A DNA stretch of 64,000 nucleotides, from the NCBI RefSeq assembly GCF_003352045.1, contig NZ_CP025815.1, forward strand, positions 2,666,001-2,730,000. Reading direction: 5' to 3'. A program made the translations under genes and the position numbers. Of the stretch, positions 1-64,000 are shown piece by piece. How positions within the stretch are numbered: the stretch's first letter is position 1; every line of letters starts with the position of its first letter. Under the pieces are notes generated by a model. That model was given only the letters and a program-made list of their open reading frames with translations. It was not told where the DNA came from and searched no databases. This DNA comes from Sulfitobacter sp. JL08 (GTDB taxonomy: Bacteria > Pseudomonadota > Alphaproteobacteria > Rhodobacterales > Rhodobacteraceae).

Positions 1-884
1 ATGCGGCGGCCTATCGCGACCGGATCATGGCGGCCCTACCAGAAGGCATGGCGTTCGAACCGTTGATGACGCTATACCTTACGGAAGACACCGATGCCGA
101 TGACGTTGCCGCCGCACATGCCAGCGGACTTGTGAAGGCGGTGAAACTGTATCCGGCCGGCGCAACAACCAATTCGGCAAGCGGTGTTGCGAATTTTGAC
201 AAGGTTCGCGGCGTGCTGGAACGGATGGCCGACATAGGGCTGCCGCTCTGCGTGCACGGTGAAGTCACGGATGCGGACATTGATATCTTTGACCGCGAGG
301 CCGTGTTTATAGACCGGGTGCTGGACCCGATCCGCCAGAATACGCCGGGATTGCGCGTGGTGATGGAACACATCACCACCTCGGTCGCTGCTGATTATGT
401 GCGCAGCGCATCCGAAAACCTTGGCGCCACAATCACAACGCATCATCTGGTGATCAACCGGAACCATATTCTGGCCGGCGGGATCAAACCGCATTATTAC
501 TGCCTTCCTGTGGCGAAACGCGAAACCCATCGACTGGCCCTCGTCGCTGCTGCCACATCCGGCGACAGCCGTTTTTTCCTTGGCACGGACAGCGCACCAC
601 ATACAGACGCCAACAAGTTGCTGCCCTGCGGATGTGCGGGCTGCTTTACCGCGACGAATACAGTGTCGATCCTTGCCGAAGTCTTTGAACGCGCCGATGC
701 GCTTGACAGGCTGGAGGCGTTCACATCGCTGAACGGCCCGGCGTTTTACCGGCTGCCTGTGAATGCCGACAGCATTACCCTGACCAAGGGGCATCCGGTG
801 TCCTACCTGAAGAAGATTGCCACGGGTGACGGCGATGTGACCGTGTTTGACCCCGGTTTCGACCTGCACTGGCACGTGGCGTGA
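1..884 (+). CDS. pyrC: Dihydroorotase (class II PyrC type), 5' end missing
   Basis: The enzyme cyclises N-carbamoyl-aspartate to dihydroorotate, step three of de novo pyrimidine synthesis in the cytoplasm. The frame is open from base 3 (AAAYRDRIM) with no start codon, so the gene begins before the window; about 293 of the usual ~345 residues are present. Matches to the E. coli-type enzyme include [27 protein letters not shown], the metal-site region FLGTDSAPH and the Cys-rich CGCAGCF loop. The metal ligands carried by the missing N terminus (HxH) cannot be checked. pyrE follows 103 bp downstream, so two pyrimidine genes sit together. Confidence 0.95.
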
Positions 885-931
885 CAAGGGCGCGATACAG
901 CAAAAATCCTGTCCCTGCCGCATCTGTGGAT

Positions 932-965
932 GCCTCCGGCGGGGATATTTCACAACAGAAGAAGC
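932..965 (+). repeat. Roseobacter-type intergenic repeat, copy 1 (GCCTCCGGCGG stem)
   Basis: Between pyrC and pyrE lies GCCTCCGGCGGGGATATTT followed by a purine-rich AGAAGAAG tail. The CCTCCGGCGG core can fold into a small hairpin. Very similar elements recur in this window at 50003-50034 and, as a tail only, at 15241-15259. From general knowledge this motif is common in Rhodobacterales intergenic regions; its role (terminator, mRNA processing or other) is not shown by the sequence. Confidence 0.6.
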
Positions 966-987
966 CTGACCTTTTGAAGGAGCCGTT

Positions 988-1668
988 ATGATCCCGACCA
1001 GTTATCCCGATGCCTCTGAAATGGCGCGTCTGACGGCCCGCATGCTGCTTGAGATCGGGGCGGTGCATTTGAATGCGGACGAGCCGTTTACACTGGCCTC
1101 GGGCCTGCCCAGCCCGACCTATATTGATTGTCGCAAGCTGATTTCATATCCGCGCATCCGCTCGACCCTGATGGATTTCCTGACCGTTACCGTCATGCGC
1201 AATGCAGGCTTTGAAGCGTTCGACAACATCGCCGGGGGCGAAACGGCCGGTATCCCGTTTGGCGCGCTTGTCGCTGAACGGATGGCTCTGCCGATGAGTT
1301 ATGTGCGCAAGAAGCCAAAAGGCTACGGGCGCAACGCGCGGATCGAAGGCGAAATGACACCGGGCCAGCGTGTGCTGCTGGTAGAAGATCTGACAACGGA
1401 TGGCGGATCAAAGCTGTCATTTGTCGATGCCATCCGCGAAACCGGCGCAACCTGTGCGCATACGGCTGTCATTTTCTATTATGGCATTTTCCCGGGAACC
1501 GAAGAATCCCTGGCCGGCCACGGCGTGCAGTTGCACCATCTGTGTACCTGGTGGGATGTTCTGGCCGAAGCCAAGGCATCCGGTGCGTTTGACGATTCTA
1601 CCCTGGTCGAGGTTGAAACGTTTCTGACCGCTCCGCGTGCCTGGCAAGAGGCACGGCAAAAGACCTGA
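988..1668 (+). CDS. pyrE: Orotate phosphoribosyltransferase
   Basis: It transfers the phosphoribosyl group of PRPP to orotate to give OMP, step five of pyrimidine synthesis. The protein has 226 residues. The start ATG has a good ribosome site (GAAGGAG, 7 bases before it). The PRPP-binding motif is [13 protein letters not shown] near residues 130-142, and the N-terminal [18 protein letters not shown] segment is typical of alphaproteobacterial PyrE. It lies in the same direction as pyrC, with the intergenic repeat between them. Confidence 0.96.
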
Positions 1669-1711
1669 CGGCGAAATATTGCGCTTAAGCGCAGAGAGAA
1701 ACCGCAAGATG

Positions 1712-1743
1712 TTGACGCAAGGCACCTGAACAGGGCTATATAA
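1712..1743 (+). promoter_or_regulatory. Candidate sigma-70 promoter of dnaB
   Basis: TTGACG at 1712-1717 matches a -35 box well. A TATA-rich stretch (CTATATAAA, 1736-1744) follows at a spacing of 17-19 bases. It lies about 100 bases before the dnaB start and directly upstream of the two DnaA-box-like repeats. This is inferred from sequence only. Confidence 0.4.
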
Positions 1744-1755
1744 AGCGGTACGCCG

Positions 1756-1776
1756 GTATCCACAGACTATCCACAG
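1756..1776 (+). promoter_or_regulatory. Tandem DnaA-box-like repeats upstream of dnaB
   Basis: TATCCACAG occurs twice in direct orientation, at 1757-1765 and 1768-1776, exactly 11 bases apart (one helical turn). The 9-mers GTATCCACA and CTATCCACA each differ from the DnaA consensus TTATCCACA only at the first base. They lie 69-89 bases before the dnaB start, just after the candidate promoter, so DnaA bound here could affect dnaB transcription. No third box or AT-rich unwinding region is seen, so this does not look like an origin. Confidence 0.5.
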
Positions 1777-1844
1777 AAACATACAATTTGCACCGCGCCG
1801 CCCGACTTGGATAAGATCACCCTTCAAGGGGACAGAACAAAAAA

Positions 1845-3344
1845 ATGAACGAGATTTCGAGCATCAACACCGCCGAAAGCGGCGCGCAATCTGCTGACAC
1901 GATGCCCCATTCGATCGAGGCGGAACAACAGCTTCTGGGCGCGATCCTGACCAATAACGACGTGTTTGACCGCATAGCATCTATCATCGGTCCGCAACAT
2001 TTTTATGACCCCGTACATGCGCGTATTTACGAAATTGCCGCCGCGCGTATCGCGAAAAACAATCTGGCCTCGCCTGTCACGCTCAAGGCATTCATGGAGG
2101 ATGACGAGGGCCTGCGCGAACTGGGCGGCCCGCCCTATCTGGCGCGTCTGGCCGGGGCGGCGATCAGTGCATTTGCGGTGCGCGATTACGCTCAGATGAT
2201 CTATGATCTGGCGATCCGGCGTGATCTGATTTCGCTGGGGCGCGATATTTCGGCCAAGGCGGCGCGGGTCGATGTGGCCTCGGAACCCAAGGAACAGATC
2301 GTCGAGGCGGAACAGCATCTTTACAAGCTGGCCGAACAGGGCCAGTCGGATTCCGGTTTCCAATCGTTCTTGCGGGCTGTCACAGACGCCGTGAACGTGG
2401 CGAACGCCGCCTACCAGCGCGAAGGCGGGCTGGCCGGCGTTTCGACCGGTCTGATTGATATGGACAAGAAACTGGGCGGTTTACACCGCTCGGATCTTCT
2501 TATTCTGGCCGGTCGTCCGTCGATGGGCAAAACATCACTGGCCACCAACATCGCCTTCAACATCGCCAAAGCCTATAAACGCGGCTTGACCCCTGATGGC
2601 ACCGAAGGGGCCGTGGATGGTGGCGTTGTCGGGTTTTATTCTCTTGAAATGAGCGCCGAGCAGCTCGCCGCGCGGATTCTGTCAGAGGCATCGGAAGTGT
2701 CCAGCGAACAGATCCGGCGCGGCGATATGACAGAGGCCGAATTCCGCCGCTTTGTCGATGCCGCCAAATCGCTTGAGGCGTGCCCGCTTTATATTGACGA
2801 CACGCCCGCCCTGCCAATCAGCCAGCTGGCCGCCCGTGCCAGACGCCTGAAGCGAACGCACGGTCTGGACGTTCTGATTGTGGATTATTTGCAGCTTGTG
2901 CGCCCGGCCTCTGCCAAGGACAGCCGCGTGAACGAAGTGTCGGAAATCACGCAAGGGCTGAAGGCCATCGCAAAAGAGCTGGATATTCCGGTGATTGCCC
3001 TGTCCCAGCTCTCTCGGCAGGTGGAAAGCCGCGAAGACAAACGTCCGCAGCTGAGCGACCTGCGCGAATCCGGATCGATCGAACAGGATGCGGATGTGGT
3101 CATGTTCGTGTTCCGCGAAGAATATTACAAAGAGCGCGAAAAACCCGGCGATCACGAACTGGAAAAGATGGCCGCGTGGCAGGACGAGATGGAACGCCTG
3201 CACGGCAAGGCCGAAGTCATTATCGGCAAACAGCGCCACGGCCCCATCGGCACGGTCGAATTGTCATTCGAAGGCCGGATCACCCGCTTTGGCAATCTGG
3301 TGAAACCTTGGCAACAGGGCAATGCGGGCAGCACCGAATTCTAG
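1845..3344 (+). CDS. dnaB: Replicative DNA helicase DnaB
   Basis: This is the hexameric helicase that unwinds DNA at the replication fork. The protein has 499 residues: an N-terminal DnaG-interaction domain (about 20-125, beginning with PHSIEAEQQLLGAIL) and a C-terminal RecA-like domain. Walker A is GRPSMGKTS near residues 223-231, SLEMSAEQL follows, and the Walker B region is IVDYLQLV near 344. The LSQLSRQVESREDKRP segment is typical. A ribosome site (AAGGGGA) precedes the ATG. No intein is present. It follows pyrE after 176 bp holding a likely promoter and two DnaA-like boxes. Confidence 0.98.
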   Translation: MNEISSINTAESGAQSADTMPHSIEAEQQLLGAILTNNDVFDRIASIIGPQHFYDPVHARIYEIAAARIAKNNLASPVTLKAFMEDDEGLRELGGPPYLARLAGAAISAFAVRDYAQMIYDLAIRRDLISLGRDISAKAARVDVASEPKEQIVEAEQHLYKLAEQGQSDSGFQSFLRAVTDAVNVANAAYQREGGLAGVSTGLIDMDKKLGGLHRSDLLILAGRPSMGKTSLATNIAFNIAKAYKRGLTPDGTEGAVDGGVVGFYSLEMSAEQLAARILSEASEVSSEQIRRGDMTEAEFRRFVDAAKSLEACPLYIDDTPALPISQLAARARRLKRTHGLDVLIVDYLQLVRPASAKDSRVNEVSEITQGLKAIAKELDIPVIALSQLSRQVESREDKRPQLSDLRESGSIEQDADVVMFVFREEYYKEREKPGDHELEKMAAWQDEMERLHGKAEVIIGKQRHGPIGTVELSFEGRITRFGNLVKPWQQGNAGSTEF

Positions 3345-3432
3345 GGCCTGCGCAAGACCAGCACGTCGGTCATTCATTCTGATCTGACCGAGGGTTTGAT
3401 CCGTAAACCAGTTTTTAACCTGCGAGCACCCG

Positions 3433-4170
3433 ATGAAGCCTTTCGTTGCCCTGATCTTTTTCCTGATCGTTCCTGCTACGCTTACTGCCCAGGGGCGTGC
3501 GCCCGATGGCTGGAACATCGGCGTGATCATTGCGACCGACAGCAACCCTTATATCGGACAAAGCGCGGATGTGGTGCCTATACCGCTGATTTCATACCGT
3601 TCTGGCCCGTTATCGATCGGAACCAACGGATTGGGATATCGATTTATCCAAACCGGCCCCTGGGACGTGACAGTTGCGGCCCGTCCGCGGTTTTCCGGCC
3701 TGATTTCAACCGATGGCGCGCTGTTGGATGGCATTGACAGGCAGGTCACCGGTGATCTTGCGCTTGAGGCGCGCTATGACATCGGCGTTTATTACGCCAG
3801 CTTCGACCTGCGTCAGGAATTCACCGGTGAACATGACGGTCAGGAATTGCGGTTCGGCGTCGGCACACGCACCAGGGTCGGACGCCTCGGGCTGGATCTG
3901 GGCGCGGGTGCGTTCTGGCAGAACGATGATTTAAGCCGTTATATCTGGGGCGTCTCGCCGTCCGAAACGGCGATCGGGCGTCCGGCTTATGCGCCTGGCG
4001 ATGTCATCGTGCCCTATGTCAGCCTGCGCGCCAGACTTCCGCTTTCCGGTAACTGGAGCCTTCTGGGCACGGTGCGCGTTGATTTCCTGAATTCCGATAT
4101 CTCCGGCAGCCCGATTATCGAGGATGACCAACTTTTCAGTGGTGCACTTGGCATTTCCTACAGTTTTTGA
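3433..4170 (+). CDS. MipA/OmpV family outer-membrane protein
   Basis: A 245-residue outer-membrane beta-barrel. It begins with a signal peptide (hydrophobic FVALIFFLIVPATLT, cleavage probably after TAQG). The mature part alternates polar and hydrophobic residues in strand-sized blocks and ends in YSF, the terminal aromatic residue recognised by the BAM machinery. The spacing and motifs (SDNPY-like start, then LSIGTNGLGYRF, GAFWQNDD) fit the MipA/OmpV family, whose members are linked to a murein-synthesis scaffold (E. coli MipA) or to stress-related porins. The substrate is unknown. It stands between dnaB and alr and is probably a monocistronic unit. Confidence 0.82.
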   Translation: MKPFVALIFFLIVPATLTAQGRAPDGWNIGVIIATDSNPYIGQSADVVPIPLISYRSGPLSIGTNGLGYRFIQTGPWDVTVAARPRFSGLISTDGALLDGIDRQVTGDLALEARYDIGVYYASFDLRQEFTGEHDGQELRFGVGTRTRVGRLGLDLGAGAFWQNDDLSRYIWGVSPSETAIGRPAYAPGDVIVPYVSLRARLPLSGNWSLLGTVRVDFLNSDISGSPIIEDDQLFSGALGISYSF

Positions 4171-4173
4171 ACC

Positions 4174-4194
4174 GATAAAGGGCGCTGCTTTATC
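4174..4194 (+). terminator. Possible stem-loop downstream of the OmpV-family gene
   Basis: GATAAAG (4174-4180) and CTTTATC (4188-4194) form a perfect 7-bp stem with a 7-base loop, starting 4 bases after the stop codon. There is no T tract after it, so it may be a weak terminator or a 3'-end stabilising hairpin. Confidence 0.35.
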
Positions 4195-4259
4195 CGCCAC
4201 CGGGAAGACAGGTCGCCTTTGCCTCTTGACCCTGCCCGCGCGGATGTCATGAACAGCGC

Positions 4260-5294
4260 ATGACAACCGGTAACCTGAGCATTGATCTGAAAGCCATCGT
4301 GGCAAACTGGCGCGCGCTGGATGCATTAAGCACCTGTGAAACTGCCGCAGTGGTCAAGGCAGACGGCTACGGGCTGGGCATTGCCGAAGTTGCAACCGCT
4401 TTGGCAGGCGCCGGGGCGCGGACATACTTTGTGGCCTATGCAAACGAAGGTGCCATTGTTCGCAAGGCTATCGGTCGCGGACCGACCATCTATGTTCTGA
4501 GCGGACATATGCAGGGTGACACAGCGCGGCTTCGCAATCACGCGCTGACGCCGATGATCAATTCCATTGACCAGATGGTGCGCCATGTTGAATCCCTTGC
4601 TGATGCGCCTTTCGGCATCCAGCTTGATACCGGTATGAACCGGCTGGGTCTGGAAGCGGCGGAATGGGCCGCACTGAAAGAGGTGGCATTGCCCCTGGGG
4701 CCAAAGCTTGTCACCTCGCATCTGGCCTGTGCCGATACGCCCGACCACCCGATGAACGGGCAACAACTGGCCACGTTCCGCCAGATGACGCAGGGCCTTG
4801 AGATTCCGTTGTCGCTGGCGGCAACCGGCGGCCTGCTTCTGGGCGAAGACTATCACATGGATATGACGCGCCCCGGTATCGGGCTTTATGGCGGACTGCC
4901 CTTCATCGAAGCCACGCCTGTGGTGCGCCTTGATCTGCCGGTAATTCAGGTCCGCGACGTGAACGTGGGCGAAACCGTAGGCTACTCAAACACGTGGACG
5001 GCAAACCGTCCATCGCGCATTGCCACGGTCGCCGCCGGATATGCAGACGGTCTGCTGCGCAGCCTTGGGCCAGGCGCGCACATGTTCGCCGAACAGACCG
5101 CCTGCCCGATTGTGGGCCGCATATCGATGGATCTGATCACTGTGGACGTGACGGATTTGAAGGCTGATCCCGAAAATCTGGAAATCCTTGGCCCGCATCA
5201 GTCGATTGATACTCTGGCCACGGCAGCGGGCACTATCGGCTATGAAATCCTGACGGCACTTGGGGCGCGGTATACAAGGGATTATTCCGAATGA
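4260..5294 (+). CDS. alr: Alanine racemase
   Basis: A PLP enzyme that makes D-alanine for peptidoglycan. The protein has 344 residues: an N-terminal TIM barrel with the PLP lysine K33 in [10 protein letters not shown], and a C-terminal beta domain carrying the second catalytic residue, Y242, in [21 protein letters not shown] is the usual C-terminal signature. No strong ribosome site is visible before the ATG. The stop codon overlaps the start of mlaE by 4 bases (ATGA), so alr, mlaE and mlaF form one translationally coupled, cell-envelope unit. Confidence 0.96.
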
Positions 5295-6073
5295 TCGTAA
5301 CAGCCCCCCTTGCGGCCCTGGGCCGGACAGTTCTGGCCCTTTTGGGGGCGATCGGGCGGGTGGCGATCTTTGCCTTTGATACGGTCAGCCATATCCTGCG
5401 ACCGCCGTTTTATCCCCGTGAATTCGCCCATGCCATGTTGCATATCGGGTGGCTGTCATTGCCGGTGGTCGGCCTGACCGCATTGTTCACCGGTGGAGCA
5501 CTGGCGTTGCAGATTTATGCAGGCGGGGCACGCTTCAACGCCGAAGCGGTGGTGCCGCAGATCGTGGCCATCGGGATGGTGCGCGAACTGGGGCCTGTGA
5601 TGGTTGGCCTGATGATTGCAGCACGGGTGACATCATCAATCGCCGCGGAAATCGCGACGATGAAAGTGACCGAACAGATTGACGCGCTTGTCACGCTTTC
5701 GACCCACCCGATGAAATACCTGACCGCGCCGCGCGTGCTGGCGGCGCTGATCACGGTGCCACTGCTGGTCGGCATCGGGGATATTATCGGCATCTTCGGC
5801 GGCTATGCGGTATCCACCGGCACATTGGGGTTCAATCCCGCGACCTACCTCAAGAACACAGCTGATTTTCTGGAACCGCTGGATATCATTTCTTCGCTGA
5901 CCAAAGGGGCAGTCTTTGGTTTCATCGCCGCTTTGCTGGGATGCTATTACGGTATGAATTCCGGGCGCGGCGCCCAAGGTGTTGGCCGCGCGACCAAAGG
6001 ATCGGTTGAAGCTGCGGCCGTGCTGATACTGGCCAGCAATTTTGCACTGACGGGGGTCTTCTTTTCGGTATGA
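5291..6073 (+). CDS. mlaE: MlaE-family ABC transporter permease
   Basis: Inner-membrane permease of the MlaFEDB-type phospholipid transporter that maintains outer-membrane lipid asymmetry. It has 260 residues and five to six hydrophobic segments. The conserved family core is present: [25 protein letters not shown] and [12 protein letters not shown] near residues 96-130, and [13 protein letters not shown]. The start overlaps alr by 4 bases and the stop overlaps mlaF by 4 bases. No mlaD or mlaC homologue is adjacent, so the substrate-binding parts must be encoded elsewhere. Confidence 0.93.
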
Positions 6074-6816
6074 TCAAGATGGAACACGTCACAAAATCAT
6101 TCGGAAGCAAGGTCGTATTGCGCGATTTTGACCTGTCGGTGCCGCGCGGCGAAAGCATGGTGATCATCGGCGGGTCCGGTACCGGCAAGTCTGTGGCACT
6201 GAAATGCATTCTGGGACTCATAAAACCGGACGGCGGTAAAATTACGGTGGACGGCACCGATGCCGCCAGCGGCGACCGTGATGCATTTCTGGCGCGGTTC
6301 GGCATGTTGTTTCAGGGTGGCGCGTTGTTTGATTCCCTGCCCGTCTGGCAAAATGTGGGGTTTCGTTTGCTGCGCGGATCGCTCAAACGGCCGCAGGACG
6401 AAGCGCGCGCCATTGCCATAGAAAAACTGCGCCGCGTCGGCCTGACGCCGGATGTGGCCGATCTGTTCCCGTCCGAACTGTCGGGCGGGATGCAAAAACG
6501 CGTCGGCCTTGCCCGCGCCATTGCAGCCGAACCCGAGATTATCTTTTTTGACGAACCGACAACCGGGCTTGACCCGATCATGTCCGGAGTAATCAACGAT
6601 CTGATCCGCGAGATCGTCGTTGAAATGGGGGCGACGGCCATGACGATCACCCATGACATGTCCTCGGTTCGGGCGATCGCCGACAAGGTGGCGATGCTGC
6701 ATGACGGGATAATCCAGTGGACCGGCCCGGTTGCCGACATGGACAATTCAGGTGATCCCTACCTTGACCAGTTTATCAACGGCCGCGCCGAAGGTCCGAT
6801 CGAAGCGGTTCGTTAG
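6070..6816 (+). CDS. mlaF: MlaF-family ABC transporter ATP-binding protein
   Basis: Cytoplasmic ATPase partner of MlaE, 248 residues. Walker A is GGSGTGKS at 34-41, the Q-loop region is MLFQGGALFDSLPVWQNV (typical of the Mkl/Mla group), the signature is LSGGMQKRVGLARA near 137-150, and Walker B is IIFFDEPTTGLDP near 157-169. The H-loop lies in MTITHDM. The start overlaps mlaE (ATGA). After the stop, GGCTTTTTTGG may serve as a weak end of transcription; the next 150 bp contain no gene that I can support. Confidence 0.95.
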   Translation: MIKMEHVTKSFGSKVVLRDFDLSVPRGESMVIIGGSGTGKSVALKCILGLIKPDGGKITVDGTDAASGDRDAFLARFGMLFQGGALFDSLPVWQNVGFRLLRGSLKRPQDEARAIAIEKLRRVGLTPDVADLFPSELSGGMQKRVGLARAIAAEPEIIFFDEPTTGLDPIMSGVINDLIREIVVEMGATAMTITHDMSSVRAIADKVAMLHDGIIQWTGPVADMDNSGDPYLDQFINGRAEGPIEAVR

Positions 6817-6969
6817 GCTTTTTTGGTTCATTCCACCCCGGCAGTGCAGCATCCGCCACGCCATCGGCAGTTCGACGCCGAAGGCGCGCAGTGCGACACT
6901 GTCCGTGATTGACGCCTGCGCGGGGGTAACCGACACTATAACCACACCTTCACCAGTCAAAGGACCGTC

Positions 6970-7263
6970 ATGGATCTGGCCCTTGCAGTGCACGTTTTGA
7001 TATTAGTTGGGTTTGTTTTGCTGCCGGCAACTGTTGCTTATACCGCATTGCGGCGGTTCCTGCGCTCGCGCAGTGCGAACCGTCCGTTTTACGCAGCCAT
7101 GGCGGGCCTGTCGATCATATCCGCAATCTGGGTCATGCTGCCGATGCTGGCAGGCCATTTGCCTGGCCTTGTTGCGCTGGCATGTGCCGGATCAACCTTG
7201 CCCATCTGGTTATTGCTGCGGGCTTATTGCAATCTGAACGCAACAGGATCCCGCGCAACCTGA
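6970..7263 (+). CDS. Small membrane protein of unknown function
   Basis: I do not recognise the family. The 97-residue protein has three hydrophobic segments (about 5-25, 43-62 and 65-88) separated by a basic loop (RRFLRSRSANR), so the first loop is probably cytoplasmic. An AAGGA ribosome site lies 8 bases before the ATG, which supports translation. It stands alone between mlaF (153 bp upstream) and the insertion sequence, whose left end begins 50 bp after its stop. Confidence 0.6.
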   Translation: MDLALAVHVLILVGFVLLPATVAYTALRRFLRSRSANRPFYAAMAGLSIISAIWVMLPMLAGHLPGLVALACAGSTLPIWLLLRAYCNLNATGSRAT

Positions 7264-7312
7264 CCCCGGCAGACAAGTCCTCGCATAAAAACGCGACGCA
7301 CGACTCTAAAGT

Positions 7313-7338
7313 CTTTGGGAGATTTCGTTGAAAAACTC
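7313..7338 (+). repeat. IS left inverted repeat
   Basis: The 26-base left end contains GATTTCGTTGAAAAAC. It pairs with 8851-8876 on the other strand, with four mismatches. Confidence 0.75.
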
Positions 7339-7397
7339 TTCCTTGATTGCGAGGCGCATCGCTGATTCAATTCTGTTAGTGAGTGGGAGGGTTTGCG

Positions 7398-8780
7398 ATG
7401 TTGGGACCGAAGCAGGAAGCACAGGCAGCGCTGTTCTACGAGTTCTCGTTGGAAGATCATGTCCCGCAAGATCATCTGCTGCGGTCGATTGATCGGTTCG
7501 TCGATCTGGGCAGCATCCGGGCTTACCTTGCGGACTTCTACAGCCATACTGGTCGCCCATCCATTGACCCTGAGCTGCTTATCCGAATGCTGTTGGTGGG
7601 ATATTGTTTTGGCATCCGCTCGGAGCGCCGGCTGTGCGAAGAGGTTCATTTGAACCTGGCGTACAGGTGGTTTTGCCGTCTCGATCTAACGGACCGTATC
7701 CCTGATCACTCTACTTTTTCCAAGAACCGCCATGGCCGCTTTCGCGAGAGCGATCTGCTGCGCCATGTCTTCGAGACAACCGTGGCACGTTGCATGGAAG
7801 AAGGGCTTGTCGGCGGTCAGGGCTTTGCAGTGGATGCCAGCTTGATCAGCGCTGACGTACAGAAACAGAACTCCAGCAATCCCGATGATTGGGCGGCTCG
7901 AGACATTGATCCCTATGATGCACCGCGTGCAGTTCGCGAGTATCTCGACACCCTGGATGACGAGGCTTTTGGCGCTGCCACGACGGCCAAGCCCAAGTTC
8001 ACGGCCCATGCTGATCCCGAAAGCCAGTGGACTGCTGCAAGGAAAGGCCCAGCTTTCTTTGCTTACTCAGACAGTTACCTGATTGATACCGATCACGGGA
8101 TTATCATGGACGTGGACGCAAGTCGCTCGAACAAAACCGCAGAGGTCGGGGCAATGCGTAAGATGATCGACCGTACACAAGAGTGCTTTGGCGTGAAGCC
8201 CGATTGGATCGCTGCGGACACCGCATATGGATCAGCAGACAATTTGGTTTGGCTTGCGCTCAAGCGAAAGATCCTCCCCTTCATCCCTGTGTTTGATAAA
8301 TCTGCGCGCCGTGACGGCACCTTCTCGCGATCCGATTTCACTTGGGATGCAGACAATGACAGGTATCTTTGCCCTGAAGGTGCAGAGCTGAAACGCACGC
8401 GGCAATATCATAAAGACCCGCGCAACAAACAGCCTCGAACGGGACGCCGCAAATACCGAGCCAGCAAGATGGTCTGCAGCGTTTGCCCTGCCAAGGAGAA
8501 GTGTTGTCCCAAAGTGGACGCGCGTTCTGTGACTCGTGAGCAGTTTGAGGAAGTCAGGGAATTTGCCCATCAATGCACGGCGTCAGAGTTTAACCCGACA
8601 GCGCAGAAGCGGCGCAAGAAGGTCGAGATGCTGTTCGCCCATCTCAAACGCATCCTTGGGCTGGGACGGCTACGATTACGAGGCCCATGCGGCGTCCAAG
8701 ATGAATTTACTCTCGCAGCGATCGCCCAGAACCTTCGGAAATTGGCCAAGCTCAAGCCGATGGTGCCTGCCGCAGGGTAA
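7398..8780 (+). CDS. IS1182-family transposase (DDE type)
   Basis: A 460-residue transposase that cuts and rejoins the element ends. The start chosen is the ATG at 7398 (MLGPKQEAQ), with GGGAGGG 6 bases before it; a GTG 15 bases upstream overlaps that site and is less likely. The N-terminal DUF772-type region (about 20-130) is followed by a DDE core: first Asp in FAVDASLIS, second in IAADTAYGS, and the Glu in KKVEMLFAHLKR near the C terminus. A Cys-rich insert (CSVCPAKEKCCP) lies before the Glu, as is usual in the family. The reading frame is complete. Confidence 0.92.
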   Translation: MLGPKQEAQAALFYEFSLEDHVPQDHLLRSIDRFVDLGSIRAYLADFYSHTGRPSIDPELLIRMLLVGYCFGIRSERRLCEEVHLNLAYRWFCRLDLTDRIPDHSTFSKNRHGRFRESDLLRHVFETTVARCMEEGLVGGQGFAVDASLISADVQKQNSSNPDDWAARDIDPYDAPRAVREYLDTLDDEAFGAATTAKPKFTAHADPESQWTAARKGPAFFAYSDSYLIDTDHGIIMDVDASRSNKTAEVGAMRKMIDRTQECFGVKPDWIAADTAYGSADNLVWLALKRKILPFIPVFDKSARRDGTFSRSDFTWDADNDRYLCPEGAELKRTRQYHKDPRNKQPRTGRRKYRASKMVCSVCPAKEKCCPKVDARSVTREQFEEVREFAHQCTASEFNPTAQKRRKKVEMLFAHLKRILGLGRLRLRGPCGVQDEFTLAAIAQNLRKLAKLKPMVPAAG

Positions 8781-8830
8781 AAAGGCGGTGCCGTCTCAGA
8801 CTGCTCAACGAAATATGTATCGTGCCCATC

Positions 8831-8917
8831 CACAACGCACAAAACCGAACGACTTTTTCAACGAAATCGGACAAAGAAGGTGCGTTGTGCAGTCGCCGGA
8901 TTTCGCATCCTGCACAA
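8831..8917. repeat. Nested inverted repeats at and beyond the IS right end
   Basis: CACAACGCAC (8831-8840, inside the IS) is a perfect inverted copy of GTGCGTTGTG (8880-8889, outside it). Overlapping this, TTGTGCAG (8885-8892) and CTGCACAA (8910-8917) form an 8-bp stem with a 17-base loop. The second hairpin may be the original terminator or target structure into which the element inserted. Confidence 0.45.
8851..8876 (-). repeat. IS right inverted repeat
   Basis: The 26-base right end reads GACTTTTTCAACGAAATC on the plus strand. It matches the left end in inverse orientation at 22 of 26 positions. Confidence 0.75.
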
Positions 8918-8971
8918 CCGTCACAACAATACGCATTTGACGTCCTGACAGCGCTCGTGCACTAGAACGTC

Positions 8972-10336
8972 ATGGCAAAAACCAAAACCTTTTCCTGCAC
9001 GGCCTGTGGCGCGGTATCCAACAAATGGTCGGGGCGCTGTGACGGGTGTGGCGACTGGAACACCATCGTCGAAGACACGCCACTTTCCGCCGGCCCTGCC
9101 AGCAAATCGCTGGGCGCGCGCCGCGGCTCGGCGATGAAGCTGACAGACCTCGCCAGTCAGGAAACACCACCACCGCGCACCACCAGCGGAATGGATGAAC
9201 TGGACCGGGTGTTGGGCGGCGGGCTTGTCCCATCCTCGGCCATTCTTGTCGGTGGTGATCCGGGTATCGGTAAATCCACCCTGTTGTTGCAGGCCGCGGC
9301 AAAATTTGCGCAGGCCGGATTGAAAACCATTTATGTGTCCGGCGAAGAGGCCAGCGCACAGGTTCGCATGCGCGCACAGCGTCTGGGTCTGGAAACGGCC
9401 CCCGTCAAACTGGCCACCGAAACCAACCTGCGCGATATCCTGACCACACTGGAAGCCGAACGCCCGCAACTGGCCATCATCGATTCAATCCAGACCATGT
9501 GGGCCGACAATGTCGAAAGCGCGCCGGGGTCGGTCAGTCAGGTACGCGCCGCCGCGCATGAACTGACGAATTTCGCCAAGCGCAAGGGCGTGTCTGTCAT
9601 TCTTGTGGGTCACGTCACCAAGGACGGGCAGATTGCGGGCCCGCGTGTTGTGGAACACATGGTTGATACGGTTCTTTATTTCGAAGGCGAACGGGGCCAC
9701 CAGTTCCGTATCCTGCGCGCCGTCAAAAACCGCTTTGGCCCGGCCGACGAAATCGGTGTTTTTGAAATGACGGGTCTGGGGCTGGCCGAGGTCGCGAACC
9801 CGTCGGCGCTGTTTCTGTCGGAACGTGGCGATCCGTCGCCCGGATCGGTCGTGTTTGCGGGGATCGAAGGCACCCGCCCGATGCTGGTCGAATTGCAGGC
9901 ACTTGTTGCGCCCTCGCCCCATTCACAGGCGCGGCGCACTGTTGTGGGCTGGGATTCCGGGCGACTTGCCATGATCCTGGCGGTGCTCGAAGCGCGCTGC
10001 GGCATTCCGTTCACCGGGCTTGATGTGTACTTGAACGTGGCCGGTGGAATGAAAATTTCCGAACCGGCGGCCGATCTGGCGGTGGCTGCCGCCTTGCTCA
10101 GCGCGCGGGAAGACGCCGCTTTGCCTGCCGAAACCGTTGTTTTTGGTGAAATAAGCCTGTCTGGCGCCCTGCGTCCGGCCCCGCAGACCGAAAACAGGTT
10201 GAAAGAAGCACAAAAACTTGGTTTCACATCAGCCATCACGGCGAGTGGTGGAAAGGCTGGCGGCACAGCGGGCCTTAACGTACAAAAGATAAGTGATCTG
10301 ACCGGCTTTGTCGGTGACATTTTCGGCGCAGGATAG
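8972..10336 (+). CDS. radA: DNA repair protein RadA (Sms)
   Basis: A RecA-like branch-migration ATPase that acts in recombinational repair, 454 residues. A C4 zinc finger is at the N terminus (C9, C12, C23, C26). Walker A is GGDPGIGKST near 94-103, and the family-specific KNRFG motif is at residues 252-256. The C-terminal third is Lon-protease-like (LDVYLNVAGGMKISEPAADLA), without protease activity in this family. There is no obvious ribosome site before the ATG. cvpA follows 26 bp downstream. Confidence 0.97.
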   Translation: MAKTKTFSCTACGAVSNKWSGRCDGCGDWNTIVEDTPLSAGPASKSLGARRGSAMKLTDLASQETPPPRTTSGMDELDRVLGGGLVPSSAILVGGDPGIGKSTLLLQAAAKFAQAGLKTIYVSGEEASAQVRMRAQRLGLETAPVKLATETNLRDILTTLEAERPQLAIIDSIQTMWADNVESAPGSVSQVRAAAHELTNFAKRKGVSVILVGHVTKDGQIAGPRVVEHMVDTVLYFEGERGHQFRILRAVKNRFGPADEIGVFEMTGLGLAEVANPSALFLSERGDPSPGSVVFAGIEGTRPMLVELQALVAPSPHSQARRTVVGWDSGRLAMILAVLEARCGIPFTGLDVYLNVAGGMKISEPAADLAVAAALLSAREDAALPAETVVFGEISLSGALRPAPQTENRLKEAQKLGFTSAITASGGKAGGTAGLNVQKISDLTGFVGDIFGAG

Positions 10337-10362
10337 CGTCACGGGACGAAAAAGGGACAGGC

Positions 10363-10923
10363 ATGGAAGGTTTCACGCTCATCGATGGCGCCGTTGCGGT
10401 GATTATCGTGCTTTCGGCACTGCTGGCCTACGGGCGTGGTCTGGTCCGAGAGCTTCTGGCGATTGCGGGATGGGTCGGCGCGGCCTTTCTGGCGTTTATC
10501 TTCGCACCGCAAGTAGAACCGCTTGTTCGTGAAATACCGGTTCTGGGGGATTTCATCGCCGGCAGTTGCGAACTTTCAATCATCGCGGCCTTTGCCGCCG
10601 TGTTTGCCGTGGCGCTGATCGTTGTATCCCTGTTCACGCCCCTGTTTTCATCCGCAGTCCAGCGCTCTGCGCTTGGCGGCGTTGATCAGGGGCTTGGGTT
10701 CCTGTTCGGTGTGGCACGTGGCGTCCTGCTGGTTGCAATTGCGTTTTTCGTCTATGGCACGGTCGTGACCGGCCAGGATTTTGCCATGGTCGATGACAGC
10801 CGTTCGGCGCAGGTGTTCAGCACGGTCAGCGGCCAGATCGAAGAGCGTAATCCCGAACAGGCGCTTGGCTGGATCACCCAGCAATACGAACAGCTGGTCG
10901 GCAACTGCGGCGCATCGCAATAA
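10363..10923 (+). CDS. cvpA: CvpA family membrane protein
   Basis: A 186-residue inner-membrane protein with four hydrophobic segments (about 5-25, 28-48, 65-88 and 108-130) and a soluble C terminus. FTLIDGAVAVIIVLSALLAYGRG at the N terminus is the usual CvpA (colicin V production) start. The family is widespread, its biochemical role is unsettled, and in E. coli it affects purF-region and envelope phenotypes. Here purF is nearby (1 kb downstream), separated by a Hint-domain gene. AAGGGACAGG precedes the ATG. Confidence 0.88.
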   Translation: MEGFTLIDGAVAVIIVLSALLAYGRGLVRELLAIAGWVGAAFLAFIFAPQVEPLVREIPVLGDFIAGSCELSIIAAFAAVFAVALIVVSLFTPLFSSAVQRSALGGVDQGLGFLFGVARGVLLVAIAFFVYGTVVTGQDFAMVDDSRSAQVFSTVSGQIEERNPEQALGWITQQYEQLVGNCGASQ

Positions 10924-11208
10924 TTTTGAGCGCCGGAAGACCCGCCCGTCACAGAACCTGCGCTTAGGTCACACCGATAGAATCGCCATCCTGTAAACGC
11001 GCCTTCAGGGGTGTGATAGCTGCCTCGTGGTTAACAGATTATGACTGCGCGTTCTCTTATCCATCCAAATCAGCGCTGGCGTTACCGATTGATCGGTCTG
11101 ACGAAAAAGCTCTGTGATTAAGCCGCAATAAGGTCGAAGAATCGGCAGATTTGGGCAGGCCAATTGGGGGCAGACAACCTGCAAACCCAAAGCCAAAGGA
11201 CACTTCCC
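10924..11208. other. Intergenic region between cvpA and the Hint-domain gene
   Basis: This 285-bp stretch has no frame I can support. It holds the palindrome listed at 11084-11097, and an AAAGGA ribosome site at its right end (about 11194-11199) for the ATG at 11209. I see no terminator after cvpA. Confidence 0.5.
11084..11097. promoter_or_regulatory. Palindrome CCGAT-N2-ATCGG upstream of Hint gene 1
   Basis: ACCGAT TG ATCGGT is a perfect palindrome with 6-base arms, 112 bases before the ATG at 11209. The same CCGAT-N2-ATCGG pattern occurs at 24728-24739 before the other Hint-domain gene. This suggests a shared operator for a dimeric regulator, by inference only. Confidence 0.4.
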
Positions 11209-11285
11209 ATGTTACTCAATCACACTTCTGACTTCGCAAATTTCACCGCAGCCACAACGGGTGCCAAGCCCCTTGTCCCCCCCCC
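11209..11285 (+). other. Out-of-frame 5' segment of Hint gene 1, ending in a run of nine C
   Basis: An ATG at 11209 with a good ribosome site (AAAGGA, 9 bases before) opens the frame MLLNHTSDFANFTAATTGAKPLVP. At 11277-11285 there is a run of nine C. With nine C this frame runs out of the Hint frame and stops at 11382. With eight C it would continue directly into PPLLERVEPIAAMDAG of the downstream Hint frame. So the true start of the gene is probably here, and one extra C separates it from the body. Confidence 0.65.
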
Positions 11286-11827
11286 TTTTGGAACGGGTCG
11301 AACCTATCGCCGCCATGGATGCCGGTACGCGCATCGAAATAGCAAAAGGATGGCGCAGCGCGGGGCAATTGTGCGCCGGTGATCTGGTGCATACACTTGA
11401 TGGCGGTCTTGTTCCCGTGCTCACCGCACGCAGCCGTCAAATGCCACGCTACGCCTGCGATCTTTGGTTTATCCCACAAGGCGCATTGAATAATTGCGAT
11501 GCCGTGCGCATCACTTCCGCCCAATCCCTGTTGATATCGCACAGCATGTGCTACGCGCTGTTTGGCACGCCTGATGTCCTGGTACAGGCGCGCGCCATGG
11601 CCGGATTTCGCGGCATCACATCGGGCGCGGGGCTTGCCGCCACACATCTGGTCGAACTGGCCTTTGAACAGGAAGAGGTGATCTTTGCCCAAAGCGGTAC
11701 ATTGCTGCACTGTCCCGCAGCCAGTGGCAAAAGCGATGGGTTCTTTCGCACTTTGAGCTACGGCGAGGCCCGCGCATTGCTGACACTGATGTCAGGCAAC
11801 CACTATGCACCCGATCTTGCGGCATGA
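11261..11827 (+). CDS. Degenerate Hint_2-domain protein, frame-broken at its 5' end
   Basis: The open frame (188 residues from a GTG without ribosome site) matches the Hint_2 (Hedgehog/intein) family: DAGTRIEIAKGWRSAGQL, GDLVHTLDGGLVPV, LFGTPDVLVQAR and the closing EVIFAQSGTLLH correspond to successive family motifs. The residues expected to catalyse self-splicing are absent: no Cys/Ser before the GT motif, and Gln-Ser where SPxHR is usual. The native start is probably the ATG at 11209, one C out of frame. Function is unknown; it may be decaying, phase-variable, or a sequencing error in the C run. Confidence 0.7.
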   Translation: MPSPLSPPLLERVEPIAAMDAGTRIEIAKGWRSAGQLCAGDLVHTLDGGLVPVLTARSRQMPRYACDLWFIPQGALNNCDAVRITSAQSLLISHSMCYALFGTPDVLVQARAMAGFRGITSGAGLAATHLVELAFEQEEVIFAQSGTLLHCPAASGKSDGFFRTLSYGEARALLTLMSGNHYAPDLAA

Positions 11828-11885
11828 CCAAGCCGGCCGATTGCCACCATTGCGTGCGTCCTTGCCCAACATGCAGGCGCACGCA

Positions 11886-11937
11886 AAGGTGAATGTCACC
11901 TTGGGGCACTTATTGTGATCCTTTCGTGACATGCCCC
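11886..11937. promoter_or_regulatory. Inverted repeats upstream of purF
   Basis: AAGGTGA (11886-11892) and TCACCTT (11896-11902) form a perfect 7-bp inverted repeat with a 3-base spacer. Next to it GGGGCA (11903-11908) and TGCCCC (11932-11937) form a looser pair. They lie 30-80 bases before purF and 58 bases or more after the Hint gene. They could be a terminator for the Hint gene or an operator for purF; there is no T tract. Confidence 0.35.
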
Positions 11938-11966
11938 GCGCAAAACAGTAAGACAGACATGCCCCT

Positions 11967-13478
11967 ATGATGGATTCGGAGCTGCCACTCTTGTCTGACG
12001 CCCAACTGCCATTTCATCCATTTGATCCCCATCCCCTTGATGATGACAAATTGCGCGAAGAATGCGGAATTTTCGGCGTTGTCGGGGTCACCGACGCCGC
12101 CAATTTCGTCGCTCTTGGACTGCACGCATTGCAGCATCGCGGACAGGAAGCGGGCGGCATTGTCGTGCACGACGCGGAACAGGGTTTCAATTCGGCGCGC
12201 CGCTTCGGTTATGTGCGCGACAATTTCACATCCGAAACGCTGATGAAAACCCTCCCCGGACCTATCGGGATCGGCCACGTGCGCTATTCCACCGCCGGAT
12301 CGAAAGGCCAGACAGCCATTCGCGACGTGCAGCCCTTTTTCGGGGAATTCGCGATGGGCGGGGCTGCGATTGCCCATAACGGCAATATCACCAACGCCGA
12401 TCTGCTGCGCCGTGAACTGATCGAACGCGGCTCGATTTTTCAAAGCTCGTCAGACAGCGAATGCATCATTCACCTGATGGCGCGCAGTCTGCAACGCAAC
12501 ATTCCCGAACGCATGGAAGATGCATTGCGCCGCGTCGAAGGCGCGTTTTCCGTCGTCGCGATGACCCGCACCAAGCTGATTGGTGTGCGCGATCCGCTGG
12601 GTGTGCGCCCGCTGGTGCTGGGCAAACTGGGGGACGGCTGGGTTCTTAGTTCGGAAACCTGCGCACTGGACATCATCGGCGCCGAATTCATCCGCGAGAT
12701 TGAACCGGGTGAAATGGTGGTCGCGACCGAAGGCAACCCGGTGGAAAGCCATTTTCCGTTCCGCCGACAGAAATCGCGCTTTTGCATCTTTGAACACGTT
12801 TACTTCAGCCGCCCAGATTCCATTCTGGGCGGTCGTTCCGTCTATGAAACCCGCGAGGCGATCGGCCGTGAACTGGCCAAGGAAAACCCGGTTGAGGCCG
12901 ATCTGGTATGCCCGGTGCCCGACAGCGGCACCCCCGCCGCTATCGGATTTAGTCTGGAAAGCGGAATACCTTATGCGATGGGGATCATTCGCAACCAGTA
13001 TATGGGCCGCACCTTTATCGAACCGACGGAACAGATCCGAAATATGGGTGTGCGTCTGAAACTGAACGTGAACCGTGCCCTGATCAAAGGCAAACGGGTT
13101 ATTCTGGTGGATGACAGCGTCGTGCGCGGCACGACAAGCCGCAAGATCAAGGAAATGATTCTGGATGCAGGCGCGAAAGAGGTTCATTTCCGCATTGCGT
13201 CGCCCCCCACCGCATGGCCCTGTTTTTATGGCGTGGACACACCGCAACGCGAAAAACTGCTAGCCGCAACCATGACCGAAGATGAAATGCGTGACCATCT
13301 GGCGGTCGACAGCCTCAAGTTCATTTCACTGGACGGGCTTTATCGCGCGGTTGGCGAAGCCACAGGGCGCGATCCCAAACAGCCGCAATACTGCGATGCC
13401 TGTTTTTCCGGTGAATACCCTGTTAAACCCGCCGACATGATCAACAAGGGGTTTGAATTGAAACCCGCCGCAGAATAA
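11967..13478 (+). CDS. purF: Amidophosphoribosyltransferase
   Basis: It makes phosphoribosylamine from PRPP and glutamine, the first committed step of purine synthesis. The protein has 503 residues with a propeptide; the nucleophile of the glutaminase is C33 in EECGIFG, exposed after processing. HALQHRGQEAGGI and the glutaminase domain fill residues 33-270. The PRPP loop VILVDDSVVRGTT lies near 378-390. Cys residues CPVPDSG and CDACFSGEYP may be part of the Fe-S-type PurF set. Two adjacent ATGs (11967, 11970) are possible starts. Confidence 0.97.
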   Translation: MMDSELPLLSDAQLPFHPFDPHPLDDDKLREECGIFGVVGVTDAANFVALGLHALQHRGQEAGGIVVHDAEQGFNSARRFGYVRDNFTSETLMKTLPGPIGIGHVRYSTAGSKGQTAIRDVQPFFGEFAMGGAAIAHNGNITNADLLRRELIERGSIFQSSSDSECIIHLMARSLQRNIPERMEDALRRVEGAFSVVAMTRTKLIGVRDPLGVRPLVLGKLGDGWVLSSETCALDIIGAEFIREIEPGEMVVATEGNPVESHFPFRRQKSRFCIFEHVYFSRPDSILGGRSVYETREAIGRELAKENPVEADLVCPVPDSGTPAAIGFSLESGIPYAMGIIRNQYMGRTFIEPTEQIRNMGVRLKLNVNRALIKGKRVILVDDSVVRGTTSRKIKEMILDAGAKEVHFRIASPPTAWPCFYGVDTPQREKLLAATMTEDEMRDHLAVDSLKFISLDGLYRAVGEATGRDPKQPQYCDACFSGEYPVKPADMINKGFELKPAAE

Positions 13479-13538
13479 CAGAGCAAAATAACCCAAAACG
13501 TGTTATACGACACCAACCATAAAAAGACCGACACAGGC

Positions 13539-14591
13539 ATGACAAACACCACAGACACAGTTGCGCAGGACGGCGTTCGGACCCCTGCCCCGAAAACAGC
13601 GCGCGAATGGGTGAAAATTCTGGCCCAGTACCGCGATCCGAACCCGGCGCGCTCTGTGTTCGAACTTTGCGTCAGCCTGCTGCCGTTTCTGGCCCTTTGG
13701 GCATTCGCCTGGTGGATCCTGCAATACAGCGTTCTGGCCGCGTTGGTGATTGCGATGCTGAACGGCGCGTTTCTGGTGCGCATCTTCATCATCCAGCATG
13801 ATTGTGGCCATGGCGGCTTTTTCCGCAACCGCCACCTTAGTGACTGGACAGGCCGCGTTCTGGGCGTTCTGACCCTGACACCTTACGACGTGTGGCGTAG
13901 GACCCATTCGCTGCATCACGCCTCGGCGGGAAATCTGTCGCAGCGCGGATTTGGCGATGTCAACACAATGACCGTCGCGGAATACCGCGCCAGCAGCTGG
14001 ATCGGGCGGCTTGGCTATCGCCTCTATCGCAACCCCTTGGTGCTGTTCGGTCTGGGCCCCGCCTATCTGTTCATTATCCAGAACCGTATACCCTATGGCC
14101 TGATGGACAAATGGACCTATTGGGTCAGCGCCATGGGCTCGAACATCGCGATTGCCGCCGTTCTGGGCCTGATCGTCTATTTTGGCGGGTTGCTGCCGCT
14201 GGCCGTCATCTTTGTGCCCACCGTTCTGGTTGCGGCATCGGCGGGCATCTGGCTGTTCTATGTCCAGCACCAGTTTGAAGAAACCCACTGGGATCATGAT
14301 ACAGACTGGCAGTTGCACGATGCAGCCCTTCACGGCAGTTCGCATTATGTGCTGCCAAAGGTGCTGCAATGGTTCAGTGGCAATATCGGGGTTCACCACG
14401 TGCACCATCTTTACAGCCGCATCCCGTTTTACCGCCTGACCGAAGTGTTGCGCGATCACGCCGAACTGGTCGAAGCGCAGCGCCTGACCATCCGCGAGAG
14501 TCTGGCATGCGCCAAACTGCACCTTTGGGACGAAGATCAGCGCAAACTGGTGTCTTTCGGCAGCCTGCGCCCGGTGCGCGTTCAGGCCTGA
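13539..14591 (+). CDS. Fatty acid desaturase, membrane di-iron (Delta12-like)
   Basis: It inserts a double bond in membrane acyl chains. The 350-residue protein has about four membrane segments and the three histidine boxes of the family: HDCGH, HSLHH and HHVHH, with HQFEETHWDHD between boxes two and three. This arrangement resembles DesA/FAD2-type Delta12 (or acyl-lipid) desaturases. The ATG at 13539 is preferred over a GTG 39 bases upstream that would add a polar non-conserved tail. An SDR gene follows after 4 bp, so the two are likely co-transcribed. Confidence 0.86.
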   Translation: MTNTTDTVAQDGVRTPAPKTAREWVKILAQYRDPNPARSVFELCVSLLPFLALWAFAWWILQYSVLAALVIAMLNGAFLVRIFIIQHDCGHGGFFRNRHLSDWTGRVLGVLTLTPYDVWRRTHSLHHASAGNLSQRGFGDVNTMTVAEYRASSWIGRLGYRLYRNPLVLFGLGPAYLFIIQNRIPYGLMDKWTYWVSAMGSNIAIAAVLGLIVYFGGLLPLAVIFVPTVLVAASAGIWLFYVQHQFEETHWDHDTDWQLHDAALHGSSHYVLPKVLQWFSGNIGVHHVHHLYSRIPFYRLTEVLRDHAELVEAQRLTIRESLACAKLHLWDEDQRKLVSFGSLRPVRVQA

Positions 14592-14595
14592 GACC

Positions 14596-15237
14596 ATGAC
14601 CCGACTGGCCCTGATCACTGGCGCTTCGCGCGGTCTTGGTGCGGCTTTGGCCGAAGCGCTGTGCGACAGCTACCATATCGTCGCCGTGGCGCGCACGACC
14701 GGCGCGCTGGAAGAACTTGATGATCGCATTCAGGTCAAAGGCGGTCAGGCGACCCTGGCCCCGATGGACATCACCAACACCGATGCAATGGCAACGCTGT
14801 GTCGTGGAATCTATGATCGCTGGGGCCATCTTGATCTGTGGGTTCACACGGCTGTCCACACCGCCCCTTTGACCCCCGCATCACATCTGGATGCCAAGGA
14901 CTGGGCAAAATCGGTGGCCAGCAATGTCACGGCAACCGGCACGCTGATCCCGTTTATTGCACCGCTATTGGGGGACACTGGCACAGCCCTGTTTCTGGAT
15001 GATCCGACAACAGCGGGAAGAAAATTCTTTGGCGCTTACGGGGCAAGCAAAGCCGCGCAAATCGCATTGGCGCGCAGCTGGCAGGCGGAAACGGCCAAAA
15101 CCGGGCCACGTGTTCTGATCGAAACGCCTGCGCCCATGCCCACGGCCTTGCGGGCGCGGTTTTTCCCCGGCGAAGATCGCAGTGCCCTTAGTCCGGCAGA
15201 CATCGAAGCCGCCGCTTTGGTCAAGAAACTGCACTGA
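14596..15237 (+). CDS. Short-chain dehydrogenase/reductase
   Basis: A 213-residue SDR, on the short side. The cofactor motif TGASRGLG is at residues 8-15 and the catalytic pair YGASK (YxxxK) is present near 154-158. The usual Ser about 13 residues before the Tyr is replaced by an Asp-Asp-Pro-Thr-Thr stretch, so activity is uncertain. NVTATGTL stands where NVxG is normally found. It follows the desaturase by 4 bp, which suggests a lipid-related role, but the substrate is unknown. Confidence 0.8.
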   Translation: MTRLALITGASRGLGAALAEALCDSYHIVAVARTTGALEELDDRIQVKGGQATLAPMDITNTDAMATLCRGIYDRWGHLDLWVHTAVHTAPLTPASHLDAKDWAKSVASNVTATGTLIPFIAPLLGDTGTALFLDDPTTAGRKFFGAYGASKAAQIALARSWQAETAKTGPRVLIETPAPMPTALRARFFPGEDRSALSPADIEAAALVKKLH

Positions 15238-15240
15238 ACG

Positions 15241-15259
15241 TTCTTTTTGCCAAAAATAC
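15241..15259 (-). repeat. Remnant of the Roseobacter-type intergenic repeat, copy 3
   Basis: Read on the minus strand this is GTATTTTTGGCAAAAAGAA, the tail expected after a GCCTCCGGCGGGA stem; the stem itself is not recognisable here. It lies 3 bases after the SDR stop. The rest of the 180-bp gap before surE shows nothing else. Confidence 0.4.
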
Positions 15260-15417
15260 GGACGACGACGCGCCGTGGCAAATGCTGACAATTGTGGGGT
15301 TCGCGCAACCTGATCCACCAACATTGCGTCCGCAGACCGCAATCACGCCGTCATTGCTTGCCGCCCCAACGCCGCTGGCCTATTGAGACAACACGCGACT
15401 ATCAAACGGGCGGTATC

Positions 15418-16203
15418 ATGCGCATTCTGATCACCAACGATGACGGCATCAACGCGCCGGGCTTGAAGGTTCTGCACGATATTGCAACCGATCTGGCCGG
15501 CTCTTCGGGTGAGGTCTGGACTGTCGCGCCCGCGTTTGAACAATCGGGTGTCGCGCATTGTATTTCCTATACCCATCCCATGCTGATCGCGGAAATGGGC
15601 CCGCGCCGCTTCGCCGCCGAAGGATCGCCGGCAGATTGTGTGCTGGCCGGTTTACACGACGTGATGAACGGCACCCCCCCTGATCTTGTGTTGTCCGGCG
15701 TGAACCGCGGCAACAATTCTGCCGAAAACACATTGTACTCCGGTACGATCGGCGGCGCGCTCGAGGCAGCATTGCAAGGTATTCCGGCCATCGCGCTGTC
15801 GCAGTATTACGGCCCGCGCAACAACACGACAAGCAACCCGTTCGAAGCGGCCGCCGTTCACGGGGCTGGCCTCGTGCGGCGTATTCTGGCCGCCTGCCCT
15901 GAAACCGGCAGTGACTATCGCCTGTTTTACAACGTCAATTTCCCGCCCGTGCCGGCGGCCGAGGTTTTGGGCACACGCATCGCCGCCCAGGGCTACCGCC
16001 GCGGCACAAGCTTTTCGACCGAACCCCACAGTTCACCGTCCGGCAAACGGTTCCTCTGGATAAAGGGCGGCAACCAGCATATCCCGACCCTGCCCGGAAC
16101 AGATGCCGCCGTGAACCTGGAAGGATACATTTCTGTCACCCCGATGCGGGCAGACCTGACGGCACATGACGCGCTGGACGCCCTGAAAGACATCAATGAC
16201 TGA
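15418..16203 (+). CDS. surE: 5'/3'-nucleotidase SurE
   Basis: A metal-dependent survival-protein phosphatase acting on nucleoside monophosphates, 261 residues. The start ATG at 15418 gives the canonical [15 protein letters not shown], with the metal ligands D8 and D9. [10 protein letters not shown] and the [17 protein letters not shown] block (Asn ligand and substrate loop) follow. A longer upstream extension is non-conserved and was discarded. The last 8 bases overlap pcm; surE-pcm-nlpD is a classic stationary-phase cluster. Confidence 0.96.
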
Positions 16204-16849
16204 CGCAGACGATCCAGCCACACGCAAGATGCAGTTTCTTTTTGCGCTGCGATCCAAAGGTGTCACAGATGCGCGGGTTCTGGGCGCGATGGAAGAGATC
16301 GACCGCGGCCCGTTCATTCGCGGTATTTTTTCGGAACGCGCATACGAAGACATGCCCCTGCCCATCGCGTGTGGTCAGACGATCAGCCAACCCTCTGTCG
16401 TCGGGCTTATGTCACAGGCTTTGCAGGTCAGTGCGCGCGACAAGGTACTCGAGGTGGGAACAGGATCGGGCTATCAGGCCGCCATTCTCAGCAAACTGGC
16501 GCGGCGGGTGTATACCGTCGATCGCCACAGCCGGCTGGTCCGCGAGGCGCGCGAAATTTTCGATGCACTCAACCTGACCAATATCACCGCCTTTACCGCC
16601 GACGGGTCGTATGGCCTGCCCGATCAGGCACCGTTTGACCGGATTATTGTAACGGCTGCCGCCGAAGACCCGCCCGGCCCGTTGCTGGCCCAGCTTAAAA
16701 TCGGCGGCATCATGGTTGTTCCGGTGGGGCAATCGGACACCGTGCAAAGCCTGATCAGGGTGCGCCGGACCGAAACAGGCTATGAATATGACGAATTGCG
16801 CCCGGTGCGCTTTGTTCCTTTGCTTGAGGGACTCGGCAAAGACGGATAA
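16196..16849 (+). CDS. pcm: Protein-L-isoaspartate O-methyltransferase
   Basis: It repairs isoaspartyl damage in ageing proteins using S-adenosylmethionine, 217 residues. The family signature [16 protein letters not shown] is followed by the SAM site [13 protein letters not shown] (near 85-97), YTVDRH and the catalytic-region [23 protein letters not shown]. The start overlaps surE by 8 bases, so translation is probably coupled. nlpD follows 67 bp downstream. Confidence 0.95.
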
Positions 16850-16916
16850 GGTGTCCTTGTAATAAGTTCGCAAACCCAAGCCTTGACCCAACAAAAGGCC
16901 GGATGAGGATATCGAG

Positions 16917-18119
16917 ATGACACACCTGCTACCGTATGCACGGTCTGCTGCGCCACAGCGCGCGCACGGATTTCGGATGATCATGGGATGCAGCGCACTG
17001 GCGTTGCTGACGGCTTGCAGCCAACCGCTCGATTTTGATCTGCGCGGCGCCGGGGGCGGATTTACCACCGCAACTGCTGCCCAGAACGCGACCGCAATGC
17101 GCCCCGCCCCGGATGATCGCGGCATTATCTCTTATCCCAATTATCAGGTGGCGGTTGCCAAGAACGGCGATACGCTGACCACGCTGGCCACGCGTATCGG
17201 TGTCGATGCCACCCAGCTGGGAAAATACAACGGCATTGATCCGGGTGTGCCGTTGCGCGCCGGTGAAATCATCGCGCTGCCCACGCGGGTGGCGGAACCA
17301 ACCGCCGCAACGGGCGCTGTCGATATTTCCGCGATCGCAGGTGGGGCCATCGACAATGCGCAACCCTCCAGTGTGCAAACCCAGACGCTGGCCCCTGCAA
17401 ACACTGCCGCGCCGCAGGCTGCGGCCACCACCGACAAGGAACCTGTGCGCCACAAGGTACAGCGCGGTGAAACCGCCTATACGATTGCGCGCCTTTACGA
17501 TGTACCGGTTCAAAGCCTCGGCGAATGGAACGGGCTGGACAGCGATTTTGCCGTGCGGGAAGGACAGTATTTGCTGATCCCCGTCGCGCGTCAGGCCCCG
17601 CCCAGACAGACCGCTGCGGCGGTTCCGCCGCCCGGTGCCGGATCGCCGACACCGACGCCGCCCAGTTCCACGAAACCGCTGCCCGCCGAAAGCCCCGCGC
17701 CCGCCGCCGCAGCAGCACCAGCAGCGGCCCCCAAAGTCGATGTTGGCGAACCCACCAGCGCCACGGCAAAAGCGGCTATGGCCTTTCCGGTTCAGGGCAG
17801 CATCATTCGCGAATACGCCAAGGGCAAGAATGACGGGATCGACATTTCAGGCACCGCCGGCGGCCCCGTCAAAGCCGCGGCCAACGGAACTGTGGCCGCG
17901 ATCACATCCGATGCAAATCAGGTACCGATCATCGTGGTGCGCCACCCTGACAATCTGCTGACGGTCTATGCCAACATTACCGATATTGCCGTCAAGAAGG
18001 GCGACAGCGTCACGCGCGGTCAATCCATGGCAAAGCTGCGCGCCGGCAAAGATGCCTATGTCCACTTTGAAGTGCGCAAGGGTTTTGACAGCGTCGATCC
18101 GATCCCATACCTGCAATAA
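16917..18119 (+). CDS. nlpD: LysM and degenerate M23 (LytM) lipoprotein, NlpD-like
   Basis: An envelope lipoprotein that probably activates cell-wall amidases during division, 400 residues. The lipobox LLTAC gives lipid-modified C34. Two LysM repeats (about 80-125 and 180-222) bind peptidoglycan, a Pro/Ala-rich linker follows (225-280), and the C terminus is a LytM domain (about 290-400). The catalytic His of HxxxD is missing (KNDGIDIS) and HxH is replaced by YVHFEV, so it should not cut peptidoglycan itself, as in EnvC/NlpD activators. GAGG precedes the ATG. The next gene (convergent) ends only 12 bp away. Confidence 0.9.
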   Translation: MTHLLPYARSAAPQRAHGFRMIMGCSALALLTACSQPLDFDLRGAGGGFTTATAAQNATAMRPAPDDRGIISYPNYQVAVAKNGDTLTTLATRIGVDATQLGKYNGIDPGVPLRAGEIIALPTRVAEPTAATGAVDISAIAGGAIDNAQPSSVQTQTLAPANTAAPQAAATTDKEPVRHKVQRGETAYTIARLYDVPVQSLGEWNGLDSDFAVREGQYLLIPVARQAPPRQTAAAVPPPGAGSPTPTPPSSTKPLPAESPAPAAAAAPAAAPKVDVGEPTSATAKAAMAFPVQGSIIREYAKGKNDGIDISGTAGGPVKAAANGTVAAITSDANQVPIIVVRHPDNLLTVYANITDIAVKKGDSVTRGQSMAKLRAGKDAYVHFEVRKGFDSVDPIPYLQ

Positions 18120-18131
18120 AGCATTTGCTGC

Positions 18132-18971
18132 TTAGGTAATTTTCACGCCCCTGCGGCCTGCAAGATCGGTAAAATACTGCCATGCAACACGGCCTGACCG
18201 CGCACCGCGCGTGGCCTGCCATTCGATCGCTTCGGCGCGAAGCGTGTCCGCGTCGATGCTGATCCCGTAAGCGGTGCAATACCCTGCGATCATTTGCAGA
18301 TACTCATCTTGCGTGCACGCATGAAACCCAAGCCACAGCCCGAAACGATCCGACAGCGATACCTTTTCTTCCACCGCTTCTGACGGGTTGATTGCCGATC
18401 CACGCTCGTTTTCGATCATGTCACGTGGCATCAGATGCCGCCGGTTCGATGTCGCGTAGAACACCACATTGTCCGGACGCCCTTCGATCCCGCCATCCAG
18501 AACCGCTTTAAGCGATTTGTAATGCTGGTCATCATGGCTAAAGGACAGATCATCGCAGAACAGGATGAACCGGTGGGTTGATTGCCGCAAAAGCGCCAGC
18601 AGGCGCCCCACCGTCGGCAAATCCTCGCGCTGCAATTCGACGATCTTCAGGTCCGTGTAGCCGGCCTGAACTGCGGCATGTACAGCTTTGACAAGGCTTG
18701 ATTTTCCCATGCCGCGCGCGCCCCACAAAAGGGCGTTGTTGGCCGGAAGGCCGCGGGCAAACTGTTCGGTATTGGCGCGCAATGTGTCGCGCGACCGGTC
18801 AACACCGATCAACAGCGACAGATCCACTTTCGACACGTCGGCCACCGGTACCAGCCGGTCAGGATCAACATGCCAGACAAACGCCTTGGCTGCATCCAGA
18901 TCCGGGGCATCCAGCGGCGCGGGCGCCATGCGTTCCAATGCGGCGGCAATCCGCTCCAGCGGATCACTCAT
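18132..18971 (-). CDS. DUF815 family AAA-type ATPase
   Basis: A 279-residue ATP-binding protein of the DUF815 family (function not established). Walker A is GARGMGKS at 84-91 and the Walker B-like region is [10 protein letters not shown] near 134-143; SNRRHLMP and the [13 protein letters not shown] block are family hallmarks (sensor region). It overlaps tatC by 4 bases (ATGA) and is therefore the last gene of a tatA-tatB-tatC-DUF815 operon. That arrangement is common in Rhodobacterales, but no link to Tat export is demonstrated. Confidence 0.88.
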
Positions 18972-19840
18972 TTTGCATCATCCGCGTCCAGATCACCCAG
19001 ATCGTCTTCTTCGTCGTCATAATATCCTTCGGCGCGCAGCTTTTCTTCGCGTTTGGTTTCCACGCGGCGCACCAGAAAAATCGAAATCTCGTACAGACCG
19101 TAAACCACGACAAACAGGATCACCTGTGTAATCACGTCGGGCGGTGTGACCAGTGCGGCCAGAACAAGAATACCGACAACCGCGTATTTGCGCACATTGC
19201 CCAGCCCTTCGGCACTGACCAGACCGGCCTTGCCCATCAGCGTCAGCAAAACCGGCAACTGAAAACACAGACCAAAGGCCACGATGAATTTGATGGTAAG
19301 GCTCAGGTATTCCTGCGCCGATCCCTGAAAGGCAATGGCGGCAATGCCCCCCTCGCCCAGCCCGTCGCCATCCACCACGGTTCCGGGTTGCTGGAAACCA
19401 AGGAAAAAGTTGAAGGCCAGCGGAGTTACCACAAAAAACGCGAAACTCGCCCCCAGAAAGAACATCACCGGAGACGAGATCAGAAATGGCAGGAACGCGT
19501 TCTTTTCCTGTTTATAAAGACCCGGCGCCACAAAACGCCACAACTGGTAGCTGATATACGGAAAGGACAACACGAACCCGCCCAAAAGCGAAATCGAGAT
19601 TGCAACAAAGAAACCTTCCTGCAACTTGATCAGGATCAGGCCACAATCCATCTGTCCCCGCTCGGCCATCGCGGCGCACAGCGGATGGGTCAGAAAATTG
19701 AACAGCGGGTTCCAGATTGTGAAACAGATCACCATACCGATGATAAACGCGATGACCGAATGGATCAGCCGCGTGCGCAGTTCTGCCAGATGCTCGATCA
19801 GCGGCGCACTGGAATCCTCGATCTCGTCGGTGTTGCTCAT
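18968..19840 (-). CDS. tatC: Twin-arginine translocase subunit TatC
   Basis: The membrane receptor of the Tat pathway, which recognises twin-arginine signal peptides. It has 290 residues and six transmembrane segments. The N-terminal [10 protein letters not shown] motif and the conserved Glu in the [19 protein letters not shown] block are both present. The C-terminal tail is acidic ([14 protein letters not shown]), longer than in E. coli. The start overlaps the tatB stop by 4 bases and the stop overlaps the DUF815 start. Confidence 0.97.
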
Positions 19841-20433
19841 GCCTTATCCTTGGGCGCGGGTTTCTTGGCTGCCGGCTTCTGGGCAGCGGGCTTCTTCGCG
19901 GCTGGCTTTTTGGCTGCCGGTTTTGCGGCAGCGGCTTTGGCGGCCGCGGGCTTTTTCGCAGCGGGCGCTTTCGCCTTGGGTGCCGCTTTCTTTGCGGCAG
20001 CAGGCTTGGCCGCAGCCAGCGCTTTTTCAACGGCAAAGTCGGGTATTTTTTCGGCCGCCGCATTGGCAGCTTTTGCGGCCTCGCGGCGCGCATCCGCTTC
20101 TTCCTTCAGCTTTTGCGCCTTGTCTTTACGCTCTTGCGCAAGCTTTCCGGTTTCGCTGTCAGGATCAAAGGTGAACGATTTTGCGGCATCTTTCACACCG
20201 TCCATCGCAGAGTTCAGCGGATTTGTCGCCGATTTCAGCCCCTTGGCCACATCTTTTACACCGGCCTCATCCGCCGCCTGGTTCATCGCCGAACTGAATT
20301 CGCGCGCCATGCCTTTGGCTTTGCCCACGAACCGCCCGACATTCCGGAACAGTACGGGCAAATCCTTGGGGCCAACGACAATCAGCGCCACGATGCCAAT
20401 CACCAAAAGCTCGGTCCAGCCCAGATCGAACAT
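19837..20433 (-). CDS. tatB: Sec-independent translocase subunit TatB
   Basis: TatB forms the receptor complex with TatC. It has 198 residues: an N-terminal membrane helix ([22 protein letters not shown]), a conserved amphipathic helix, and a long Lys/Ala/Pro-rich tail (about 110-198) with repeated AAKKPAAKK units, a low-complexity region that is variable in length between strains. The tail starts after an acidic-basic coiled segment. The stop overlaps tatC; tatA ends 5 bp upstream of its start. Confidence 0.95.
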
Positions 20434-20438
20434 ATGGG

Positions 20439-20654
20439 TTAGACCTTGTCTTTATCAGACTCGGGCGTGACGTCCTTGGCCACTTCGGCGGCGTCTTCTT
20501 CCAGCTCCTTGTTGCCTTCGCTGATGCCTTTTTTGAACGATGTGATGCCCTTGCCCACTTCGCCCATCAGCGAGCTGATCTTGCCGCGTCCGAACAGAAC
20601 CAGCACCACAACCGCAATCAGCAGTATTCCGGGCAAACCTATGTTATTCAGCAT
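20439..20654 (-). CDS. tatA: Sec-independent translocase subunit TatA
   Basis: The pore-forming subunit, 71 residues: one N-terminal membrane helix ([17 protein letters not shown]), a FGRGKI hinge, an amphipathic helix ([18 protein letters not shown]) and an acidic tail. The start is the ATG at 20654 (MLNNIGLP), with AAGGAG 7 bases upstream; an ATG 18 bases earlier is out of place for the ribosome site. It is the first gene of the tat operon; the promoter must lie in the 218-bp divergent gap to the WYL regulator. Confidence 0.95.
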
Positions 20655-20805
20655 GTCGTATCTCCTTGTCATGTCCGCACGTCAGGATACGCGCGCACGA
20701 TTTCGAACCTGTCTTACGGTCTGACGCAGCGGGGGAAAAGCCGCAATAGAGTGCGACGCGCAGGATTCATTCACAAAAACCCCGTCGATTCGGCTTGCAT
20801 TATCG

Positions 20806-20829
20806 CAACTGACAGGTTTTTGTCAGTTG
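20806..20829. promoter_or_regulatory. Operator-like perfect palindrome before the WYL regulator
   Basis: CAACTGACA (20806-20814) and TGTCAGTTG (20821-20829) are perfect 9-base inverted repeats with a 6-base spacer (GGTTTT). They lie 44 bases before the regulator start, where an autoregulatory site is expected. The palindrome also lies in the divergent gap shared with tatA. YafY/PafC-type regulators often bind TGACA-type repeats, but binding here is inferred. Confidence 0.6.
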
Positions 20830-20872
20830 ATCCCATAACACGGTTTCCTCGTCAATCAGCACCCTCGGTAAC

Positions 20873-21541
20873 ATGTCCCGCTCTGATCGCCTTTATGAAA
20901 TCATCCGGCTTTTGCACGATGGCCAACTGCACCGCGCCGAAGACATCGCCGCCACATTGAATGTGTCGCAGCGCACGATCTATCGCGATATGGAAATGCT
21001 GATGGCGACCGGCCTGCCGGTTCAGGGCGAACGGGGCGAAGGATACCGGATCCACGCCAGCATTACCCTGCCTCCGCTGAACCTGACCACACAAGAGCTT
21101 GAGGCGCTTAACCTGGGCATTGTGATCGTTGCCCAATCACCCGATCCTGATCTGCGGGCCGCTGCTGATGCTCTCGCCGGCAAGGTCGATGCAGGTCTGC
21201 CAACAGAAACAGTGCCCCCCGCGCAGGCATGGAAGTTTGTCACCTCTCCCTTTGCCGATGCAACGCGCAGCTTTGCGCATATTCCGGTCATTCGGGCCGC
21301 AATTGCCGCGCGACAGAAACTGGAAATTCACTATCTCGGCGATGACGGCAACTTGTCTCGCCACGTTTTACGCCCGTTGCATGTTGAATATTGGGGGCGC
21401 GTCTGGACGCTTACGGCATGGTGCGAATTACATAATAAATTCAAAGAATTTCGCGTTGATCTTATATCAGAATCAACACCTCTTCCGGCCCTGTTCGTTG
21501 ATGAACCGGGCAAACGGCTGGAGGATTACCAGCGCGTCTGA
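20873..21541 (+). CDS. YafY-type HTH/WYL-domain transcriptional regulator
   Basis: A 222-residue regulator. The N-terminal winged helix (about 1-60) contains SRSDRLYEIIRLL, the recognition helix VSQRTIYRDMEML and the wing GERGEGYRI. A linker (65-120) and a WYL-type C-terminal domain (about 135-222) follow, with YLGDDGN and VEYWGRVWTLTAWCELHNKFKEFRVD; the Trp/Tyr-rich strand is typical. The ligand of WYL domains is unclear, often nucleic acid. A strong palindrome lies 44 bases upstream. It is not clearly tied to its neighbours. Confidence 0.87.
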   Translation: MSRSDRLYEIIRLLHDGQLHRAEDIAATLNVSQRTIYRDMEMLMATGLPVQGERGEGYRIHASITLPPLNLTTQELEALNLGIVIVAQSPDPDLRAAADALAGKVDAGLPTETVPPAQAWKFVTSPFADATRSFAHIPVIRAAIAARQKLEIHYLGDDGNLSRHVLRPLHVEYWGRVWTLTAWCELHNKFKEFRVDLISESTPLPALFVDEPGKRLEDYQRV

Positions 21542-21553
21542 CGCACCCGCAAC

Positions 21554-22636
21554 CTACCGCACCGGAAACACGAAACATTTGTCGCGCCGGATGGTCAGCC
21601 ACAAAACCGTTCCCTCGGCAGGCAGGAAAACGTTCGGCACAGTGGCACGCAAAAGCGTATCGTCATGTTCCAGACGAAACTCGACCAGCGATTCATGCCC
21701 CAGAAACCTTGCCCGTTCGACGGTTGCGCGTGCGGCGACACCTTGCGTCGGGGTTGGCAACGGGCCTTTGCCCGCACGGTCAAAATCAATGCTCAGGTGC
21801 TGTGGGCGGAAAACAATATCAACCTCGGTTCCGTCCGGCACGCCCGGTGCCAGAAACCGTCCGAACACCGTCTGCGCCAACGCTCCATTAACCGTGGCGC
21901 GCAACACATTGGCATCGCTGAAAAAAGAAACAGATTGGCGATCTACCGGACGGGTATAGACGTTATAGGGCGCGCCCTGTTGCACCACCTTGCCATCGCG
22001 CATCAAAGCAATCTCATCCGCCATGCGCATCGCCTCTTCCGGCTCGTGCGTGACCAGAAGAACGGCGGTATCTTCATTTTTCAACAGGCTTAGCGTTTCA
22101 TCGCGAATGCCATCCCGCAGTCGGTTGTCCAGGCCGGAAAACGGTTCATCCATCAGCATCACCCGCGGCCGTGGCGCCAGCGCCCGCGCCAGTGCAACCC
22201 GCTGCTGTTCCCCGCCCGACAACTGGTGCGGAAACCCGTCAATGAACCGCAGCAGATCGACCTTATCCAGCAGTTCCGCCACACGGGCGCGCTTTTCCTC
22301 TTTCGTACCGGACAGGCCAAACCCGACATTGCCTGCCACACTCAGATGCGGGAACAGCGCAAAGTCCTGAAACATCAGCCCGATTTCGCGCCGTTCGGGC
22401 GGAACGCGATACACCGTGTCACAAATCAGGTTGCCATCGACGTAAATTTCGCCGCTGTCCTGCATTTCAACGCCTGCAATGATCCGCAGGGTTGTGGATT
22501 TCCCGCAACCCGACGGCCCGAGAAGGCAGGTCACCTGCCCCGGCATGATCTTTAAAGACACGTCATCCACGACCGAACGGCCATCAAACCGGCGGACAAT
22601 GTTGCGTATTTCAAGGCGGGGATGCGGGGGGGTCAA
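21554..22636 (-). CDS. ABC transporter ATP-binding protein, Fe3+/polyamine (FbpC/PotA) type
   Basis: A 360-residue importer ATPase. Walker A is GPSGCGKST (40-48), then the Q-loop MFQDFALFPHLSV, the signature LSGGEQQRVALARAL, Walker B VMLMDEPFSGLD and the H-loop LLVTHEPEE. The C-terminal ~110 residues form a TOBE-like regulatory domain (VDIVFRPQHLSID). It is an orphan: no permease or binding-protein gene is adjacent. The start is a TTG with GAGG 5 bases upstream, directly followed by a seven-C run; no ATG or GTG is available in this frame before a stop. Confidence 0.85.
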   Translation of the reverse strand: MTPPHPRLEIRNIVRRFDGRSVVDDVSLKIMPGQVTCLLGPSGCGKSTTLRIIAGVEMQDSGEIYVDGNLICDTVYRVPPERREIGLMFQDFALFPHLSVAGNVGFGLSGTKEEKRARVAELLDKVDLLRFIDGFPHQLSGGEQQRVALARALAPRPRVMLMDEPFSGLDNRLRDGIRDETLSLLKNEDTAVLLVTHEPEEAMRMADEIALMRDGKVVQQGAPYNVYTRPVDRQSVSFFSDANVLRATVNGALAQTVFGRFLAPGVPDGTEVDIVFRPQHLSIDFDRAGKGPLPTPTQGVAARATVERARFLGHESLVEFRLEHDDTLLRATVPNVFLPAEGTVLWLTIRRDKCFVFPVR

Positions 22637-22651
22637 AGCGGCCTCTTGGAT

Positions 22652-22672
22652 ATCCGATCAAAACCATCGGAT
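22652..22672. repeat. Inverted repeat between alkC and the ABC ATPase gene
   Basis: ATCCGAT (22652-22658) and ATCGGAT (22666-22672) are perfect 7-base arms with a 7-base spacer, 16 bases before the TTG start of the ABC ATPase gene and in the gap after alkC. No T tract follows on the minus strand. It may be an operator or a weak hairpin. Confidence 0.35.
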
Positions 22673-22756
22673 TTGGAATATGTCCCTATCAGCCCGATTT
22701 CCGGCCCGCAAGCCTGTGCTGCGCCCCAAGGTGCAATTGATCGCCACAGCTTACCG

Positions 22757-23881
22757 TCACGCGGGCGGCAACAGCGTGAACGCCGCTTCCTGTGTCAGGA
22801 TACCGTTAACCTGCACGCCGATATAATGCGTCCCGGGATACAGCCGGAACGTTGTCGCATCGCCTTTGAACCTGTGGTTCTTGCGAAAAGTCAGCGGCTG
22901 TCCGGGCTGCACAACGGCCTGCTTCAGCTTGAACACTTTCGGCGCGTGCTGCCCCGAACTTTTCAGGAACCGGATGACGTAATCTATCAGAACCGGCGCC
23001 TCGTTTCGGGCGGCAATTGTCACATCAAATGTCAAATTATCACCCACATGGACACACGCGTCTTCCAGATGCAGCACGACATCAACCTGTGCCTGCGGGT
23101 CAAAACCCATCACGCCCAGGGCGCGGGCATTTCCCTGTTTGATCAGAACCCGCAAGGCGTGCCGCGTCATCCAAGCCAGTTCCGTCTGGTCTTGCCGCCT
23201 GTCGCCGGCCCATTTTTCCAGCCTGTCCATCACCAGATCTGAATCAGTTTTAGCTATATCATTCAGATGGTTGGAAACCGATCTTGTCACGTATCTTGTG
23301 TTGTCAGCATGCAGGATGTCCAGCAGTGGGAGAACTTTATCAGGTTCGATCGAAACCGCCTTGGCCCAGGGAAGTTTGGGCCGCGTGCCCTCTGATACCA
23401 GCCGGCGGACATGATAATTATCATCGCGCGCCCAAACCGCCAAACGGCGCAGGGTTTCTTCTGGCCACACATTCAGGAACGGGCGAATATAGAACTCCAT
23501 CGAAAACCGCTGTGTTGCGGCATGAAGCAGATCAAGCGCCCGGTCGCGATGATGTTCCAGCCCGTGGCGCACGGCAAGGATGCCCGGAACCGCATGAATG
23601 AAGCGCCCGAAATCATCATCCGTGCGCTGCGGATCCAGCGGTGGAGGCATCGCGGCTTCCAACTGCGATGCCATTTCGTTGAAATCCTTGGGCAGGTACG
23701 GCTCCAGACAATCGGCCATCCAGTCCAGCCGCTCCAGCAACGCACGATCCCCAAATCCGGCCAGTGTGTCACGATGATAGGCATCCGCGTCGAATCCGGG
23801 AATTCCGGTCGACATTTCATTCGCAAAGTCGCGTAAAGACTCGGCGTTAAACAGATGATCTTTCAGCGAAAACTGTGCCAT
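22757..23881 (-). CDS. alkC: DNA alkylation repair glycosylase, AlkC type
   Basis: It removes N3-alkylated bases from DNA without base flipping. The 374-residue protein has the AlkC/AlkD HEAT-like array (about 1-250), with the family blocks LKDHLFNAESL, FSMEFYIRPFLNVWPEETL, HVRRLVSEGTRPKLPWAKA and DNTRYVTRSVSNHLNDIAK. An immunoglobulin-like C-terminal domain (about 270-374) matches the subset of AlkC with such an extra domain. The start at 23881 shares one base with the stop of the upstream SDR (TGATG), so translation is coupled. The upstream extension to 23956 is not used. Confidence 0.88.
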   Translation of the reverse strand: MAQFSLKDHLFNAESLRDFANEMSTGIPGFDADAYHRDTLAGFGDRALLERLDWMADCLEPYLPKDFNEMASQLEAAMPPPLDPQRTDDDFGRFIHAVPGILAVRHGLEHHRDRALDLLHAATQRFSMEFYIRPFLNVWPEETLRRLAVWARDDNYHVRRLVSEGTRPKLPWAKAVSIEPDKVLPLLDILHADNTRYVTRSVSNHLNDIAKTDSDLVMDRLEKWAGDRRQDQTELAWMTRHALRVLIKQGNARALGVMGFDPQAQVDVVLHLEDACVHVGDNLTFDVTIAARNEAPVLIDYVIRFLKSSGQHAPKVFKLKQAVVQPGQPLTFRKNHRFKGDATTFRLYPGTHYIGVQVNGILTQEAAFTLLPPA

Positions 23882-24660
23882 CAGATCGTTGCGTTCGTAG
23901 CCCCGCCGTCCAGCAGGATGTTTTGCCCGACAATGAACCCCGCATGCTGCGAACACAGAAACGCGCAGGCCGCGCCAAATTCCTGCCGCGTGCCATAGCG
24001 ACCTGCCGGAATGCTTGCCGCCCGTTCACTGCGCGCCTGATCCAGCGTGATACCGCGCGCCTTGACCACACCACCATCCAGCGCGTCCGCCCTGTCTGTG
24101 GCGTGGATGCCCGGCAACAGGTTGTTGATGTTGACGCCCTTGCCGGCCACCTGGCGCGATGTGCCCGCCACATAGCCCGTCAGACCCGTGCGCGCCGCGT
24201 TGGACAGGCCCAGAACCCCGATCGGAGCCTTCACCGACTGCGACGTGATGTTAACCACACGGCCCCACCCGCGATCCATCATGGGCGGCAACAGTGCGGT
24301 CATCATCGCAATCGGGGCCAGCATGTTGGCGTCGAGCGCCTTGATGAAATCATCACGATCCCAGTCATGCCACATGCCCGGCGGTGGACCGCCCGCATTT
24401 GTCACCAGAATGTCGACATCACCGGCTGCCTCCAGAACCGCGGCACGCCCCTGCTCTGTCGTGATATCCGCCGCAACGGAAGTGACTTCGACGTCGTGTT
24501 CGGCGCGTATCGCCGCTGCTGAAAGTTCCAAGGCGTCCGCCCCGCGCGCATTCATCACCAGATGCACACCAGCCGCGGCCAACGCCTCGGCACAGCCCAG
24601 ACCCAATCCCTTGCTAGACGCGCAGATGATGGCGCGCTTGCCTGCTATACCCAAATCCAT
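23881..24660 (-). CDS. SDR-family oxidoreductase lacking the YxxxK pair
   Basis: A 259-residue protein, FabG-like in layout. The cofactor motif ASSKGLGLG is near residues 13-21, NAGG and ITSQSV follow, and the C-terminal FIVGQNILLDGG is typical. Where YxxxK should stand the sequence reads SNAARTGL, so the catalytic Tyr and Lys are missing; this is a known divergent SDR group with unknown activity. The start ATG at 24660 has GGGAG 7 bases upstream; an earlier start at 24753 is not supported. The stop overlaps alkC by one base. Confidence 0.85.
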   Translation of the reverse strand: MDLGIAGKRAIICASSKGLGLGCAEALAAAGVHLVMNARGADALELSAAAIRAEHDVEVTSVAADITTEQGRAAVLEAAGDVDILVTNAGGPPPGMWHDWDRDDFIKALDANMLAPIAMMTALLPPMMDRGWGRVVNITSQSVKAPIGVLGLSNAARTGLTGYVAGTSRQVAGKGVNINNLLPGIHATDRADALDGGVVKARGITLDQARSERAASIPAGRYGTRQEFGAACAFLCSQHAGFIVGQNILLDGGATNATI

Positions 24661-24727
24661 AAGTGATCTCCCTTGGTGAAATTTCCCCTTGGGTAACACC
24701 ACGTCATGCCCCATTGCCAGCAAAACA

Positions 24728-24739
24728 CCGATACATCGG
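24728..24739. promoter_or_regulatory. Palindrome CCGAT-N2-ATCGG upstream of Hint gene 2
   Basis: CCGAT AC ATCGG is a perfect 5-base-arm palindrome, 66 bases before the Hint gene start and 67 bases before the divergent SDR. It repeats the pattern found at 11085-11096 upstream of the other Hint gene. A common regulator is inferred. Confidence 0.4.
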
Positions 24740-24804
24740 CCACATGCTGACACATTCTTGTGTTCAGACGGTTTTCACCAAATGCTGACAAGGCAACACC
24801 AAAC

Positions 24805-25821
24805 ATGCCACCCTTGGATTTTGACAGTCCGGAACATGCGCTGCGCGTCTATCGCGGTGACCAGTTTTGCGTGCGGAACGGTGCCAATCTGGGCGATGGG
24901 CTGGCGATTGCCGAAGAAATCATGCTGGATGATTGCTACGCGCTGGAACCGGACGCCACACTGACCCGCTTGACCATCCAGTCGGTCGATAACGGCAGAT
25001 ACAGTGTCGGCCCCGGATCAGAGGCCGGCAAACCGGGGCATCCCCTGCATCTGGATTGCGCACTGACGCTGATGTCGCCTGACGGGACAACGACAGAGGC
25101 AATTGTTCTGGTCGAAGCCAACAAAAAGGGCAAGTTGAACGAGGTGTACCTGCTGCCGCTGGCCCCGATGGAACCGACCACCCTTTATGCTGTTGTCGGG
25201 ATCGATATCAATCTGGCCCGCACGAAATTCGCGCAGGTCGCTTGTGTGTCCTTTACGCGTGGAACGCATATTACCATGGCATCGGGTGAACAGGTGCCGG
25301 TCCAGAATCTCAGGCCGGGTGATCGCGTACTGACCCGCGATGATGGCGCGCAGAAAATTCGCTGGATCGGGCAGAACACGGTGCGCGCGGTCGGGGCTTT
25401 TGCACCTATCAAGATCATGGCGCAAACCCTTAATAACGAACGAGATTTGATCGTCAGCCCTGATCACCGCCTGTTTGTGTATCAACGGACCGATGCACTG
25501 GGAACAGGCCGGCCCGAGGTTCTGGTGAAAGCGCGACATCTGGTCAACGGAACAACAATCCAGGTTCAGAACGGCGGCTTCGTCGACTATTTCCAGCTGT
25601 TATTCGACCGCCACCAGATCATCTATGCCGAAGGCATTGCCGCAGAATCCATGTTGATCGATTCCCTGACCCGTCCGGCATTGCCCAAGGATCTGAGCGA
25701 AAAGCTGGGCCAAACCATTCCCGGCCACACAGACCGCCCGCATCGCGGGCTTGACGTGGCACGCGCCTTGCTGGAAGGCCGCAACGCCGCAGAAATCCTG
25801 CGCCGCTCCTCGTCCAGCTGA
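24805..25821 (+). CDS. Hint_2-domain protein (Hedgehog/intein type)
   Basis: A 338-residue protein. The N-terminal half (about 1-145) is not recognisable to me. The second part (about 150-310) is a Hint_2 domain: VSFTRGTHITMASGEQVPV with Ser in the nucleophile position, LRPGDRVLTRDDGAQKIRWIG, the SPDHRLFVY motif with the catalytic-type His, VLVKARHLV, and the closing DRHQIIYAEGIAAES. Such proteins are abundant in Rhodobacterales, often secreted by type I systems; no C-terminal RTX repeats are seen. ATG 24805 is chosen (AAGG upstream); a GTG at 24760 is possible. Confidence 0.8.
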   Translation: MPPLDFDSPEHALRVYRGDQFCVRNGANLGDGLAIAEEIMLDDCYALEPDATLTRLTIQSVDNGRYSVGPGSEAGKPGHPLHLDCALTLMSPDGTTTEAIVLVEANKKGKLNEVYLLPLAPMEPTTLYAVVGIDINLARTKFAQVACVSFTRGTHITMASGEQVPVQNLRPGDRVLTRDDGAQKIRWIGQNTVRAVGAFAPIKIMAQTLNNERDLIVSPDHRLFVYQRTDALGTGRPEVLVKARHLVNGTTIQVQNGGFVDYFQLLFDRHQIIYAEGIAAESMLIDSLTRPALPKDLSEKLGQTIPGHTDRPHRGLDVARALLEGRNAAEILRRSSSS

Positions 25822-25905
25822 CCCGCGCAGGACCGGGCGAAGTCAAATGCCATCACAACACTGATTTTCTTGCGCTTGCTGCGCGGTCTGCCTATATGCG
25901 CGGTT

Positions 25906-27513
25906 ATGTTGGACACCCTTTCAAACCGCCCTGAATTGCCTGCCGAAATTGCCCGCCGCCGGACCTTTGCGATAATCTCGCATCCCGACGCGGGGAAAAC
26001 CACGTTGACTGAAAAGTTTCTGCTGTTTGGCGGCGCGATCCAGATGGCCGGACAGGTCCGTGCCAAAGGCGAAGCACGGCGCACCCGATCCGACTTCATG
26101 CAGATGGAAAAGGATCGCGGCATTTCCGTTTCCGCATCTGCAATGTCTTTTGATTTCAAAGAGTTCCGCTTTAATCTTGTTGATACGCCCGGCCACTCTG
26201 ACTTTTCCGAAGATACCTATCGCACGCTGACGGCGGTCGATGCCGCCGTGATGGTGATTGATGGCGCCAAGGGCGTGGAAAGCCAGACCCAGAAACTGTT
26301 CGAGGTTTGCCGCCTGCGCGATCTGCCGATCCTGACATTCTGTAACAAGATGGACCGCGAAAGCCGCGATGTCTTTGATATCATCGACGAGATCCAGGAA
26401 AATCTGGCAATTGACGTGACACCGGCCAGCTGGCCTATCGGCCTGGGCCGCGATTTTATCGGATGCTACGACCTGCTGCGTGACCGGCTTGAACTGATGG
26501 ACCGCGCGGACCGCAACAAGGTGGCGGAAACCGTCGAAATAAACGGGCTGTATGATCCGAAACTGGCCCAGCATGTCCCCCCCGCGCTGCTGGCCAAGCT
26601 GCTTGAAGATCTTGAAATGGTGCGCGAGTTGATGCCGCCTTTGGATCCCAAGGCCTTTCAGGAAGGCACATTGACCCCGATCTGGTTCGGCTCTGCGATC
26701 AATTCGTTTGGCGTGCGTGAACTGATGGAAGGGATCGGGAAATACGGCCCGCAGCCCCAGATACAATCGGCCGAACCGCGCAGTATTTTACCAGAAGAAA
26801 CAAAGGTTTCCGGCTTTGTCTTCAAAGTTCAGGCGAACATGGATCCCAAGCACCGTGATCGCGTGGCCTTTGTCCGCATGGCCTCGGGGCATTTCAAACG
26901 CGGTATGAAACTGACCCATGTCAGAACAAAGAAACCGATGGCGATCACCAACCCGGTTCTGTTTCTCGCCTCGGATCGGGAGCTTGCGGATGAAGCGTGG
27001 GCAGGTGATATCATCGGCATTCCCAACCACGGCCAGTTGCGTATCGGCGACACGTTGACCGAGGGCGAGGCGCTGCGGGTCAGCGGCATCCCGTCATTCG
27101 CACCCGAACTGCTTCAATCCTGTCGCGCAGGCGACCCGATGAAGGCCAAACATCTTGAAAAGGCGCTGATGCAATTTGCCGAAGAAGGCGCCGCCAAGGT
27201 TTTCAAGCCCAGCTTTGGCTCCGGCTTTATTGTCGGGGTCGTCGGGCAATTGCAGTTCGAAGTTCTGGCCAGCCGGATCGAACTGGAATACGGCCTGCCT
27301 GTGCGCTTTGATCAAAGCCAGTTCACCAGCGCCCGCTGGGTCAGCGGAACGCGGCAAGCCGTTGATAAATTTGTTCAATCCAACAAGCAGCACATCGCAC
27401 ACGATCACGATGGTGACATTGTGTATCTGACACGGCTGCAATGGGATATTGATCGCGTGGAACGGGATTTTCCCGATGTGCAACTGACCGCGACAAAGAC
27501 AATGATGGCCTGA
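25906..27513 (+). CDS. prfC: Peptide chain release factor 3
   Basis: A translational GTPase that recycles RF1/RF2 from the ribosome, 535 residues. G1 is SHPDAGKT at 25-32, then RGISVSAS (G2 region), DTPGHSDFSEDT (G3) and CNKMDRE (G4). Domains II and III follow, with HFKRGMKLTHVRTKKPM and the closing VQSNKQHIAHDHDGDIVYL typical of RF3. The start ATG at 25906 is chosen; an extension to 25870 adds a non-conserved tail. It is transcribed alone, after the Hint gene by 84 bp. Confidence 0.96.
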   Translation: MLDTLSNRPELPAEIARRRTFAIISHPDAGKTTLTEKFLLFGGAIQMAGQVRAKGEARRTRSDFMQMEKDRGISVSASAMSFDFKEFRFNLVDTPGHSDFSEDTYRTLTAVDAAVMVIDGAKGVESQTQKLFEVCRLRDLPILTFCNKMDRESRDVFDIIDEIQENLAIDVTPASWPIGLGRDFIGCYDLLRDRLELMDRADRNKVAETVEINGLYDPKLAQHVPPALLAKLLEDLEMVRELMPPLDPKAFQEGTLTPIWFGSAINSFGVRELMEGIGKYGPQPQIQSAEPRSILPEETKVSGFVFKVQANMDPKHRDRVAFVRMASGHFKRGMKLTHVRTKKPMAITNPVLFLASDRELADEAWAGDIIGIPNHGQLRIGDTLTEGEALRVSGIPSFAPELLQSCRAGDPMKAKHLEKALMQFAEEGAAKVFKPSFGSGFIVGVVGQLQFEVLASRIELEYGLPVRFDQSQFTSARWVSGTRQAVDKFVQSNKQHIAHDHDGDIVYLTRLQWDIDRVERDFPDVQLTATKTMMA

Positions 27514-27631
27514 GTCGACCACGTCACAAGCAAGGTCAGTCCCGCACGCATCGGCTTTCGGATCAGGCCACTTGTGCTAGGCTGCGGTGAAGTCTACGGG
27601 CCGGGCGCCCGATGCAGACCGGGGAAAGCAC

Positions 27632-28558
27632 ATGACACATTGGGGCCTTGTCGCAACCATCAAAGCACCGGTCAGGGATGTTCTGAACTTTGCCGCCTAT
27701 CATCTGGATCAGGGGGCCCACCGGCTGTACATTTATCTGGATGAAGCATCAGAAGAGGCGTTTACCCTTTTGAAATCACATCCGAAAGTTCGTGTCGCCA
27801 CCTGCGATGCAGCGTTCTGGGCAAGACAGGGTGGCAAACGCCCGATCAAGCATCAGGTGCGCCAAAGCCGGAACGCCACCCATGCTTATGCAAGAAAACC
27901 CGAGGTGGACTGGCTGACCCATATCGATGTTGACGAGTTCCTTAGCCCATCCGGCGATATTGCGCAGATACTGGCCGCATTGCCCCCCGACATCCTGTGC
28001 GCCCGCATCCGCCCGGTCGAAGTGCTGGCAGACGGAGATGGCACTGCATTCAAAGGGTTCATTCCCAGCGGCCCGCACCGCGCCCGCATCGTCGATGAAA
28101 TCTATCCGACCTACGGCACCTACCTGAAGGGTGGTTTTCTGAGCCATGTGGCGGGCAAGCTTTTTGTGCGCACCGGGTTGGACAACGTGACCTACAAAAT
28201 CCACAACATGTTTCAAGGCGACGTGATGAATCCGGGGCAAACCGAATTGCCGCAGGTCGATCTGTGCCATTTTCACGCCCGGACATGGCAACATTGGATC
28301 GAATCCTATCAATATCGCCTTGAAAAAGGCGCGTATCGCGCCGAATTGGCCGCGGCGGCAGGCGAAAACGGCGTAAACCTGCATCACTTTTTGCTGCAAC
28401 TGGACCGCAAGGGCGGAACAGATGCCTTGCGCAGGTTCTTTGCAGAGGTGGCGCAGGACACACCCGATCTGCGGCAGCGTTTGCAGGCGCAGGGTGTCTT
28501 GCGCAGCCATGATCTGAATCTGGACCGCAAACGCCGCGCATTGTTTCCTGGAACCTGA
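27632..28558 (+). CDS. Glycosyltransferase family 2-like protein
   Basis: A 308-residue protein that resembles the Glyco_tranf_2_4 family common in Rhodobacterales. The N-terminal WGLVATIKAPVRDVLNFAAYHLDQGAHRLYIYLD and the acidic metal-binding motif THIDVDEFL (about residues 88-98) fit nucleotide-sugar binding. CHFHARTW later in the protein is also typical. The start has a good ribosome site (GGGGAAAG). It is an isolated gene; the acceptor and sugar are unknown. Confidence 0.75.
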   Translation: MTHWGLVATIKAPVRDVLNFAAYHLDQGAHRLYIYLDEASEEAFTLLKSHPKVRVATCDAAFWARQGGKRPIKHQVRQSRNATHAYARKPEVDWLTHIDVDEFLSPSGDIAQILAALPPDILCARIRPVEVLADGDGTAFKGFIPSGPHRARIVDEIYPTYGTYLKGGFLSHVAGKLFVRTGLDNVTYKIHNMFQGDVMNPGQTELPQVDLCHFHARTWQHWIESYQYRLEKGAYRAELAAAAGENGVNLHHFLLQLDRKGGTDALRRFFAEVAQDTPDLRQRLQAQGVLRSHDLNLDRKRRALFPGT

Positions 28559-28714
28559 TCCATCGTTTCGATTATCGGCATAATCACGCGAAATCACCGC
28601 ATCTGTTTGACCCGGCCCCGGGTATTTGCTAAGCGCTGCAGCAAGAACCAGAAATGTGAATAGCCACAGGGCCATACGGGTCCGGTTCGAACCAGATGCG
28701 CGGGCCAGGTTGTG

Positions 28715-28729
28715 TCCGCAACTTGCGGA
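28715..28729 (+). promoter_or_regulatory. 15-bp palindrome just before the helicase start
   Basis: TCCGCAA C TTGCGGA is a perfect palindrome ending 5 bases before the ATG. As RNA it would form a tight hairpin where a ribosome site is expected; no clear Shine-Dalgarno is seen. It could regulate translation, or bind a dimeric regulator. Confidence 0.4.
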
Positions 28730-28734
28730 TACAT

Positions 28735-30210
28735 ATGACAAAATTTTCTGATCTAAACCTGAATCCCAAGGTTTTAAAAGCCATTGACGAAGCCGGGTAT
28801 GAAACCCCGACACCGATTCAGGCGGGCGCAATTCCCGCAGCGCTGGAAGGCCGGGATGTATTGGGCATCGCCCAGACCGGCACCGGCAAGACGGCAAGCT
28901 TTGTGCTGCCGATGATTACCCTTCTGGCACGGGGCCGTGCACGGGCGCGTATGCCAAGATCTTTGGTGCTGTGCCCGACCCGAGAGTTGGCGGCACAAGT
29001 TGCCGAAAACTTCGACACTTACACAAAACACTTGAAGTTGACCAAGGCGCTGCTGATCGGCGGCGTGTCCTTCAAGGAACAGGATATGCTGATTGATCGG
29101 GGCGTCGACGTTCTGATTGCCACACCGGGCCGCCTGCTGGATCATTTCGAACGGGGCAAGCTGTTGCTGACCGGCGTTCAGATCATGGTTGTGGACGAAG
29201 CCGACAGAATGCTGGACATGGGGTTCATCCCCGATATCGAACGTATTTTCAGCCTGACGCCGTTTACCCGCCAAACCCTGTTTTTCAGCGCCACCATGGC
29301 GCCCGAGATCGAACGGATCACAAACACCTTCCTGTCGGCCCCTGCCCGCGTAGAAGTGGCGCGTCAGGCGACAACCGGCGAAAACATCAAACAGGGGGTT
29401 CTGATGTTCAAAGGCAGCCGCAAGGATCGCGAGCCGAGCGAGAAGCGCGATGCCCTGCGTGCGCTGATTGATGCCGAAGGCGACAAATGCACAAACGCGA
29501 TCATCTTCTGCAATCGCAAAACCGATGTGGATATCGTATCAAAATCGCTGGCAAAACACGGCTATGACGCGGCCCCGATCCACGGTGATCTGGATCAGTC
29601 GCAGCGGACCCGCACTTTGGATGGGTTTCGCGCGGGTACATTGCGGTTTCTGGTTGCATCCGATGTGGCCGCACGCGGCCTTGACGTGCCAGCCGTCAGT
29701 CACGTTTTCAATTTCGACGTGCCCAGCCATGCCGAAGATTACGTGCACCGGATCGGCCGAACTGGCCGTGCCGGTCGCGATGGCAAGGCTGTGATGATCT
29801 GCATCCCGCGGGACGAAAAGAACCTCGCGGATATTGAACGGCTTGTGCAAAAGGAAATACCGCGTCTGGCTGATCCGCGCGGCACCAATGCTCCTGCCCC
29901 ACAGGCGGATACGGCCGAGCCAAAAGGCGAAGGCGAGTCGACAGGGCCCAAGAAACGCACCCGGTCGCGCAAACCGGCCAAGACCGATACAACGCCCGAT
30001 CAAAAGCCGGCACCGGACAAGGCTGAAACAGCCCCGCAAAAGCAGGATCAATCAGGCGATCAGGACAAGCAAAACCGCAATACCAGAGGCGGGCGCAGCC
30101 GCAGTTCCGGCAATCGTGACAGCGGCAACAGCCCCGTCGGACTGGGCGATCATATGCCCGGCTTTATCGCGATGAGCTTTGAAGAGCGCACCGAAAGCGA
30201 AACGTCCTGA
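28735..30210 (+). CDS. rhlE: DEAD-box RNA helicase, RhlE type
   Basis: An ATP-dependent RNA helicase, probably for ribosome assembly or mRNA turnover at low temperature, 491 residues. Motifs in order: Q region TPTPIQ, I AQTGTGKT, Ia PTRELAAQ, II DEAD, III SAT, IV IIFCNRK, V ARGLDVP and VI HRIGRTGRAGR. The C-terminal 110 residues are a charged low-complexity tail (Lys/Pro/Arg-rich) likely to bind RNA. ATG 28735 is the conserved start; an in-frame ATG at 28696 would add 13 residues across the palindrome. It ends at a strong terminator shared with rnj. Confidence 0.92.
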   Translation: MTKFSDLNLNPKVLKAIDEAGYETPTPIQAGAIPAALEGRDVLGIAQTGTGKTASFVLPMITLLARGRARARMPRSLVLCPTRELAAQVAENFDTYTKHLKLTKALLIGGVSFKEQDMLIDRGVDVLIATPGRLLDHFERGKLLLTGVQIMVVDEADRMLDMGFIPDIERIFSLTPFTRQTLFFSATMAPEIERITNTFLSAPARVEVARQATTGENIKQGVLMFKGSRKDREPSEKRDALRALIDAEGDKCTNAIIFCNRKTDVDIVSKSLAKHGYDAAPIHGDLDQSQRTRTLDGFRAGTLRFLVASDVAARGLDVPAVSHVFNFDVPSHAEDYVHRIGRTGRAGRDGKAVMICIPRDEKNLADIERLVQKEIPRLADPRGTNAPAPQADTAEPKGEGESTGPKKRTRSRKPAKTDTTPDQKPAPDKAETAPQKQDQSGDQDKQNRNTRGGRSRSSGNRDSGNSPVGLGDHMPGFIAMSFEERTESETS

Positions 30211-30249
30211 TCAACAGGCGCGAACAGACAAAATTCCGAACCGGACAAT

Positions 30250-30278
30250 AACAGGGTTTTCCAATGGAAAACCCTGTT
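30250..30278. terminator. Bidirectional rho-independent terminator
   Basis: AACAGGGTTTTCC (30250-30262) and GGAAAACCCTGTT (30266-30278) are perfect 13-bp arms with a 3-base loop. T tracts lie at the stem ends on both strands. It sits 40 bases after the helicase stop and 5 bases after the rnj stop (on the other strand), so it ends transcription from both sides, including the long nuo unit. Confidence 0.85.
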
Positions 30279-30282
30279 TCGC

Positions 30283-31953
30283 TTAACTAAGCCTGCTGAC
30301 CACCACGGTCACTTCCGGCTTTTTGCCGATTTCGTTCTGCGTGCTTTGACGCACTATACGACGTAACGCCTCTTCCAGTTTGGCGTCATCCGACAGCGTT
30401 TTTTCATTCGCGCGATTCAGAAACTGGCTCAGGTCTTCTTCCAGCACGTCGACCAGCGGCGCACGGCTGTGCCCAACCTCTGCCAACCCCATGGTTTCAC
30501 ACCATGCATCGCCCAATGGTTCGTTTTCATCATCGATGATCACCGTCACGATCACATGGCCGTTCAGCGCCATCCGGATCCGGTTGCGCACAACCCCGTC
30601 CAGCGCGCCGATCTGAACCGTCCCATCCAGATAGGTACGTCCTGTTTCGATGTATTCCGCCACCGTCGGGGCATTGCCACTCAGGTCGATCATCATACCG
30701 TTCACGGCCACGACCCCCTGCAGCCCCTTGCTGGCGGCCAGTTTGACATGTTCGCGCAAATGGCGGTGTTCCCCGTGCATCGGGATCAGCATCTGCGGCT
30801 TGACCAGATCGTGCATCGTTTCGAGATCGGGGCGATTTGCGTGACCGGACACGTGGTAATGCCCGCCCGAGCTTTCATCCACCACATCCACACCAATTTC
30901 GGAATACGCGTTCACAATCCGAATGACGCCGCGTTCGTTGCCGGGAATGGTTTTGGATGAAAACAGGAACAGATCACCGTCTTTCATCTCGAACCCCTGA
31001 TAGGTTCCGCGCGCAAGCTGGGCGCTGGCGGCGCGCCGTTCGCCCTGGCTGCCTGTTACCAGCAGCATCAGGTTTTCACGCGGAATGCCTTTGGCATCTT
31101 CGGGGCTGACGACACGGGGAAACCCTGTCAGCACACCGGTTTCAATGGCCGCTTCCACCATACGTTTCATCGCCCGCCCCAGCAGCACGATCGAACGCCC
31201 GGCACGGTCGCCCGCCTCGGCCAGCGTTTTGACACGGGCCACGTTGGATGCAAATGTCGTGGCGACCACCATGCCATTGGCCGCACTGACCAGCGCTTCG
31301 ATCTCGGGGCCAACCGACACTTCGGACCGGCCAGCATGGCGCGAAAATACGTTTGTACTGTCGCAGACTAACGCTTTGACACCCGGTTTGGCCACCTCGG
31401 CCCATAGCTCGGGATCAAACGGTTCGCCGACAATAGGTGTTTTATCCAGCTTGAAATCACCGGTGTGAATCACCCGCCCGTCCGGGCTGTCGATCACAAG
31501 AGCTGAAGATTCGGGGATCGAATGCGAGATTGGCAGAAAGCCGACAGAAAAAGGCCCCGCCACGGTTTGCTGAGGCCATTGGGAAACAACACTAACAGCT
31601 TCGGCAGGATGGCCGTTATCTTCCAGTTTGGCGCGTGCGATATTGGCCGTGAACGGGCGCGCATATATCGGCGCTTTCAGATCGGCATAGAAATGCGGCA
31701 CCGCGCCAACATGGTCCTCGTGGGCATGGGTGATGAATATCGCATCAAGCCGGTCGGCATTCTGTTTCAGCCAGGTCATGTCGGGCAGGATCAGATCAAC
31801 CCCCGGCGTGCCATCCATATCGGGGAATGTAACACCCAGATCGACCAGAATCAGGCGTTCCTTGCCAGGTTTTCCATAGCCGTACACATAGGCGTTCATA
31901 CCAATTTCACCCGCCCCGCCAAGGGGAAGGTAAATCAAACGTTCATTGCTCAT
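30283..31953 (-). CDS. rnj: Ribonuclease J
   Basis: A metallo-beta-lactamase-fold RNase with 5'-3' exonuclease and endonuclease activity on mRNA and rRNA precursors, 556 residues. The catalytic metal motif HAHEDH is at residues 76-81, HTGDFKLD supplies further ligands, and the beta-CASP part includes LLVTGSQGERRA. PMHGEHRHLREH (motif C) comes later. The start is 3 bases after coaX; AAGGATAA precedes it. It is the last gene of the nuo-birA-coaX-rnj unit and ends 5 bases before the terminator. Confidence 0.95.
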   Translation of the reverse strand: MSNERLIYLPLGGAGEIGMNAYVYGYGKPGKERLILVDLGVTFPDMDGTPGVDLILPDMTWLKQNADRLDAIFITHAHEDHVGAVPHFYADLKAPIYARPFTANIARAKLEDNGHPAEAVSVVSQWPQQTVAGPFSVGFLPISHSIPESSALVIDSPDGRVIHTGDFKLDKTPIVGEPFDPELWAEVAKPGVKALVCDSTNVFSRHAGRSEVSVGPEIEALVSAANGMVVATTFASNVARVKTLAEAGDRAGRSIVLLGRAMKRMVEAAIETGVLTGFPRVVSPEDAKGIPRENLMLLVTGSQGERRAASAQLARGTYQGFEMKDGDLFLFSSKTIPGNERGVIRIVNAYSEIGVDVVDESSGGHYHVSGHANRPDLETMHDLVKPQMLIPMHGEHRHLREHVKLAASKGLQGVVAVNGMMIDLSGNAPTVAEYIETGRTYLDGTVQIGALDGVVRNRIRMALNGHVIVTVIIDDENEPLGDAWCETMGLAEVGHSRAPLVDVLEEDLSQFLNRANEKTLSDDAKLEEALRRIVRQSTQNEIGKKPEVTVVVSRLS

Positions 31954-31956
31954 ATT

Positions 31957-32730
31957 TTAAGAATTATCCTTGTTATACTTATGTATAACGGTCAGGCCGT
32001 GCATGGTCAGATCATCCTGAAAGTCGTCGAACAACGCTTCTGTCTGCTGAAACAGCGGGGCCAGACCGCCTGTTGAGATCACGCGCATTTCGCGGGCACG
32101 TTCCGCCTTAATGCGGGCACATATCTCACGAACCAGTCCGACGTAACCCCAAAAAACCCCGGATTGCATACAGGCAACAGTATTGGTGCCCACCACGTTT
32201 TGCGGCTTTGTGATGTCTACATGCGGCAAGGCGGCCGCCGCCAGATGCAAAGCCTCAAGGCTCAGGTTCACGCCCGGCGCAATAACTCCGCCCACATAGG
32301 CGCCATCTGTATCAACCACATCAAAGGTTGTCGCGGTGCCGAAATCCACCATGATCAGATCGCCGCCATAAAGATCAAACCCCGCTACCGTATTGACCAG
32401 ACGGTCGGGGCCGACCTGTGTGCCTTCGTCGACCCGCACATCGACAGGCAGCAGGCATTCGGGCTTGCCCACCACCAGCGGGCGCGTATTGAAATAGCGA
32501 TCGGCCAGAACCCGCAGGTTGAACACAACCCGCGGCACCGTCGACGAAATGATCATGTCGGTGATCGGCACGTCAATGTTTTGCAATTTCATCAACGTGC
32601 TAAGCCAGACATAATACTGATCCGCCGTGCGCTGCCATTCGGTCGAGGCGCGCCATGTGCCGATAAACGCCTGCCCGTCCCAAATGGAAAAAACCGTGTT
32701 GGTGTTGCCGCAGTCAATCGCCAGAAGCAT
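31957..32730 (-). CDS. coaX: Type III pantothenate kinase
   Basis: It phosphorylates pantothenate, the first step of coenzyme A synthesis, 257 residues of the ASKHA fold. The N-terminal phosphate loop is MLLAIDCGNTNTVFSIWDG (catalytic D6), the central GPDRLVNTVAG and DFGTATTFDVV motifs match CoaX, and a C-terminal ISTGGLAP motif closes the nucleotide site. It lies 15 bases after birA and 3 bases before rnj, so co-transcription is likely; birA-coaX pairs occur in many bacteria. Confidence 0.95.
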   Translation of the reverse strand: MLLAIDCGNTNTVFSIWDGQAFIGTWRASTEWQRTADQYYVWLSTLMKLQNIDVPITDMIISSTVPRVVFNLRVLADRYFNTRPLVVGKPECLLPVDVRVDEGTQVGPDRLVNTVAGFDLYGGDLIMVDFGTATTFDVVDTDGAYVGGVIAPGVNLSLEALHLAAAALPHVDITKPQNVVGTNTVACMQSGVFWGYVGLVREICARIKAERAREMRVISTGGLAPLFQQTEALFDDFQDDLTMHGLTVIHKYNKDNS

Positions 32731-32745
32731 CGCAGCGCCCCCCTT

Positions 32746-33507
32746 TCAGAAATAGATATCGGCAGCGGGGATGGATACCGGCCCCGTTGCCGTACGCAGA
32801 ACAAGGTTACCCCGCCCGTCCACCGTTTCAAAGGTGCCCGTGGTTTCACTGGACGCCGTGCGCGCGGTGATCACCTCGCCCAGACGCGCGGCACGGTTCA
32901 GCCATGCGGCGCGGATCGGTTCGAACCCGTAGGTGTCAAACTGTGTTTCATAGGCTGCATAGGACGATGCCAAAATGGTCAGAAAATCTTCGGCCTCGAT
33001 TGCGACCCCGGTTTCAGAAAGCAGCGACACGGGGCGCACAGCGTGGGGTTCGACCGCATCGCCATCAGGGGCTGCGATCAGGTTGACCCCGATACCGATG
33101 GCCAGATAGGCGGCCTGCCCACCCTGCCCTGCGCTTTCCAACAGGATACCGGCCAGCTTGCCACCGTTCAGCAGAACATCATTGGGCCATTTCAGCGCCA
33201 GCCCCTGCGCGCGCCCGGTCGAGGTTGCAACCGCATCAAACAGCGCCAGCGCCGCCACGAACGAGCGCAAGGCAATCTGATCCACAGGGCCTTTGGGGCG
33301 CATGACCAGTGTCGCGGCCAGGTTTCCCTTTGGGTTGACCCATGCGCGCCCCCGCCGCCCCCGCGCCGCCGTCTGGCGATCGGCCAAAATCCATGTAGGG
33401 CCTGTCAGGCCCGGTGCAATGCGGGCCGCCTCGTCCAGCGTGCTGTCGATCTCGGCCAGCCGGTGTAACCCGTAACCCACAGGCCAGACAGGTTGTTTAG
33501 TTGACAA
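32746..33507 (-). CDS. birA: Biotin-[acetyl-CoA carboxylase] ligase
   Basis: It attaches biotin to carboxylase carrier proteins, including MccA encoded in this window. The 253-residue protein lacks an N-terminal DNA-binding domain, so it is a ligase only. Motifs: GRRGRAW (biotin/ATP loop), [19 protein letters not shown] and GIGVNL. The start is uncertain: a TTG at 33507 (overlapping nuoN by 11 bases) fits family alignments with WPVGY following closely; a GTG at 33480 is the alternative. No ATG suits. Translation is probably coupled to nuoN. Confidence 0.88.
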
Positions 33508-34939
33508 GCGATGCCGCCGCTGCCGCCGCCGCACCTTCGACGCCGAACATATTGACGATGCCCAGCAGCATGATTGCGGCTGACGCGATCAGGAAACCCC
33601 ACAAAACGGGGGTGGATCCGCTGTCCAGCTCGTCGGCACGGTCCTCTCCGAAATACATGTAGAAGACGATGCGCAGATAATAGAATGCACCGATGACCGA
33701 TGCGACCACACCGGCAATCGCCAGCCAGACCAGATCCGCCTCGACCGCGGCGCGCAACACATAAAGCTTGCCGAAAAAGCCCAGCATCGGTGGCACACCC
33801 GCAAGGCTGAACAGCAGAATCAGCAAGGCCAGCGCCTTGCCCGGTTCACGTTTGGAGTACATGTTGAGCGCGGAAATATCCGTGACCGGCGCGCCGTCTT
33901 TCTGCATCATCAGGATAAACGCGAATGTGCCGACATTCATCGTTACATAGATCGCCATGTAGATCAGCAGCGCCTGCACCCCAAAAGCCGTACCCGCAGC
34001 AAGACCCATCAGGGCATAGCCCATATGCGCGATCGAAGAATAAGCCATCAGCCGTTTGATGTTGGTCTGCCCGATCGCGGCAAAGGCGCCCAGAAACATC
34101 GACAGGACGGACAGCAGCGCGATGATCTGGCTCCAGTCCGAAACTGCGCCGCCAAAGGCATCATGCATCACGCGCGCGAACAGGCCCATCGCCGCCACCT
34201 TGGGCGCGGTGGCAAAAAATGCGGTCACCGGCGTGGGCGATCCTTCGTAGACATCAGGTGTCCACATGTGAAACGGCACCGCCGACACCTTGAACGCCAT
34301 GCCGGAAATCAGGAAGACCAGCCCGAACAACAGGCCCAGCGACACTTCGCCATGAACTGCCGTCTGGATGATACCGCTGAACAGGGTTGTGCCTGCATAA
34401 CCGTAAACCAGCGATGCACCATAAAGCAGCAGCCCCGAAGACAACGCGCCCAGAACAAAATATTTCAATCCCGCCTCGGTTGATTTGACCGAGTCGCGGC
34501 GCAAAGACGCGACCACGTAAAGCGCCAGAGATTGCAGTTCCAATCCCATGTACAGCGCCATCAGATCGCCCGCGCTGACCATCATCATCATGCCCACGGC
34601 ACTCAGCGCCACCAGCAGCGGATATTCAAACCGCAGCAGGCCGCGGCGCTGCATGTATTCCTCGCTCATCACCAGAACGGCGGCGGCGGATAGCAGGATC
34701 GTCACCTTGGCAAACCGCGCGAAGCTGTCTTCGATGAACATGCCGTTAAAGGCCACTTGCGTGCCCTCGCCCGTCATGCCGATCCACAAGGCCAGACCAA
34801 CCATCAGGGCCGCTGTCGCCCAGACCAGAAGCGGGGCGGCACCGTCCTTGGAGGTATAAACGGCCCCCAACAACGCCAGCATCGCGTACACGGCCAGCAT
34901 CATTTCCGGCAGGATAACGTTCAGATCAGCAACAAGCAT
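33497..34939 (-). CDS. nuoN: NADH-quinone oxidoreductase subunit N
   Basis: Antiporter-like proton-pumping subunit of respiratory complex I in the inner membrane, 480 residues with about 14 transmembrane helices. Conserved charged residues lie in [15 protein letters not shown] and in [10 protein letters not shown], and [14 protein letters not shown] is the family signature. It overlaps birA at its 3' end. nuoM ends 20 bases upstream. It is the last nuo gene of the operon. Confidence 0.96.
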
Positions 34940-34959
34940 GGCCCGGGCCTTTTCTTTTT

Positions 34960-36501
34960 CTAGTTCGACGCGATCTGGCTGGCGGCATCCGCCGCGGCCA
35001 GGGCCGTGTCATAATTGGAAACCAGCGCCTCGACCGAGGGGCCGATGATATCAAGCACCAGCGCGGGATAGACCCCCAGCAGGATCGTCATCACCACAAG
35101 CGGCGCGAATATCGCCTTTTCGCGGCGGGTCATATCCGTGATCGACTTCAGGCTTTCCTTGATCAGATCTCCAAACACCACACGGCGATAAAGCCACAGC
35201 GCATAGGCCGCCGAAAAGATCACACCGGATGTGGCAACAGCCGCCACCCACGTGTTGACCTGGAATATCCCCATCAGCGTCAGGAATTCACCGACGAAAC
35301 CGGACGTACCCGGAAGGCCGACATTGGCCATGGTGAACAGCATGAAGATCAGCGCATAGGCCGGCATCCGGTTCACCAGACCGCCATAGGCCTCGATCTC
35401 GCGGGTGTGCATGCGGTCATAGATCACGCCGACGCACAGGAACAACGCGCCCGAAATGAAGCCGTGGCTGATCATCTGGAAAATTGCACCGTCCACGCCC
35501 TGCTGGTTGGCGGCGAAAATCCCCATGGTGACAAAGCCCATATGCGCCACGGATGAATAGGCGATCAGCTTTTTCATATCGTCCTGCACCAGTGCCACCA
35601 GCGACGTATAGACAATCGCAATCGCGCTCATCCACAGAACCAGAGGCGTCAGCACTTCAGAGCCGACAGGGAACATCGGCAGGCTGAAGCGCAAGAACCC
35701 GTACCCGCCCATTTTCAACAGGATCGCGGCCAGAACCACAGACCCCGCAGTCGGGGCCTGAACGTGCGCATCGGGCAACCATGTATGCACCGGCCACATA
35801 GGCATTTTCACCGCAAAGCTGGCAAAGAAGGCCAGGAACAGCAGCGTTTGCATTCCGCCGACAACATGCACACCCAGCACATCGATATCGCCAAAGGCAA
35901 ACTGGTGAACCAGCAGTTTTTCAATGTCAGTGGTGCCTGCATCAGCAAACATGCCAACCATTGCCACCAACATCAGAACCGATCCAAGGAAGGTATATAG
36001 AAAGAATTTGAAGCTGGCGTAAATCCGCTCCTTGCCGCCCCATATGCCGATGATCAGGAACATCGGGATCAATCCGGCCTCGAAGAACAAGTAGAACAGC
36101 ACCAGATCCAGCGCCATGAAAACGCCCAGCATCAGTGTTTCCAGCAACAGGAACGCGATCATGTATTCCTTGACGCGGGTTTCCACATTCCAGGAGGCCG
36201 CGATTGTCAGCGGCATCATGAATGTGGTCAGCATCACAAACAGAACCGAAATGCCATCAACACCCATCTTGTATTGCAGGCCCAGCAGCCATTCGCCCTG
36301 TTCGACAAACTGGAACCCGGTGTCGTTCGGATCAAACTCTGCCAGAATGAACAGGGACACGATAAAGGTGGCCGATGTCGCAATCAGCGCAAGCCATTTG
36401 GCATTGCGGTTGGCGGCCTCGTCATCGCCGCGCAAAAAGACCAGCAGGATAAGCGCCGCAATGGCCGGAATGAACGTTACAATCGTCAGCAGGTTGTCCA
36501 T
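34960..36501 (-). CDS. nuoM: NADH-quinone oxidoreductase subunit M
   Basis: Second antiporter-like subunit, 513 residues, 14 helices. Marks are the Glu in the [16 protein letters not shown] segment (helix 5), [19 protein letters not shown] and [14 protein letters not shown]. The start ATG at 36501 shares one base with the nuoL stop (TAATG), so the longer start at 36531 is rejected. Confidence 0.96.
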
Positions 36502-38627
36502 TAGTTTGCTCCCCCGCCCAGAGACATCCAAGTGACCAGAAGAACAATTCCGATCACCATCGCGAATGCGTAGGTAAAGATGTAACCCGACTGAAACCGG
36601 CCCGCGAGGCGGGTGAAGAACGGAACAATTCCCATCGCCACGCCATTCAGGCTGCCGTCAATCACATTGCCGTCGCCGCGTTTCCACAGGAACCGCCCAA
36701 TGGCTTTGGCCGGACCGACAAAGATCACGTCATAAAGTTCGTCAAAATACCATTTGTTCTTGAAGAACAGGTAGAGCGGGCGCTGGTTTTCGGCCAGACG
36801 CGCGGGCAGGCTTGGGTTCCAGATGTAAAACCACAACGCCATGATCAAACCGCCCAGCATCGCGACAAACGGGCTTACCTTGACCCATTTTGGCACATTA
36901 TGGGCATCATCCAGCACGGTGTTGTCCTTGCCAAAGTAAAGTGCGCCATCGCCCGGATTGCCGGCAAAAGCATAGTGATGTTCTTTGGCGTCGCCGTGGT
37001 CTGCACCTTCTGCCGTCGCCGCAGCCCCGCTATGGTCGGTGTCCGTATCGCTCGCAGCTTCGCCATGGGCGGCATCATCGCCATGCACGCCCGCTTCCTC
37101 GTAGGGGATGCCGTAGAACTTTGCCACTTCGTCGGTGTGGCCAAAAAAGCTTGAATGCCAGACCATGCCGGCCAGCACCGCACCAACACTCAGAACACCC
37201 AGCGGGATCAGCATGACCTTGGGCGATTCATGGGCATGCTCGTGCGTGTGCTTGTCGCCGCGCGGGGTGCCGAAAAACGTCAGGAACATCAGGCGCCAGC
37301 TGTAAAAACTTGTCATGGCAGCAGCCACGACCAGCAGCCAGAACCCATAGCCGGACCCGCCCGCATAGGCGCTTTCGATGATCGCGTCCTTGGACAGAAA
37401 CCCGGCAAAGCCGATATAGGTCAGCGGGATGCCGACGCCGGTAATCGCCAGCGTGCCGATCATCATCGCCCAGTAGGTGTAGGGTATCTTCTTACGCAAC
37501 CCGCCATAATTGGTCATGTCCTGTTCGTGGTGCATCGCGTGGATCACCGAACCGGCCCCAAGGAACAGCAGCGCCTTGAAAAACGCGTGCGTCAGCAGGT
37601 GGAACATCGCAGCCGAATACATGCCAACACCGGCGGCCACGAACATATAGCCCAGTTGCGAACAGGTCGAATAGGCGATGACGCGCTTGATATCGGTCTG
37701 GACCAGACCCACTGTCGCCGCGAAAAACGCTGTGGTGGCACCGATTACGGTAACAAACGCCATGGCGGCTGGTGCAAACTCCATCAGCGGCGACATCCGG
37801 CACACAAGGAAAACCCCCGCCGTCACCATGGTTGCCGCGTGGATCAGCGCCGACACCGGTGTCGGGCCTTCCATCGCGTCCGGCAACCAAGTGTGCAAAA
37901 ACAGCTGTGCAGATTTACCCATTGCCCCGATGAACAGAAGAACAGCAATCAGGTTGGCTGCATTCCATTCCCCCCACAAAAACGCCAGTTGCGTTTCTGC
38001 AAGTTCCGGCACAGCGGCAAATACATCGTCGAACCGGATGCTGTCTGTCAGGTAAAACAGCGCGAATATGCCCAATGCAAAACCGAAATCGCCGACCCGG
38101 TTGACGACAAACGCCTTGATCGCGGCGGCATTGGCGCTGGGTTTGCGATAGTAGAACCCGATCAGCAGGTACGAAGCAACGCCCACACCTTCCCAGCCAA
38201 AGAACATCTGCACGAGGTTGTCGGCTGTGACCAGCATCAGCATCGCAAAGGTAAAGAACGACAGATAGGCAAAGAAACGCGGTTTATAGGTTTCGCCTTC
38301 GCGCCATTGCGGATCATTGTCCATGTAGCCAAAGGAATAAAGGTGCACCAGTGCGGACACTGTGGTGATCACGATCAGCATGATCGCGGTCAGCCGGTCC
38401 ATCCGGATCGCCCAGTCGGTGCTAAGTGTTCCACTTTCGATCCAGCGCAGGATCTGGATCTGTTCGGTCACGCCGTCAAAGCCGAGGAACACAATCCAGC
38501 TGAGCAGCGCGGACAGGAACAGCAATCCGGTCGAGACCCAAAGGGCAGCCGTTTCACCGATGAACTTCCAGCCGAACCCGCAGATCAGGCTGCCCACCAG
38601 CGGGGCAAAGAGGATGATGGTTTCCAT
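36501..38627 (-). CDS. nuoL: NADH-quinone oxidoreductase subunit L
   Basis: Largest antiporter-like subunit, 708 residues, with the C-terminal lateral helix that links the pumping subunits. Conserved blocks: [38 protein letters not shown] and [14 protein letters not shown]. Residues about 470-555 hold two His-rich loops (THEHAHESP and a longer Asp/His/Ala-rich stretch with many HG, DH and HH pairs) that extend the protein beyond E. coli NuoL (613). nuoK ends 7 bases upstream. Confidence 0.96.
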
Positions 38628-38634
38628 TGGTCTC

Positions 38635-38940
38635 TTAGCCCTTCATCACGTTGACATCTTCAACCGCGATTGTCCCACGGTTGCGGAAGAAACAGACCAG
38701 AATGGCCAGACCGATCGCTGCTTCTGCTGCGGCGACCGTCAGGACAAACAGGGTAAACACCTGCCCGACCAGATCACCCAGAAAGCTCGAGAATGCGACC
38801 AGATTGATATTCACGGCCAGCAGCATCAGTTCGATGCTCATCAGCAGGATGATCACGTTCTTGCGGTTCAGGAAAAGCCCGAAAATGCCGATCACAAACA
38901 GCGTCGCCGCCACAATCAGGTAATGTTCAAGTCCGATCAT
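38635..38940 (-). CDS. nuoK: NADH-quinone oxidoreductase subunit K
   Basis: A small membrane subunit of complex I, 101 residues with three helices (about 5-22, 28-48 and 60-82). The buried acidic residues of the family are present (Glu in [13 protein letters not shown] and in [12 protein letters not shown]). It is separated from nuoJ by 75 bases, the largest gap among the membrane-arm genes, in which I see nothing. Confidence 0.96.
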
Positions 38941-39015
38941 CGTTTCGTCCCACGTTCTTTTTTGTTGCCGAGGTTCTTGATGAACCCCGTTTCGTTTCCT
39001 GCGTGCAGAAAACGC

Positions 39016-39618
39016 TTATAGTCCCTGGCCCGGCTTTACGTCTTTCAGTTCCATTGCCTTGGCCGGATCACGCATCATCTGCGCAATCACATCCTGCCGT
39101 TTCACATCCACACGGTGGCGCAGCGTCAGCACGATCGCCCCGATCATCGCCACCAGCAGGATCAGCCCTGCCAGCTGGAACAGCAGAAAATACTGGTCAT
39201 AAAGGATCATCCCCAGCGCTTCGGTATTGTGCCGGTCCACCGGGGCCACCTGCGCGCGCATGCTGTCTGCCGCTGCGCTGGTTTCCCAGACACCAAAAGC
39301 GATGCCGAACTGCATCAACAGGATCACACCGATCAGCAGGGCCAGCGGCATATAGCGCGCCATTTCGGCCTTCAACTCGGCAAAATCGATATCCAGCATC
39401 ATCACGACAAACAGGAACAGCACCGCAACCGCGCCGACATAGACAATGATCAGCAGCATCGCGACAAATTCGGCCCCCAGCAGCACGAACAATCCGGCCG
39501 ATGACAGAAACGCAAGGATCAGCCACAGCACCGAATGCACCGGATTGCGGCTGATGACAGTGAACAATCCGCCCGCGATCACGCAGATCGCAAACAGGTA
39601 AAAGGCAAACACGGTCAT
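39016..39618 (-). CDS. nuoJ: NADH-quinone oxidoreductase subunit J
   Basis: Complex I membrane subunit, 200 residues with five helices. It has the typical [24 protein letters not shown] and [19 protein letters not shown] (with the pi-bulge region). The soluble C-terminal tail (about 165-200) includes [11 protein letters not shown]. The start overlaps the upstream CMD-like gene by 4 bases (ATGA). Confidence 0.96.
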
Positions 39619-40016
39619 TTCTTGTCGTCCTCTTTCATCACGTCCTGCGCCAGTTCCAGTGCGCGGTTCATCGCAGGCAAGCCCGCGAACATCGACATCT
39701 GGCCGATGGTTTCCACGATTTCCTGTTTCTTGGCCCCCGCCTCAAGCGCGTGGCGCACAGTCTGGCGCACGGCAACATCGGCCTGTGCGCCCTGCATGGT
39801 CAGGCCCGCCAGCGTCAGCAGCAGGCGGGTTTTCGCATCCAGCCCGTCTTCGTTCACCGCGTTGCCGAACATCATTTCCATCATTTCCTTGGGCATCGTC
39901 GGCCACAGGCTTTCGAAACCTTTGGGCGAAAACGATTCCAGCGCAGGGTTCAGCGCTTTCGCCATCTCCTGCGCCTGCTTCATCATCGCTTCGAACGGGT
40001 TTGTTGCATCAGTCAT
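39615..40016 (-). CDS. Carboxymuconolactone decarboxylase-like protein inside the nuo operon
   Basis: A 133-residue helical protein. The region [43 protein letters not shown] matches the CMD/AhpD fold, including the closing [12 protein letters not shown]. The redox motif CxxC or the Cys-x3-His usual in AhpD is absent, so peroxidase activity is unlikely. Its N terminus is rich in Met. It overlaps nuoI and nuoJ by 4 bases on each side, so it is certainly part of the operon. Role in complex I unknown. Confidence 0.8.
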
Positions 40017-40507
40017 CGGTAGGGCGCATCCATTTCCAGATTGCGGGCAATCTCTGCCTCCCAGCGGTCGCCGTTTTCCAGCAACTTGTCCTTGTCATAG
40101 AACAGCTCTTCACGGGTCTCGGTGGCAAACTCGAAATTCGGACCTTCCACAATGGCATCGACCGGGCAGGCCTCCTGGCAAAAACCGCAATAGATGCATT
40201 TGGTCATGTCGATATCATAGCGCGTGGTGCGCCGGCTGCCGTCTTCGCGCGGTTCGGCATCGATTGTGATGGCCTGCGCGGGGCAGATCGCTTCGCACAG
40301 CTTGCACGCAATACAGCGCTCTTCTCCGTTGGGATACCGGCGCAGCGCGTGTTCGCCGCGGAAACGGGCCGACAATGGCCCTTTTTCATGCGGATAGTTC
40401 AGTGTCGCCTTGGGGCGGAAAAAGTATTTCAAACCCAGTTTGAACCCGACAAAGAAATCCTGAAGCAGGAAGTATTTCGCGGCACGTGTATAATCGATCT
40501 GTGTCAC
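40013..40507 (-). CDS. nuoI: NADH-quinone oxidoreductase subunit I
   Basis: Peripheral-arm subunit of 164 residues that carries two [4Fe-4S] clusters (N6a and N6b) in two ferredoxin motifs: [12 protein letters not shown] and [12 protein letters not shown]. These pass electrons towards cluster N2 in NuoB. An N-terminal amphipathic part binds the membrane arm. It overlaps the CMD-like gene by 4 bases, and the 65-residue gene ends 1 base before its start. Confidence 0.97.
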
Positions 40508-40508
40508 A

Positions 40509-40706
40509 TCAATCTCCTTGGTCGGCAGAATTGGTTTGCATATAGGCCCATGCCCCTATGGCTTTTTGCACATTCATCAGCGCCGCAGGCGTCAACCCAT
40601 CCTGCGAAGCCGATTTCTCAAAGACATCGAACTGCACCAGCAGGAATTCCGCCAGCGCACTCAATTCTTCTGCGTCCGCCGATTTGATATGGTCCGCAAG
40701 CTGCAT
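40509..40706 (-). CDS. Small protein of unknown function between nuoH and nuoI
   Basis: A 65-residue acidic, helical protein with no membrane segment or signal peptide ([18 protein letters not shown] at the N terminus). I do not recognise a family. The start ATG at 40706 lies 2 bases after the nuoH stop, with AGGA in the nuoH end as ribosome site. A longer start (40751) lies inside nuoH and is rejected. Position suggests a cytoplasmic accessory or assembly factor of complex I. Confidence 0.7.
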
Positions 40707-40708
40707 TC

Positions 40709-41749
40709 CTAGCCCCCGACCGCATAACGCGCAAACACGCCGCCAAACCATTCGAATTTCGCGGCAAACGCCACAAACACAACCCAGAACAGCGAGAACG
40801 GCAGGAACACTTTCCAGCCCAGGCGCATCAACTGGTCATAGCGGTAGCGTGGCGTGATCGCCTTGACCATCGAGAAGAAGAAGAACACGACGCCCATTTT
40901 CAGGATCATCCAGAAAATGCCGTCCTGCAGTCCCGGGATCGGCGACAGCCAACCGCCAAGGAACAGCAGCGACACCAGCGCGCACATCAGAACCACGGCC
41001 ACCAGTTCACCGATCATGAACAACAGGAACGGCGTGGACGAATATTCAACCTGATACCCGGCCACCAGTTCGCTTTCCGCCTCGGGCAGGTCGAAAGGCG
41101 GGCGGTTGGTTTCAGCCAGCGCCGAGATGAAGAACAGGATCAGCATCGGGAAATGTGGCAGCCAATACCAGCTGAGAAAGCCGTAACCGCCATCCTGCGC
41201 TGCCACGATATCACCGAAATTCATGCTGCCGGTCGAAATGATCACACCGATGATAATCAGACCGATGCTGACCTCGTATGAAATCATCTGCGCCGCTGAA
41301 CGAAGCGACCCGAGGAACGGATATTTCGAGTTTGACGCCCACCCGCCCATGATCACGCCGTAAACCTCAAGCGAGGACACCGCGAAAACGTAAAGAATGG
41401 CGACATTGATGTCCGACAGGACCCAGCCATCGTTGAACGGGATCACCGCCCACGCGATCAGCGCCATAACCAGTGACACCATCGGGGCCAGCAGGAACAC
41501 GGCCTTGTCGGACCCTGCGGGGAACACGACCTCTTTCACGATGTATTTCAGGAAATCGGCAAAGCTTTGCAGCAGGCCGAACACACCAACCACGTTGGGC
41601 CCGCGCCGCATTTGAACGGCAGCCCAGATCTTGCGGTCGGCATACATCAAGAAGGCCAGTGCCAGAAGCAGCGGAATCACCAGAAGAAAGATTTGCCCAA
41701 CGATCAGCAGTCCAATGCCGGTATAGGTCGTGGTAAAGAAATCAGCCAT
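40709..41749 (-). CDS. nuoH: NADH-quinone oxidoreductase subunit H
   Basis: Membrane subunit that forms the quinone channel with NuoB and NuoD, 346 residues, eight helices. It shows [36 protein letters not shown], and [26 protein letters not shown], the conserved acidic loop of the quinone site. [10 protein letters not shown] is near the C terminus. Upstream is the 135-residue lipoprotein gene, 6 bases away. Confidence 0.97.
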
Positions 41750-41755
41750 ATGTCC

Positions 41756-42162
41756 TCACACCGTGGGTATTCCGTTTTCTGCACAATGGGCCGTCACAAC
41801 TTCGGCGTCGAGTGTCCGGCTTCCGTCGGGCAGTGATGGCGAGATTGTGTAAACAGCATCTGCGACCCACACGCCACCCTCCTCTTGCACATTTGTGCGC
41901 AAATGACGCGCAAATCCGTATCCCCGGATCAGCGTATACTGCGCGGCAGCGCATTCCGCGTATTCTGCCACATCTTCGGCAGTGCGTGCCCCTGTCATGG
42001 CAACCTGAAAATTAACCAGATCATCCTGCAACAATTGCGTCGTCACGCCCTGATAGTCGGGGGCGAACACTGCGGTTTCATCCACCACGCGTTGCGGCTC
42101 GCAACCGGATACCGCGCCTGCGATCAGCATCAGCAAAGGGCATATGATCCACCCGTTCCGCA

Positions 42163-42163
<1 letters not shown>
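41756..42163 (-). CDS. Small lipoprotein of unknown function between nuoG and nuoH
   Basis: A 135-residue lipoprotein: signal peptide and lipobox AVSGC (lipid Cys C21). The mature protein contains DLVNFQV followed by a helix with EYAECAAAQYT and a second Cys near the C terminus (VTAHCAENG). The same plan is seen in the 108-residue lipoprotein at 44883-45209. The ATG shares one base with the nuoG stop (TAATG), so the gene is translationally coupled. No known family is recognised. Confidence 0.72.
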
Positions 42164-44178
<2,015 letters not shown>

Positions 44179-44332
44179 TTACAGCTTCCTGTGAACTGCC
44201 GGATGGCGGGCACTGTCCAAGCCCCCCGGCACGCGGTGTATTTCGGACCGGCCGTCAGGCCAGATGTTTTGGCGCAACGGATCGCACCGTTTCGGCGGGC
44301 AAAGCCCGGCAGGGATATGAAAGCCAAAGCAC

Positions 44333-44734
44333 TCACCTGGATCGCAACAGCACGCCGATGGGGCTGCCTTTCTCGATTTCGGCAAGGCCTAGCGGGCATA
44401 GCGTTTCGGGTTTGGCCGGATCGGCACCGTTGGAGCGTGCATAGGCTTCACCCCGCGCGCGCATCCGTTCTTTTTCCGCATCCGACTTTCGGTATTCCCT
44501 GATTTCCTCATAGGTGTAGCCCAGAGATTCCGCATGCGAATTCAGCGACATCAGAAAATTGTAAGCCTTGAGCAAACGCGGCTTGATGTCAGGGCATGTT
44601 TCCTGAATTTCATTGGCCAGAACCAAGGCCAGAATACCGTCATCCACCACCGCAACATCGCGCAAGGGCGGCTTGGCCGCCGCAACGCCGGTTGCCAGAA
44701 CACCTGCCGCTAAAACACCCAGTATCATACGCAT
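44333..44734 (-). CDS. DUF5333 family secreted protein (paralogue 1)
   Basis: A 133-residue protein with a cleavable signal peptide (about 1-19, cut near AAAKP). The mature part has VDDGILALVLANEIQETCPDIKPRL and ends LCPLGLAEIEKGSPIGVLL. The family is restricted, to my knowledge, to Rhodobacterales nuo operons. Two conserved Cys probably form a periplasmic disulphide. It resembles the proteins at 45717-46142 and 46139-46537. A good ribosome site (AAGGAG) precedes the ATG at 44734. Confidence 0.82.
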   Translation of the reverse strand: MRMILGVLAAGVLATGVAAAKPPLRDVAVVDDGILALVLANEIQETCPDIKPRLLKAYNFLMSLNSHAESLGYTYEEIREYRKSDAEKERMRARGEAYARSNGADPAKPETLCPLGLAEIEKGSPIGVLLRSR

Positions 44735-44882
44735 AACATCTCTCCTTTTGCGTGAACGCCGGCGCGCACTGCGCCGCCTGTCCAACCGCAAATGGGGATT
44801 GCCCCGCGTGATATGCAATAACACGCGCCAAACCGCGCCTTTTGGGCGGATCGTTGCGCGTGGTTATGCCGGGGCGGCAGCA

Positions 44883-45209
44883 TCATCCGTCACATTCCCC
44901 GCGCAGATACAGCGAATTCTTTTCAATTGGCAGTGTCGCATCTTCGGCATCGGGCCCGACGGCCCAGATGATATCGGACGTGCCGTAATTCTTGATGCAA
45001 TATTTGGTGGCCTCGTACCGTCCCGCCTCTTTCGCGCCGGTCAGGGATTGCGATACCGGCGACACCGACACCTGAAACTGTGACAGATCGCCATCGACCT
45101 TTTTGGCTTTGGAATTGTAGAACTGTCCATCGAACGCCACCCGTTCCGAGCGTTTTTCGCATCCCGCGATCAGGGCCGCAGCCAGTACCAGTAATAATCC
45201 TGCACGCAT
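44883..45209 (-). CDS. Small lipoprotein of unknown function
   Basis: A 108-residue lipoprotein with lipobox ALIAGC (C17). The mature part has DLSQFQVSVSP, then YEATKYCIKNYG, and a Cys at the last turn (RGECDG). It shares the DL-x2-FQV block and the two-Cys plan with the lipoprotein at 41756-42163. ATG 45209 is 4 bases after the DUF3291 gene. No family recognised. Confidence 0.72.
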   Translation of the reverse strand: MRAGLLLVLAAALIAGCEKRSERVAFDGQFYNSKAKKVDGDLSQFQVSVSPVSQSLTGAKEAGRYEATKYCIKNYGTSDIIWAVGPDAEDATLPIEKNSLYLRGECDG

Positions 45210-45213
45210 TCGA

Positions 45214-45717
45214 CTACTCCGCCGCAACAGGGCTGCACCCGTGGGTGCGCCATGCCGTGGCCTGTTCCAGATAGGACCATCCGAACGCCGCATCGCTATC
45301 GCCATGCGTGCGCAAATGATCCAGTTTTTCCAAGGCTTCTTCCAGCGTCGGGCAGTGCCCGGCGGGCACCCACCACATCACGAAATGCATCTTTCCCAGC
45401 ACCTCGAACCATTCGGCGCGCCGTTCGTAGAACTGCTTGTGCACCGTACCCCAGACAAATGTTTCAAGGTTTTCAACGCTTTCCCAAACCGTCAGATTGC
45501 TGACATATTGCGGATCGTTACCAATGGCATGTTCGGTGTTGCCCGTACCCGGTACGCCCGAACCTTCCATCATCCAGACAAAACCGGGCATCCGTTTGCC
45601 CAAGCCGTTGATGCGGTCAAGGTTGGCCATGAATTCTGCCACACGCGGATCATCAACCGGCGCCAGCAGACGGCCCACATTCAGTTCGGCCAGATGATAT
45701 GTCTGTTCAGTCGCCAT
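45214..45717 (-). CDS. DUF3291 domain protein
   Basis: A 167-residue cytoplasmic protein of the dimeric alpha-beta barrel superfamily (DUF3291). Blocks: YHLAELNVGRLLAPVDDPRVAEF, GFVWMMEGSG, NLTVWESVENLETFVWGTVHKQFYERRAEWFE and VMWWVPAGH. Family members look like small monooxygenase-like or ligand-binding proteins, activity not established. The start ATG shares one base with the upstream gene's stop (TGATG). It is the only clearly non-secreted protein in the F-G insert. Confidence 0.83.
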   Translation of the reverse strand: MATEQTYHLAELNVGRLLAPVDDPRVAEFMANLDRINGLGKRMPGFVWMMEGSGVPGTGNTEHAIGNDPQYVSNLTVWESVENLETFVWGTVHKQFYERRAEWFEVLGKMHFVMWWVPAGHCPTLEEALEKLDHLRTHGDSDAAFGWSYLEQATAWRTHGCSPVAAE

Positions 45718-46142
45718 CAGTTTACCGGCACCAGAAGCGATGCAAGCGCGGTATTTGCGGCGCTTTCCTGATCTGCGGCTTCGCACAGATTATCCTGCCC
45801 GACCGTCACATCATGTCTTGCCTGAAACTCGCGCCGGATCACATCGGTCATTACTTCCAGCCCACCGCTTTGCGACAGGGCCGCGACAGATCCGCGCCCT
45901 TCGGCGTTGCGCTTTTCGTTCACCTGAAAATCCTGCGCCTGATCATAGCTGTAGCGCGGGCAGGCCTGCGCCACCTGTCGGGCCAGTCGTGTGGTCCCGA
46001 CATAATCGGGCACCGGCAGCATATACAGTTTTTGCACGGCCGGATCTGAAAAGGCCCGCGCCGGTTTGGGTGATGCATCACATCCCGCAAGCCCCGCGCA
46101 CAAAGCCACGGCCCCGATCAGCCGAACGGTCATCGCTGTCAT
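45717..46142 (-). CDS. Two-Cys lipoprotein, DUF5333-like (paralogue 2)
   Basis: A 141-residue lipoprotein with lipobox GLAGC (C21). LARQVAQACPRY and the ending LCEAADQESAANTALASLL align without gaps to the corresponding parts of DUF5333 at 44333-44734. The start overlaps the next gene upstream by 4 bases (ATGA). The stop overlaps DUF3291 (TGATG). A second ATG 9 bases in is also possible. Confidence 0.72.
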   Translation of the reverse strand: MTAMTVRLIGAVALCAGLAGCDASPKPARAFSDPAVQKLYMLPVPDYVGTTRLARQVAQACPRYSYDQAQDFQVNEKRNAEGRGSVAALSQSGGLEVMTDVIRREFQARHDVTVGQDNLCEAADQESAANTALASLLVPVN

Positions 46143-46537
46143 TGCGCTACCTCCATAAGATAGGTGCCGATCTGGCTGCCTTCGGCCATTTCAACGCGTG
46201 CAGCGGAACAAACATCCCTTTGCGCTGCACCTTCCTGCAAATTGTGCTTGTCCAGAAACGCCACCTGCATCGCGGCGATCTGCGCGGAAGGGTCTGTCAT
46301 GCCCAACGTATCGGTCGCGGTATCAAACCCGTCCGCTTTCAGCCGGTCCATGACCGCACCGGAATCAGCACTGACCACGGGCAGGTTGATGCTGATATCG
46401 GCACAGGCCAGCGCCAGTTGTTTGGCCGTTGTCGTCGCCATGACGGCGTCGATAAAATAATCGGGGGCCGGACGGTCAGCCGCCTGCACCTGCACGGCCG
46501 AGCCAAGCGTGACACATATGATCGCCGTGCGGATCAC
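46139..46537 (-). CDS. Two-Cys secreted protein, DUF5333-like (paralogue 3)
   Basis: A 132-residue protein with a signal peptide ([18 protein letters not shown]) and no lipobox. [12 protein letters not shown] and the closing [19 protein letters not shown] repeat the DUF5333 pattern. The start is a GTG at 46537, which overlaps the nuoF stop by 4 bases (GTGA); the longer frame to 46786 is inside nuoF. It is the first of five inserted genes between nuoF and nuoG. Confidence 0.75.
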
Positions 46538-47829
46538 TCTGCCGCCACCGCAGACACGCGTCCGGTGCGTTTGTGTTTGATACGGTCTTCGATTTCGTCG
46601 CGGAAATGCCGGATCAGGCCCTGAATGGGCCACGCCGCCGCATCCCCCAGCGCACAGATCGTGTGGCCTTCGACCTGCTTGGTCACGTCCAGCAGCATAT
46701 CGATCTCTTCGGGTTCCGCATCGCCTGTCACCAGGCGGTCCATGACCCGCATCATCCAGCCGGTGCCTTCGCGGCACGGCGTGCACTGGCCACAGCTTTC
46801 ATGCTTGTAAAACTTGCTAAGCCGCCAGATCGCCTTGATCACATCGGTATCCTGATCCATCACGATCACCGCCGCGGTCCCCAGACCCGAGCGTTGCTCG
46901 CGCAGCCAGTCGAAATCCATGATGGCGTCTTTCATCACGTCACGCGGCAGCAGCGGCACGGACGATCCACCCGGAATAACCGCCTTGAGGTTTTTCCAAC
47001 CGCCACGAATGCCGCCGCAGTGGCGGTCGATCAGTTCTTCAAACCCGATCGACATCGCCTCTTCGACGACACAGGGGTTTTTCACATGGCCGGAAATGGC
47101 AAAAAGCTTGGTACCCGCATTGTTGGGCCGCCCGAACGACGAAAACCAATCGGCACCGCGGCGCAGGATCGTGGGCACCACTGCAATGCTTTCCACATTG
47201 TTCACGGTGGTCGGACAGCCATAAAGCCCCGCGCCCGCCGGGAACGGCGGTTTCATCCGTGGCATGCCTTTTTTGCCCTCAAGGCTTTCCAGCAGCGCGG
47301 TTTCTTCGCCGCAGATATAGGCCCCTGCCCCGTGATGCAGGTAGATATCGAAATCAAAACCTGATTTGCAGGCGTTCTTGCCCACCAGTCCGGCATCATA
47401 GGCTTCGTCAATCGCGGCCTGAAGCGCCTCTTTCTCGCGGATGTATTCGCCGCGGATGTAGATGTAGCACGCATGCGCCTGCATCGCGAAAGACGCGATC
47501 AGACAGCCTTCGATCAGGGTGTGCGGATCATGGCGCATGATCTCGCGGTCCTTGCAGGTTCCGGGTTCGGATTCATCCGCATTCACCACCAGATAACTGG
47601 GGCGACCATCGCTTTCCTTAGGCATGAACGACCATTTCAGACCGGTGGGAAACCCCGCACCGCCACGCCCGCGCAGGCCGCTGTCTTTCATCGTCTGGAT
47701 AATCCACTCGCGCCCCTGTTTGATCAGGTTCGCCGTGCCATCCCAATGGCCCCGTGCCTGCGCGCCTTTCAGCGTGCGGTCATGCATCCCGTAAAGGTTG
47801 GTAAAGATGCGGTCCTGGTCTTTTAACAT
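46534..47829 (-). CDS. nuoF: NADH-quinone oxidoreductase subunit F
   Basis: NADH-binding, FMN- and [4Fe-4S]-containing subunit, 431 residues. The FMN/NADH loop [16 protein letters not shown] is near residues 53-68; [16 protein letters not shown] follows. The N3 cluster ligands are [10 protein letters not shown] and the Cys in [13 protein letters not shown]. It is conserved with E. coli NuoF. DUF5337 ends 5 bases upstream. Confidence 0.97.
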
Positions 47830-47834
47830 GTGGA

Positions 47835-48071
47835 CTACCCTTGGTTGTCACGGCGCGCGCGGCGCATTTGGTAAATATTGAACATCGCCCAGACAAAGGC
47901 GGCGAGCGATCCGAAATAGAACAGCATCTCGTAGCGGATGGGCAAACCCAATGCCTGCACCAGCCATGGCGCGAGCAGTGCGGCAATGCCACCCGCAGCT
48001 ATCACCAACGCAACAATTCGCCCGCGCCGAGCGATTGCTGCATCCGTGGCCATGTCTTGATCGGACCTCAC
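47835..48071 (-). CDS. DUF5337 family small membrane protein
   Basis: A 78-residue membrane protein with two helices ([21 protein letters not shown] and [19 protein letters not shown]) and a basic C-terminal tail (RRARRDN). The family occurs in nuo operons of Rhodobacterales; function is unknown. The GTG at 48071 has an AGGAG site 9 bases upstream, so it is preferred over the in-frame ATG at 48053. It lies between the helix-hairpin-helix gene and nuoF. Confidence 0.78.
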
Positions 48072-48086
48072 GCTGTATTGCTCCTA

Positions 48087-48797
48087 TCAGGTCTTCTTGC
48101 TGCGTTTGGAAAACTCGGTCTCGCCGCCTTTGGCCAGAAGCTTGGCCTGTTTGATCCAGTCGTCGCGTTCGATCCGGCCCTTGAACTTCAGCTTGTCATC
48201 GACCCAGTCGATTTCCTTTTTGCGCCAGCTCGCGATCTGATCGAAATGGTACACACCCAGCGCATTCAGCGTCTGTTCCAGCTTGGGCCCAACACCTTTC
48301 AGCAGTTTCAGATCATCGGCAACGCCACCGCGCGCCGCTGTCAGCATTTCGGGCTTGCCATCTGCCGCGACCGGTTTGCGCGCAGGGGCCTTGGCCGTGG
48401 CCGGTTTGACCGCACTTGCCTTGGGGGCTGCCTTTTTCGCAGGGGCCTTTTTCGCTGCGAGTTTTTTCGCAGCCGGTTCGGATGTTGGCACGCTTGAGGC
48501 GACGGCAGCCGGCGCGACAGATGCCGCTGCGGGCGTCGGCGTCGGCGCAGGTGTTGGCGCAGGCGCAGGATCTGCCGGTTTGGCTGCGGACGCAGGTGGC
48601 TGCACCTCTTGGTCAGGGCATTGCACCTTGCTCAGGACAAACCCGGCGATCACAGCCACCAGAATACCCGCGACAAGAGCACCGAAGAACCCCCACCCGG
48701 CCAGCAGCCACAACACCAACGCCAGTACAAGTCCGCCGATTGCAGACAGTTTCCACCATTTTTGCACACATTCAGATTTCTGATCGAGCTGGTTCAT
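48087..48797 (-). CDS. Membrane protein with C-terminal helix-hairpin-helix domain, paired with NuoE
   Basis: A 236-residue protein: two N-terminal membrane helices (about 17-34 and 38-56), an Ala/Pro/Lys-rich linker (about 65-150), and a C-terminal domain (about 160-236) containing [22 protein letters not shown] and the ending ETEFSKRSKK. The domain resembles helix-hairpin-helix (5'-nuclease-like, COG3743) modules. The same domain ends NuoE, encoded just upstream. No catalytic residues of a nuclease are evident. Function unknown. Confidence 0.78.
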   Translation of the reverse strand: MNQLDQKSECVQKWWKLSAIGGLVLALVLWLLAGWGFFGALVAGILVAVIAGFVLSKVQCPDQEVQPPASAAKPADPAPAPTPAPTPTPAAASVAPAAVASSVPTSEPAAKKLAAKKAPAKKAAPKASAVKPATAKAPARKPVAADGKPEMLTAARGGVADDLKLLKGVGPKLEQTLNALGVYHFDQIASWRKKEIDWVDDKLKFKGRIERDDWIKQAKLLAKGGETEFSKRSKKT

Positions 48798-48827
48798 TAT
48801 TCTCTGTTCCCCTGTTGATTATCGGTG

Positions 48828-49967
48828 TCAGTCATAGACGCCGTCTTTTTTGGCACGTTTCGAGAATTCTGTTTCGTCACCCGATGCCAGTTTGGCAGCT
48901 TGCGCCACCCAACCGTCGCGGCTTACGCGGCCCTTGAACCCCACAAGGTTCTCATCGACCCACGCGATTTCTTCGGCACTCCACTTGGCGATCTGATCGT
49001 AATGGTAAAAGCCCATGGAATGCAGCAGTTTTTCAAGCTTCGGCCCGACACCCTTGATCATTTTCAGATCGTCGGCGCCGGATTTGCGCGGCGCTTTCAT
49101 GACACGGGGTTTCTTGCCGTCCGCGGGTTTGACGGGTGGTTTCGCCTTGGATTTGGCCCGGGCCTGCTGTTTCGCAATCCCGGTTTCATCGGCGGGGGCA
49201 ACGGTACGCGCCTTATCCTTGGGCGTGGATTTGCCCGCCGATTTATCTGCCTTGGCCGGCTTGCCCTGCCACGGCGTGATCAGCGGCACCTCGGTGCCAT
49301 CGATACGTTTGACGGTGTCGCCGATATCCATCGCAAGCTGCGCGCTGGCGTTATACTGGGTCTTGCCGCTGTCATATTCGGTCAGGCTGGTCAGTCCGCC
49401 CAGCGGTTCAGCCGCATAGCGTCCGTTCTGCGGCCCCGGCACCGGCACTTTGCCCGCAGCCAGTTCATCAATGATTTCGCCCATCCGCTTGGCGGTCAGA
49501 TCCTCGTAGTAATCCTTGCCGATCTGCGCCATCGGCGCATTCGAACAGGATCCGAGGCATTCCACCTCTTCCCAGCTGAACTTGCCATCATCGCTGAGCT
49601 GATGCGCCTTGGGCGCAATCTTGTCCTTGCAAACCGCCACCAGATCTTCGGCACCGCAGATCATGCAGGACGTTGTGCCGCACACCTGAATATGGGCAAC
49701 AGACCCAACAGGTTGCAACTGGAACATAAAGTAGAACGACGCCACTTCGAGTCCGCGAATATATGCCAGCCCCAGCATATCGCTGACATGTTCGATGGCC
49801 GGGCGGGTCAGCCAGCCCTCCTGTTCCTGCGCACGCCACAACAGCGGAATGATCGCCGATGCCTGACGGCCTTCGGGATATTTGGTGATCTGCGCCTCGG
49901 CCCATGCCTGATTGGCTGGGGTGAAGGCAAAACTGTCAGGTTGGGTGGGGTGAAGGCGGCGTAGCAT
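48828..49967 (-). CDS. nuoE: NADH-quinone oxidoreductase subunit E with C-terminal helix-hairpin-helix extension
   Basis: Complex I [2Fe-2S] subunit, 379 residues against ~165 in E. coli. The thioredoxin-like domain (1-165) has the N1a ligands in CGTTSC and CLGSC. It is followed by a Lys/Ala/Pro linker (about 165-295) and a helix-hairpin-helix domain (about 300-379) with [22 protein letters not shown] and [10 protein letters not shown]. The ATG at 49967 is the native start; the frame to 50213 is inside nuoD. The gap of 85 bp to nuoD contains intergenic repeat copy 2. Confidence 0.94.
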
Positions 49968-50002
49968 CAGGTCGTCTTTCTGTGCGCTTGGGAAGCGTCG
50001 GA

Positions 50003-50034
50003 GCCTCCGGCGGAAGTATTTTGGAAAAGATGAA
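50003..50034 (+). repeat. Roseobacter-type intergenic repeat, copy 2
   Basis: GCCTCCGGCGGAAGTATTTT is followed by GGAAAAGATGAA. It sits in the nuoD-nuoE gap, antisense to the operon, 36 bases before the nuoE start. It matches copy 1 (932-965) at the stem and at ATATTT/GTATTTT. Confidence 0.6.
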
Positions 50035-50052
50035 TGGCGGTCATGGCATCTC

Positions 50053-51288
50053 TCACCGGTCAATCTCCCCGAACACCACGTCCATGGATCCGATGATGGC
50101 GGCAACGTCGGCCAGCTGGTGGCCGGTCGCCATGTAATCCATCGCCTGCAGGTGCAAAAAGCCCGGCGCGCGCAGTTTGGCGCGGTAGGGTTTGTTTGTG
50201 CCATCGGCCACAAGGTAGACGCCGAATTCGCCCTTGGGTGCCTCGACCGCGCAATAGACTTCGCCCGCGGGGACGTGAAAGCCTTCGGTATAAAGCTTGA
50301 AGTGGTGGATCAGGCTTTCCATCGAGGTTTTCATGTCGCTGCGCGATGGTGGTGTGATCTTGCCCCGCGCCAGAATATCACCCGGTTCATCGCGCAGTTT
50401 GGCGATCGCCTGTTTGATGATGCTGACCGACTGGCGCATTTCTTCCATGCGGACAAGATAGCGGTCATAACAATCGCCGTTCTTGCCTACCGGTACCTGA
50501 AATTCGAACTCGTCGTAGCATTCATAGGGCTGGGCGCGCCGCAGATCCCATGCCATGCCAGAGCCGCGCACCATGACGCCGGAAAAGCCCCAGTCCAGCG
50601 CGTCCTGCCGGGAAATGATCCCGATATCGACATTGCGCTGCTTGAAAATCCGGTTTTCGGTCAGCAATCCGTCGATGTCGTCCATCACGGCCGGAAACTC
50701 GTGCGCCCATGTTTCGATGTCATCCAGCAGCGCATCGGGCAGGTCCTGATGAACACCGCCGGGACGGAAATAGGCCGCGTGCAGGCGCGCACCGCACGCC
50801 CGTTCGTAAAAGATCATCAGCTTTTCACGCTCTTCAAAGCCCCAGAGCGGCGGTGTCAGCGCGCCCACATCCATGGCCTGCGTGGTGACGTTCAGCAGAT
50901 GGTTCAGAACGCGGCCGATTTCGGAATACAGCACCCGGATCAGGCTGGCGCGGCGCGGCACCTCGACCCCTGTCAGTTTTTCGATGGCCAGACACCAGGC
51001 ATGTTCCTGGTTCATCGGCGCGACGTAATCCAGCCGGTCGAAATAGGGCAGGTTTTGCAGGTAGGTGCGGCTTTCCATCAGTTTTTCAGTGCCACGGTGC
51101 AGCAGGCCGATATGGGGATCGCAGCGTTCTACAATCTCGCCGTCCAGTTCAAGCACCAGACGCAGAACACCGTGGGCCGCAGGGTGTTGCGGGCCAAAGT
51201 TGATGTTGAAGTTGCGGATCTTCTGTTCGCCGGTCTGGGCGTCGGTCGATCCGTCGTCATAGGTGTTTACGCGAATATCACCGTCCAT
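50053..51288 (-). CDS. nuoD: NADH-quinone oxidoreductase subunit D
   Basis: 49-kDa subunit that forms the quinone-reducing site with NuoB, 411 residues. It shows [35 protein letters not shown] (as [15 protein letters not shown]) and the C-terminal [21 protein letters not shown] and DVVFGEIDR. The ATG at 51288 has GGAG 9 bases upstream and shares one base with the 57-residue gene (TGATG). Confidence 0.97.
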
Positions 51289-51461
51289 CAGCGTTGCTCC
51301 AGCTCTTGCAGTTTCATCGCCATCACCCACAGCAGCACCAGCGCTCCCAGCGGGATGATACCCGCAAAGGCCCAGTTCTTGTTCACGCCGAAATGCGGCA
51401 GCAGCTTGAACATCGGGATAACTGTCAATGCCGCAACGATCAGCCAGACGATAAATTCCAT
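51288..51461 (-). CDS. 57-residue membrane protein between nuoC and nuoD
   Basis: A short gene: [20 protein letters not shown] at the N terminus, then [11 protein letters not shown], and a second hydrophobic stretch (about 31-48), ending QELEQR. Two membrane helices are predicted. The start shares one base with the nuoC stop and the stop shares one base with the nuoD start (TGATG on both sides), with GGAGG 7 bases before its ATG. This makes translation very likely. I do not recognise a family. Confidence 0.72.
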
Positions 51462-52069
51462 CACTTGGCCTCCTCTTTCTTTTCGTCGCCGGGCAGGATG
51501 TATTCAGCCCCTTCCCAGGGCGACATGAAATCGAACTGGCGGTATTCCTGAACCAGCGAAACCGGTTCGTAGATCACGCGTTTCTGCACATCGTCATAGC
51601 GCACTTCGGTATAGCCAGTTGTCGGGAAATCCTTGCGCAGCGGATAGCCGCGAAACCCGTAATCAGTCAGGATGCGGCGCAGATCGGGGTGGCCGGAAAA
51701 CAGGATGCCGAACATATCGAACACTTCGCGTTCGAACCAGTTGGCGCTGGGGTGCACGTCGATGATCGAGGGCACCATATCTTCTTCGCGGATGCTGACA
51801 CGCAGACGGATACGGTGGTTCTGGTACATCGACAGCAGATGATAGACCACGTCAAAGCGTTTCGGGCGTTGCGGGTAATCAACACCTGTGATGTCCACAA
51901 GCGACGAAAACTTGCACGTGTTATCGGATTTCAGGAATTCGACAAACCCGGCGATGTTGGACGGCGCCACATCCATGTTCAACTCGCCCTCGGTCACATC
52001 CCATGCCAGCACGCAATCGGGGCGTTTCAATTCGATATGGGTGCCTAGTTCTTTAAGCGCGTCACTCAT
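51461..52069 (-). CDS. nuoC: NADH-quinone oxidoreductase subunit C
   Basis: 30-kDa subunit, 202 residues, bridging NuoD and NuoB/I. It has [22 protein letters not shown], and the typical ERE-x-DMFGI and [19 protein letters not shown] signature at about 115-155. It is separate from nuoD here, unlike the fused E. coli NuoCD. nuoB ends 32 bases upstream. Confidence 0.96.
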
Positions 52070-52101
52070 CTTTGGCCTTTCCGTGCGTCCGGGACATCCG
52101 A

Positions 52102-52635
52102 CTAGCGGACAATCGTGCCCGTGCGGCGAATTTTACGTTGCAGTTGCAGGATGCCGTACAGCAATGCCTCGGCTGTCGGCGGGCAGCCCGGGACATAGAC
52201 ATCAACAGGCACGATCCGGTCACAGCCGCGCACCACCGAATAGGAATAATGGTAATACCCGCCCCCGTTCGCGCAGGATCCCATCGAGATCACGTAGCGC
52301 GGTTCGGGCATCTGGTCATAGACTTTGCGCAGCGCGGGAGCCATCTTGTTAGTCAGGGTGCCGGCCACGATCATCAGGTCGGACTGGCGCGGGCTGGCGC
52401 GGGGCGCTGTGCCAAAGCGTTCAAGATCATAGCGCGGCATCGAGGTGTGCATCATTTCCACCGCGCAGCAGGCCAGACCGAATGTCATCCAGTGCAGCGA
52501 TCCGGTGCGGGCCCAGTTGACGATATCCGCGGTCGAGGTCAGCAGGAACCCCTTGTCCTGAAGCTCTGCGTTCATCGCCTTGGCCGACGCATCCATGTCG
52601 ACGCCGGCGGTGTTCACTCCGGTTGCTACTGCCAT
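52102..52635 (-). CDS. nuoB: NADH-quinone oxidoreductase subunit B
   Basis: PSST-type subunit carrying the terminal cluster N2, 177 residues. Ligands lie in [10 protein letters not shown] (tandem Cys), [10 protein letters not shown] and [30 protein letters not shown] is the family core. ATG 52635 overlaps the nuoA stop by 10 bases and has GGGAG upstream; the frame to 52656 adds 7 residues and is less likely. Confidence 0.97.
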
Positions 52636-52991
52636 TCCAGCGCTCCCTTTTTCCATTCATAGGCAAAGCCGATCGTCAGCACAGCCAGGAACACCATCAT
52701 CGACCAGAAGCCTGCCATGCTGATGTCCTGAAAGGCCACGGCCCACGGAAACAGAAAGGCAATTTCGAGATCGAAAATAATGAACAGAATCGACACCAGA
52801 TAGAACCGGACATCGAATTTCATCCGCGCATCATCGAACGCATTAAAGCCGCATTCGTAAGCCGACACTTTTTCAGGGTCGGGATTGCGCACGGCGATCA
52901 CCACGGCAGCCAGGATCAAAACCAGACCAAGCCCTATGGCAACGGCCAAAAACACCAGGATGGGAAGGTATTCCCTCAACATCTCGTCCAC
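52626..52991 (-). CDS. nuoA: NADH-quinone oxidoreductase subunit A
   Basis: First gene of the operon, a 121-residue membrane subunit with three helices. [42 protein letters not shown] contains the conserved Cys-Gly loop that covers the quinone entry and the acidic helix. A GTG at 52991 with AGGAG 8 bases upstream is chosen; the ATG at 52982 (MLREYLP) is possible. A longer frame to 54179 is a shadow in the neighbouring dehydrogenase gene. Confidence 0.95.
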
Positions 52992-53009
52992 GGTGGCTGC
53001 TCCTATTCT

Positions 53010-53082
53010 TGCGCCTCGGGCGCAGATCAGTTTGCGAAGTTGGCTGACAAAGGGTGTACCTTTGGGCTCTGACAGGGTCAAC
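53010..53082 (-). promoter_or_regulatory. Candidate nuo operon promoter and leader hairpin
   Basis: On the minus strand, TTGACC (53082-53077) is followed after 17 bases by TACACC (53059-53054), a weak -10. In the leader, TGCGCC (53010-53015) and GGCGCA (53019-53024) form a perfect 6-bp stem with a 3-base loop. Both lie in the 147-bp gap to the divergent alcohol dehydrogenase gene. Confidence 0.3.
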
Positions 53083-53138
53083 ATGGGTTGCGCGGTTTGT
53101 TTGGTTGGAAATGCCGCACCCACAGAAAGGGCAAAGGG

Positions 53139-54302
53139 ATGCAAACAGAAGCTATCGGGCGGGTGCAATCGCCCCGCATCATCCGGATCGGTGGCGGTGT
53201 TGTGGCTGAAACCGGTGACGTTCTGCACCAGCTTGGCCTGTCCCGCCCGCTGATCGTGACCGATCGCAATCTGGTTGCCTTGGGTCATGTCGCCACGCTG
53301 ACGCAAGCGCTGGATGCGGCGGGCGTGGTGCATCAGGTGTTTGACGAAGTTGTCGAAGACCCCACTGATACCTGCGTGGATCAGGGGCTTGCCGCACTCA
53401 GGGCGGGTGATTTCGACTGCATCATCGGATTTGGCGGCGGCAGCCCGATGGACACGGCCAAGGCGGTATCGTTCATGGCGGTGAATGACGGGCATGTGCG
53501 CGATTACAAGGCACCCCGCCAGATCAACCGCTGCGGTTTGCCGGTTATCCTGATTCCCACCACCGGCGGCACCGGATCGGAACTGACCCGCTGGTGCGTG
53601 ATCACCGACACCGCCGCGCCGGAAAAATACAACTTGTCCGGTCTGGCCTGTGTGGCGACCGCCGCGCTGATCGACTGGACGCTGACCACCACGAAACCGT
53701 GGCGGATCACCGCAGACACCGCCGTTGACAGCCTGACCCACGCGATTGAGGCTTATGTGAGCCGCAAGGCGTTTGCCTATACGGATGCCTTTGCCCTGTC
53801 GGCAATGCCGCTGATCGCCCATAATGTGCGCACCGCCTGCGCCGACCCGGAAAACGGCCCTGCCCGCGCGGCGCTGATGCTGGCGGCCGCGCAGGCGGGT
53901 ATGGCGTTTTCGAATGCGTATGTCGCGCTGGTCCACGGGATGAGCCGCCCGATCGGGGCGCATTTCCACGTCGCGCACGGATTGTCCAATGCGATTTTGC
54001 TGCCCGCGGTCACGGCCTATTCGACACCCGCCGCGCCCGAACGTTACGCCACCTGTGCCCGCGTCATGGACTGGGCGACGACAGGTGACAGCGATGCGGT
54101 CGCCTGTGGCAAACTGGTCGATGGATTGCGCCGTCTTAATGACGATCTGAAAGTGCCCACGCCGTCGGCGCTGGGGCACAGTGGCGACACGGACATGTTT
54201 GCCCTGATGGCGCAGCAGGCACTGGCGTCAGGATCGCCCCAGAACAATCCCAAAGTGCCGGATGCGGACGATATTATCGCGCTCTATGGCGAAGTCTGGT
54301 AA
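53139..54302 (+). CDS. Iron-containing alcohol dehydrogenase (group III)
   Basis: NAD(P)-dependent dehydrogenase of unknown substrate, 387 residues. The nucleotide loop [11 protein letters not shown] is near residues 92-102, and metal ligands are in [16 protein letters not shown] and in [16 protein letters not shown]. The start ATG at 53139 has AAGGGCAAAGGG before it; an extension to 53088 is unlikely. It is divergent from nuoA and convergent with the liu operon; alone in its direction. Candidate activity: aldehyde or short alcohol oxidation. Confidence 0.9.
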
Positions 54303-54307
54303 GATGT

Positions 54308-55144
54308 TCAGGGAAGATCAGCGTCAGTCGCGGTTTCCGGAAAATGCTGTTCAAGCTCCTTGAACCCCATCGCGTCATCGGCAAAATCAAACGTCCCGTT
54401 CTGGGCCATGTCGCGCGCGGCGCGCACCAGAGTGCCATAGGCCAGACGCGCCAGAGCGGACCCGACACTGATCCGCTTCACGCCCGCCGCGCTTAAATCA
54501 GCTACCGAAAACGTGCGCCCCGGCATGCCCATCACCACGTTGACCGGTTTGGACAGGCTGTCACAGACCAGCCGGATCGATGCAAGATCGGTCAGGCCGG
54601 GCGCATAAAGCACATCCGCGCCTGCGGCCTCGAACGCTTGCAGGCGCTTGATCGTGTCGTCCAGATCGTCCCGCCCCCACAGCAGGTTCTCGCATCGCGC
54701 GGTGAATACAAAATCATCCTGCAGGGCACGGCACGCTTCGACTGCGGCCGTGATCCGTTCGACGGCAAGAGAAAAATCGTAGATTGGCGCATCAGGGTCG
54801 CCGGTATGATCCTCAAGCGATGCCCCCGCCAATCCGGTTTCAGCGGCTGCCACGATGGTTTTTGCGGCACTTTCAGGGCTATGGCCAAACCCGTGTTCCA
54901 GATCGGCGGAGACTGGCAGATTTGTCGCGGTTACGATTTCGCGGCAATGGGCCAGAACCGCATCGCGCGATGCCATCCCTTCACGCAGGCCCATGGAAAA
55001 CGCCATGCCGGCGCTGGTGGTCGCCAGCGCGGGAAACCCGAGCGCGGCCAGAATGCGCGCGCTGCCAGTATCCCAGGGGTTGGGAATGACAAAGGCTGCG
55101 GGTTGGCTGTGCAAAGCGCGAAATGCCGACAGGGTTTCCGTCAT
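54308..55144 (-). CDS. Isocitrate lyase/PEP mutase family protein
   Basis: A 278-residue TIM-barrel protein. NPWDTGSARILAALGFPALATTSAG, the metal motif SADLEHGFG and the conserved ASLEDHTG block place it in the ICL/PEPM superfamily. The KKCGH-type catalytic Cys loop of lyases is absent, so the reaction (C-C or P-C bond) is undetermined. The start at 55144 overlaps the upstream enoyl-CoA hydratase stop by 4 bases (ATGA); it is the last gene of the leucine-degradation unit. Confidence 0.83.
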   Translation of the reverse strand: MTETLSAFRALHSQPAAFVIPNPWDTGSARILAALGFPALATTSAGMAFSMGLREGMASRDAVLAHCREIVTATNLPVSADLEHGFGHSPESAAKTIVAAAETGLAGASLEDHTGDPDAPIYDFSLAVERITAAVEACRALQDDFVFTARCENLLWGRDDLDDTIKRLQAFEAAGADVLYAPGLTDLASIRLVCDSLSKPVNVVMGMPGRTFSVADLSAAGVKRISVGSALARLAYGTLVRAARDMAQNGTFDFADDAMGFKELEQHFPETATDADLP

Positions 55145-55923
55145 GGCATCCACTTGGCCTTGCGTTTCTCAAAAAAGGCGGCGATCCCCTCGCCCGCCTC
55201 TGGGCTGTCCCAACGCTCGGACAGCGCGTTGACGGTATGATCAATTACCGCCTGATCAATCTTCGGCCCCAGATCACGTACCAACGCCTTGGCCGCAGCC
55301 ACCGCACCCGGCGCACAGGACAGATAGGGTGCCACCTCTGCCTCGACCGCCGCAGCCAGATCGTCTGCGGGCACAGCGCGTGCCAGCAGACCCAGATCAA
55401 CCGCTTCGTGCGCATCAAACAGACGCGCGGACATGAACACGCGCCGTGCGCGCCCTTCGCCCATTCGGGCCACCACATAGGGGCCGATGGTGGCCGGGAT
55501 CAGACCCAGCCGGGTTTCGGTCAGGCCCATTTTTATGTGATCGGCGCCAATCGCCACATCGCACACGCTTGCCATGCCGACGCCGCCGCCAAACGCATTG
55601 CCCTGTACCGCCCCGATTACCGGTTGCGGCAAGGTGTTCAACGCCTGCAACATGATGGCCAGCTTTGCCGCTTCCTTGGCGCGGGTGGCCTCGTCCATCT
55701 GCATCTGTGCCTGCATCCAGCCCAGATCCCCGCCCGCGCAAAAGCTTTTTCCGGCCCCCGTCAGCACCACAACGCGCACATCGCTGTTTTGCGCGAACCG
55801 GGCCGCAGCCTCGGTCAATTCCGCAAGCATCTGGGCAGACATCGCGTTGTGCTTGTCCGGGCGGTTCAGCGTCAGCGTTGCAACCCCGCGGCTGTCGGTT
55901 TCAATTGTTATCGTTTCAAACAT
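55141..55923 (-). CDS. liuC: Methylglutaconyl-CoA hydratase (enoyl-CoA hydratase family)
   Basis: It hydrates 3-methylglutaconyl-CoA to HMG-CoA in leucine degradation, 260 residues. The crotonase oxyanion segments are GAGKSFCAGGDL and GNAFGGGVGMASVCDVAIG, and the block TETRLGLIPATIGPYVV is close to that of AUH-type hydratases. The assignment rests on the adjacent HMG-CoA lyase and MCC genes. The ATG at 55923 is chosen over a GTG 9 bases upstream. The stop overlaps the ICL/PEPM gene. Confidence 0.85.
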   Translation of the reverse strand: MFETITIETDSRGVATLTLNRPDKHNAMSAQMLAELTEAAARFAQNSDVRVVVLTGAGKSFCAGGDLGWMQAQMQMDEATRAKEAAKLAIMLQALNTLPQPVIGAVQGNAFGGGVGMASVCDVAIGADHIKMGLTETRLGLIPATIGPYVVARMGEGRARRVFMSARLFDAHEAVDLGLLARAVPADDLAAAVEAEVAPYLSCAPGAVAAAKALVRDLGPKIDQAVIDHTVNALSERWDSPEAGEGIAAFFEKRKAKWMP

Positions 55924-55952
55924 ATCACCCACCGGTTCATCATTGTTCCGTC

Positions 55953-56804
55953 TTATCCGCGCATGGACCGCGCCATATCCGCCGCCTGGTTCAGCACATC
56001 CAGATCAAGCCCGGTTTCATAGCCCAGCGCATGCAGGTGTTTCACCACCGCTTCGGTCGCGACATTCCCCGCCGCGCCCGGCGCATAGGGACAACCGCCC
56101 AGACCGCCGACCGCCGCATCAAAAGTCCGCAATCCCAGGGACAGGGACGCATCTATATTGGCCAGCGCCCGCCCGCCGGTGTTGTGGTAATGCCCCGCCA
56201 GACGGTGCATCGGGACCACCTCGCGCACGGCCAGCAACATCTTGGCGATGGAATCCGGTGTGCCCGCGCCGATCGTGTCCCCCAGTGACACCTCGTAACA
56301 GCCCATCGAAAACAGCGCGCTGGCCACTTCGGCCACCTGTGCCGGTGCAACCTTGCCGTCATAGGGGCAGTCGGTCACACATGACACATATGCCCGCACC
56401 GGCATGTCGATATGCCGCGCGGCAGCCACCACGGGTTTGAAACGCTCCATCGATTCCGCGATGCTTGCATTGATGTTGGCCTTGGAAAACCCCTCGGACG
56501 CCGATCCGAAAATCGCGATTTCGTCCGCCTTGGCGTCCACCGCATCCTCGAAACCGCGCATGTTGGGCGTCAGCGCCGTATAGGACACGCCCTTGACGCG
56601 CTCGATGCCCGCCAGAACCTCGGCGCTGCCTGCCATTTGCGGCACCCATTTGGGGCTGACAAAACTGGCCACCTCAATGCGGGAAAACCCTGCCCGACCA
56701 AGAAGATCAATCAGTGCAATTTTTTCAGCCACCGGAATATCGCGCTTTTCGTTCTGAAGCCCGTCCCTTGGACCGACCTCGAAAATCTCGACCTGCTTGT
56801 GCAT
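55953..56804 (-). CDS. mvaB: Hydroxymethylglutaryl-CoA lyase
   Basis: It splits HMG-CoA into acetyl-CoA and acetoacetate, the last step of leucine degradation, 283 residues. The N-terminal VGPRDGLQNEK, the metal His motif HYHNTGG and the catalytic Cys signature GGLGGCPYAPGAAGN are all present. It is a DRE-TIM barrel. It lies 3 bases after the GST gene and 29 bases before liuC. Confidence 0.95.
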   Translation of the reverse strand: MHKQVEIFEVGPRDGLQNEKRDIPVAEKIALIDLLGRAGFSRIEVASFVSPKWVPQMAGSAEVLAGIERVKGVSYTALTPNMRGFEDAVDAKADEIAIFGSASEGFSKANINASIAESMERFKPVVAAARHIDMPVRAYVSCVTDCPYDGKVAPAQVAEVASALFSMGCYEVSLGDTIGAGTPDSIAKMLLAVREVVPMHRLAGHYHNTGGRALANIDASLSLGLRTFDAAVGGLGGCPYAPGAAGNVATEAVVKHLHALGYETGLDLDVLNQAADMARSMRG

Positions 56805-56807
56805 GGT

Positions 56808-57464
56808 TCAGCCCTCCCAGACTTCGTAAAATTCCTGCTTGTACAATTCCGTGCCGCGTTCGGGCAGAGACTCTTTGAAGGCAGGGCGCGCCGCTATGCG
56901 GGCATACCAGGCCGCCAGTTGATCGAACCCGTCCAGTCTGGCGAAATAGCGCGCCATGTAAACCGCCTGCCCTACGGAAATATCGGCCGCCGAAAACCCG
57001 CCTGTCAGCAAATAGTCACGCCCGTCCGAAAGTGCCGCTTCCAATGCGCCAAAACATTTGCCCAGCCGCGCCGCTTCAAGTTTGGTGACGATGGGGCTGC
57101 GCATTGCAGGATCATACAGCGCCACATGCTGCTGTGTCAGCGCGGCAGAGTGTTGCGTGATCGTTTCGGCAAAATGTATCCACGAAAGCCATTCCCGCCG
57201 CTCACGCTCGCCCGGCAGACGACCCAGACCCGCCTTGGGAAACAATTCGCACAGATATTCTGTGATCGCACCGCTTTCGATCATCCGGTCGCCATCGATT
57301 TCCAGCGCGGGCACCCGGCCGGATGGCGCGATCTGCAAATAGTCCGCAGATCTCAGGTTCTTTCCAAAGGCGTGTTCGACAACTTCGAAAGTGACCCCCA
57401 GTTCGATCAGCAGCCACAACGTCCGCATGGAACGTGTCTGGGGACAATGATGCAGACGGATCAT
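56808..57464 (-). CDS. Glutathione S-transferase family protein 1
   Basis: A 218-residue GST: thioredoxin-like N-terminal domain (1-78; RLHHCPQTRSMRTLWLLIELG and the SGRVPALEID-ESGAI glutathione site) and a helical C-terminal domain. The catalytic residue is not evident. It is a tandem paralogue of the next gene (57477-58136). Placement between mccA and mvaB is common in Rhodobacterales; a role in the pathway is not known. Confidence 0.87.
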   Translation of the reverse strand: MIRLHHCPQTRSMRTLWLLIELGVTFEVVEHAFGKNLRSADYLQIAPSGRVPALEIDGDRMIESGAITEYLCELFPKAGLGRLPGERERREWLSWIHFAETITQHSAALTQQHVALYDPAMRSPIVTKLEAARLGKCFGALEAALSDGRDYLLTGGFSAADISVGQAVYMARYFARLDGFDQLAAWYARIAARPAFKESLPERGTELYKQEFYEVWEG

Positions 57465-57476
57465 TGGCTGTTTTGC

Positions 57477-58136
57477 CTAGGCTTCGGGGACGGGATAAAA
57501 CGGTTTGTCGTAAAAATCCTGTTCGCCGTCACGGGCGCGGGCCGCGCGATAGGCGGGGCGTTCTTCAAGCCGCTGTTTATAGGCCAGCAAGCGCGGGAAC
57601 GGGTCCAGATGCACGTAATAGGGCAACGAAAACACGTTGAACCCCATCATCGCATCTGCCGCAGAAAAACCGGATGGCAGCAAATAGTCCTGATCGCCCA
57701 GCATCTGCTCCATCACCCTGACCGTTGCGGTCAGACGCGCGGTGTTCAGCTTGATCACCACCGGCGATGCCTGGGCCGGATCGCGCAGAAACACGTGGTT
57801 CAGGTTCAGCTGTTCCACCAGGGCAGCCATGGTTTCGGCAAATCCGATCAGTTCAAGGAAACGCGGGCGTTCCGGCGCGCCCGGTGTCGGGGCAAGCCCG
57901 TGTTCAGGCCGCGTTTCGCACAGATATTGCACGATGGCCCCGCTTTCGAACATCGAAATACCGTCGATCTCGATCCCCGGCACGCGGCCCGTGGGCGACA
58001 CCTTGGTAAACGCGGCAGATCGCAACGATCCGTCGCGGATACGGTACTCGGCCACATCAAAATCCAGCCCCATTTCCTGAAGCAGCCACAACACCCGGAA
58101 GGATCGGGAAAACGGAACGTGGTGCAGGCGGATCAT
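57477..58136 (-). CDS. Glutathione S-transferase family protein 2
   Basis: A 219-residue GST, paralogous to its neighbour: RLHHVPFSRSFRVLWLLQEMG at the start, TGRVPGIEIDG and the FESGAIVQYLC glutathione motif, then a helical domain. The two GSTs lie 12 bases apart, so they likely arose by tandem duplication. It starts 3 bases after mccA. Confidence 0.87.
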   Translation of the reverse strand: MIRLHHVPFSRSFRVLWLLQEMGLDFDVAEYRIRDGSLRSAAFTKVSPTGRVPGIEIDGISMFESGAIVQYLCETRPEHGLAPTPGAPERPRFLELIGFAETMAALVEQLNLNHVFLRDPAQASPVVIKLNTARLTATVRVMEQMLGDQDYLLPSGFSAADAMMGFNVFSLPYYVHLDPFPRLLAYKQRLEERPAYRAARARDGEQDFYDKPFYPVPEA

Positions 58137-58139
58137 TGT

Positions 58140-60068
58140 CTATTCCTCGGGCTCAAGCTGGACCAGTGCGGCACCAGCTTCTACCTGAACACCCGCAATG
58201 GCAAGCACTTCGGCCACGATCCCGTCACGCGCCGCCAGCAGCGCGTGTTCCATCTTCATCGCTTCCAGAATGGCCAGCCGGTCGCCTTTGGCCACGGCCT
58301 GACCGGCGGTGGCGAATACCGCCTTGACCAGTCCCGGCATCGGCGCCTCGATCAGGTTGCCGTCACCGTGTGCGGCTGTAGCGCGCTCTAACGGATCGAT
58401 CACGGTAAAGGGCAGGCCGTAATCCGCAAATACCGTGATCCGGTTACCGGCCTGCGCCACTTCGGGCGCGATCTGCCCGTCAATCATCCAGCGCCCGCCG
58501 ACCCGCTCGGCGATCACTTCGGCCCCCTGAACTGTCCAGATTTGCCGGTCCGGTCCCTGTGCACGCATCACCGCATCAAATTCCACGTCATCGGTTTGCA
58601 ATGTCACTGTTCTGGCCAGCGGCTGCCAAAGGGCAAATCCGGCCTCTGGTCCGCCCGTTTCCACGTTCAGTGCCGCCATCGCCGCGCGCACCGCATGGCG
58701 CGGCTGCGCATCGGGCGCGCGGGTCAGTGCATCGATGTCGCGCGCGATCAGCCCGGTATCAACGTCGCCGGCGGCAAAACCGGCGTGCCCTGCCAATGCG
58801 CCCAGAAAGGCAAGGTTTGTCACCGTCCCCGCCACCTGGGTATGGGCCAGTGCCGCCCGCATCCGCGCCAGTGCCACCGCACGGGTCGGTCCGTAAGTGA
58901 CCACTTTGGCGATCATCGGATCGTAAAACGGGCTGATCGTGTCACCGGTGCGCACACCGCTGTCTGCGCGCACACCTTCGGGAAATTTCAGATGTTGCAA
59001 TGTGCCGGTCGCGGGCAGGAACCCCGCTGGCACATCCTCGGCATACAAACGCGATTCAAACGCGTGGCCCGTCAGCGTGATCTGGCCCTGTTGCAACGGC
59101 AATGCCGCACCGGCTGCAACCCGCAATTGCCATTCCACCAGATCAATGCCGGTGATCGCTTCGGTCACGGGATGTTCCACCTGCAGGCGTGTGTTCATCT
59201 CCATGAAATAGAACCGGTCGCTGCGCAGCCCTTCGCTGGCATCAACGATGAATTCAACGGTGCCTGCCCCCTTGTACCCGATCGCCTCGGCAGCGCGCAC
59301 TGCCGCCGCGCCCATTTCGGCGCGCATTTCCGGCGTCATACCCGGTGCCGGCGCTTCCTCGATGACCTTTTGATGGCGCCGTTGCAACGAACAATCCCGT
59401 TCGAACAGATGCACGGCATCGGTGCCGTCGCCAAAGACCTGCACTTCGATATGGCGGGGTTTGCTGACATATTTTTCGATCAGAACCGCATCGTTGCCAA
59501 AGGCGGTCAGCGCTTCGCCCTGTGCGCTGGCCAGGGCGGCGTCGAATTCGGCCGGGTCTTCGACGAGGCGCATGCCTTTGCCACCACCACCGGCGACCGC
59601 CTTGATCAATACCGGATATCCAACGTCGTCCGCCCGCGCCGCCAGATTGCCTTGATCAGCCCCATGATAGCCGGGCACCACAGGTACATTGGCCTTTTCC
59701 ATCAACGCCTTGGCGGCATCCTTTAACCCCATCGCGCGGATCGCATCCGCATCCGGCCCGATAAAGACCAGCCCCGCCTTTTGCACCTGTTCGACGAAAT
59801 CCGGATTTTCGGACAGGAACCCGTAACCGGGATGGATCGCCTCAGCGCCGGTGTCCAGAGCCGCCTTGATGATCGCATCGCCACGCAAATAACTGTCCTT
59901 GGGGGCCGCGCCACCGATATGCACGGCAACATCCGCCATCTGCACATGCTTGGCCGCAGCGTCCGCATCGGAATAGACCGCCACACAGCGCACGCCCATC
60001 GCCTGCGCCGTTTCCATCACGCGGCATGCAATCTCGCCCCTGTTGGCGATCAGGATTGTGTTAAACAT
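58140..60068 (-). CDS. mccA: 3-methylcrotonyl-CoA carboxylase, biotin-carrying alpha subunit
   Basis: It carboxylates its own biotin, then MccB transfers the CO2 to 3-methylcrotonyl-CoA. The 642-residue protein has a biotin carboxylase domain (about 1-450; NRGEIACRVMETAQ, GGGGKGMRLV, YFMEMNTRLQVEHPVTE), a middle BT-like domain, and a biotinyl domain with EAMKME, biotin on K605. The ATG at 60068 has GGGAAGAG upstream. mccB lies upstream by 58 bases. birA in this window encodes the ligase that would biotinylate it. Confidence 0.95.
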   Translation of the reverse strand: MFNTILIANRGEIACRVMETAQAMGVRCVAVYSDADAAAKHVQMADVAVHIGGAAPKDSYLRGDAIIKAALDTGAEAIHPGYGFLSENPDFVEQVQKAGLVFIGPDADAIRAMGLKDAAKALMEKANVPVVPGYHGADQGNLAARADDVGYPVLIKAVAGGGGKGMRLVEDPAEFDAALASAQGEALTAFGNDAVLIEKYVSKPRHIEVQVFGDGTDAVHLFERDCSLQRRHQKVIEEAPAPGMTPEMRAEMGAAAVRAAEAIGYKGAGTVEFIVDASEGLRSDRFYFMEMNTRLQVEHPVTEAITGIDLVEWQLRVAAGAALPLQQGQITLTGHAFESRLYAEDVPAGFLPATGTLQHLKFPEGVRADSGVRTGDTISPFYDPMIAKVVTYGPTRAVALARMRAALAHTQVAGTVTNLAFLGALAGHAGFAAGDVDTGLIARDIDALTRAPDAQPRHAVRAAMAALNVETGGPEAGFALWQPLARTVTLQTDDVEFDAVMRAQGPDRQIWTVQGAEVIAERVGGRWMIDGQIAPEVAQAGNRITVFADYGLPFTVIDPLERATAAHGDGNLIEAPMPGLVKAVFATAGQAVAKGDRLAILEAMKMEHALLAARDGIVAEVLAIAGVQVEAGAALVQLEPEE

Positions 60069-60126
60069 TTTGTCTCTTCCCAAGCATTTCAGCGTTGTCC
60101 CAAATGTCTCATGTCACACCCCATTC

Positions 60127-61731
60127 CTACATCCGGAACACGCCGAAACGTGTCTCCCTGATCGGGGCGTTCAGCGACGCGCGCAGGGAAAGTGCCAGCA
60201 CATCGCGCGATTTGCGCGGATCAACGATGCCGTCATCCCAAAGCCGCGCACTGGCATAAAGCGGGTGGGATTGTTCCTCGAACATATCGATGGTCGGCTG
60301 TTTGAACGCCGCTTCCTCGTCCTCGGACCAAGTGCCGCCACCGCGTTCGATGGCATCGCGTTTGACCGTGGCCAACACCCCCGCCGCCTGCGGCCCGCCC
60401 ATCACGGAAATCCGCGAATTCGGCCAGGACCACATGAACCGCGGCTGATAGGCCCGTCCTGCCATGCCATAGTTTCCGGCCCCGAAACTGCCGCCCACAA
60501 CCATGGTGATTTTCGGCACGCTGGTGGTGGCCACAGCCGTTACCATCTTGGCCCCGTGGCGTGCGATGCCTTCGTTTTCGTATTTCCGCCCCACCATGAA
60601 ACCGGTGATGTTTTGCAGGAATACCAGTGGAATCTTGCGCTGGCTGCACAGTTCGACAAAATGCGCGCCCTTTTGCGCCGCTTCGGAAAACAGCACACCA
60701 TTATTGGCGATGATCCCCACCGGGCAGCCTTTGACATGGGCAAACCCTGTCACCAGCGTTTCGCCAAAGCGCGGTTTGAATTCATCAAAGCGCGACCCGT
60801 CGACCGTGCGGGCAATCACCTCGCGGATGTCATAAGGCGTGCGCAGATCACATGGCACAACCCCCAGAATTTCCGCCGGATCATAGGCCGGGTCTTCGGC
60901 GGGTTGCCACTGGACCGTGTCGGGAAGGCCGCGGTTCAGCCCCGCCACAGCCCGCCGGGCCAGGGCCAGCGCGTGCGCATCGTCTTCGGCGAGATAATCG
61001 GCCACGCCCGACAGGCGGGTGTGCACGTCGCCGCCGCCCAGATCTTCGGCAGTGACCACTTCGCCCGTGGCCGCCTTGACCAGTGGCGGGCCGGCCAGAA
61101 AGATCGTGCCCTGATCCTTGACGATGATCGTGACATCCGACATGGCCGGAACATAGGCCCCGCCTGCAGTACAAGAGCCCATCACAACCGCAATCTGCGG
61201 GATACCCAGGGCCGACATCTGGGCCTGATTGTAGAAAATCCGCCCGAAATGGTCGCGGTCGGGGAACACCTCGTCCTGATTGGGCAGGTTGGCCCCGCCC
61301 GAATCCACCAGATAGACACAGGGAAGATGGTTTTCCTGCGCAATCTCCTGTGCGCGCAGGTGCTTCTTGACCGTCATCGGGTAATAGGTGCCGCCTTTGA
61401 CAGTGGCGTCATTGCACACCACCATAACATTCTGCCCGTGGACCTGCCCGATGCCCGCGATCACCCCGGCGCAGGGGGCCGCACCATCATAAAGCCCATG
61501 TGCCGCCGTGGCGCCGATCTCCAGAAACGGGCTGCCTGCATCCAGCAGGTTGGCCACCCGGTCCCGGGGCAGCATCTTGCCGCGCGACACATGGCGGTCG
61601 CGTGATTTTCCACCGCCGCCGGCCGCGGCATGCTCTGCCGCCTGTCGCACCACATCCAGCGCCTCAAGGTGCTGGCGCACATTGGCCTGAAAGCCCTCCG
61701 AGGATGGCAACGCGTTTGATGTCAGTTTCAT
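60127..61731 (-). CDS. mccB: 3-methylcrotonyl-CoA carboxylase, carboxyltransferase beta subunit
   Basis: It transfers CO2 from biotin to 3-methylcrotonyl-CoA, giving 3-methylglutaconyl-CoA. The protein has 534 residues with two crotonase-like halves: [12 protein letters not shown]-like start ([10 protein letters not shown]), [30 protein letters not shown] and [16 protein letters not shown]. The start overlaps the zinc-ribbon gene by 4 bases (ATGA). Confidence 0.96.
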
Positions 61732-62129
61732 TCACTGTCCTCCACATGGCACAGCCGCGCCATTACATATCCGTTCAGGGCCATTGATCCGATTTGGCCC
61801 AGTATCACCCAGATCACTCCGGTGATCGCAATGCCCCATGCCCCGGGCAGGATGGCCAGCACCATCGCGCCAATGGCGAAAAGCAAAGCCAGAGCAAGGC
61901 CCAGCGTCACGATCCCCAGCAACAGGTGCAGTGTGGCCCCCGCCCCGTAGGACACATTGTAGACCAGCCGCACCCCGCGCCCGCATTGCGGGCAATTCAC
62001 GCCCTTGGCTCCGGTTTTCAGCGACATGCTCAACCGGTTGCGCAATGTCGTGACCATCACAAACAGCGGCAAAAGCGTCTGGCAATTCGGACACCGGAAA
62101 TTGGCCAGTCTGGTTCCCATACCGATCAT
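61728..62129 (-). CDS. Zinc-ribbon membrane protein of the leucine operon
   Basis: A 133-residue protein with two CPxC pairs (FRCPNCQ near 12-17 and NCPQCG near 45-50), suggesting a zinc ribbon, followed by two hydrophobic helices (about 65-90 and 95-120). It resembles DUF983-like small membrane proteins. It overlaps the acyl-CoA synthetase stop and the mccB start by 4 bases each (ATGA), so it is translationally coupled. Function unknown. Confidence 0.72.
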
Positions 62130-63655
62130 CCCTCGCGCGCCGCCCGCGCCTTGAGTTCCTTGCGGATCACCTTGCCTGTTACGGTCATTGGCAGCGCATC
62201 AAGAAACCCGATTTCCCGTGGGTAGGAATAGCTGGCCAGATGCTGTTTGACATGATCCTGCAAGGCGCGCGCCAAGGCATCACTTGCCGTGCTGGCATCT
62301 TTCAGGACGACATAGGCCTTCACGATTTCGGTGCGCAGCGGATCTGGTTTGCCCACAACGCCCACGGTAGCGACCGCAGGATGACGCAACAGGCAATCCT
62401 CGATTTCCGATGGGCCGATGCGATACCCGGACGAGGTGATCACATCATCCTCGCGTCCGATAAACCGCAGATAATCGCCTTCCCACATGCCCCTGTCACC
62501 AGTCAGCATCCAGTCACCACGAAATTTCGCGGCGGTGTCTTCGGGACGGCGCCAGTATTCCAGCATCATCGACGGCGAACCGCGCCGCACCGCAATATCA
62601 CCTTCCGCCTGCGTCGGGGTGCCGGTTTCGTCCAGCACGGCAACCTCGTGCCCTGCGACCGGTTTGCCGATACATCCCGGGCGCGCCGGAAAGGCGCTGC
62701 CACAACTTGAAACGATCATGTTGCATTCTGTCTGGCCGTAGAATTCGTTGATCTCAAGCTCGAAGGCCGCCCGCCCCCAGGCCAGCATTTCTGCCCCCAA
62801 AGGTTCACCCCCTGACGCCACACTGCGCAAGCCGGAAACACTGGCGCCGTCAGCCTTCAGCATCCGCAAGGCGGTCGGCGGAAAGAACACATTGCGCACG
62901 TTGCCACGCGCGATAATGTCCTGACACCCCGCCACGCTGAATTTGTCCAGCCGCGCCGCCACAACCGGAACACCAAGCGCAAGACCCGGCATCAACACAT
63001 CAAACAGGCCCCCGATCCATGCCCAGTCGGCAGGGGTCCACAGGCAATCGCCCGGTTCACCCAACAGGTCGTGGCTGACCGCCACACCGGGCAAATGTCC
63101 GGTCAGCACACGGTGTGCATGCAGGGCGCCCTTGGGCAATCCTGTTGTACCGCTGGTGTAGATCAGAACGGCGGGGTCTTCTGCCGCTGTCATATGATAA
63201 GGCACCGCCGTTTCGTGCCGCGCCAGTGTTTCGGGGATCAGGGTGTTAACCCCCAGACCATCCACCATTTCGGCACCGGCCTGATCGGTCACGATCATCA
63301 CCGGCTGCGCATCCACGATCCGGACGCGCAAGGCATCGGCTTGAAACAACTTGAACAACGGCACCGAAATCGCACCGATTTTCCAGATCGCCAGATGCGC
63401 CGCAGCGGTCCACGGATCCTGGCTGCGCAACACACCGACCCTGTCACCGACCCTGACCTGTCTGGCCAGCACCGCTGCCAGCGTATCCACCATATGCGCA
63501 AGGTCACCATAGCTGATATCGCGCCGATCAGCACCGGTAAGGTCGATCAGGGCAATCTGGTCATCGGGATGGGCCAGACATTGCGCCGCCATATTCAACT
63601 GCGCCGGAAAGGTCTTGTTGCGGGTTGCGTCTGTCCAGTTGTTTTGCCCCGTCAT
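62126..63655 (-). CDS. AMP-forming acyl-CoA synthetase
   Basis: It activates a carboxylic acid to its acyl-CoA, 509 residues of the ANL superfamily. The P-loop is YTSGTTGLPKGA (about 167-178), then YGQTECN, WMLTGDRG and GREDDVITSSGYRIGPSEIE, and the catalytic Lys in TVTGKVIRKEL near the C terminus. WTPADWAWIGGL resembles medium-chain (MACS-type) enzymes. As first gene of the leucine/isovalerate operon, it may activate isovalerate or acetoacetate; this is inferred. Confidence 0.88.
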   Translation of the reverse strand: MTGQNNWTDATRNKTFPAQLNMAAQCLAHPDDQIALIDLTGADRRDISYGDLAHMVDTLAAVLARQVRVGDRVGVLRSQDPWTAAAHLAIWKIGAISVPLFKLFQADALRVRIVDAQPVMIVTDQAGAEMVDGLGVNTLIPETLARHETAVPYHMTAAEDPAVLIYTSGTTGLPKGALHAHRVLTGHLPGVAVSHDLLGEPGDCLWTPADWAWIGGLFDVLMPGLALGVPVVAARLDKFSVAGCQDIIARGNVRNVFFPPTALRMLKADGASVSGLRSVASGGEPLGAEMLAWGRAAFELEINEFYGQTECNMIVSSCGSAFPARPGCIGKPVAGHEVAVLDETGTPTQAEGDIAVRRGSPSMMLEYWRRPEDTAAKFRGDWMLTGDRGMWEGDYLRFIGREDDVITSSGYRIGPSEIEDCLLRHPAVATVGVVGKPDPLRTEIVKAYVVLKDASTASDALARALQDHVKQHLASYSYPREIGFLDALPMTVTGKVIRKELKARAAREG

Positions 63656-63720
63656 AGCGTGACTTCTTTACAACAAACGGCGTGCAACATTGCTGCAGCA
63701 GACGCAGAGCAGCCCGCTTT

Positions 63721-63734
63721 TTGACTCAGATCAT
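63721..63734. promoter_or_regulatory. FnrL/Anr-type binding site upstream of ompW
   Basis: TTGAC TCAG ATCAT matches the FNR consensus TTGAT-N4-ATCAA at 8 of 10 positions. It lies 59-72 bases before ompW. A -10-like CATATT (63756-63761) would place the box near -41 for a class II site. It is also 66 bases before the divergent acyl-CoA synthetase start. ompW is FNR-controlled in enterobacteria and linked to the FnrL regulon in Roseobacter group bacteria. Confidence 0.6.
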
Positions 63735-63792
63735 ATCGCGATTGTGCAGGTGCAGCATATTTTTGCGCATAACACAGACGAAGGAAAGAATC

Positions 63793-64000
63793 ATGAAAAA
63801 TACAATTGTTCCAGTCGCTTTGGCGGCCCTGATCGCCTGCTCGGGCAGTATGGTGGCTGCGCAATCTCAGGGGGATTGGTCGTTTGGCATTGGCTTGGCC
63901 AATGTGAACCCCAAATCCGGTAACGGCACGGCTGCGGGCGGCGAACTGTCGATTGACGACGACACCCAACTCAGCCTGACGGCCGAGTATTTCATCCGCG
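63793..64000 (+). CDS. ompW: OmpW-family outer-membrane protein, 3' end missing
   Basis: A small beta-barrel outer-membrane protein; 69 residues are present before the window ends. A signal peptide (KNTIVPVALAALIACSGSMVAA) is followed by GDWSFGIGLANVNPKSGNG and LSIDDDTQLSLTAEYFIR, the OmpW pattern. AAGGAAAG precedes the ATG by 4 bases. A FNR-type box lies upstream. The remaining two thirds cannot be checked. Confidence 0.85.
   Translation, partial: MKNTIVPVALAALIACSGSMVAAQSQGDWSFGIGLANVNPKSGNGTAAGGELSIDDDTQLSLTAEYFIR

Follow-up and report, generated by a model that had tools for sequence, protein, structure and literature searches.

Complex I of alphaproteobacteria is widely used as a bacterial model of its mitochondrial counterpart. 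The operon that encodes it holds several genes to which no function has been assigned. NDUFS4, NDUFS6, NDUFA12 and PIMT lie on the cytoplasmic arm, and NDUFS5 and NDUFA8, found in mitochondria on the inter-membrane-space face, carry a twin CX9C motif. The 2.3 Å structure of the enzyme from P. denitrificans, to go by the accessible portion of its description, contains PIMT and three supernumerary subunits besides the 14 core ones; NDUFS4, NDUFS6, NDUFA12 and PIMT are resolved in it, NDUFS5 and NDUFA8 are named as absent, and the list holds no DUF5333 protein (PMC11522691). Mass spectrometry of the purified enzyme, according to the accessible part of that study, found several further proteins, whose names are given in its supplement (PMC8115037).

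Pfam recognizes DUF5333 as a family (PF17267), to which it assigns no function. A literature search on the family name found no paper, and searches on Paracoccus URFs, the Rhodobacter nuo operon, periplasmic assembly factors and nuoG-proximal locus tags turned up nothing on the genes considered here. In R. sphaeroides, a gene presumably lies before nuoG. That gene is unnamed in the main text, so far as it is accessible, of the Tn-seq study that reports the 14 nuo subunits of this organism as essential on LB (PMC5513736), and the words "hypothetical", "unknown function" and "accessory" are absent from the accessible text of the study that describes its two complex I operons (PMC4859585).

Three proteins encoded in the complex I operon of Sulfitobacter sp. 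JL08, called A, B and C in what follows, belong to this setting. What was already known of them is the family name DUF5333. What is new is the existence of extra copies, a putatively lipid-anchored branch and a pair of lipoproteins, Lip and P5, around nuoG; the search by family name found no published description of the extra copies, many of which carry a lipobox-like pattern. A and C resemble DUF5333 as Pfam defines it, exceeding the cut-off of the family, and share its pair of cysteines, its leader and its linkage to nuo genes, while B differs in falling below the cut-off. The likeness to NDUFS5 and NDUFA8 is by analogy only: small, cysteine-dependent proteins supposed to work at the same face of the enzyme. 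The two CX9C motifs of CHCH proteins are absent from A, B and C, which have instead a single pair of cysteines 59-66 residues apart and correspond to no known subunit. NDUFS4, NDUFS6, NDUFA12 and PIMT offer a parallel as additions to the complex I of an alphaproteobacterium, but they are resolved subunits, whereas the DUF5333 proteins carry export leaders and are missing from the same list, as far as it is accessible (PMC11522691).

Layout of the nuoF-nuoG gap

The window, a stretch of 64,000 nucleotides, is part of a 4.32-Mb genome in a single contig, and its complex I operon lies on the minus strand. In the order of transcription, the gap between nuoF and nuoG contains C, B, a gene for a DUF3291 protein, Lip and A, and P5 comes after nuoG (Table 1). 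The stop codon of nuoF and the start codon of C overlap by 4 bases (GTGA), as do the stop of C and the start of B (ATGA). The overlap between B and the DUF3291 gene is one base, and, judging from the coordinates, the start codon of P5 overlaps the stop of nuoG by one base as well. The 4-base overlaps with which C and B follow nuoF make it probable that both proteins are produced along with complex I.

Table 1. Genes in and around the nuoF-nuoG gap of the window
Feature	Coordinates	Strand	Remarks
A, canonical DUF5333 protein	44333..44734	-	signal peptide (by eye), Cys47 and Cys113; adjoins nuoG
B, diverged DUF5333 paralogue	45717..46142	-	lipobox LAGC (by eye), Cys61 and Cys120
C, second DUF5333 paralogue	46139..46537	-	GTG start, signal peptide (by eye), Cys45 and Cys110
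Lip, lipoprotein with two further conserved Cys	44883..45209	-	between the DUF3291 gene and A
P5, second lipoprotein, Lip paralogue	41756..42163	-	blastp to Lip, E 1e-5
DUF3291 protein	45214..45717	-	PF11695, E 1.1e-49; no leader seen by eye; variable gap cargo
nuoF	46534..47829	-	best solved relative P. denitrificans complex I subunit F (8qby_F), E 1.7e-251
nuoG (taken to be so from sequence and place)	42163..44178	-	as query, matched 31/32 DUF5333-less genomes, E <= 1e-30

The original prediction was that A, B and C, each with a signal peptide or lipobox, share a helix that ends A-x2-[ILV]-x3-C and a C-terminal block C-x5-E-x3-[GN][ST]-x-[IL]-[AG]-x2-L, with 60-66 residues between the two cysteines. 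As an observation this is confirmed: the three frames are where they were said to be, on the minus strand, the leaders are of the kinds claimed (Table 1), and both motifs occur in all three proteins exactly as written. The spacing holds for A (66) and C (65) and not for B, which at 59 is just outside the range. Among the 559 stop-to-stop frames of at least 60 residues in the window, only A, B and C have both motifs at that spacing, and the same three are the only ones to have even the C-terminal block. A chance match can be rejected, given that it never reappeared when each protein was shuffled 300,000 times with its composition preserved and that no other frame of the window has it. These figures are nonetheless optimistic, because the motifs were read off A, B and C themselves, and for that reason the weight is put here on independent tests of homology.

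The operon has other peculiarities, all of them on the minus strand. A gene of the carboxymuconolactone decarboxylase family (PF02627; 39615-40016) sits amid the distal nuo genes. Of two small operon genes, at 40509-40751 and 47835-48071, one is without a Pfam or NCBIfam match and one encodes a DUF5337 protein. At 48087-48797 and 48828-50213, a separate protein duplicates the C-terminal part of the adjoining NuoE-like frame (53% identity over 135 residues, E 5e-35) and has hydrophobic stretches near its start, as judged by eye; a similar tail is met in the NCBIfam models for NuoE, L21 and phasin, in each case below the model's own cut-off.

Kinship of the three proteins

Against the curated PF17267 cut-off of 27 bits, A scores 123.9 bits (E 4.3e-36) and C scores 39.3 bits (E 8e-10), so the claim that A is the only one in a recognized family has to be given up. 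B reaches 12.6 bits (E 0.16), for which reason it is named here a distant homologue and not a Pfam member. No NCBIfam model exceeds its cut-off with A, B or C. By blastp, B matches C (E 2e-5), A has no match to C, and the match of A to B (E 0.097) takes in residues 1-72 of A, leader included. Comparison of profile with profile, the check suggested at the outset, succeeds for A and C (E 1.2e-8) and for B and C (E 0.0011) but gives no significant match of A to a B profile built from three sequences (E 0.14). When A is compared in the same way with a pool of 13 extra copies, among them B and C of the window, the E value is 9.7e-14. Iterative searches over the frames of the gaps, begun from A, B and C, gathered 123, 126 and 123 members from all 101 loci, and each of them converged on one family that contains all three window proteins; the search from A recruited C (E 2e-22) as well as B (E 5e-10). 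Taken together, the Pfam scores, blastp, profile comparisons and iterative searches bear out the paralogy. They support the view that A, B and C are distant copies of the single family DUF5333, strongly for A and C, which are secure paralogues, and moderately for B, a distant relative joined mainly through C.

The two cysteines, whose absence from orthologues would have told against the idea, are invariant in all 126 aligned copies of the family, A, B and C included. Further counts come from the best 80 of 130 confirmed loci with names (Roseobacter, Sulfitobacter, Ruegeria, Leisingera, Salipiger and others). In these, 90 of 91 copies have exactly two cysteines in the domain, and a crude test detects a hydrophobic leader in each of the 91 (the leaders of A, B and C were judged by eye only). 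A loose lipobox pattern is found in 8/12 of the extra copies in the same loci versus 6/79 of the main ones. Extra copies thus lean towards a lipid anchor, of which B is an apparent case. An export leader and a pair of cysteines are therefore kept across the family. From these it would follow that A, B and C reside in the periplasm, each probably held by one disulphide.

The AlphaFold2 model of A is confident and consists mostly of helices (mean pLDDT 89.7, pTM 0.77); that of B, made from an input alignment that contained other family members, has a mean pLDDT of 84.2 and a pTM of 0.73. The models, compared by the order of elements and their offsets from the cysteines without superposition, have in common a helix ending at the first cysteine, a strand at Cys+3 to +5, three helices, a helix around the second cysteine and a strand at 17 to 19 residues past it; that of B has two additional short helices. 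The topologies of A and B are thus predicted to match. With either model, Foldseek found nothing in the PDB at E <= 0.001 and VIA-align gave nothing usable, a result that is no sign of a new fold and is compatible with a known one. A search of PDB sequences with DUF5333 found no relative.

Distribution and linkage to nuo genes

The window comes from the family Rhodobacteraceae, of which 198 genomes were sampled, each from a different genus. DUF5333 is matched at E <= 0.01 in 144 of them, in 143 above the cut-off. A sample of 289 genomes from the class yielded five matches: four are from the same family and above the cut-off, and outside the family there is none above it, only one match below it (E 0.0095). 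Loci were fetched from 100 of the 144 matching genomes, mostly from the top of the list and all chosen as DUF5333-positive. Both nuoF and nuoG lie beside DUF5333 in 97 of these loci and one of the two in the other 3; in two of the exceptions nuoF is on another contig and DUF5333 is with nuoG. The placement inside the complex I operon, as originally predicted, is upheld, and with nuoF or nuoG adjoining in 100/100 fetched loci it is no accident of the window genome. In the named loci (best 80 of 130), the family was found by profile in the gap frames of 79/80, and both nuoF and nuoG were present in 75/80.

Three copies in a gap are unusual. One copy is found in 78 of 101 gaps, two in 21 and three in 2, so that extra copies are present in 23. 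Single-sequence searches found relatives of B in 2/100 family genomes and relatives of C in 7/100, those of the window included. A profile of B has matches in 5/196 genomes, namely the window's, three others at nuo, and one, G187, weakly and elsewhere. The weak match (G187:C1:603430-603858, L232; E 2.8e-5) lies far from the DUF5333 gene and nuoF of its genome. A tree built on 114 columns, many of its forks unresolved, contains a group of 38 rows that includes A (support 98) and a C-type clade of 8 rows (SH-aLRT 95); two genomes retain only a C-type copy. The B of the window stands apart from the three copies found by the B profile, a place made unsure by its long branch. DUF5333 is a fast-evolving family, A being 39-54% identical to other A copies (43 rows). 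The ratio dN/dS is about 0.28 for the C of the window and its nearest relative, 0.41-0.51 for pairs of B-type copies, and about 0.5 and 0.7, near saturation, for the B of the window and two B-type copies. These ratios point to purifying selection. A, then, is the common copy beside nuoG, and the paralogue C is retained by a smaller number of genera, a minority. The sequence of B is best explained by a fast-diverging version of the family, apparently anchored by lipid.

Lip and P5, on the two sides of nuoG, exceed no Pfam or NCBIfam cut-off. Their blastp match (Table 1) is joined by an hhalign comparison of separated sets (E 5.7e-6); alignment of P5 with a Lip set that already contained P5 rows was discarded as circular. 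The P5 profile scores the Lip of the window at 14 bits. An iterative search from Lip recruited 65 P5 rows, and one from P5 did not recruit Lip. Three cysteine columns of Lip are kept in 74/74. The Lip family occurs in 65/101 loci, the window included, and in 75/80 of the named loci (best 80 of 130). P5 occurs in 74/81 sequences (the window plus the named loci, best 80 of 130), and has matches in 140/196 genomes of the family and in 3 of 240 from the class, all three of the same family. At 60-69% identity to the window copy (14 rows), it is better conserved than A. Neither P5 (best E 0.11) nor Lip (best E 0.19) has a credible relative among PDB sequences, and P5 has no match in a Paracoccus-like genome.

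Both lipoproteins tend to go with DUF5333. Lip is present in 65/101 gaps that contain DUF5333 versus 2/20 that do not (Fisher p 8e-6, ignoring kinship). Of 196 genomes, 112 have both P5 and DUF5333, 31 DUF5333 only, 28 P5 only and 25 neither (p 7e-4, again ignoring kinship). The module proposed originally is supported and turns out to be larger than stated, for two paralogous lipoproteins flank nuoG.

Some loci depart from the usual pattern. The nuoF-nuoG gap of two genomes (L060 and L075) holds a protein that by eye is methyltransferase-like. In another (L139, genome G049), a gap frame ending 488 bases after nuoF resembles, again by eye, a diverged C-terminal block of DUF5333. A record titled Nocardioides marinus (L202) has a DUF5333 locus of the Rhodobacteraceae type and is perhaps mislabelled or contaminated.

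Possible roles at complex I

I propose, tentatively, that the exported, mostly helical DUF5333 paralogues act together with Lip and P5 in an accessory role at the periplasmic face of complex I. They would do so as transient factors of assembly or protection rather than as stoichiometric subunits. Contact with the enzyme, the mode of action and co-expression with it are what the proposal supposes; a role in assembly or protection is plausible.

A different view, which I consider quite possible and place second, is that DUF5333 is a true envelope family whose function is unconnected with complex I and which is carried along in a well-expressed operon because the gap tolerates it. The length of the gap ranges from 427 to 3771 bp among the 98 sequences that include both of its ends, and its cargo changes. 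DUF3291 is there in 38/101 loci, along with other unrelated genes, and cargo that looks as cytosolic as this means that place alone is no proof of function. Moreover, 54/198 genomes of the family have no DUF5333 match at E <= 0.01. Gaps read in 20 DUF5333-less genomes contain no member of the family (Lip is in 2, DUF3291 in 8), and three of them are only 8-9 bp long. What is hard to square with a passenger is its fidelity: one would expect it now and then at another site, but not one of the 100 fetched loci, all from different genera, is without both nuoF and nuoG.

It is decidedly unlikely that the proteins are stable subunits bound at the periphery of the periplasmic face and either removed by detergent or missing from Paracoccus preparations. 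The linkage to nuo and the stop-start overlaps would suit such subunits, a lipobox like that in B and many extra copies would keep them at the membrane, and the further proteins detected in the purified enzyme, named in the supplement to a study accessible in part (PMC8115037), leave room for them. Many genera, however, do without DUF5333, and the family is missing from the subunit list of the P. denitrificans structure, as far as that is accessible (PMC11522691), although a Paracoccus-like genome with a NuoF 93% identical to the P. denitrificans chain encodes A. The structure speaks against a stable subunit and not against a transient factor, and it is on the strength of the structure and this genome that the transient factor is my first choice.

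That B is no member at all, alike only in two short motifs and leaving A and C as the sole paralogues, is most improbable: its sub-threshold Pfam score, the non-significant comparison of A with the B-only profile and its long branch apart from the B-profile copies speak for this, and against it stand the blastp and profile matches to C, recruitment by the search from A, the same predicted order of elements with the same strand offsets from both cysteines, and its position adjoining C with a 4-base overlap.

The preferred reading, a transient accessory role, can be extended to a dedicated periplasmic module of the Rhodobacteraceae. Disulphide-stapled DUF5333 proteins, some soluble and some lipid-anchored, would with Lip and P5 build or protect the membrane arm on its outer face, an independently evolved counterpart of the accessory subunits in the mitochondrial inter-membrane space, tuned in each lineage by duplication and lipidation. 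In this full form the idea is unlikely. A part in membrane-arm assembly, suggested in the original prediction, is weakened by the P. denitrificans structure and by the 54 genomes with no match, since nuoG is present in 31 of the 32 of these that were tested. That interpretation as a whole is therefore supported in part, in its paralogy, its placement in the operon and its module.

If the helper set in the periplasm is real, then the assembly or protection of the outer face of a bacterial complex I would become testable by the removal of single genes. Even if the proteins are passengers, a gap in which one envelope family persists across 144 of 198 sampled genera, amid the duplication and exchange of its neighbours, would make a useful case for the study of evolution.
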